The notes below the pieces were generated by a model. The model was not told where the DNA came from, did no database searches, and worked only from the letters and a program-made list of their open reading frames with translations. The translations under genes and the position numbers were made by a program. Source: an uncultured Clostridia bacterium (lineage in GTDB: Bacteria > Bacillota > Clostridia > Christensenellales > Borkfalkiaceae). From it: a stretch of DNA of 32,951 nt. The stretch spans positions 1 to 32,951 of the forward strand of contig CAMWMZ010000010.1 of the NCBI GenBank assembly GCA_947175485.1, read 5' to 3'. Shown here in pieces: positions 1 to 32,951 of this stretch (position 1 is the first letter of the stretch; each line of letters opens with the position of its first letter).

Positions 1-9
1 GGCTCATTC

Positions 10-2418
10 TTAAACTATAATATTAATCAAGCGCTTTGGAACAAGAATAATTTTTTTAATTTGTTTATTTTCTATAAACGGCTTTATTTCTTTGTTTGTT
101 TTAACAAGCTCTTCAATTTCTTTAGCGGGCATATCTGCGGGAACAGTAATTTTTGTTTTTATTTTACTGTTGACCTGTACAGCGTATTCGATTTCATCTT
201 CGCCGCATTTTGCGGGGTCGAAATCGGGCCACTTTTCGTAAGCGATTGTCCCGCTATGCCCTAAAACAGTGTTCCATATTTCTTCAGTAACAAAAGGTAT
301 AATAGGGTTCAAAAGCTTTATAAGCCCTTCTGCATATTGCTTAGGGAAAGAATTATTTTCGGATATCTCTTTATATACTGCGTTTACAAAAACCATCATT
401 TGAGAAATAGCCGTGTTTATTTTCATCGCCTCATAATCACCTGTAACTTTTTTTACAGTTTGATTATAAATTTTGTCAAGATTGGGGTTAGGGGTGGAAG
501 AAATTACATTTAATTCGCAATATATACGGTAAACTCTGTCTATAAATTTTTTCACGCCCTCGATATTTGCTGTTGACCAAGGCTTGTTATCTGCCACAGG
601 CCCCATAAACATTTCATACATTCGTAAAACGTCGGCGCCGAATTTTTCAACAATATCGTCGGGATTGATTACGTTCCCGAGGCTTTTTGACATTTTGTTG
701 CCGTCTTCACCAAGAATAAGACCTTGATGGTAAAGCTTTTTAAAAGGTTCTTTACAAGGAACAAGACCTTTATCAAACAAAAAGTTATTCCAAAAACGGG
801 AATAGAGTAAGTGCCCTACAAGGTGTTCCTTACCGCCCATATAAAAATCAACAGGCATCCAATGCTTTAAAAGCTTGTAGTCGGCAAATTCTTTATCGTT
901 ATGCGGGTCGCAATATCTTAAAAAATACCAGCTTGAACCTGCCGAACCCGGCATTGTGGTAGTTTCCCGTTTGCCCTTTTTGCCGTTTACGGATACGTTA
1001 ACCCATTCTTTTGCATTTTCAAGAGGAGCATTGCCGCCGTGCGCTTTATAATCATTCATTTCCGGCAAAACAAGCGGCAAATCCTTATCGTCCAAAATAA
1101 AAACTTCGCCGTTTTCCAAATGCACAACGGGTAACGGTTCACCCCAGTATCTTTGCCGGGCAAAAATCCATTCACGCAGTTTATAAGTTACAGTTTTTTT
1201 GCCGACTTGCTTTTCTTCAAGCCATACCAGCATTTTATTTATCGCTTCTTGTTTGTTTAAACCATTTAAAAAATCGGAATTAATATGCTTTCCGTCTTGT
1301 GTATAAGCTTCTTTTTCTATATTTCCGCCATCCAAAACAGGGATAATTTCTATACCGAATTTTCTTGCGAATTCCCAATCGCGGGTATCGTGTGCGGGTA
1401 CAGCCATAATTGCGCCCGTACCGTAAGAAGTTAAAACGTAATCTGAAATATAAATAGGGATTTTTTTACCGTTTACAGGATTTACGGCAAATGCACCGGT
1501 AAACGCGCCTGTTTTATCTTTGTTAAGTTCGGTACGCTCTAATTCGGATTTATTTGCGCAAGCCTGTTTATACGCCGAAATTTCGGCTTTGTGTTCAGAC
1601 GTAGTGATTTTGTCAACTAGTTTATGCTCGGGAGCAAGAACACAATAAGTCGCCCCGAAAAGAGTATCGCAACGCGTGGTAAACACAGTGAACTTTTCGT
1701 TCGTACCGTCAACTTTAAAATCTACGCTTGCGCCGACTGATTTGCCTATCCAGTTTCTTTGTGCGGTTTTTGAAGATTCCGCCCAGTCAAGATCTTCAAG
1801 CCCTTCAAGAAGCCGTTCGGCGTATTTATTGATATCTATTACCCATTGTTTCATATTTTTTCGGATAACAGGGTAGCCGCCGCGTTCACTTTTACCATCC
1901 ACGATTTCATCGTTTGCAAGCACCGTGCCGAGCTCTTCGCACCAATTAACTGGGGTTTCGACATAGCGCGCCAATCCGTCTTGCAAAAGTTGTTTAAAAA
2001 TCCATTGCGTCCATTTATAATAAGAAGGGTCACAGGTTGATACCGTTTGATCCCAGTCATAAGAAAGCCCAAGCATTTTCAGTTGCGCGGTAAACGTTGC
2101 AATATTTTTTTGTGTAAAACCGTCGGGATTATTTCCTGTTTTAATTGCGAACTGTTCTGCAGGCAAACCGAAGCTGTCAAACCCTATAGGATGCAAAACG
2201 TTAAATCCCTGCATCCTTTTCATTCTGGCCAAAATATCTGTCGCCGTATAGCCTTCGGGATGCCCGACGTGCAAGCCCGCGCCCGAAGGGTAGGGGAACA
2301 TGTCAAGAATGTAATATTTAGGTTTGGAAAAATCGTATAAATCCGTGTGAAAGGTCTTATTTTCGTCCCAGAATTTTATCCATTTCTGTTCTACTTTGTT
2401 AAAATCGGTGTATGCCAT
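10..2418 (-). CDS. leuS: Leucyl-tRNA synthetase
   Basis: This cytoplasmic class I synthetase charges tRNA-Leu with leucine and hydrolyses mischarged tRNA through an inserted editing domain. The 802-residue product has normal bacterial LeuRS length. It shows the HIGH-type motif HVGH at residues 50-53 and KMSKS at 575-579. The CP1 editing domain lies between them, with its TTRCDT threonine-rich stretch and the [12 protein letters not shown] segment carrying the editing aspartate. The tail after KMSKS holds the anticodon-binding and C-terminal domains. The ATG follows an AAGGA ribosome binding site and a consensus-like promoter about 40 bases upstream. The gene diverges from thrS. Unlike thrS it has no T-box leader, because its untranslated region is only about 30 bases. 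The stop codon lies 9 bases from the window edge, so nothing can be said about downstream partners. Family assignment is secure. Confidence 0.98.
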
Positions 2419-2452
2419 TTTAAAACATCCTTAAACGCTTGTATTACGTTCA

Positions 2453-2481
2453 ATTATACAGAATACATATTTAAATGGCAA
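2453..2481 (-). promoter_or_regulatory. leuS promoter
   Basis: On the minus strand TTGCCA (2481-2476) is separated by 17 bases from a perfect TATAAT (2458-2453). The start codon follows about 35 bases downstream. The short leader leaves no room for a T-box. Confidence 0.75.
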
Positions 2482-2512
2482 ATATTTTTAGCCGAAAAGC
2501 TTTTGAAACTTG

Positions 2513-2541
2513 TTGACAAAGCAACTTTAAAGTATTAATAT
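2513..2541 (+). promoter_or_regulatory. thrS promoter
   Basis: A perfect TTGACA (2513-2518), 17-base spacer and TAATAT (2536-2541) sit just before the T-box leader. The predicted transcript start, near 2548, coincides with the first bases of the leader structure. Confidence 0.75.
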
Positions 2542-2545
2542 AAAA

Positions 2546-2750
2546 TTGCTCGGGAAAAGACAAGTACCGCCGAGGAATTCACAGAGAGTGCGGAGCAGCT
2601 GGAAACCGCATAATTTCCAAGGACAACGGGAAACCACTTTTTATAACCGAACTTTTAAAGAGCGACCCGCGCTTGCTTGCGAGGGTAATTAAGGTGGAAC
2701 CGCGCGAAAGAATTTGCGTCCTTAAACGACATTTCGTTTGAGGATTTTTT
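2546..2750 (+). promoter_or_regulatory. T-box leader of thrS with specifier ACC (Thr) and terminator
   Basis: The hallmark T-box AAGGTGGAACCGCG spans 2691-2704. Stem I begins near 2550 with AGTA (2563-2566) on the 5' side of the specifier loop. The 3' side reads GAA (2630-2632) and then ACC (2633-2635) followed by a purine, which is the expected form of a threonine specifier. An intrinsic terminator follows: TCCTTAAACG (2719-2728) pairs with CGTTTGAGGA (2735-2744), then six T (2745-2750). The acceptor-binding bulge UGGA matches a UCCA tRNA end. In this family uncharged tRNA stabilises the antiterminator and turns the gene on. The 2419-2763 gap holds this leader and the two divergent promoters, and nothing else recognisable. 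Confidence 0.93.
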
Positions 2751-2763
2751 ATTTGGAGGAATT

Positions 2764-4719
2764 ATGGATATTATTTTAAAAGATGGCAGTAAAATCGAGG
2801 TAAACGACGGCTCAAGCTGTGCTCAGGCGGCTTCTAAAATCAGTGAAGGACTGGCAAGGGCCGCAGTCGCGGCAAAAGTCAACGGCGAGCTTTGCGATCT
2901 TTCAAAAAAGCTTAAAAGCGGCGATTTGCTTGAAATAGTGACCCTCAAAGATAAAGAAGGGCTTGAAGTGTACCGTCATACGTGCGCACATATTCTTGCC
3001 CAGGCTGTTAAAAATATATTTCCTACATGCAAATTAGCAATCGGTCCGGTAATCGAAAACGGATTTTATTACGATATAGATTTTAACACCCCGATAGCTC
3101 AGGACGATTTTGAAAAAATTGAAACCGAGATGCAGAAAATAATAAATTCCAGAACGGTCATAGAAAGATTCGAGCTTTCACGTGATGAAGCGTTGAAGCT
3201 TATGACGAAGTACGGTGAAAAATATAAAGTAGAGCTTATTGAAGATTTACCTGACGACGCCGTTATTTCTTTTTATAAGCAAGGCTCTTTTACCGACCTT
3301 TGCCGCGGACCGCATCTTCCAAATACTGGCAAGATAAAAGCATTTAAACTTACCTCTCTTACCGGAGCTTACTGGCGAGGAAACGAAAAGAACAAAATGC
3401 TAACAAGAATTTACGGTACGGCATTCGAGAAAAAAGCACAGCTCGAAGAATATCTCGCAATGGTAGAAGAAGCAAAAAAACGCGACCATAATAAGCTCGG
3501 CCGTGACCTTGGCATTTTTATGACGAGCGATGTAGTAGGACAGGGCTTACCCATATTAATGCCTAAAGGCGCAAAGATTTTACAAATATTACAGCGTTTT
3601 GTTGAAGACGAAGAAGCAAAACGCGGTTTTATGATTACAAAAACGCCTAACATGGCAAAATCCGACCTTTACAAAATTTCCGGTCATTGGTCGCACTATC
3701 GGGATAAAATGTTCATATTAGGCGAAGTGGACGAACAGGGTGAAAGTGCAAAAGGTGAAGAAATAATGGCTCTTCGCCCCATGACATGCCCTTTTCAATA
3801 TCAGATTTTTAAAAACGGCTTAAAGTCTTACCGTGATTTGCCTTGCCGCTATTCGGAAACGGCTACGGAATTCAGAAACGAAGCTTCCGGTGAAATGCAC
3901 GGTCTTATCAGAGTACGGCAGTTTACCTTGTCTGACGGGCATATAATTTGTACTAAAGAACAAATCGAAGATGAGTTCAAGCGTTGCCTTGATTTATCAT
4001 ATTTTATTTTGGATGCGCTTGGAATGAGAAAAGACGTAACTTTCCGTTTTTCAAAAAGAGGCAAGTCAAAATCGGATAAATATATAGATAACGATGAAGC
4101 TTGGAACAAGACTGAAGCGATGATGAAGGTTATCCTTGACGATTTGGGTCTTGAGTATGTGGAAGCGGACGACGAGGCGGCTTTTTATGGTCCTAAACTA
4201 GATATTCAAGCTAAAAACGTTTACGGTAAGGAAGATACTCTCATTACAATTCAGATTGACTTTGCAGCCGGTGACAGCTTTGAAATGTATTACGTAGACG
4301 CAGACGGTACAAAACAAACGCCTTATGTAATTCACCGTAGTTCTATAGGATGTTATGAAAGGACGTTAGCGCTTTTAATTGAAAAGTATGCAGGAGCTTT
4401 CCCTCTTTGGATGTGCCCCACGCAAGTAAAAATTTTACCGATTACCGACAGAACGTTAGCGTATGCTGAAAGCGTAGCTGAAAAGTTGGTTCATGAAGGC
4501 ATTAGATGCGAAGTAGATAAGCGCAACGAAAAGATCGGATATAAAATCCGCGAAGCTAAAATGGACAAAGTTCCTTATGTGCTTGTAGTAGGGGATAAAG
4601 AAGCGGAAGAGGGAACTGTAAACGTAAACAAACGCGGTTCGGAAAGCAAAGATACAATAAAGCTTGAAAGTTTTGTGAAAAAAGTCATAAAAGAAAATAA
4701 CGAAAAGATAATTTTTTAA
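2764..4719 (+). CDS. thrS: Threonyl-tRNA synthetase
   Basis: This class II synthetase charges tRNA-Thr and edits Ser-tRNA-Thr. The 651-residue product has the full bacterial layout. A TGS domain covers about 1-62, followed by the editing domain with HxxxH at 72-76 and the FTDLCRGPH segment. The catalytic core has motif 2 RPMTCP and motif 3 around HRSSIGCYERTLALLIE. The C-terminal anticodon-binding domain begins near PLWMCPTQVKIL. The three zinc ligands expected from E. coli ThrRS are present as C342, H393 and H524. The ATG at 2764 follows TTTGGAGGA at good spacing and lies just past the T-box terminator, so expression should respond to uncharged tRNA-Thr. The gene is transcribed alone: infC has its own promoter immediately after the stop codon. 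Confidence 0.98.
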   Translation: MDIILKDGSKIEVNDGSSCAQAASKISEGLARAAVAAKVNGELCDLSKKLKSGDLLEIVTLKDKEGLEVYRHTCAHILAQAVKNIFPTCKLAIGPVIENGFYYDIDFNTPIAQDDFEKIETEMQKIINSRTVIERFELSRDEALKLMTKYGEKYKVELIEDLPDDAVISFYKQGSFTDLCRGPHLPNTGKIKAFKLTSLTGAYWRGNEKNKMLTRIYGTAFEKKAQLEEYLAMVEEAKKRDHNKLGRDLGIFMTSDVVGQGLPILMPKGAKILQILQRFVEDEEAKRGFMITKTPNMAKSDLYKISGHWSHYRDKMFILGEVDEQGESAKGEEIMALRPMTCPFQYQIFKNGLKSYRDLPCRYSETATEFRNEASGEMHGLIRVRQFTLSDGHIICTKEQIEDEFKRCLDLSYFILDALGMRKDVTFRFSKRGKSKSDKYIDNDEAWNKTEAMMKVILDDLGLEYVEADDEAAFYGPKLDIQAKNVYGKEDTLITIQIDFAAGDSFEMYYVDADGTKQTPYVIHRSSIGCYERTLALLIEKYAGAFPLWMCPTQVKILPITDRTLAYAESVAEKLVHEGIRCEVDKRNEKIGYKIREAKMDKVPYVLVVGDKEAEEGTVNVNKRGSESKDTIKLESFVKKVIKENNEKIIF

Positions 4720-4728
4720 TTAAAATAT

Positions 4729-4757
4729 TTGACAAAACCTAAAATTATTGCTATTAT
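4729..4757 (+). promoter_or_regulatory. infC operon promoter
   Basis: TTGACA (4729-4734), 17 bases and TATTAT (4752-4757) lie 10 bases after the thrS stop. The leader from about 4764 to 4898 carries an attenuator. Confidence 0.75.
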
Positions 4758-4763
4758 ATTTAA

Positions 4764-4898
4764 GTAAAGAAAAGGCAACCCCTTTCACCGTACGGATATT
4801 TTGTTCGGTACAATAATGATTTAAAGATTTTTAATCTTTCATTATGTCGGGTTGTATTTTGCAACCCGATTTTTTTCGGGTAAAAAAACGAGAGGTAT
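4764..4898 (+). promoter_or_regulatory. infC-rpmI-rplT leader with attenuator (L20-leader-like)
   Basis: A terminator hairpin is formed by TCGGGTTG (4847-4854) and CAACCCGA (4862-4869), followed by seven T. An upstream copy of GCAACCC (4775-4781) can pair with the same GGGTTG strand, so a long-range antiterminator and the terminator exclude each other. A second hairpin, AAAGATT (4823-4829) with AATCTTT (4833-4839), lies between. In Bacillus the same operon is controlled by L20 binding a leader that terminates early. By gene order and architecture this is the likely equivalent, but L20-binding features were not checked by alignment. Confidence 0.7.
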
Positions 4899-5423
4899 AT
4901 GATTATAAAAGACTTATATTCCGTCAATGAGGCTATTCGCGACAAGGAAGTAAGAGTTATAGGAGCCGACGGAGCTATGCTTGGCGTAATGTCAAGTTTT
5001 CAGGCTCAAAAGCTTGCTAATGAAGCGGAGTTGGACCTTGTAAAAATTTCTCCCAACGCTGTTCCGCCCGTATGCAAAATTATGGATTATTCCAAATTCA
5101 AGTACGAACAGTCTAAAAGAGAAAAAGAAAACCGTAAAAATCAGACAACTGTTGAATTGAAAGAAATCCGGCTTTCCATGACTATTGACATCGGTGATAT
5201 TGCCGTAAAAACAAAACAATGTCTTAAATTTCTGGAAGCGGGAAACAAAGTCAAGGTATCTATAAGAATGAAAGGACGTGAAAACGCACGCGCCTATCAA
5301 GGCGTGAAAGTTATGCAGGACTTTTTTGAGGGGCTTGACGGAAAAGCTGTTCAAGATAAAAAACCTTCTGCCGAAGGGAGAATGATTATAATGATGCTCT
5401 CCCCGGTAAAAGAAAAAAATTAA
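4899..5423 (+). CDS. infC: Translation initiation factor IF-3
   Basis: IF3 binds the 30S subunit, blocks premature 50S joining and proofreads the start codon. The 174-residue product has both domains. The N-terminal half carries NEAIRDKEVRVIGADG and the ISPNAVPPVCKIMDY signature. The C-terminal half begins near KEIRLSMTIDIGD and ends in the usual EGRMIIMMLSP. It heads the conserved infC-rpmI-rplT operon. The start is not certain: the ATG at 4899 lies only three bases after AGAGG, whereas the next codon ATT (4902) has ideal spacing and would give the MIKDL beginning typical of Firmicutes IF3. Many infC genes start with a rare ATT used for IF3 autoregulation. The ATG is kept here as the formal start. 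Confidence 0.97.
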   Translation: MIIKDLYSVNEAIRDKEVRVIGADGAMLGVMSSFQAQKLANEAELDLVKISPNAVPPVCKIMDYSKFKYEQSKREKENRKNQTTVELKEIRLSMTIDIGDIAVKTKQCLKFLEAGNKVKVSIRMKGRENARAYQGVKVMQDFFEGLDGKAVQDKKPSAEGRMIIMMLSPVKEKN

Positions 5424-5458
5424 ACATAAACTTTATTATATATTTGGAGGATACAAAC

Positions 5459-5659
5459 ATGCCCAAGCAGAAATCACACAGCGGCACTAAAAAGCGTTTT
5501 TGGCTTACCTCTACCGGCAAGGTTAAAAGACCCCACGGCGGAAAGAATCATAAAGCAGAAACCAAAAACAGAAAGAGAAAGAGAAATTTGCGTAAGGTTA
5601 CGCTTGTTTCAACTGCTCAGGAATCTAACGTAAAAGCTATGATTCCTTATAAGGATTAA
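5459..5659 (+). CDS. rpmI: 50S ribosomal protein L35
   Basis: L35 is a small, very basic protein of the large ribosomal subunit. The product is 66 residues, the normal size, and begins MPKQKSHSGTKKRFWLT. The KRPHGGKNHK and KRKRNLRK segments are typical of the family. The ATG at 5459 is preceded by GGAGG with eight bases between. An upstream in-frame TTG at 5444 overlaps that ribosome binding site and is rejected. It sits 35 bases after infC and 15 bases before rplT, in the standard three-gene order. Confidence 0.97.
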   Translation: MPKQKSHSGTKKRFWLTSTGKVKRPHGGKNHKAETKNRKRKRNLRKVTLVSTAQESNVKAMIPYKD

Positions 5660-5674
5660 TCGGAGGTAAGAACA

Positions 5675-6025
5675 ATGCGTATTAAAAGAAGTGTAAACGC
5701 GCTCAAAAAGCGCAGAAAAATATTCCGCCTTTCAAAAGGTTATTTCGGCAATAAATCAAAGTCTTACAGAATCGCCCGTGAAGCGGTTATGAAGTCGTTG
5801 AATTATGCGTACATCGGCAGAAGGCTTAGAAAGCGCGATATGCGCAGTCTTTGGATTGCCCGCATTAACGCGGCTGCAAGGCTTAACGGTCTTTCTTATT
5901 CCAAGTTTATGCACGGACTTAAAAATGCAGGTATTAATCTTAACAGAAAGATGCTCGCGGAAATTGCCGTAAACGATGCACCTGCTTTCACTGCGCTTGC
6001 AGAAAAAGCTAAAGCTGCACTATAA
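5675..6025 (+). CDS. rplT: 50S ribosomal protein L20
   Basis: L20 is a 116-residue 23S rRNA-binding protein needed for early 50S assembly. In Bacillus it also represses its own operon through the infC leader. The arginine/lysine-rich N-terminal half ([24 protein letters not shown] region) forms the extended rRNA-binding tail. The segment [20 protein letters not shown] is the conserved globular core. The ATG follows CGGAGG with good spacing. A terminator hairpin starts 9 bases after the stop codon. It probably separates strong ribosomal-protein expression from weaker expression of the methyltransferase downstream. Confidence 0.98.
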
Positions 6026-6033
6026 TCAAATTT

Positions 6034-6061
6034 TAAGCCTTTTTGAAAGGCTTAATTTTTT
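6034..6061 (+). terminator. Terminator after rplT, abutting the next start codon
   Basis: AAGCCTTT and AAAGGCTT form an 8-bp stem with a three-base loop at 6035-6053, followed by AATTTTTT. The ATG of the next gene lies at 6064, so the hairpin doubles as that gene's 5' region. Confidence 0.75.
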
Positions 6062-6063
6062 AT

Positions 6064-6792
6064 ATGGTAATTACTTCAAAATCAAATCCGATAGTTAAAG
6101 AGATATCAAAACTTAACGATAAAAAATACCGCAAAGAAAAAGGATTATATTTAGTTGAAGGCATAAAGCTTGTAAACGAGTGTATCGCTTCCGAGTGCTT
6201 TGTTGAAAATATTATTTGCACCGAAAATCTTGCGGAAAATTATCCAAAATCTATAATTGTATCCGATGATATTTTTAAAAATTTATCAAGCGAAATAACT
6301 CCGCAAGGGGTGCTTGCCGTTATCCGAAAACCGCAAAATATTTTAAAAAATCCGCAATGTAGTTGTATTTTGCTTGATTGCTTGCAGGATCCGGGTAATT
6401 TAGGAACAATTATCAGAACAGCTAACGCTGCGGGATACAAAGAAATATATCTTATTAATTGTACGGACCCGTATTCTCCGAAAGCCGTTCGTGCAAGTAT
6501 GGGCGGAATTTTCTACGTTAAAATTTATCAGGGTACAAAAGCCGAAATTTTAAATATGTTAAGCGGAATTGAACTTATTTGTGCGGATATGTCCGGTCAG
6601 GATATTTTTCAATTCACTGCTCCTGAAAAATTTTGCCTTTGTATCGGCAATGAAGGGAACGGGATAAGCCGTGATATAATTAATTTTTCGGATTATAAAA
6701 TCAAAATTCCTATGGATACATCTTGCGAAAGTCTAAACGCCGCGGTTTCGGCGGGAATTGCAATGTATCAATTAAAATATAATAAGAGGTAA
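6064..6792 (+). CDS. SpoU/TrmH-family RNA 2'-O-methyltransferase
   Basis: The product (242 residues) is a SPOUT-class RNA methyltransferase that would transfer a methyl group from SAM to a ribose 2'-hydroxyl in rRNA or tRNA. An N-terminal substrate-binding segment (about 1-90, including LYLVEGIKLVNE) precedes the SPOUT domain. All three motifs are visible: DPGNLGTIIRTANA, then CIGNEGNGIS, then ESLNAAVSAGIAMYQ. Length and layout fit the group next to rplT in many Firmicutes, but the modified nucleotide cannot be read from sequence. The ATG at 6064 is chosen over an in-frame TTG at 6043, which lies inside the terminator. No good ribosome binding site is visible, and GAAAGG at 6045-6050 is buried in the terminator stem. 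The stop overlaps the ribosome binding site of yebC. Confidence 0.9.
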   Translation: MVITSKSNPIVKEISKLNDKKYRKEKGLYLVEGIKLVNECIASECFVENIICTENLAENYPKSIIVSDDIFKNLSSEITPQGVLAVIRKPQNILKNPQCSCILLDCLQDPGNLGTIIRTANAAGYKEIYLINCTDPYSPKAVRASMGGIFYVKIYQGTKAEILNMLSGIELICADMSGQDIFQFTAPEKFCLCIGNEGNGISRDIINFSDYKIKIPMDTSCESLNAAVSAGIAMYQLKYNKR

Positions 6793-6795
6793 AAT

Positions 6796-7527
6796 ATGTC
6801 AGGACATTCCAAATGGCACAACATTCAGGCAAAGAAAGGCAAGACAGATGCTGCGCGTGCCGCCGTGTTTACAAAAATAGGAAGGGAACTTGCTGTTGCG
6901 GCTAAGGGTAACCCCAATCCCGATACTAACTCAAAGCTGGCAGACGTAATTGCTAAAGCTAAAGCGGCGAATATGCCGAACGAAAATATTAAACGTTCGA
7001 TTGCAAAAGCTGCAGGTGAGCTGGGAGATAAAGATTATAAAGAACTTACCTATGAGGGATACGGTGTTGCGGGATCTGCGGTAATAATTAAAACTCTTAC
7101 AGATAACGTAAACAGAACTGCAGGAGATATACGTTCTGCAATGGGTAAGTGCGGCGGACAAATGGGACAAACAGGCTGCGTTTCGTATATGTTTGATAAT
7201 AAAGGAATTTTTGTTATCGAACGAACGGTTAATCTAGATGAAGATACTATGATGGAGTATTGTCTTGAAGCCGAAGCGGACGATTATATAGTTGAAGAAG
7301 ACGTTTATGAAGTATATACTACACCTGAAAAATGGTCTTTGGCAAGAAAGTATTTTGAAGAAAAAGGCGTCACTTTCCTTGAAGCCGAAATTAAAATGAT
7401 ACCGCAAAACTATATATCATTGGATGCCGATAAGCTGGATACTTTTACACGTATGCTTGACAAATTAAACGAGCTTGATGACGTTCAAGACGTATATCAT
7501 AATGTTGAATTGCCTGATGAAGAATAA
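6796..7527 (+). CDS. yebC: YebC/PmpR-family translation or regulatory protein
   Basis: The 243-residue product starts with the family signature MSGHSKWHNIQAKKGKTDA. It continues with the conserved NMPNENIKRSIAKA and the YEGYGVAGSAVIIKTLTDNVNRT region. YebC proteins were long called transcriptional regulators. Work on bacterial YebC and mitochondrial TACO1 links the family to translation, relieving ribosome pausing, which fits the ribosomal neighbourhood here. The start is supported by AAGAGG at 6784-6789, inside the last codons of the methyltransferase. That implies translational coupling, with only 3 bases between stop and start. A strong terminator follows at 7541. Confidence 0.96.
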   Translation: MSGHSKWHNIQAKKGKTDAARAAVFTKIGRELAVAAKGNPNPDTNSKLADVIAKAKAANMPNENIKRSIAKAAGELGDKDYKELTYEGYGVAGSAVIIKTLTDNVNRTAGDIRSAMGKCGGQMGQTGCVSYMFDNKGIFVIERTVNLDEDTMMEYCLEAEADDYIVEEDVYEVYTTPEKWSLARKYFEEKGVTFLEAEIKMIPQNYISLDADKLDTFTRMLDKLNELDDVQDVYHNVELPDEE

Positions 7528-7540
7528 TTAGTAAAAATAA

Positions 7541-7569
7541 AAAGCGTGACGTTTTGTCACGCTTTTTTT
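7541..7569 (+). terminator. Terminator after yebC
   Basis: AAGCGTGAC and GTCACGCTT form a 9-bp perfect stem around a four-base loop, followed by a run of seven T. It closes the operon that begins at infC. Confidence 0.92.
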
Positions 7570-7603
7570 ATCTTTGGCGTATAATAAATTTGTGGTTGCA
7601 CAA

Positions 7604-7708
7604 TTTACTTATACAAGCGTTACGCTTTATTATATATTGTTCGTTTGTTAAAATACTTTTAAAGCGTTTCAATAAACGAGCGGGGGAGTATTCTTTTGAA
7701 TACTCCCC
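7604..7708 (+). promoter_or_regulatory. Candidate promoter and structured leader upstream of the solute-binding-like gene
   Basis: TTTACT (7604-7609) and TATTAT (7628-7633), 18 bases apart, may be a promoter. Its spacer contains AAGCGT-T-ACGCTT (7615-7627), an operator-like inverted repeat. Downstream are a short hairpin CGTTT/AAACG (7665-7678) and a perfect 11-bp stem, GGGGAGTATTC (7683-7693) with GAATACTCCCC (7698-7708), closed by TTTT. No T-run follows on either strand, so this is not an ordinary terminator. Confidence 0.45.
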
Positions 7709-7745
7709 AACGTATTTTCGGAGACATTGATAAATACAATATAAT

Positions 7746-8684
7746 ATGTTTAAAATCAAGTTTCTGAAGTTTAATAAAAAGAAATTGATGCACTTAATCA
7801 CTTTTCTTTTGTGCATTGCAATAATTATCGCCGCACCAACGCTTGCGGTAATTGATGGTAAGCAAGCAGCGGCTAAAAACGATTTAACAGTTTTGACAGT
7901 ATGGCAAATCGATAGCTTTGAGGGAGGAAAAGGTTCCCGGGCAAGTTATTTGCAAAGTATTGCCGATGAAAACTTCAAAAATAAAAACATTTATATAAAA
8001 GTAACGTCGCTCACTGCAGACGCGGCAAGATTAAATTTGTCTGAGGGAAATATTCCGGATATTATTTCTTATGGAGCCGGCATGCTTGGCATAGAAAATT
8101 ATCTGTGTGATAAGATACCTTATTATACATGGTGCCGCGGAGGATATTGTATATTAAGCATAAATGAAAATGCGGATTTTTCCGATTGTTCTAAAGACAA
8201 TACGATAATAAATGAAGGTACGGATAATCTATCGTCTGTAACGGCAATACTATGCGGATTAAACGGCGCAGACTTCGACAAACCTACAGGTGCATATGTT
8301 AAGCTGCTAAACGGTAAGTATAAATATCTTTTGGGTACACAGAGGGATATATTCAGATTAAAAAGCCGCGGAATGAACTTTAAAATTAAACCTGTTACCG
8401 AATTCAATGATTTATATCAAAACATATCTATAATTACGAATGATATAAAAAAATATACTCTGGCCAAAGATTTTATTAATCATTTAATGAGTTGTTACAA
8501 TAAAATTTCAAAGCTTGGTTTATTTTCTGATAATCAAAAAATATATGATGACGAACTTTCTCAAATGGAAAGCATAGAATTTACCTATAAACTTAAAACG
8601 CCTTTAAATGAAACTTTGAAAAAAGAAATTGATTTCGCAATAATAAATTGTGATGAAATAAAGCTGAAAAAACTGCTTAAATAA
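7746..8684 (+). CDS. Membrane-anchored solute-binding-like protein, function unknown
   Basis: I do not recognise a specific family. The 312-residue product has a basic N-terminus and one hydrophobic segment at about 15-35, which would export it and probably leave it anchored. The mature part begins with LTVLTVWQIDSFEGGKGSRASYLQ and has NIPDIISYGAG. These are reminiscent of the N-terminal lobe of family 1 ABC sugar-binding proteins, where TVW/TWW and PDI/PDV stretches recur. There is no lipobox cysteine, no permease or ATPase gene nearby, and the protein is shorter than the usual 400-450 residues. The C-terminal third is lysine-rich and charged. The ATG at 7746 lacks a clear ribosome binding site. 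It lies upstream of murB in the same direction, so a cell-envelope role is possible but unproven. Confidence 0.6.
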   Translation: MFKIKFLKFNKKKLMHLITFLLCIAIIIAAPTLAVIDGKQAAAKNDLTVLTVWQIDSFEGGKGSRASYLQSIADENFKNKNIYIKVTSLTADAARLNLSEGNIPDIISYGAGMLGIENYLCDKIPYYTWCRGGYCILSINENADFSDCSKDNTIINEGTDNLSSVTAILCGLNGADFDKPTGAYVKLLNGKYKYLLGTQRDIFRLKSRGMNFKIKPVTEFNDLYQNISIITNDIKKYTLAKDFINHLMSCYNKISKLGLFSDNQKIYDDELSQMESIEFTYKLKTPLNETLKKEIDFAIINCDEIKLKKLLK

Positions 8685-8727
8685 TTGTAAATAACAATAA
8701 AAAATGGTATGATATAAGAGGTATAGT

Positions 8728-9621
8728 TTGCACGCGCATAATTCAATATTAGACAAAATCAAGAAAGAAGAACAATTCCGTTTTTCAAAGCATACTACAT
8801 ATGGTTTGGGTGGTACGGCAAAAATTGCATATTTCCCTAAAAGCATAGAGGAAAGTATAGCGATATTCGATTATGTTAAAAATAATTATGAAAAATTTAC
8901 AATTTTAGGTAATGGCTCTAACATTCTTGTTTCCGATAAACCTTATGACGGAGCGGTTATAAGCACTAAGCTTTTGAATGAAATTACCTACAAATCCGGA
9001 ATTATAAGCTGTAATAGCGGCGTCACCGTAAATCAATTAATGAAATTTTGTATTTCTCACGGATTTAGCGGTCTTGAATATCTTGCCGGAATCCCGGGAA
9101 GTATTGGCGGGCTTGCTTATATGAACGGAGGTATTGGCGATAAACATATTGAATGTAACATATCGGACATTACTATTTATGACGGAAAAAATCGCAAATA
9201 TACAAATGAAGAGTGTGATTTTAGGTATAAACATAGTATTATGCGTGACATAATATGTTTTATTTTAAATATAGACCTTAAAGTTGCTGAAAGTAATTGT
9301 ATTACTGTTGAAAAAAATATTATTCAACAATTGGCTTTGAGAAACCACCAACCGATTGGTAAAAGTTGCGGATGCGTCTTTAAAAATCCAAAAGGTTGCA
9401 GCGCAGGTCAATTAATCGAGCATACCGGATTAAAGGGGCTTTCTTACGGAACAGCCGAGGTCAGCCGAGAGCATGCGAATTTTATAATTAACAAGGGATC
9501 TTCATCTGCAGACGTCTATAATCTTATACAGATAGTTAAGCGCAAGGTTTTTGAAAATTGCGGCATAATGCTTGATGAAGAAGTTATTTACATAGGAGAT
9601 TTTAATGGAACTTACAGCTGA
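8728..9621 (+). CDS. murB: UDP-N-acetylenolpyruvoylglucosamine reductase
   Basis: MurB reduces UDP-GlcNAc-enolpyruvate to UDP-MurNAc with NADPH and FAD, an early cytoplasmic step of peptidoglycan synthesis. The 297-residue product has the FAD-binding signatures NGSNILVSD (62-70) and AGIPGSIGGLAYMNGG (120-135). Its C-terminal substrate domain contains SCGCVFKNP and GQLIEHTGLKG. It is a short, type II MurB. The start is TTG at 8728, supported by AAGAGG six bases upstream; no ATG competes. The residue expected to be the proton-donating serine in the GS(V/F)FK motif is Cys216. The gene overlaps the next gene by 17 bases, so the two are probably translated together. Confidence 0.95.
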   Translation: MHAHNSILDKIKKEEQFRFSKHTTYGLGGTAKIAYFPKSIEESIAIFDYVKNNYEKFTILGNGSNILVSDKPYDGAVISTKLLNEITYKSGIISCNSGVTVNQLMKFCISHGFSGLEYLAGIPGSIGGLAYMNGGIGDKHIECNISDITIYDGKNRKYTNEECDFRYKHSIMRDIICFILNIDLKVAESNCITVEKNIIQQLALRNHQPIGKSCGCVFKNPKGCSAGQLIEHTGLKGLSYGTAEVSREHANFIINKGSSSADVYNLIQIVKRKVFENCGIMLDEEVIYIGDFNGTYS

Positions 9622-10381
9622 TTATCATACCCATACGCCGTATTCACATGGTAAAAATACAGTATTGGAAAACGCAGGCACGGCAAAAAAGCTTGGGTTA
9701 AAGGAAATCGGTATTACTGATCACGGGTTTAATCATTTGTTGTTCGGGCTGAAACGCAAAAACCTTGCGGATTTACGCTTTGAAATAGAAGAAGCGAAAA
9801 AACTTACCGGCGTGAATGTTTTAATGGGAATGGAAAGCAATCTTATTTCCGTTGACGGGGATACAGATATGAAGCAAAGCGATTTGCAATATTTCGATTT
9901 ATATTTATGCGGTATTCATGAAGTTCTGAGATATAAAACTTTTTCCGATATGCGAAATATAATGATAAAAAATTATTCAGCATATAAATTCGGAAAAAAG
10001 CCGTCGCCGAAAGTAATTGCGACAACAACGTCAGCGTATATAAATGCAATAAAAAACAATCCGATTGATATACTTACGCATATAAATTATAAGTGCTATT
10101 GCAACTTGAAAGATGTGGCTCAATGTTGTGCCGATTATGGTACTTATATAGAAATAAACACAAAAAAAAGACACGTATCTGCCGAAGAACTTAATTTAAT
10201 GGCGCAAACCGGAGTAAGATTTGTTATTGATTCCGACGCTCATTCCCAGGATAGGGTAGGTGACACAAAAATTGCGGACGAGCTTCTATCTTGCGCCTCG
10301 ATACCGCTTAATCAAATTGACAATATTGAAGGCAGATTGCCTAGTTTCAGACTTAAAGAATATAAAGCAAAGAATTTATAA
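9605..10381 (+). CDS. PHP-domain phosphoesterase
   Basis: The product (258 residues) is a stand-alone PHP metal-dependent phosphoesterase, related to histidinol phosphatase and YcdX-type enzymes. Metal-binding motifs are in order: HTHTPYSH at 8-15, DH at 39-40, a glutamate in GMESN near 77, GIHE, LTHIN and the C-terminal DSDAHS. The start ATG at 9605 follows AGGAG with six bases between, and the gene begins inside murB. No histidine biosynthesis genes are nearby, so histidinol phosphate is not the obvious substrate. In many Clostridia a PHP gene sits between murB and the rapZ-yvcK-whiA group. Substrate is unknown. Confidence 0.88.
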   Translation: MELTADYHTHTPYSHGKNTVLENAGTAKKLGLKEIGITDHGFNHLLFGLKRKNLADLRFEIEEAKKLTGVNVLMGMESNLISVDGDTDMKQSDLQYFDLYLCGIHEVLRYKTFSDMRNIMIKNYSAYKFGKKPSPKVIATTTSAYINAIKNNPIDILTHINYKCYCNLKDVAQCCADYGTYIEINTKKRHVSAEELNLMAQTGVRFVIDSDAHSQDRVGDTKIADELLSCASIPLNQIDNIEGRLPSFRLKEYKAKNL

Positions 10382-10382
10382 T

Positions 10383-11336
10383 ATGCAGAATTTTACCGGA
10401 GAAATTAAAAACGAAATAACCTCTGAGTTTGTCGGAAACCGTGAAAGTAAAAACGCAATTTTATCTGCTTTTATACGTACAAGTGGAAGCATTATTTCAC
10501 GAGACGGCTATTTTGGCTTTGAAATTGTAACTGAAAATGAAAAAACTGCTGAATTTTTTACTTCGCTTTTAGAGGATGAATACGGGCTTAAGGTTACGGT
10601 ATCGAGCGCAAATCTGGATTTAATGAACGGAAAGGACAAGCTTGCTTTTGAATGCGCAAATAAAAATACCGATGAGCTTTTAAGCGAAATCGGAATAATA
10701 AACGAAGATAACTCCGGCAAATATTTTGTTTTCGGCATTGACGAAAAATTATTAGTAAGCGACCGGTGTAAAATCGATTATATAAAAGGCGCATTTCTCG
10801 GCGGCGGGAGTTGTACGCTGCCGGATGAAAACATTTTCAGCCGAACGGGATATCACTTTGAAATCGTATTTTCGAATAAGCCTGTTGCAACAAATTTTTG
10901 CGAATTGCTTTGCAGCTTTGAAATACTTGCAAAACTCGTCGAAAGAAAAGATAAAGTTGTTGTTTATATAAAAAGCCAAGCCGTTATTTCCGATATTCTC
11001 GACGCTATCGGATGCACAAAATGCCTCAGCAAACTAAATAAAGTTGTTGAAAAGAAAGAAAAGCAAAATAACGAAAACAGAATTAATAACTGTTCTGTTT
11101 CAAATATTGATAAAACGGTAACCGCTTCAGTTAATCAGGTTCGCGCAATAGAGATTATATCTCAAACTATCGGGTTGCAGGGACTTGATAAACCTCTTTT
11201 CGATGTCGCAGAATGCCGACTGGCAGATAAAAACGCTTCCATGCAGGAGCTTGCAGACAGGCTTAAGATTTCAAAAAGTTGTTTAAATCACAGAATGAGA
11301 AAAATCAACGAGATAGCTTTATCTCTTGTTGATTGA
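10383..11336 (+). CDS. whiA: WhiA-like DNA-binding regulator
   Basis: WhiA proteins bind DNA. They control sporulation genes in actinomycetes and affect division and chromosome segregation in Firmicutes. The 317-residue product has the normal layout. Residues about 1-220 form a degenerate LAGLIDADG homing-endonuclease fold, where KGAFLGGGS (135-143) is the relic motif. A C-terminal helix-turn-helix lies around 280-312 (SMQELADRLKISKSCLNHRMRKI). The ATG at 10383 is one base after the preceding stop codon and has only a weak ribosome binding site, so translational coupling is likely. A longer reading frame starting at 10260 adds unconserved residues overlapping the PHP gene and is rejected. The usual partners rapZ and yvcK are absent from this stretch. 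Confidence 0.93.
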   Translation: MQNFTGEIKNEITSEFVGNRESKNAILSAFIRTSGSIISRDGYFGFEIVTENEKTAEFFTSLLEDEYGLKVTVSSANLDLMNGKDKLAFECANKNTDELLSEIGIINEDNSGKYFVFGIDEKLLVSDRCKIDYIKGAFLGGGSCTLPDENIFSRTGYHFEIVFSNKPVATNFCELLCSFEILAKLVERKDKVVVYIKSQAVISDILDAIGCTKCLSKLNKVVEKKEKQNNENRINNCSVSNIDKTVTASVNQVRAIEIISQTIGLQGLDKPLFDVAECRLADKNASMQELADRLKISKSCLNHRMRKINEIALSLVD

Positions 11337-11346
11337 GGAAAATATT

Positions 11347-14300
11347 ATGACAGATTTTGTACATTTGCACCTCCATACAGAATATTCTTTGTTAGACGGA
11401 GCTTGTAAAATTGATAATTTAATAGATTACTGTAAGAAAAATGCAATAGACACTGTTTGTATAACCGATCACGGTAACATGTATGGCACTTTACAACTGG
11501 CCGAAAAAGCTTTTCAAGCCGGAATAAAATACATAATAGGCTGTGAATTTTATATGACTGCGGATATGAACGACAAATCGTCGAATACCGCAGAGCATTT
11601 AATTTTACTTGCCAAAAATAAAACCGGCTATAAAAACCTTGTTCAATTGGATTCAATGGCATTTGTTGACGGGTTTTATTACAAACCGAAAATCGATTAC
11701 AAAGCTTTAAAGGAACATTCTGAAGGAGTAATTTGTTTATCCGCTTGTCTTGCGGGAGGAATTCCGCGCCGGTTGCTTGCAGGCGACTATGACGGTGCAA
11801 AAAAAATGGCCCTCGATTTGCAGAGTACATTCGGTGAAGATTTTTATATTGAAATACAGGATCACGGAATAGAGGAAGAAAAGGCGGTGCTACCGCTATT
11901 GGTTAAACTTGCAAACGATATCGGAGCTGAGTTGGTAGCCACGAACGACGTGCATTATCTGGAAAAAGACGACGCCGAGATGCAAGACGTTCTAATGTGC
12001 ATACAAATGAAAAAGCAACTCGACGACCCGAAAAGAATGAAATTTTCTACTAATGAATTTTATTTTAAAACCGGCGACGAGATGCTTGCTCTATTTCCGA
12101 ATTTCCCTCAGGCAATTGCAAATACGAGAGTTATCGCAAATAAAGTTACAGAACAAGCTTTTAATCTCGATAAAAAGGGTTATCCTATTAAGGATACAAC
12201 GTTAATTCCGGAATATACGCCTGAAGACGGATCTTCGGCAGAGCAATATCTTAGAAATTTGACGGCTGAGGGTTTGAAACGGCGTTACGGCAAGGAGCTT
12301 TCCCAAAAGGAATTAGACAGGGCGGAATATGAGCTTGGCATAATTTGCGGAATGGGTTACGCCGATTACTATCTTGTTGTATGGGATTTTATAAATTGGT
12401 CTAAAGAACAAGGTATTCCCGTAGGTCCCGGGCGCGGTTCAGGCGTTAGCTCTATTGTTGCATATTCTATAGGAATTACCGATGTAGAGCCATTGCAATA
12501 CGATCTGCTTTTTGAAAGATTTCTTAATCCGGACCGTGTTTCAATGCCAGACTTCGATATCGATTTTTGTACAGACAGACGTGAAGAAACTATAGAGTAC
12601 GTGCGCAGAAAGTATGGCGCGGAAAACGTATGCCAGATTGTAACTTTTGGAACTATGGCCGCAAAAAACTCAATAAAAGACGTCGGCAGAGTTATGAGAG
12701 TACCATATTCCGAAACGGATAAGCTAACAAAAATAATGGACGGCAAAACGTCTATAGGCGATCTCTTGGGCAGACGTATCGAAGCGGCAAAATCTAAATT
12801 TGAAAAAGAAACCGACGAAGATAAAAAGTCCGATTTAGAAAACAAATATCAAGAACTTAAAGCCGCAAGAAATAATGAGTTTTGCGAAATTTATGAAACG
12901 GACGACGTGTTGCGCAGAGTTATCGATATGGCACTGAAAATCGAAGGCATGCCGCGTCAAACGGGAATGCACGCTGCCGGCGTTGTAATTTGTCAAAAAA
13001 GAATAGCGGATAACGTTCCGCTTTCACGTAACGGCGAAGATATAACAACGCAGTTTGTTGCTAAAGAAATCGAAGCGCTTGGAATGTTAAAAATGGACTT
13101 TCTTGCGTTGGTAACTTTGACGGATATTAAAAAATGTGTTGATTATATAAAAGAAAATCACAACCGCGATATTGATTTTACTAAAATCGGTTATAAAGAC
13201 GACGGCGCTTATGCTCTTATTTCAGAAGGAGATACAGACGGGGTTTTCCAACTCGAAGCCGGCGGAATGAAAAGATTTATGAAAACCTTGCGCCCCGACA
13301 CTTTGGAAGATTTAATAGCGGGAGTTTCTTTGTACCGTCCAGGACCTATGAAGTTCATAGATTCTTTCTGTGCGCGAAAACACGGACAAGAAGCAATTGT
13401 TTATGATTGCCCGCAAGAGGAAAAGATACTAAAGGTTACTTACGGCATACCCGTTTATCAAGAACAGGTTATGCAAATTTTTCAGGATTTGGCCGGATTT
13501 TCTCTTGGCGAGGCGGATTTGGTTCGCAGAGCCATGGGAAAAAAAGATAAAAAAACTTTGATGGCTCAAAAAGAAAAATTTATTAACGGTGGTGTCAGCG
13601 ACATAAACGGAAGCACCATAGTCGGCTGTGTGCACAATGGAATAACAGCCGATATTGCTAATAAGATTTTCGGCGATATGGAAGGATTTGCTTCTTATGC
13701 TTTTAACAAATCGCATGCTGCGGCATACGCTACATTAGCGTATCAAACTGCCTGGCTGAAAAAGTATTATTGTAAAGAGTTTATTTGCGCGCTTTTGAAC
13801 AACCGTCTTAATAAAATCGATGAAATTACTAAATATGTAATTTATCTAAAAGACAGGGGCATGAAAGTTTTGCCGCCGGATATAAACAAAAGCCGTTCCG
13901 TATTCAAGGTTGAAAACGACGGCGTTCGTTTTGGTCTTTCAGCATTAAAAGGTGCCGGTCAGGCGCTGATTGATGAAATAATTAAGGAAAGGGAACAAAA
14001 CGGACTTTTCAAAGATTTCCCTGATTTTGTTTCAAGATGTATAGACGTGTTAAACTCAAGAGTTGTTGAAGGTCTAATTTTTGCCGGCGCATTCGATGAA
14101 ATGGGTGTTTATCGTTCACAGCTTGCGGAAGTTTATGACGAGTTATGTAATAGAGCAAAAGCCATAAGCAAACAAAAAAACAGCGCGCAAATGAGCCTGT
14201 TTGGTGACTTTATCGAAGAAGAAAAGCTTGAAATAGTTTATCCTGATGTTTCAGAATACGAATTAAATGAAAAACTTGCAAAAGAAAAAGAAGTTTTAGG

Positions 14301-14946
14301 CGTTTACGTAAGCGGTCACCCTTTTGAAAAATATATGAATACTATAGACGGCTGTAATTTTGATTGTTCGCTAATGGATGATTATGTCGAGGACGAAGAC
14401 GGCTCGCGAACGTACAACCGAATAAAAGACGGTATGCATATTACTATGTCTGGCATAATCGGGTCTTTTAGAAGAACTACCACTAAAAGAACGGGTGCTT
14501 TTATGGCTTTTTTAAATCTTGAAGACGTTTACGGAAGTTTAGAGTGTGTATGCTTTCCTTCTGTTTATGAAAAAGTCAAGGCTTTTATCGGAAATGACAA
14601 AATAGTAAAAATGTCCGGCAAGCTTGAAGTCGATCCGGAAAAAGGGCTGACTTGTATAGTAGATGATTTGACGGAAGTCAACGTTGCTGAAAACAAGCAA
14701 CAAAATACGGTATTAGAAAAAAAATCGATATCGCAAGAGGTACTTTGGATTAATGCTTCAAATCTTGATGAAGAAGTTTTTAACGATCTTTTAAATACTT
14801 TAACAATTTATGAAGGTCCTACGGTTTGCAAAATCGTAAGAGGAGAAAAACGATTCACGCTTACTTCAGGAGTTAACTATTGCAGAGGTCTTTTGGCTGA
14901 GTTATATGCAATTTTAGAACAAAAAGATATTAAATATGTAGAGTAA
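11347..14946 (+). CDS. dnaE: DNA polymerase III alpha subunit, DnaE type
   Basis: This is a 1199-residue replicative polymerase of the DnaE family. An N-terminal PHP domain begins HLHLHTEYSLLDG (H8, H10), keeps ITDHGNMYG and NDVHYLEKD, and so looks metal-competent. The palm shows GPGRGSGVSS and MPDFDIDF with catalytic D402 and D404; the third aspartate is probably D584 in KMDFLAL. The helix-hairpin-helix region follows. An OB fold around GIIGSFRRTTTKRTGAFMAF and a short C-terminal domain complete the chain. The ATG at 11347 is preceded by TGAGGAA, which overlaps the whiA stop codon. In Bacillota such a DnaE usually works alongside PolC; whether PolC exists here cannot be seen. Confidence 0.97.
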   Translation: MTDFVHLHLHTEYSLLDGACKIDNLIDYCKKNAIDTVCITDHGNMYGTLQLAEKAFQAGIKYIIGCEFYMTADMNDKSSNTAEHLILLAKNKTGYKNLVQLDSMAFVDGFYYKPKIDYKALKEHSEGVICLSACLAGGIPRRLLAGDYDGAKKMALDLQSTFGEDFYIEIQDHGIEEEKAVLPLLVKLANDIGAELVATNDVHYLEKDDAEMQDVLMCIQMKKQLDDPKRMKFSTNEFYFKTGDEMLALFPNFPQAIANTRVIANKVTEQAFNLDKKGYPIKDTTLIPEYTPEDGSSAEQYLRNLTAEGLKRRYGKELSQKELDRAEYELGIICGMGYADYYLVVWDFINWSKEQGIPVGPGRGSGVSSIVAYSIGITDVEPLQYDLLFERFLNPDRVSMPDFDIDFCTDRREETIEYVRRKYGAENVCQIVTFGTMAAKNSIKDVGRVMRVPYSETDKLTKIMDGKTSIGDLLGRRIEAAKSKFEKETDEDKKSDLENKYQELKAARNNEFCEIYETDDVLRRVIDMALKIEGMPRQTGMHAAGVVICQKRIADNVPLSRNGEDITTQFVAKEIEALGMLKMDFLALVTLTDIKKCVDYIKENHNRDIDFTKIGYKDDGAYALISEGDTDGVFQLEAGGMKRFMKTLRPDTLEDLIAGVSLYRPGPMKFIDSFCARKHGQEAIVYDCPQEEKILKVTYGIPVYQEQVMQIFQDLAGFSLGEADLVRRAMGKKDKKTLMAQKEKFINGGVSDINGSTIVGCVHNGITADIANKIFGDMEGFASYAFNKSHAAAYATLAYQTAWLKKYYCKEFICALLNNRLNKIDEITKYVIYLKDRGMKVLPPDINKSRSVFKVENDGVRFGLSALKGAGQALIDEIIKEREQNGLFKDFPDFVSRCIDVLNSRVVEGLIFAGAFDEMGVYRSQLAEVYDELCNRAKAISKQKNSAQMSLFGDFIEEEKLEIVYPDVSEYELNEKLAKEKEVLGVYVSGHPFEKYMNTIDGCNFDCSLMDDYVEDEDGSRTYNRIKDGMHITMSGIIGSFRRTTTKRTGAFMAFLNLEDVYGSLECVCFPSVYEKVKAFIGNDKIVKMSGKLEVDPEKGLTCIVDDLTEVNVAENKQQNTVLEKKSISQEVLWINASNLDEEVFNDLLNTLTIYEGPTVCKIVRGEKRFTLTSGVNYCRGLLAELYAILEQKDIKYVE

Positions 14947-14974
14947 TTATACATTAAAATTTTGTCAAAATTCC

Positions 14975-15003
14975 TTGTATTTTTTAATTTGTTTTGTTAT
15001 AAT
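14975..15003 (+). promoter_or_regulatory. pfkA promoter
   Basis: TTGTAT (14975-14980), 17 bases and a perfect TATAAT (14998-15003). The predicted start near 15010 gives a leader of about 78 bases. Confidence 0.7.
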
Positions 15004-15009
15004 ATTTAG

Positions 15010-15087
15010 CGAATGATGAAAATTTCCGTGCCGTTCGGGGGAGCGGGCTTTTTGCCAAGCACGGACTAAGTCCTTTCGGAGGTTTTT
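15010..15087 (+). promoter_or_regulatory. Structured pfkA leader with an 18-codon reading frame
   Basis: This GC-richer stretch lies in an AT-rich gap. TCCGTGC (15025-15031) pairs perfectly with GCACGGA (15059-15065). GGAC (15063-15066) can instead pair with GTCC (15070-15073). TCC (15071-15073) could also pair with GGA (15078-15080) of the pfkA ribosome binding site. An 18-codon frame runs from ATG 15013 to TAA 15067-15069 without a visible ribosome binding site. I do not recognise a known riboswitch class. Confidence 0.5.
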
Positions 15088-16050
15088 ATGAAGAGAATAG
15101 GCTTGCTTACGAGCGGCGGCGACGCTCCCGGTATGAATGCGTGTATTCGCGCGGTAGTCAGAACCGCTATATACTTCGGGATGGAAGTTTACGGAATCGA
15201 AAGGGGCTATCAGGGGCTCATTGATGACGATATGCTCGCTTTGGAGATGCGTTCCGTGTCCGATATAGTACAAAGAGGCGGAACTAAACTCAGAACGGCG
15301 CGTTGCCTTGAAATGCTTACTAAGGAAGGTCAGAAAAGAGCTGTAAAAACACTTGAAGCCAGAGGAATCGACGGACTTGTAGTTATAGGCGGAGACGGTT
15401 CTTTCAGGGGAGCGAAGTGCCTTTCAGAAGAATATGGAATTCCTACAATCGGTATTCCCGGTACAATTGATAATGATCTTGAATATACAGATTATACGCT
15501 TGGTTTCGATACTGCGGTAAATACTTGCATAGACGTTATAAATAAGCTTCGCGATACCATGACTTCACATGAAAGAATTTCTGTTGTTGAGGTTATGGGA
15601 AGACGTTGCGGGGATATAGCATTATATGCGGGTATTGCAAGCGGGGCTGAAATTATAGTAGTTCCCGAAGTTGTTTTTGACCTTGACGACATTGTTATGA
15701 AAATTAACCGTTCAAGAGCAAACGGCAAACATTCCAATATAGTTGTTGTTGCTGAGGGTGTTTGTACAGCGGACGAATTCGCTAAACAATTGCAGTCGGT
15801 AACCACATACTCGGTGCGCCCGACAACAATAGGTCATATTCAGCGCGGAGGGTCTCCTTCGATGGCTGACAGAATGTTGGCCGCACAGTTCGGCAATAAA
15901 GCCGTCAGGCTTTTAAACGACGGCATAGGCAACAGGGTTGTCGGCATCCGTAAGAATGAAATTATTGATATGGATATAATAGAAGCCGTAAGCATGAAAA
16001 AGAAATTCAATTACGAGCTTTATGAAACTCTTCAAATGATTTCAATGTAA
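15088..16050 (+). CDS. pfkA: ATP-dependent 6-phosphofructokinase
   Basis: The 320-residue product phosphorylates fructose-6-phosphate to fructose-1,6-bisphosphate, the committed step of glycolysis. The chain opens with GLLTSGGDAPGMN for ATP binding. GGDGS at 101-105 has Gly at 104, where pyrophosphate-dependent enzymes carry Asp. The catalytic motif PGTIDND lies at 124-130, and VMGRRCGDIA and QRGGSPS in the substrate sites. Length matches the bacterial homotetrameric type. The start ATG follows CGGAGG, which may be partly sequestered by the leader. A palindromic hairpin follows the stop codon, and then a second sugar-phosphate kinase gene. Confidence 0.97.
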   Translation: MKRIGLLTSGGDAPGMNACIRAVVRTAIYFGMEVYGIERGYQGLIDDDMLALEMRSVSDIVQRGGTKLRTARCLEMLTKEGQKRAVKTLEARGIDGLVVIGGDGSFRGAKCLSEEYGIPTIGIPGTIDNDLEYTDYTLGFDTAVNTCIDVINKLRDTMTSHERISVVEVMGRRCGDIALYAGIASGAEIIVVPEVVFDLDDIVMKINRSRANGKHSNIVVVAEGVCTADEFAKQLQSVTTYSVRPTTIGHIQRGGSPSMADRMLAAQFGNKAVRLLNDGIGNRVVGIRKNEIIDMDIIEAVSMKKKFNYELYETLQMISM

Positions 16051-16056
16051 AATAGA

Positions 16057-16080
16057 AAGCCGCTTATAAGCGGCTTTTAT
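16057..16080 (+). terminator. Hairpin between pfkA and the 1-phosphofructokinase-like gene
   Basis: AAGCCGCTTA/TAAGCGGCTT is a perfect 20-base palindrome followed by only four T. It is probably a leaky terminator that lets some transcript reach the next gene, for which I see no good promoter. Confidence 0.7.
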
Positions 16081-16109
16081 CTTGTAATCGGATTAAATAA
16101 GAGGTCAAA

Positions 16110-17033
16110 ATGATTTTAACGGTATGTTTAAGCCCTTGTATTGATGTAAATATAGAGGTTGATTCTCTCAGTGTAGGGAAAAATAATACAATTTTAAGCA
16201 AAAGAATATTTTTCACCGGCAAAGCGATTAACGTTGCAATAGGCGTTACCAGACTTGGAGCCGAAGCGTTTTCAACGGGATTTATGTATGAAGGAAACGG
16301 GCACCAGTTTGAAATAGAGTTGCACCGTGAAGGTGTTCCGTATAAATTTGTTTGGAATGAAGGAAGAGTAAGAGAGAATTACAAATTTATAGACCAGCGT
16401 TCAATGCTCACTGAAGTGAATGATGTCAGCGCCGCTATTACAGAGGAAAAACAACAAGAATTGTTGAAACTTGTAGGTCAATTATCTTCCAGATGTGAAG
16501 CAGTTGTAATTTCCGGTGGTTTGGCAAAGGGTATGTCGGCAGAATTTTACAGTGAAATTCTTAAAGTTATACCTGATAGAGTCAAAAAAATAGTGGATAC
16601 AGAGGGTGAACGACTATTATGCTCTCTTAAACATGGAATAGATCTTATAAAACCGAATTTAGAGGAATTGGAACGTACTCTAAAACGAAAAATCAAGAGC
16701 AAAGCGGAAATATTTGATGCTTGTAATGAACTTATATCAATGGGCGCCAAACGTGTGCTTTTATCTCTTGGAAAGAAAGGGGCAATAATTACAGACGGAA
16801 TACATAGTTATTACAGTAAAAGCGTTAACGTTGCTATGAATTCGACTATTGGTGCGGGTGATGCTATGGTTTCTGCTTCCGCACATGCACTTGCAAATAA
16901 TCGTCCGTTACAAGACATTTTGAAATATGGAGTTGCAGCCGGAACCGCTTCTGTTACTTCGCCGAACAGCATATCTTTCAGTAAAAACAAATTTGAGGAA
17001 ATTCTTTCCGCTTTATCGGTAAAAGAAATTTGA
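16110..17033 (+). CDS. PfkB-family sugar-phosphate kinase (1-phosphofructokinase/LacC type)
   Basis: The 307-residue product belongs to the ribokinase-like hexose-phosphate kinases, which include 1-phosphofructokinase (FruK) and tagatose-6-phosphate kinase (LacC). The opening ILTVCLSPCIDVNIEVDSL matches the TLNPALD start of that group. The C-terminal STIGAGDAMVSA carries the anion hole and catalytic base (GAGD at 248-251). Odd points: the conserved GGKG near residue 36 reads TGKA, and the LNPALD motif reads LSPCID. Both suggest a divergent substrate. The ATG follows AAGAGG. Position behind pfkA suggests hexose-phosphate metabolism. No fructose PTS gene is nearby, so the exact substrate is left open. 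Confidence 0.82.
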   Translation: MILTVCLSPCIDVNIEVDSLSVGKNNTILSKRIFFTGKAINVAIGVTRLGAEAFSTGFMYEGNGHQFEIELHREGVPYKFVWNEGRVRENYKFIDQRSMLTEVNDVSAAITEEKQQELLKLVGQLSSRCEAVVISGGLAKGMSAEFYSEILKVIPDRVKKIVDTEGERLLCSLKHGIDLIKPNLEELERTLKRKIKSKAEIFDACNELISMGAKRVLLSLGKKGAIITDGIHSYYSKSVNVAMNSTIGAGDAMVSASAHALANNRPLQDILKYGVAAGTASVTSPNSISFSKNKFEEILSALSVKEI

Positions 17034-17041
17034 CTAAACGC

Positions 17042-17070
17042 TTGAAAAATCATGCTTTATGTTATATAAT
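17042..17070 (+). promoter_or_regulatory. Promoter of the small cysteine-cluster gene
   Basis: TTGAAA (17042-17047), 17 bases and TATAAT (17065-17070). AAGGAG at 17081-17086 and the ATG at 17097 follow. Confidence 0.7.
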
Positions 17071-17096
17071 ATAGCTATTAAAGGAGAATTTTATAT

Positions 17097-17438
17097 ATGT
17101 GGAACAGTCAGGCGCCTTTGCAATTGCTATTGTCTATGCCTAATACTCTTTCTAAAGAAAATCTTATCAATCTTCAGGCTGTAATTGATGTTGATAAAAT
17201 AATTAACAGTCAAAGACTGAAACGGGATTTGTGCGGCGAATATGCGCCGTTCTGTGATTTTTGTGATAAAAGCCTTCAATATCCTTGCGCGCATGCTTAT
17301 GTAAAAATGAAGCAGTCTGAAGGGCTTGATGTTGAAATCGATAAAGCTGTGTTTGAAGAAGTTGCAGCGGCAGAACAGCCCAAGCAACAAAATTCGCGCA
17401 AAGTAATAAGAATAGCTCAGCTTAAACGTATTAGATAA
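17097..17438 (+). CDS. Small cysteine-cluster protein, function unknown
   Basis: I do not recognise this 113-residue protein. It has no signal peptide or membrane segment. A cluster of C46, C53, C56, C64 and H66 (pattern CX6CX2CX7CXH) looks like a metal-binding site. The last 30 residues are basic with KVIRIAQLKRIR at the end. The gene is well supported: its own TTGAAA-N17-TATAAT promoter, AAGGAG at proper distance, and a strong terminator right after the stop. It is therefore an independent transcript. A zinc-binding regulatory or RNA-binding role is possible, but there is no direct evidence. Confidence 0.8.
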   Translation: MWNSQAPLQLLLSMPNTLSKENLINLQAVIDVDKIINSQRLKRDLCGEYAPFCDFCDKSLQYPCAHAYVKMKQSEGLDVEIDKAVFEEVAAAEQPKQQNSRKVIRIAQLKRIR

Positions 17439-17453
17439 TTAATATAAAATTTT

Positions 17454-17491
17454 AATAAGCCGTACTTTAAAATGTACGGCTTATTTGTTTA
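17454..17491 (+). terminator. Terminator after the cysteine-cluster gene
   Basis: AATAAGCCGTAC (17454-17465) and GTACGGCTTATT (17474-17485) form a perfect 12-bp stem with an eight-base loop, followed by a T-rich stretch. Confidence 0.8.
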
Positions 17492-17522
17492 ATAAATCAA
17501 TAACAAGATTATTTAATTTTGA

Positions 17523-17551
17523 TTGACAAATTATAAAGAAATTGCTAAAAT
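17523..17551 (+). promoter_or_regulatory. Promoter upstream of the MATE gene
   Basis: TTGACA (17523-17528), 17 bases and TAAAAT (17546-17551). The transcript would start near 17558, only about 12 bases before a strong terminator hairpin. Confidence 0.7.
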
Positions 17552-17569
17552 TAAAGTCGTTGAACAGCA

Positions 17570-17610
17570 AAAAACGGCGTAGAATTTCGACTGAATTCTA
17601 CGCCGTTTTT
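17570..17610 (+). terminator. Strong hairpin in the MATE leader, possible attenuator
   Basis: A 17-bp perfect stem (17570-17586 with 17594-17610) surrounds a seven-base loop and ends in five T. It includes ACGGCGTAGAATT and its complement. It lies between the only good promoter and the MATE start codon, so expression must read through it, or it ends a very short RNA of about 50 bases. Confidence 0.75.
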
Positions 17611-17686
17611 ATGTTCTTAGCAGGTTTCAGACGCTCTTTCCTCTGATAAAGACGAAATCCGTGTTTGTTTATTGGAGGCATTTTTT

Positions 17687-19069
17687 ATGGTTAATCAGGA
17701 AAACTTAGAATTTTTGGGTAAAGAAAAAATTGCAAAATTGATGGCTAAATTTTGTATTCCTTGCGTTCTTTCCCTTTTAGTCAGTGCGTTATATAATATT
17801 GTAGACCAAATTTTTGTAGGAAACAGTGAGCTTTCAACGCTCGGAAATGCTGCAACAGGCATAGTATTTCCTATTTTTATTATTGCACAAGGCTTTGCGT
17901 GGTATTTCGGCGACGGAGCAGCGGCATATATTAATATACACCAAGGTAGCGGAGACACTTCCAAAATTCATAAATGTGTCGGCACCGGTATAACTTTAAC
18001 TTTGATTGTTAGCATAATATTGCTTGCAGTCTTTTATCCGCTTAAAACTCAAATTCTTACAGTGTTTGGCGCATCTGAAAACAGTATTGTATATGCCGTA
18101 GAATATTTTGATATTATACTTGGATTTTTCCCTGTTTATATGCTTTCAAATATGATAAACGCTGTTATACGTGCAGACGGAAGTCCGTCATGGTCAATGC
18201 TTTCAATGCTTGCAGGAGCAATCGCAAATATTATACTGGATCCGATATTCATATTTGTCTGCAAGTGGGGAATGTTCGGTGCAGCTTGGGCAACGGTTAT
18301 AGGGCAAATAATTTCATTTATTATTTCTATCATTTACCTGTTCCGTACGAAAACTTTCCGCCTAACCTTTAAGAGCTTAATACCAAACTTAAAAGATTAT
18401 AGTGAAGCATTTAAACTTGGATTGTCTTCACTTATTACTCAAATGACAATTGTTGTTATATCTCTGGTATGTAATATAATGCTTGCTAAATACGGTTCTA
18501 TGTCAAAATACGGAGCAGATATTCCAATTGCTGTAATAGGTATTGAAAGCAAAGTTTTTACAGTAGTGATAAATATTGTAGTCGGCGTCGTGCTTGGGTG
18601 CCAACCTATAATTGGATATAATATTGGTGCAAAAAATTTTGACAGAATAAAAAAATTATATCTTTCAATTTTATTATGTACTGTTATAGTTGGAATTATA
18701 TCGACTGTTTTATTTGAAATTGCGCCTAAAACAGTAGTGGGGATGTTCGGTAAACCAACTAACATCCCAAATCCAGATGATTATTGGGAATTTGCTTGTA
18801 AAACATTTCGCATATTTCTTGCACTATTAATTTTTACCTGTACTATTAAAATGTCTTCTATTTTCTTTCAAGCTGTAGGTAAGCCAATATTTGCCGTGCT
18901 GACTTCACTTATAAGGGATGTAATTTGTTTTGTTCCGCTTATCTGCATTTTGCCAATATTCTATGGCATAGACGGCGTTTTATTTTCTGCGCCTATAGCT
19001 GATTTAATTGCTATGATCATAACAATTATTTTGACTTTATTGTTTTTTGCAAAAATAAAGAAACGATAA
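17687..19069 (+). CDS. MATE-family multidrug/organic cation exporter
   Basis: The 460-residue product is an integral membrane antiporter of the MATE family, which expels drugs or organic cations using a sodium or proton gradient. About twelve hydrophobic helices are visible, in two similar halves. Family landmarks include VDQIFVGNSELSTLGNAATGI in the first helices, RADGSPSWSMLSMLAGAIANIILDPIFIF, and GCQPIIGYNIGAKNF opening the second half. The substrate cannot be deduced. The ATG at 17687 follows TTGGAGG with eight bases between. An in-frame TTG at 17672 overlaps that site and is rejected. A promoter followed by a strong hairpin precedes the gene. No clear terminator follows it. Confidence 0.95.
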   Translation: MVNQENLEFLGKEKIAKLMAKFCIPCVLSLLVSALYNIVDQIFVGNSELSTLGNAATGIVFPIFIIAQGFAWYFGDGAAAYINIHQGSGDTSKIHKCVGTGITLTLIVSIILLAVFYPLKTQILTVFGASENSIVYAVEYFDIILGFFPVYMLSNMINAVIRADGSPSWSMLSMLAGAIANIILDPIFIFVCKWGMFGAAWATVIGQIISFIISIIYLFRTKTFRLTFKSLIPNLKDYSEAFKLGLSSLITQMTIVVISLVCNIMLAKYGSMSKYGADIPIAVIGIESKVFTVVINIVVGVVLGCQPIIGYNIGAKNFDRIKKLYLSILLCTVIVGIISTVLFEIAPKTVVGMFGKPTNIPNPDDYWEFACKTFRIFLALLIFTCTIKMSSIFFQAVGKPIFAVLTSLIRDVICFVPLICILPIFYGIDGVLFSAPIADLIAMIITIILTLLFFAKIKKR

Positions 19070-19305
19070 CGTTGTGTTACTTAAGTTTATGGTAATAATA
19101 TTGTAAAAGGAACAAGGAGAGGCAGATTCTGCAAATATGTATTTATCTGAAAAATATAAAATAATTTCACAAGTAACAATCAATTCATATAATATAAATA
19201 AGATTCCTTTAGTATAAACTAAACTTTCTATTTTAAACTAATTTAAAAGAATGTTGCCTCACTTAAAAAGCAATTTGACAAACATTACAATAAAGAGTAA
19301 TATAT
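19070..19305 (+). other. AT-rich gap after the MATE gene
   Basis: No supported gene is seen. A 26-codon frame (19137-19217) follows an AAGGAGAGG at 19114-19122, but at 14 bases the spacing is poor. A consensus plus-strand promoter, TTGACA (19275-19280) and TAATAT (19298-19303), faces the tRNA terminator hairpin. Its transcript, if made, would run antisense to the tRNA and toward the cation exporter at 19499. Confidence 0.4.
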
Positions 19306-19334
19306 AAAAAAACCGCTACGAATAGCGGTTTTTA
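19306..19334 (-). terminator. tRNA-Thr terminator
   Basis: AACCGCTA and TAGCGGTT form a perfect 8-bp stem with a four-base loop (19311-19330). The minus-strand transcript then reads a run of seven T. The plus strand also carries a T-run after the stem, so it may work both ways. Confidence 0.85.
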
Positions 19335-19337
19335 ATA

Positions 19338-19413
<76 letters not shown>

Positions 19414-19429
19414 ACTAACTACCTAAAAT

Positions 19430-19458
19430 ATTATATTTAAAAAATAAAATATTGTCAA
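19430..19458 (-). promoter_or_regulatory. tRNA-Thr promoter
   Basis: A perfect sigma-A consensus: TTGACA (19458-19453), 17 bases and TATAAT (19435-19430), with the mature tRNA starting 17 bases downstream. Confidence 0.88.
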
Positions 19459-19498
19459 TTTATTTTAAAGTTATTTTGACAAAAATTCGGAGAAACCC

Positions 19499-20383
19499 TT
19501 GCAAACATCCGATCTGGAAAAAACTGCTATAAAAACCTCAGTAGTAACAATTATATTTAATTTTGCTCTTAGCTTATTCAAACTTTTAGCCGGCATTTTC
19601 GGTGCGTCTATGGCCTTGATTTCTGACGCAATACATTCCGCATCTGATGTATTTTCAACAGTAATAGTATTGATTGGGGTAAAGGCTTCTTCTAAAAAAG
19701 CAGACAAAAAGCATCCGTTCGGACATGAAAGATTTGAATGTGTAGCGGCTATTATACTTGCTGTGGTGCTTTTTGCAACCGGAATCGGTATTGGATATGC
19801 CGGTATAGAAGCTATTATAACAGGCGCATATCTAAATTTTGAAATACCGAAAACAATTGCGCTTGTTGCTGCCGCTGTTTCAATTATAACAAAAGAGGCA
19901 ATGTTTTGGTACACAATAATTGCGTCAAAAAAAGTAAATTCTTCAGCGCTAAAGGCAGACGCATGGCATCATAGAACTGACGCGCTATCATCAGTCGGAA
20001 GTCTGGCAGGCATAATCGGCGCAATGTTGGGCGTTCCGGTTCTTGACTGTGTGGCGAGTATAATTATTTGTTTAATGATAATTATTGCAGCTGTCAGGAT
20101 TTTCATGGACGCAATTAAAAAAATGACAGATGAAGCTTGCGATGAAAAGACAGAAGAGGAGATACGAAATTTTATCTTATCTTGCAACGGAGTGGAGCGT
20201 ATTGATAATTTGATGACCAGACTATTCGGAAATCGTATTTATGTTATAGTTGAAATTGCTTGTGACGGTAGTCTGTCTTTATGCGCAGCGCACGAAATTG
20301 CCGAAAAAATCCATAATGGAATAGAAGAAAAATTTCCTTTGGTTAAACATATAACCGTTCACGTCAATCCATATATTTTATAA
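19499..20383 (+). CDS. CDF-family divalent cation exporter
   Basis: The 294-residue product is a cation diffusion facilitator that exports Zn, Fe, Mn or similar ions. About six membrane helices occupy 1-205. The metal-site motifs are DAIHSASD in helix 2 and DAWHHRTDA in helix 5, the usual DxxxD/HxxxD pairs. HPFGHERFE lies between. A cytoplasmic domain of about 85 residues follows and ends HVNPYIL. The start is TTG at 19499, supported by CGGAG six bases upstream; no suitable ATG exists nearby. A shared terminator follows. Which metal is moved cannot be told from these motifs. Confidence 0.94.
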   Translation: MQTSDLEKTAIKTSVVTIIFNFALSLFKLLAGIFGASMALISDAIHSASDVFSTVIVLIGVKASSKKADKKHPFGHERFECVAAIILAVVLFATGIGIGYAGIEAIITGAYLNFEIPKTIALVAAAVSIITKEAMFWYTIIASKKVNSSALKADAWHHRTDALSSVGSLAGIIGAMLGVPVLDCVASIIICLMIIIAAVRIFMDAIKKMTDEACDEKTEEEIRNFILSCNGVERIDNLMTRLFGNRIYVIVEIACDGSLSLCAAHEIAEKIHNGIEEKFPLVKHITVHVNPYIL

Positions 20384-20392
20384 ATATAAAAT

Positions 20393-20422
20393 AAAAACAC
20401 GGAATTTTTATCCGTGTTTTTT
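20393..20422. terminator. Bidirectional terminator between the cation exporter and lexA
   Basis: AAAAACACGGA (20393-20403) and TCCGTGTTTTT (20411-20421) form an 11-bp stem with T-runs on both strands. It serves the convergent CDF and lexA genes. Confidence 0.88.
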
Positions 20423-21025
20423 CTATAAATTTCTTATTAATCCGATAACTTTTCCAAGAATATGAACTTCATTGAAAATAAAGTCTTCCATTTCATCGTT
20501 TTCAGGGTGCAAAATAATTTTACCATCACGTTTAAAAAAACGTTTGACTGTTGCACTTTCATCAACAAGAGCCACAACTATATCTCCGTTATCTGCAGTC
20601 TGCTGTTTTCTAACTATAACTTTGTCACCTTCAAACATCCCGATTTTTATCATAGACGACCCTTGAACATTGAGCATAAACAAATCGTCGCCTGAAAAAA
20701 AGTTATCAGGAAGAGAATAATACCCTTCATAATTTTCAGCCGCAAAAATCGGTTGCCCGGCAGCGACTGTTCCTACAAGCGGAACAGATACCGATTTGCT
20801 TTTTAAAGATATTGCCCGCCGTTTCACGTCGGATTTTTCCAAAAGTCCGCGGTCTTTTAAACGGTTTATTATGTTAAATACAGTGGCGGTGGACTTTATG
20901 TTACAAGCTGAGCAAACTTCCCGCACACAAGGAGCATAGCCGTTTTCAGCCATATATTTTTGAATATAAGAAAAAACATTTTCTTCGTTTCTGATTTTTT
21001 CAGCTTGTCTCGGGGAAGTATTCAT
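20423..21025 (-). CDS. lexA: SOS repressor LexA
   Basis: LexA represses DNA-damage genes until RecA filaments trigger its self-cleavage. The 200-residue product has an N-terminal winged helix-turn-helix (about 1-72) with APCVREVCSACNIKSTATVFNII as the recognition region. The C-terminal S24 peptidase domain has the Ala89-Gly90 cleavage site in VGTVAAGQP, catalytic Ser124 in VQGSSMI and Lys161 in SATVKRFFK. All parts needed for autoproteolysis are present. The ATG follows GAGGTG. A candidate promoter (TTGATT at 21070-21065, TAAAAT at 21047-21042) is overlapped by a palindrome that may be its own operator. The gene converges on the CDF gene at a shared terminator. Confidence 0.96.
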   Translation of the reverse strand: MNTSPRQAEKIRNEENVFSYIQKYMAENGYAPCVREVCSACNIKSTATVFNIINRLKDRGLLEKSDVKRRAISLKSKSVSVPLVGTVAAGQPIFAAENYEGYYSLPDNFFSGDDLFMLNVQGSSMIKIGMFEGDKVIVRKQQTADNGDIVVALVDESATVKRFFKRDGKIILHPENDEMEDFIFNEVHILGKVIGLIRNL

Positions 21026-21041
21026 TTTTCACCTCAAAAAT

Positions 21042-21084
21042 ATTTTATCAGAAAACGTATTAAAAATCAAACAAAAGTTTGTTT
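21042..21084 (-). promoter_or_regulatory. lexA promoter with overlapping palindrome (candidate LexA operator)
   Basis: TTGATT-N17-TAAAAT on the minus strand (21070-21042). AAACAAA-AG-TTTGTTT at 21069-21084 is a perfect inverted repeat touching the -35. It differs from the Bacillus LexA box (CGAAC..GTTCG), so the assignment rests on position only. A plus-strand TTGAAT-N17-TATTAT (21093-21121) for the neighbouring gene begins 9 bases away. Confidence 0.5.
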
Positions 21085-21137
21085 AAATTTACTTGAATTT
21101 TAAACAATTTAAATATATTATATTGTCGAGGTGTAAA

Positions 21138-21314
21138 ATGAAAATCGAAAAAAGAAAATGCGTGCTGTATGAAAGGGAGTGTATCGATTGCGGCGAATGC
21201 GACTTATGTGACCTGGACCCGCTTAAAATTTGCGATAACTGCGGCAAATGTTTAGATATACGTGATGATGCCATAATAAAAATCGATAAAATAATAACCG
21301 ACAAAAATGATTAA
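21138..21314 (+). CDS. 58-residue cysteine-rich protein
   Basis: I do not recognise a named family. This soluble protein has seven of its eight cysteines in two runs: C15, C18, C21, C24 and C32, C35, C38, all with two-residue spacing, plus C8. The pattern resembles ferredoxin-like iron-sulfur or multi-zinc binding, but lacks the classical CX2CX2CX3CP arrangement. Charged ends frame the metal-binding core. The ATG at 21138 follows GAGGTG at 21128-21133 and a TTGAAT-N17-TATTAT promoter. A longer frame starting at 21093 is not supported. It diverges from lexA, and its stop codon overlaps that of the recombinase. A redox or damage-linked role is conceivable only from position. Confidence 0.75.
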   Translation: MKIEKRKCVLYERECIDCGECDLCDLDPLKICDNCGKCLDIRDDAIIKIDKIITDKND

Positions 21315-22357
21315 TCTTCACGTTTTAATTTTACTTTACCAACCACGCCGCGCCGATTATCGTCGCTAATTGCAGCATAATGCTTACGTGTTGTATTTAC
21401 GTCTTTATGCCCTAAAACATCAGCAACAATATAAATATCACCAGTTGCTCTGTAAAGTTGAGTACCATAAGTAGAACGCAATTTGTGCGGTGAAATCTTT
21501 TTGAGAGGGGACACTATTTTTGCATATTTTTGAACAAGATTTTCAACTGCTCGCACAGTTATGCGGTTTTTATTGTTTGAGATAAAGAGGGCAGAGGACT
21601 CTTTTAATTTCTCATAATAATGCTCTTTGTAGTCAAGGTAGCGCTGTAGCGCTGCGGCAACGTCGTCATCAAAATACAAAATAGTTTTATTTCCGCCCTT
21701 TCGTGTAACAATAAAGGAGTTATCTTTAAAATTGATATCTTCGTTATTCAGTCCTACAAGTTCGCTTATACGAATTCCGGTGCCAAGAAATAGCATTAAA
21801 ATTGCTGAATCGCGGATTTTTGTTTTTTCATGATAGGCCCTTTGATGGGGGGTAAGACCATCGCCGCTTTCAACTGCATCCAAAATACCGTAGACTTCAT
21901 TTGTATCAAGTCGGATTATAGGCTTTTCGTGCAGTTTAGGCGTTGCAACTTTTGAAGAATTATCAACACTTATCATATTTTTATTAAAAAAGAATTTAAA
22001 CATCGCACGAACAGAAGACAGCTTTCTGGCTTTAGCGCGTTCATTACAAGTATGTTCTTTTCCGTTATAATTATAGTGAGATAAATATCCTATAAAATAT
22101 TCTATATCGTTACTGGTTACGTTTTCTAAGTCCTCAAGCGTGATTTGCTGAATTGTTTTACGTTTACGAAATTTTTTTTCTTGAAGAAAGTAGAAGAATA
22201 TTTTTAAGTCATGGGCATAGTTAAGACGTGTTAATGAAGACGTTTGGCTATCAATGGAAAGAAAATAATCGTAGCAAAAAGACGGAAGCTCTTTATCTAA
22301 AATTCTTTCAATTGTTTCCAGATTTTTATTGTTTCTTTGTATATAATAGTTTGACAT
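21311..22357 (-). CDS. Tyrosine recombinase (phage integrase/Xer family)
   Basis: The 348-residue product is a site-specific tyrosine recombinase. An N-terminal SAM-like core-binding domain covers about 25-135. The catalytic domain has R196 in GTGIRISELVGL, K220/K224 in RKGGNK, HKLR at 291-294, H317 in LGHKDV and the nucleophile Y327 in KHYAAI, so the active site is complete. It is a little longer than typical XerC/XerD (about 300), with extra residues at the N-terminus and a charged tail. No excisionase, phage or transposon genes are near, so a stand-alone or Xer-like function is likely. The ATG lacks a strong ribosome binding site. Its leader contains a 34-bp inverted repeat resembling loxP. 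The stop overlaps the plus-strand cysteine-rich gene. Confidence 0.93.
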   Translation of the reverse strand: MSNYYIQRNNKNLETIERILDKELPSFCYDYFLSIDSQTSSLTRLNYAHDLKIFFYFLQEKKFRKRKTIQQITLEDLENVTSNDIEYFIGYLSHYNYNGKEHTCNERAKARKLSSVRAMFKFFFNKNMISVDNSSKVATPKLHEKPIIRLDTNEVYGILDAVESGDGLTPHQRAYHEKTKIRDSAILMLFLGTGIRISELVGLNNEDINFKDNSFIVTRKGGNKTILYFDDDVAAALQRYLDYKEHYYEKLKESSALFISNNKNRITVRAVENLVQKYAKIVSPLKKISPHKLRSTYGTQLYRATGDIYIVADVLGHKDVNTTRKHYAAISDDNRRGVVGKVKLKRED

Positions 22358-22400
22358 AATAAAAGGGTAGTCCTATTTTGATGTGAAAAATAATATATAT

Positions 22401-22434
22401 AACACTTCGTAAAACACAGCTTTTACGAAGTGTT
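22401..22434. repeat. 34-bp loxP-like inverted repeat upstream of the recombinase
   Basis: AACACTTCGTAAAA (22401-22414) and TTTTACGAAGTGTT (22421-22434) are perfect 14-base inverted arms around CACAGC. Read as 13-8-13 the total length and the ACTTCGTA core equal those of loxP, with 10 of 13 arm positions identical to the loxP arm. It begins 44 bases from the recombinase start codon. It could be a recombination site, an operator or an RNA hairpin; no T-run typical of a terminator follows directly. Confidence 0.6.
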
Positions 22435-22448
22435 GCCGTGATAAATAT

Positions 22449-22477
22449 AGAATAACAAAAGAATACCTGATTGTCAA
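22449..22477 (-). promoter_or_regulatory. Recombinase promoter
   Basis: TTGACA (22477-22472), 17 bases and TATTCT (22454-22449) on the minus strand. The transcript would begin near 22442, so the inverted repeat at 22401-22434 lies at its 5' end. Confidence 0.65.
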
Positions 22478-22589
22478 GCCAAAATATAATTTAATTCTAA
22501 AAGTATTGATCAAAACCCATAAAATGCAATTAATTTGCTAAAATATTTACACATTTATGTCTGACATAGTACAGATAAAAGGTAAAATT

Positions 22590-22637
22590 TAAAAAACAAA
22601 AATATAGCGCACTGCCAGAAGTTTAGTGCGCTATATT
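22590..22637 (-). terminator. Terminator of the glycogen operon
   Basis: AATATAGCGCACT (22601-22613) and AGTGCGCTATATT (22625-22637) form a perfect 13-bp stem. On the minus strand it is followed by TTTTTGTTTTTT. It lies just past glgP. Confidence 0.88.
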
Positions 22638-22646
22638 CTGTAAAAA

Positions 22647-25091
22647 TTAATTCTTTTCAGTTTTTGTAATGCTTTTTAAATTCCAAATATTATTAGCATA
22701 ATCGGCAATTGCACGGTCAGCAGAAAAATATCCGGATGCTGCAATATTCCTTAATGACATTTGATTCCATTTCATCTTTTCTTTTGTGTAAACTTTTGAA
22801 ATCTCGTGTTGAGTATTGCTGTACGCGGCAAAATCAGCCATACACATATACGGATCAGCCACAGGCGAACCTGTCAGCAGATAATTTGCAATATCTGCAA
22901 AACTTTCACCGTTAAATCCAATAATTAGTGATTCTATTATACGGCGCAATTTAGGCGATTCATTATAATATTTGCTTGAACTATATCCGTTACGCCAGAT
23001 TTCATCAACTTCATTTGCTTTATATCCGAATATAAAGATATTCTCATTTCCTACAGCTTCCGCCATTTCTACGTTTGCGCCGTCCAAAGTACCAATCGTA
23101 AGCGCTCCGTTTATCATAAACTTCATATTACCTGTGCCGCTAGCTTCTTTTCCTGCAAGAGATATCTGTTCAGAAACTTCAGATGCAGGCATAAGCTTTT
23201 CAGACATGGTAACATTATAGTCCTCCATATAAACAACATTCAACTTTTCTTTTATTTGCGGATTGCTTCTTATTTCTGCGGCCAGATAATTAATTAATTT
23301 AATAATTTTCTTTGCCATATCGTATCCGGGCGCTGCTTTAGCTCCGAAAATATAAGTTTTGGGCAAAATTTCAAGCGCGGGATTTTCCAGCAAATCGAGA
23401 TAGGTATCAATTATATTCAGAACATTTAAAAGTTGCCGCTTATACTCGTGAAGCCGTTTTGCCTGAACGTCGAATAATGAATTAGGGTCAATTATTACGC
23501 CTTGCTTTTTCTTTGCATATTCTGCAAATTGCAGCTTTTTCAAATGTTTAATTTCATCTAAACGCTTTAAAACCGTATCGTCATTTTCAAACTTCTTAAA
23601 ATCCGCAAGTTTTGAACTGTCAAGTTCAAAACCATCACCTATGCAATCGTTTAAAAGTGCAGAAAGCTCAGGATTAGCTTGATTAAGCCAACGTCTATGC
23701 GCTATACCGTTTGTTACATTTGTGAATTTTTCCGGAGAGAAATCATAAAAATCTTTGAAAACAGAAGTTTTAATTATTTCACTATGCAAAGACGAAACAC
23801 CGTTTACGCTGTGCCCGCCATATACGGAAAGATTTGCCATTTTGATGCGGTCGTGTTCAATAATTGACATCCTTGAAATTTTAGCCCATTCTCCAGGGAA
23901 TGCGTTCCAAAGCTGCTCGCAAAAACGGCGGTTTATTTCCTTAATAATAGAATGAATTCGCGGAATAGTGCGCGCTATTAAATCTTCAGACCACGTTTCC
24001 AAAGCTTCCGCCAAAACCGTATGATTAGTATATGCGCACGTTGCCGTTGTTACCGCCCATGCTCTGTCCCAATCATAAAAATATTCGTCAATCAAAATAC
24101 GCATTAATTCAGGAATAGCCATTGCCGGATGAGTATCGTTCAAATGAATTGCAGCAAGCTTAGGCAAATCCATTAAATTACCGTATCTATGCTTATGGTC
24201 CTCTACTATATTCTGAATCGACGCCGAACAAAGAAAATACTGTTGTTTAAGCCTTAATGACTTACCGGCATTATGGTTATCTGCAGGATACAAAACTTTC
24301 GTTAATAAATCTGCGTCATTGTCTTCTGTCATGGCCTGATAATACTCGCCTTGCGAAAACAACTTCATATTGAAATCCTGTACGGGCTTAGCTTTCCAAA
24401 GCCTTAAAACCGAAACGGCATCGCTGTTTTTACCTGAAACCATCATATCATAGGCTACTGCCTGCACTTCGTTGCAATTGATGTAGTTCGTTTCAAGTCC
24501 ATTTTCAGTCCATTTTTCTTCAATCTGACCATTGAATTTAACAATAAACGATTTATCCGTTCTTTGCGTTAACCAGACTTCACCGCCGGGCAACCAAACA
24601 TCGGGCAGTTCGATTTGCCAGCCGTCCACTATTTTTTGCTTGAAAAGCCCGTATTCATAACGTAAAGAATAGCCCATTGCCGGATAGTTTCCCGTAGCGA
24701 GGGCATCCATAAAACATGCAGCAAGTCTGCCTAAACCGCCGTTACCCAAACCTGCATCGGGTTCGAGTTCATATAAATCTTCAAGTTTTAACCCGTAAGG
24801 CGATAATGCTTTTTCAAACACAGCGGCCGTACCTAAATTGTACAAGCTGTTTTTGAGAGACCGTCCCATCAAAAATTCCATGCAAAGATAATATACGCGC
24901 TTAGCGCGCTTTGCTTTAGCTTTTTTGTGGAATTGCTGTCTTTTTTCAAGCAAAATATCTCTTACCACCATTACTACAGCTTTATAAACTTGTTCTTTGG
25001 AAGCTTCGGCGGGTGCTACTCCAAAATATCTTGAAAGTTTACCCTTAATTAAATCTTTTGCTTCCTTTTCGGTTATAGCAGTATTGCTCAT
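22647..25091 (-). CDS. glgP: Glycogen phosphorylase
   Basis: This PLP-dependent enzyme releases glucose-1-phosphate from glycogen or maltodextrin ends. The 814-residue product fits the GT35 family. Near the N-terminus it has YYLCMEFLMGRSL and ELEPDAGLGNGGLGRLAACF. The pyridoxal-phosphate lysine is about K657 in EASGTGNMKF, with NGALTIGTLDGANVE after it. It is the last gene of glgB-glgC-glgD-glgA-glgP, 26 bases after glgA, with AGGAG before its ATG and a strong terminator after its stop. Synthesis and breakdown enzymes are therefore made from one transcript, which implies control by allostery or supply rather than separate expression. Confidence 0.98.
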   Translation of the reverse strand: MSNTAITEKEAKDLIKGKLSRYFGVAPAEASKEQVYKAVVMVVRDILLEKRQQFHKKAKAKRAKRVYYLCMEFLMGRSLKNSLYNLGTAAVFEKALSPYGLKLEDLYELEPDAGLGNGGLGRLAACFMDALATGNYPAMGYSLRYEYGLFKQKIVDGWQIELPDVWLPGGEVWLTQRTDKSFIVKFNGQIEEKWTENGLETNYINCNEVQAVAYDMMVSGKNSDAVSVLRLWKAKPVQDFNMKLFSQGEYYQAMTEDNDADLLTKVLYPADNHNAGKSLRLKQQYFLCSASIQNIVEDHKHRYGNLMDLPKLAAIHLNDTHPAMAIPELMRILIDEYFYDWDRAWAVTTATCAYTNHTVLAEALETWSEDLIARTIPRIHSIIKEINRRFCEQLWNAFPGEWAKISRMSIIEHDRIKMANLSVYGGHSVNGVSSLHSEIIKTSVFKDFYDFSPEKFTNVTNGIAHRRWLNQANPELSALLNDCIGDGFELDSSKLADFKKFENDDTVLKRLDEIKHLKKLQFAEYAKKKQGVIIDPNSLFDVQAKRLHEYKRQLLNVLNIIDTYLDLLENPALEILPKTYIFGAKAAPGYDMAKKIIKLINYLAAEIRSNPQIKEKLNVVYMEDYNVTMSEKLMPASEVSEQISLAGKEASGTGNMKFMINGALTIGTLDGANVEMAEAVGNENIFIFGYKANEVDEIWRNGYSSSKYYNESPKLRRIIESLIIGFNGESFADIANYLLTGSPVADPYMCMADFAAYSNTQHEISKVYTKEKMKWNQMSLRNIAASGYFSADRAIADYANNIWNLKSITKTEKN

Positions 25092-25117
25092 TTTGTTCTC
25101 CTGATAAGTAGTAAATT

Positions 25118-26692
25118 TTATTTAAGCATATCCAAATAAAGAGCTTCGTATTGCTGTGCGGAACGGTTCCAACTAAAGTCTGATTTTGCCGCTCTGCACA
25201 TTAATTTTGTCCACTCGTCTTTGTTTTTATAATCGGAGATTGCCTTACGAATTACAAACAACATATCGTGTGCATTATAATTTGCAAAAGTATATCCGTT
25301 TTCAAGCGGTTTAATGCTATCATAAAGCCCGCCCGTTTCTCTTACAATAGGAATTGTTCCATAACGGCAAGCTATCATTTGCGATAATCCGCACGGTTCA
25401 GACTTGGACGGCATAAGGAATATATCCGATCCTGAATATATTTTCCTGGATAAATCACCGTTAAACACAATATTTGCACTTAGTTTTTCCGGATATCTGC
25501 AAGCCAAATCCCTGAAGTATCCTTCAAAATGCGCATCGCCTGTACCGAGAATAACAACTTGTATGTCGTCTTGTAAAAGCTCTTCCAATACAGCGGTAAC
25601 AAGATCCAATCCTTTATGTGAAACAAGGCGGGTAACCATTGAAACTATAGGAACATCCGACCTTTGGGGCAATCCCAACTGTTTTTGAAGCCCCTTTTTA
25701 CATAAAGCTTTATTATTAAAGTCTGCGCTCGAGTAATTTGCATAAAGATGGCTGTCTTTTTCACTGTTGTACCCATCTACATCTATACCGTTCAGTATAC
25801 CGCAAAGCTTAAACTCATTTCTTCTTACAATAGGATCAAGCCCGTGCGCATAATACGGGTCTTTTATTTCTTCCGCATATTTAGGACTTACTGTAGAAAA
25901 TCTTTCACAACATTCAATAGCGCCTTTCATAAGGTTGATGGAATTTTTATATTCAACAAGATGTTGGTAACTGCCGTAAATGTCGAACAAATCGCCAAGC
26001 AAATCCAAGGAATACCAACCCTGATATTCTATATTATGTATAGTAAAAAGCGCCCTTATAAATTGGTATTCAGGTCTAAAACAGTAATTTGTTTTCAGAT
26101 ATATAGCCGCAAGCGCCGCTTGCCAGTCATGGCAATGCATTACGTCCGGATAAAAATTCAGAAAAGGCATAATTTCCAAAACACTTCTTGAAAAGAATGC
26201 AAACCTTTCACCGTCATCATAATATCCGTAACAGCCAGGACGCTTAAAATAAAACTCATTATCTATGAAATAGAAAACTACTCCGTCTTTTTCATAGGAA
26301 AAAATACCGCAATATTGATTTCTCCACGCCAAATGAACATATAGATTACCTAAGTAATTAAACTTATCTCTATACTCCTTTTTAATATCGGAATACATTG
26401 GTATCACTACGCGCACATCATATTTACCTGTTGCAGCAAGAGAAACCGAAAGCGACCCGATAACTTCTGCAAGTCCGCCTGTTGCAATGAACGGCGTTGC
26501 TTCGGAAGCGACGAATAATATCTTCTTTTTGCTTTCCTCTGACTTAATTGTTTTTTGAACAGCCGGTTGTTTAACATTTTTTGGCGCAACAGTCTTTTTT
26601 ACTGTAGGTTTTACAGTCGCTTTCGCAACCGTTGTTTTTGTACTTTTTTCCGTAGAAGTGCTTTTTGTTTTAGTTGTTTTTACAGCAGCCAT
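25118..26692 (-). CDS. glgA: Glycogen synthase with lysine/threonine-rich N-terminal extension
   Basis: GlgA adds glucose from ADP-glucose to the growing glucan. The GT5 domain of this 524-residue protein begins at KKILFVASEATPF (about 56-68). TGGLAEV at 71-77 corresponds to the nucleotide-sugar-binding KTGGL motif, with Ala70 where the lysine of E. coli GlgA would be. The C-terminal half has the catalytic region SKSEPCGLSQM and RETGGLYDSI. Residues 2-55 are a low-complexity Lys/Thr/Val/Ala/Pro stretch that ordinary GlgA proteins lack. The ATG at 26692 is chosen because GGGAGG precedes it at the right distance and it avoids a 46-base overlap with glgD given by the longer frame (26761). Confidence 0.95.
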   Translation of the reverse strand: MAAVKTTKTKSTSTEKSTKTTVAKATVKPTVKKTVAPKNVKQPAVQKTIKSEESKKKILFVASEATPFIATGGLAEVIGSLSVSLAATGKYDVRVVIPMYSDIKKEYRDKFNYLGNLYVHLAWRNQYCGIFSYEKDGVVFYFIDNEFYFKRPGCYGYYDDGERFAFFSRSVLEIMPFLNFYPDVMHCHDWQAALAAIYLKTNYCFRPEYQFIRALFTIHNIEYQGWYSLDLLGDLFDIYGSYQHLVEYKNSINLMKGAIECCERFSTVSPKYAEEIKDPYYAHGLDPIVRRNEFKLCGILNGIDVDGYNSEKDSHLYANYSSADFNNKALCKKGLQKQLGLPQRSDVPIVSMVTRLVSHKGLDLVTAVLEELLQDDIQVVILGTGDAHFEGYFRDLACRYPEKLSANIVFNGDLSRKIYSGSDIFLMPSKSEPCGLSQMIACRYGTIPIVRETGGLYDSIKPLENGYTFANYNAHDMLFVIRKAISDYKNKDEWTKLMCRAAKSDFSWNRSAQQYEALYLDMLK

Positions 26693-26715
26693 AATATCCC
26701 CCTCCCTAATCGGTC

Positions 26716-27822
26716 TTAAATAAGCGAGCCTTTCCCTATAAAGTAAGGCTGAATTTCGCATCCGGCAAGCGTTCTGTTATCACGTATAACTGAATTTTTA
26801 TCGCTTACAACATACGAAAGGTTACAGTTTTCGCCAATAATATTGTCCGTCATTATAATACAGTTCTTAACTATGGCGTCTCTTCCTATTTTAACGCCCC
26901 TGAAAAGTATACTGTTTTCTACTGTTCCTTCAATTATACAACCGTCGGAAATAAGAGAATTTTTAACTTTTGCGGTTTCGGCAAATTTTGCAGGAGCGCT
27001 ATCGTTCACTTTTGTATAAATATCTCTTTCGCCGAAAATTTCTTTTCTAACCGTCTTATCGAGCAACTCGAAATTAGTTGTAAAATATTTCTGCAACGAT
27101 GTAATACTTGCGTAATAGCCTTTCAACTCATACCCGTAAATCTTAAATTTTGAAACACCCGGGCTTAATATATCTCTTCCGAAGCTTGTGTATCCGTGCT
27201 GAATTGCATCTTGTATAAGTCTTAACAAAAAGGCTGTCCTTGCAACCATTACATTCACATAATTTTTCTTAACTCCTCCTGAAATAGGGTTAATTTCAAT
27301 ATCGTTAATTCTTCCGTCTTTTGCTGTTTCAAAAGACATATAATAATGAGATTTAACGACTTCATGCTCATGATAAACAAGAGTTATATCGGCATTGTTT
27401 TTTATATGATATTCTATAACTTTGCTGTAATCAAGTTTATAAACAGCATCGCTATCCGCAATTACCACAAAATCTTCTTTACACTTTTTAAGAAACGCAG
27501 TTGCTCCTTTTAAAGCTTCAAGACGATTTTTATAAAGAATTTCTGTTTCATCACTATAAGGAGGAAGTAAAATAAGTCCGCCTTCTTTTCTTGCCAAATC
27601 CCAATACTTTCCGGAACCAAGATGATCCATAAGAGACTGATAATTATTTTTTGTTATCATCCCCACTGTAGTTATACCTGAATTGACCATATTGGAAAGA
27701 GCAAAATCCACTAAGCGGTATCTGCCGCCTATAGGTATCGACCCCATAGACCTTACCCTGGTAAGTTCGGGTATGTTTTCTTCATTAATACTTGAAAATA
27801 TAACGCCTACCGTAGAAGCCAT
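26716..27822 (-). CDS. glgD: GlgD subunit of ADP-glucose pyrophosphorylase
   Basis: The 368-residue product resembles GlgC but lacks the GGxGxRL pyrophosphorylase signature at the N-terminus, which here reads SSINEENIPELTRVRSMGS. The catalytic-site region reads ADSDAVYKLDY instead of [10 protein letters not shown]. In Firmicutes GlgD is a non-catalytic partner that forms a more active hetero-oligomer with GlgC. A left-handed beta-helix domain of hexapeptide repeats (KNSLISDGCIIEGTVENSIL and following) forms the C-terminus. It lies 14 bases after glgC, with AAGGGGGAT before its ATG. The pairing with glgC is one of the stronger taxonomic hints in this window. Confidence 0.96.
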   Translation of the reverse strand: MASTVGVIFSSINEENIPELTRVRSMGSIPIGGRYRLVDFALSNMVNSGITTVGMITKNNYQSLMDHLGSGKYWDLARKEGGLILLPPYSDETEILYKNRLEALKGATAFLKKCKEDFVVIADSDAVYKLDYSKVIEYHIKNNADITLVYHEHEVVKSHYYMSFETAKDGRINDIEINPISGGVKKNYVNVMVARTAFLLRLIQDAIQHGYTSFGRDILSPGVSKFKIYGYELKGYYASITSLQKYFTTNFELLDKTVRKEIFGERDIYTKVNDSAPAKFAETAKVKNSLISDGCIIEGTVENSILFRGVKIGRDAIVKNCIIMTDNIIGENCNLSYVVSDKNSVIRDNRTLAGCEIQPYFIGKGSLI

Positions 27823-27836
27823 TTTCTTATCCCCCT

Positions 27837-29039
27837 TTATACGTCCTTATCAACTATTTCACCGGCGGAAACTTTTCCGTTTTTCTTAACGGTAATCGCT
27901 CTGCCAAGCACTGTTATGCCGTTGGTTTTGCTTTCTGCCTTTACGGCTTCAGCAATCGGTGCTCCGATAATAGCTTTTTCACCTATTACCACGTCTTCAT
28001 CTATAATTGAATAATTTATTTTAGCTCCGGATTTAACGGTGATATTACCCATTAAAACACTGTCTATAACTTCCGCACCCTCTTCAATAACACAATTGGT
28101 GCCGATAACGGAATTAATAATTTTTCCTTCTATCTCTCCGCCGGTAGCGACAAGTGAATTTATTACTTCTCCCTGAATATAAGCAGGAGGAGCTAAAGGA
28201 CTTCTGGAATGAATCACGCGGTCTCTGTCGGAAAGCTCAAAATTCGGAACAACACCAAGCAAATCCATATTTGCTTCCCAAAGCGAGCTTATTGTTCCGA
28301 CATCTTTCCAATATCCTTCAAAGCGATAAGAATACATTTTTTCCCCGGCTGCAAGCATAGCAGGCAATACGTTCTTACCAAAATCTTTCTCGGATTTAGG
28401 GTCTTTGTTATCAAGTTCAAGGTATTTGAAGAGCTTTGACGCGGTGAAAATATAAATTCCCATAGACGCCAAATCGCTTTTGGGCTTGGCGGGCTTTTCT
28501 TCGAACTCGTAAATTGTTCCGTCTGGATTAGTATTTAATATACCAAACCTCGAAGCTTCTTTTAACGGCACTTGCATGCAAGCTATCGTACAATCTGCTT
28601 TTGCCTCTTTATGGGCTGCCAACATTTTGTCATAATCCATTTTGTAAATGTGATCGCCGGAAAGTATAAGAACATACTCAGGGTCATACATTTGTATAAA
28701 TCTTATATTTTGATAAATCGCGTTCGCCGTACCCTTATACCAGGAAGTGTCTGTTTTTGCTTCATAAGGGGATAATATATGTACCCCGCCGAAAGTTCTA
28801 TCCAAATCCCACGGTTGCCCGTTGCCGACATATTCATTTAAAACAAGCGGCTGATATTGCGTAAGTACGCCGACAGTATCAATCCCAGAATTAATACAAT
28901 TTGAAAGCGGAAAATCAATAATTCTGTATTTTGCGCCAAACGATACCGCCGGTTTTGCTATATTGCTTGTAAGCGCATAAAGTCTGCTACCTTGTCCTCC
29001 CGCAAGCAACATTGCAACACACTCTTTTTTTCTTAGCAT
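27837..29039 (-). CDS. glgC: Glucose-1-phosphate adenylyltransferase, catalytic subunit
   Basis: GlgC makes ADP-glucose from ATP and glucose-1-phosphate, the committed step of bacterial glycogen synthesis. The 400-residue product keeps the complete signature: [13 protein letters not shown] at the N-terminus, [21 protein letters not shown] and [10 protein letters not shown], then a C-terminal beta-helix of hexapeptide repeats. The ATG at 29039 has GGGGGA seven bases upstream. An in-frame TTG at 29057 overlaps that site and is rejected. The gap to glgB is 18 bases. Allosteric residues cannot be judged confidently by eye. Confidence 0.97.
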
Positions 29040-29057
29040 TGCTAAATCCCCCAACAA

Positions 29058-30914
29058 TTAATTTACTTTAATAATATACATACATGTGAGTTTTGGAATA
29101 TCAATTGTTATAGAATATTCCTTATTACCGCATGCCTGCTGTACCGTACTAAAAACTCTTTTTCTCTGCTTACCTTTACCGCCGAACTTTTTATCATCAG
29201 TATTTAAAATTACGCGATATTTACCCTTGTTTATTCCGACTTTATAGTTTTTTAAATCAACGCCCGAAAAATTCATTATAGCGGTAATGTTTTGTTCACC
29301 GCCATATCTGGAAAATGCAAATAAGTTATTATAATTGTCATCAACTACAAGCCACTCAAATCCGTTCCAACTAAAATCGTTTTTAAAAAATGCGGCAGTT
29401 GTATTATAAATATTATTAAGACACTTTACAAAGCAACGCATTTTTGCGTGCAACTCGAATTTGTCCGCTAAAAACAAATCCAAACCGGTATGGCAATCCC
29501 ATTCTTTAAACTGCCCTACTTCATAACCCATAAAATTTAACTTTTTCCCTGGATGGGCATACATAAATGCAAGCAAAAGTCTTTCACCTGCAAATTTATC
29601 TTCATATTCCCCCGACATTTTATTAATGATCGAACCCTTGACATGGACAACCTCATCATGGGAAAGCGGTAAAATAAATCTTTCCGAAAATGCATATACG
29701 AGAGAAAACGTCATTTTATTATGATGATGACATCTGAAATATGGGTCTTGTCTGCAATAAAACAGCACGTCGTTCATCCATCCCATATTCCACTTATAAG
29801 AAAAGCCCAAGCCTCCGTCAACGATATTACCGGTAACTAGCGGAAACGCCGTGGATTCTTCTGCAATAGTAATTGCACCGGCAAAGTTGCTTGCAATGAC
29901 TGAATTGAAAGTTTTAATAAATTCTATTCCTTCATAATTCAAATTACCGCCATCGCAATTGGGAGTAAAATCCCCCGCACTACGATCATAATCCAGATAA
30001 ATTATCGATGCAACAGCATCTACACGCAATCCGTCTACTCTGTAATAATCAAAAAAGAAATATGCGCTTGAAAGTAAAAAACTGTTTACTTCGCCCCTAC
30101 CATAATCGAAACGGCGTGTTCCCCAGCCTTGATGCTCCATTCTATCCCAAAGCGGACATTCATAAAGCGGCTGTCCGTCAAATTCATAAAGACCCCAATC
30201 GTCTTTAGGAAAATGTGCCGGAACCCAATCCAAAATTACCTTTATACCGTTTTTATGAAACTCATCGATAAGATTTTTAAAATCTTCGGGCAAGCCTAAA
30301 CGAGATAAAACGGAAAAATACCCTGTAACCTGATAACCCCAGGACCCATCAAACGGAAATTCGGTAATCGGCATAAATTCGGCGTGAGTGTATCCCATTC
30401 GCTTAACATAAGGAACAAGCTCTTCCGCCAACTCTTTAAACGAATAATATGAATTATCTTCATGTCTTTTCCAAGACAACAAACTTACTTCATAAATATT
30501 AATAGGCTGTGAAAAATCGTGTTCGGAAAACAAATCATTATAATCCGAAGCAACCGACAAATCACAAACAACTGAAGAAAGCGATCGCGGAAAATCCGAT
30601 TTAAATGCATAAGGATCCGCTTTGAACAATTCTCTGCCGTCAACCGTGGTGATTAAAAAATTATAAATATCTCCCGCTTGTGCCTGTGTACACACTTCAA
30701 AACTTTCACCGTCTGGCAAAAGATACATTTCCAACGTTTTTTTTGCGTTACAAAAAGTGCCGCAGAGCTTAACGGATTTTGCATGAGGTGCCCATACACG
30801 AAAAACGTACTCTCTTTCACTGTGCTTATGGCAACCGAAAATTTCATAAGCTTTAAATTCTTTTCCGCTATGAAAATTTTTAAGCCTATTTTCTAAGGGC
30901 ACACCATTATACAT
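29058..30914 (-). CDS. glgB: 1,4-alpha-glucan branching enzyme
   Basis: GlgB creates alpha-1,6 branches in glycogen. The 618-residue GH13 protein has a CBM48 domain (about 20-110, including YVFRVWAPHAKSVKLCGTF), then the barrel with DGSWGYQVTGYF and DWVPAHFPKD. The catalytic triad is visible: D299 in GLRVDAVAS, E352 in IAEES and D420 in SHDEVVH. A C-terminal beta domain ends IIKVN. It is shorter than E. coli GlgB because it lacks the additional N-terminal module. It is first in the operon. The ATG has only TTAGG two bases upstream; a GTG four codons later is an alternative start. Confidence 0.96.
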   Translation of the reverse strand: MYNGVPLENRLKNFHSGKEFKAYEIFGCHKHSEREYVFRVWAPHAKSVKLCGTFCNAKKTLEMYLLPDGESFEVCTQAQAGDIYNFLITTVDGRELFKADPYAFKSDFPRSLSSVVCDLSVASDYNDLFSEHDFSQPINIYEVSLLSWKRHEDNSYYSFKELAEELVPYVKRMGYTHAEFMPITEFPFDGSWGYQVTGYFSVLSRLGLPEDFKNLIDEFHKNGIKVILDWVPAHFPKDDWGLYEFDGQPLYECPLWDRMEHQGWGTRRFDYGRGEVNSFLLSSAYFFFDYYRVDGLRVDAVASIIYLDYDRSAGDFTPNCDGGNLNYEGIEFIKTFNSVIASNFAGAITIAEESTAFPLVTGNIVDGGLGFSYKWNMGWMNDVLFYCRQDPYFRCHHHNKMTFSLVYAFSERFILPLSHDEVVHVKGSIINKMSGEYEDKFAGERLLLAFMYAHPGKKLNFMGYEVGQFKEWDCHTGLDLFLADKFELHAKMRCFVKCLNNIYNTTAAFFKNDFSWNGFEWLVVDDNYNNLFAFSRYGGEQNITAIMNFSGVDLKNYKVGINKGKYRVILNTDDKKFGGKGKQRKRVFSTVQQACGNKEYSITIDIPKLTCMYIIKVN

Positions 30915-30923
30915 ACCTAATTT

Positions 30924-30952
30924 ATTTTATCACAATAATATTATTTTTTCAA
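30924..30952 (-). promoter_or_regulatory. Candidate glycogen operon promoter
   Basis: TTGAAA (30952-30947), 17 bases and TAAAAT (30929-30924) on the minus strand. The predicted start near 30917 is only about three bases before the glgB ATG, which would make the mRNA almost leaderless. Confidence 0.5.
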
Positions 30953-31007
30953 TATACATTTTAAAAAAATTGGAAAGTTTTTGGATAAATTTACAAACTA
31001 TACCAAC

Positions 31008-31039
31008 GAAAAAACCGTTCCGATTAACAGAACGGTTTT
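31008..31039 (-). terminator. htpG terminator
   Basis: AAAACCGTTC (31011-31020) and GAACGGTTTT (31030-31039) form a 10-bp stem. The minus-strand transcript then has a T-run. It separates htpG from the glycogen operon. Confidence 0.85.
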
Positions 31040-31049
31040 CGGCATTTAA

Positions 31050-32858
31050 TTATTTCGCAAAATCTTTCAAAAGAACACAACAATTCTTTTGGAACTGTTC
31101 GGATTCTTCAGGCGTAAGCTTTCTGAAAGAAGACAAAGCAAGCAAATAAATATAGCCGGCAATGAACTTCTGTTTATTTTCTTCAAGATCTTTAAGCTTA
31201 GATACAATTTCGTTGTTGGTATTTATTATCAGAGTTTTAGCAATTTCCCCATTGCTCATTCCATATATTTGGCCCATTTCACTATAGCGCCGCATATATT
31301 CATCAACAACTATAACTGCAGGAATTTCCGAACTTTTTAATGCTTCACATTTTATTGTAATTTTATTATCTGATATTTCATTTTTAAATATATCAATAAG
31401 AATACTGTCTTCTGTTGCTTCTCCGTTTTTAAGGGCATTATCCAAGCCGGCATCGATGCGCAAAAATTTGAGCTTATCAGGCATTTTATATTCCAAAAAA
31501 CTGAGAAAATGCGGATCGATAAAGTTATCGCAAAGAATCGCATTTAATCCTTCGTCTTTAAAGAGTTTGATATATTGTGCCTGCTGATCTACATCGGAAA
31601 CATAATATACGGATGCGGGATTACTTCCTTTATCATCATTTTCCGCTGTTTTTGCTCCTGCAAATTCAACCAAACTACGGAAATTGCTGTTAATATCTTT
31701 ATAGATAATTATTTCTTTAACTTTCTCATAAAAATCATTATCTTTTATACAGCCGAATTTTACGAAATTAGCTATATCTTCCCAACAGCTCTCGAATTTA
31801 GCTCTATCACATTTATACAATGAGATAAGTTTATCGGCAACTTTCTTTGTTATATGCTTATTGATTTTTTGAACCTGCTTATCATTTTGCAGGAAACTGC
31901 GTGATACATTTAATGGAATATCCGGACAATCGATTACCCCGTTTAAAAGCATCAGAAATTCAGGGATTACTTCCTTTATATTGTCTGCAATAAATACTTG
32001 GTTACAGTATAGCTTTACCTTGCCTCTTTCAAGTTCCAGTTTATTCTTTACTTTAGGAAAATAAAGAATACCTTTTAATTTGAAAGGATAATCCATATTC
32101 AAATGTACCCAAAAAATGGGTTCGTTATAATCCATGAAAGTATCTGTATAAAATTTTTTATATTCATCATCAGAACAATCTTTTGGACTTTTTGAATAAA
32201 GCGGTGATGTGGAATTTAAAGGTTCATCCTTACCGTCGCCTTTGTATGAAACATAAACGTTATACGGCATAAACGAACAATATTTTCTTACAAGATTCTT
32301 AATTATATTTTCATCAAGAAACTCCTTTTCTTCTGCGGAAATATGCAAAACTATTTTTGTGCCGCGCGTCTGTTTGTCGCATTCTTCAATTGTATACGTC
32401 GCATTACCGTCACTTTCCCAATGAACTGCACAGGCATCTTTATATGACTTAGTGAATATCTCAACGTTTTCAGAAACCATATAAACGGAGTAAAAACCAA
32501 GCCCGAAATGCCCAATTATCCCGTCACCGCCAGCTTTTTCATACTTCTGCAAAAAATCCGACGCACCGGAAAAAGCTATTTGAGTAATGTACTTTTCAAT
32601 TTCATCTGCCGTCATTCCGATTCCGTTATCTTCGACTGTCAGAGTTTTCTCTTTTTTATCAACGGAAATTTTTATGCAATAATCTTCATTATCCGCATGT
32701 ACCTCACCCATACTTACTAATTTTTTGAATTTAGTAATAGCATCTATACCGTTAGCAACGATTTCGCGCAAAAATATATCTTTATCAGAATATAGCCATT
32801 TTTTAATGATAGGCATCATATTTTCGCTAGAAATTTTAATATTTCCTTCTCTTTTCAT
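31050..32858 (-). CDS. htpG: HSP90-family chaperone HtpG
   Basis: HtpG is an ATP-driven dimeric chaperone in the cytoplasm. The 602-residue product has the GHKL ATPase domain: FLREIVANGIDA near 29-40 keeps the catalytic Glu32 and the nucleotide-contacting Asn36 and Asp39. Further motifs are VEDNGIGM (about 75-82) and GHFGLGFYSVYMVS. Middle and C-terminal domains follow at family length. The sequence is a divergent version: the usual SNASDA is ANGIDA and GQFGVGFYS is GHFGLGFYS. The ATG follows GAGGTAAC. No CIRCE element is visible upstream. It ends with its own terminator before glgB. Confidence 0.95.
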   Translation of the reverse strand: MKREGNIKISSENMMPIIKKWLYSDKDIFLREIVANGIDAITKFKKLVSMGEVHADNEDYCIKISVDKKEKTLTVEDNGIGMTADEIEKYITQIAFSGASDFLQKYEKAGGDGIIGHFGLGFYSVYMVSENVEIFTKSYKDACAVHWESDGNATYTIEECDKQTRGTKIVLHISAEEKEFLDENIIKNLVRKYCSFMPYNVYVSYKGDGKDEPLNSTSPLYSKSPKDCSDDEYKKFYTDTFMDYNEPIFWVHLNMDYPFKLKGILYFPKVKNKLELERGKVKLYCNQVFIADNIKEVIPEFLMLLNGVIDCPDIPLNVSRSFLQNDKQVQKINKHITKKVADKLISLYKCDRAKFESCWEDIANFVKFGCIKDNDFYEKVKEIIIYKDINSNFRSLVEFAGAKTAENDDKGSNPASVYYVSDVDQQAQYIKLFKDEGLNAILCDNFIDPHFLSFLEYKMPDKLKFLRIDAGLDNALKNGEATEDSILIDIFKNEISDNKITIKCEALKSSEIPAVIVVDEYMRRYSEMGQIYGMSNGEIAKTLIINTNNEIVSKLKDLEENKQKFIAGYIYLLALSSFRKLTPEESEQFQKNCCVLLKDFAK

Positions 32859-32925
32859 AAGTTACCTCAAAACTGCAAAAATTTTACAGTTATTTTATAA
32901 ACCTTTTTAAATCGAACTAAACAAT

Positions 32926-32951
32926 AAAAAAGCTCCGCTTTATTGCGGAGC
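32926..32951 (-). terminator. Terminator of an unseen minus-strand gene
   Basis: GCTCCGC (32932-32938) and GCGGAGC (32945-32951) form a 7-bp stem with a six-base loop. On the minus strand six T follow. The stem reaches the window edge and may be longer. Confidence 0.8.

Follow-up and report, generated by a model that had tools for sequence, protein, structure and literature searches.

Positions 22401-22434 of the window (the whole stretch of DNA analyzed, 32,951 nucleotides from an uncultured Clostridia bacterium) very likely form, on the minus strand, the dif site of an Xer system that uses one recombinase, with the gene at 21311-22357 encoding that enzyme. Comparison with relatives suggests that this palindrome is very probably the single dif of the chromosome, at which the adjacent recombinase would separate fused daughter chromosomes. 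The basis is comparative throughout, and the genomes are mostly metagenome assemblies; binding, cleavage, dimer resolution, dependence on FtsK and autoregulation are what we infer from them. In the proposed mechanism, two identical recombinase subunits would bind the two equal arms; in a dimeric chromosome two dif sites would pair, brought together by FtsK, which would also activate the enzyme, and strand exchange across the 6-bp asymmetric center would yield two monomers. If this is true, it adds a further one-recombinase lineage of dimer resolution, in a large uncultured group of gut bacteria, and the symmetric site would offer a clean case of how one recombinase orders two strand exchanges when only the center is asymmetric.

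A Symmetric Site Adjoins an Xer-Type Recombinase Gene

The site, delimited by a repeat search, motif counts in the genome and the loci of relatives, consists of two 14-nt arms of 100% complementarity, at 22401-22414 and 22421-22434, around a 6-nt spacer (14+6+14), which confirms the perfect inverted repeat given in the preliminary description. Chance alone would give about 0.002 repeats of this kind (arms of 14, loop of 3-8) over the length of the window. Read on the gene strand, the center is GCTGTG and is indeed asymmetric. Whereas the 8-mer TACGAAGT alone is frequent in the genome (29 forward and 16 reverse occurrences; 19 and 16 for the reversed control), the whole palindrome pattern occurs there once.

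The palindrome lies upstream of the recombinase gene as first described, at a distance of 43 bases from the ATG rather than 44. On its other side a promoter scan finds a promoter-like TTGACA-17-TATTCT on the minus strand (22449-22477), 14 bp ahead of the site and with TG preceding the second hexamer, in agreement with the earlier placement just downstream of the recombinase promoter. Domain and family models, PDB matches and a tree identify the product of 21311-22357 (minus strand) as a single, long (348 aa) Xer-type tyrosine recombinase: Pfam recognizes a phage-integrase catalytic domain and an N-terminal SAM-like domain, and an alignment with XerD, judged by eye, assigns the catalytic residues R196, K220, H291, R294, H317 and Y327. 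Since the gene is flanked by lexA and glycogen genes it is not in an evident prophage. The same genome has one FtsK/SpoIIIE match, an FtsK with a gamma domain (71 bits, cut-off 31). Behind glgP, repeat search and folding reveal a separate hairpin followed by a T-rich tail (22601-22637, minus strand), which the terminator scan did not list and which is probably the glgP terminator; the dif palindrome is therefore not needed in that role, for which we rejected it.

The Site Is Conserved Beside the Gene and Present in Single Copy

A search of 61 genomes with the relaxed core TKCGYAAAA-N6-TTTTRCGMA found the motif in 47, including the genome studied here, and once only in 46 of these 47 (the assemblies being incomplete); the reversed control pattern was found in 0 of 61. 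Recombinase and motif occur together in 46 genomes, the recombinase alone in 6, the motif alone in 1 and neither in 8 (Fisher p 8e-6). In an order-wide sample of 297 genomes the motif was found in 219, once in 213 of them, and the exact pattern was missing in 78; the reversed control was found in 2. Another observation concerns one genome (G021), where a second dif-like motif at position 1022 of contig C58 (L133) may belong to an element or to contamination.

With two loci excluded beforehand where a contig end cuts the gene (L065 and L068), 108 loci were compared; 95 of them, with 87 unique genes, have the site beside the orthologous gene, at distances of 33 to 8029 bases upstream and, in other families of the order, sometimes kilobases away; beside the gene in the other 13 loci no site was found. 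The preliminary description had named loss of the repeat beside orthologues as the outcome that would speak against it, and what these loci display is its retention. The arms have changed together. Their outermost five letters agree between the arms in 357 of 435 cells (shuffle mean 265, maximum 290), in a test that used arm positions 1-5 only, positions 6-14 being filtered by the search pattern, and whose rows are related, with a few near copies (L018 and L047), so that the shuffles overstate significance. A perfect 14-base palindrome is found in 41 of 87 sites and a self-complementary 6-bp center in 0 of 87; the center is closer to GCTGTG than to its complement in 68 sites, against 18 with the opposite preference, and within the genus its asymmetric form is conserved. 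Such a build, with equal arms and a center whose polarity is fixed, would be required by a single recombinase that works as identical subunits.

Covarying arms would also suit an RNA hairpin in the leader, the plain alternative of the preliminary description, in which the palindrome would be only an attenuator or terminator of the recombinase transcript. The stem would be stable (-17.4 kcal/mol, z -4.9) and probably lies within the leader in the window, and the terminator scan lists it, though ATATATATTA rather than a T run comes next. However, an RNA stem has no need of the asymmetric loop that is kept in the genus, G-U accounts for none of 79 among the 98 broken pairs, and in many relatives the site is far from the gene, by as much as 8 kb (8029 bp); moreover, it is single copy, sits at the skew switch and is a point at which elements integrate (see below). 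We therefore rejected the hairpin as the main explanation, on the distance to the gene and the broken pairs that are not G-U, and regard it as very improbable.

The Site Marks the Replication Terminus

Cumulative skew, a changepoint fit and the directions of open reading frames place a GC-skew switch and a region of gene convergence at 20326-22477. Genes in the window point mostly to the right as far as 20383 and to the left from 20423, and GC skew is positive from 2.3 to 18 kb and negative from 22.5 kb on. The least-squares changepoint, at 22477, is 60 bp from the center of the palindrome, and the raw maximum of cumulative skew, at 20326, is 2.1 kb off the site. Among seven long contigs of relatives (173-398 kb), six have their changepoint at most 2.6 kb from the site (offsets of -40, +70, -1425, +2590, -1895 and -759 bases); the seventh, with weak skew, has no switch at the site and a changepoint 41 kb away. 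Shorter stretches, covering 52 places in 51 loci, have a higher skew to the left than to the right of the site in 50 places, a change of sign at the site in 38 and converging open frames in 29. Given this skew switch and the convergence of genes around it, the site marks the replication terminus. The earlier suggestion that the palindrome is the crossover site of its own recombinase is very probably right, in the form of a chromosomal dif.

The Recombinase Probably Belongs to a Separate One-Recombinase Group

The top NCBIfam model for the recombinase is XerS, at 198 bits, below its cut-off of 267; the XerC, XerD and archaeal XerA models rank next, all below their own cut-offs. Its best match among 11 PDB matches is XerD (75 bits), with the "XerC-like" recombinase 4a8e at 69, XerA at 63 and XerH at 31, and Cre is absent from these 11 at E 0.001 in this sequence search. 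This bears on the likeness to loxP noted in the preliminary description, which envisaged DNA between promoter and gene being inverted, inserted or excised; the likeness is no sign of kinship with Cre. Cre belongs to the same class of tyrosine recombinases and loxP has two-fold symmetric arms; the length of 34 bp agrees, and the count of 10 of 13 arm letters shared with loxP holds. The outer arm letters, however, vary among relatives, the site is chromosomal and terminus-linked, one site per genome is the rule (46 of 47), and lexA and glycogen genes are the neighbors; nothing that we found suggests inversion or excision between promoter and gene as the function. On the protein matches, the arm variation and the single copy we rejected kinship with Cre/loxP, and such a switch is extremely unlikely. 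The likeness to loxP has its counterpart in Bacillus subtilis dif (PMC3025954), whose left arm shares 9 of 11 letters with ACTTCGTAAAA.

Very long branches in a first tree, of 49 rows, led us to rebuild it carefully from 29 of the 49, the rows dropped including both other recombinases of the same genome as well as L209, L213, L215, L225 and L226. Proteins are labeled "XerS" in it if they score above the NF003462 cut-off and "XerCD" if they are of about 300 aa and below that cut-off. The 29 proteins fall into three groups: XerS (support 99/96), the XerC/D-like proteins of about 300 aa (100/99) and a clade (98/98) in which the present gene and its orthologues are joined by four genes that come from two other families of the class. 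A constraint uniting the orthologues with XerS gave a borderline p-AU of 0.048. Membership in XerS was rejected on the score of 198 bits against 267 and on the position outside the XerS clade. Among the five Clostridia relatives outside the order, L207, which represents another family of the class, carries a similarly built palindrome, tatctatcggataaa TATCTG tttttccgatagata, 56 bases upstream of its Xer gene; it was the only one of the five with a similar palindrome, and none was seen for the remaining three of the four other-family genes in the clade. As a control, a difSL-like site was found at -67 of an XerS gene scoring above the cut-off (L198), the only one of eight XerS loci with such a site within 500 bp upstream (it was not found in L199-L205). 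With so few linked sites in XerS loci and outside the order, either linkage is not universal or the search is insensitive.

One-recombinase systems have been described as XerS/difSL (PMC5357621), XerH/difH (PMC2731167) and XerL (PMC9765430), and in the accounts of the first two dif is reported near the recombinase gene. The present system would resemble XerS/difSL of streptococci and lactococci in having one long recombinase, a dif by the gene and at the terminus, and an FtsK gamma domain in the genome; the difSL site, as described, is of about 31 bp with an 11-bp center and imperfect arms (PMC5357621), unlike the 6-bp center and equal arms here. XerH/difH of Helicobacter and Campylobacter shares the one recombinase, the 6-bp center and a dif that is often by the gene, going by its published account (PMC2731167), and differs in arm letters and in the protein, ours scoring 31 bits to XerH against 75 to XerD. 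By its description, XerL/dif of Legionellales combines one recombinase with long uninterrupted inverted repeats, and a mobile element integrates at its dif, as in relatives here; in that account the Legionella pneumophila gene is more than 400 kb from dif, unlike the arrangement in the window (PMC9765430). The XerCD (CodV/RipX)/dif system of B. subtilis shares those 9 of 11 left-arm letters, and an 11-6-11 core fits, but it has two recombinases and two unlike arms where we find one conserved recombinase and equal arms. The present system thus appears to work like XerS/difSL although its recombinase is not XerS, and the comparison sets it apart, as a group of its own among uncultured gut Clostridia, from the streptococcal and Helicobacter systems. 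A search confined to the open-access literature returned no description of this lineage.

By "one recombinase" we mean one conserved recombinase, because 10 of 61 genomes have a XerD-like gene that scores 200-280 bits, short of the model cut-off, and the genome studied here has fragments of one at contig ends; XerD above the cut-off was found in 0 of 61. The frequent position of the XerD-like gene close to contig ends (G000 contigs C67 and C87, G024, G012, G034, G054 and others) suggests a mobile element present in repeated copies.

The Recombinase Probably Regulates Its Own Gene

Recombinase bound at the site, which separates the promoter from the gene, would probably limit its own expression, and relatives support the self-regulation that the preliminary description had put forward as a possibility. 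Where the full site is at most 75 bp from the gene, as it is in the window, promoter-like sequence lies 6-15 bp upstream of it in 11 of 12 loci; where it is more than 250 bp away, this is so in 3 of 39. We then considered the 46 loci with no full site found or with one more than 250 bases from the gene. In 27 of them a solitary half-site stands at most 110 bases upstream of the gene, against a background expectation of 1.3, with 0 of 46 for a reversed pattern, 2 of 46 for an altered pattern and 5 of 471 for the other mechanical open frames of at least 200 aa in the same loci. The 91 loci examined for forward half-sites near the gene hold 43, of which 35 precede promoter-like sequence and 8 are without it; the gap to the -35 box is nil in 14, 1-4 bases in 11, 7 in 7 and 13-16 in 3. 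Neither a full nor a half-site was found near the gene in 33 of 96 loci.

A half-site in the promoter region where dif is distant or was not found indicates that the recombinase probably regulates its own gene, and both layouts, dif behind the promoter or a half-site at it, would put the recombinase on its own promoter. Autorepression would be the plain reading of these layouts, with activation as the alternative. A broader proposal, which we consider fairly likely, is that a separate one-recombinase Xer lineage with a near-symmetric dif spans the order, and that its recombinase controls its own gene through a dif just behind the promoter or, when dif is farther, through a half-site at the -35 box; the operator would have been kept while dif drifted by up to kilobases, and a half-site binding a monomer would serve as a sensor of the recombinase level. 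With these half-sites at the promoter, autoregulation by Xer becomes open to direct test.

The same promoter layouts and half-sites would fit an operator and nothing more, that is, a regulatory site bound by a dimer or monomer, with recombination taking place elsewhere. Such an operator, however, would not be expected to lie at the skew switch, to keep its full form when kilobases separate it from the gene or to serve as the point at which mobile elements integrate, and we judge this reading, too, to have very little probability.

Mobile Elements Seem to Integrate at the Site in Relatives

Three loci of relatives carry an insert between copies of the site, which we read as footprints of integration there. 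One (L094, 1943-9600) has an insert with a Rep_1 replication protein bracketed by two copies 7.6 kb apart, the second with a degenerate left arm and the center GCTGTG of the full first copy. Another Rep_1 insert (L096, 2908-9880) is flanked such that the left arm of the first copy is the exact reverse complement of the right arm of the second. The third insert (L082, about 4465-9800), located upstream of the recombinase gene, is a microvirus with a Phage_F capsid (phrog_514) and a replication protein (phrog_942), bounded by a full site on one side and by one or two degenerate copies on the other. An empty site could be demonstrated for L094 and L082, though not for L096, by insert-free relatives in which the flanks are less than 1 kb apart (L056 and L086, respectively). 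No integrase was found among 15 insert proteins scanned from these loci, the larger open frames, nor did any of the three inserts match another locus among the 78 compared.

In a fourth relative (G008, contigs C3 and C21; L156 and L049), a copy of the site stands behind glgP at the end of one contig, and on the other a copy with a 9-base center adjoins the recombinase, with a plasmid-type Rep on that contig, which makes this a further candidate element at dif. In another locus (L122), the left arm of the site occurs twice together with its left flank, at -9481 and -4142 from the recombinase start and some 5.3 kb apart, perhaps through another insertion or a duplication.

Small rolling-circle elements, one of them a microvirus, seem to exploit the host machinery of dimer resolution. 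Since microviruses using XerC/XerD dif sites are already on record, in the accounts cited (PMC3091885, PMC7062461), the habit itself is a known one and the host system is what differs here. In IMG/VR viral contigs the motif was found in 98 stretches, 80 of them among the matches listed, which by a rough reckoning is not clearly above chance; 10 proteins from 10 motif-bearing contigs included one microvirus capsid, one integrase and five terminases. One IMG/VR contig of 5960 bases (L297) is microvirus-like, with a phrog_514 capsid and a dif-like motif at 528, and is perhaps the free form of a dif-integrated microvirus element.
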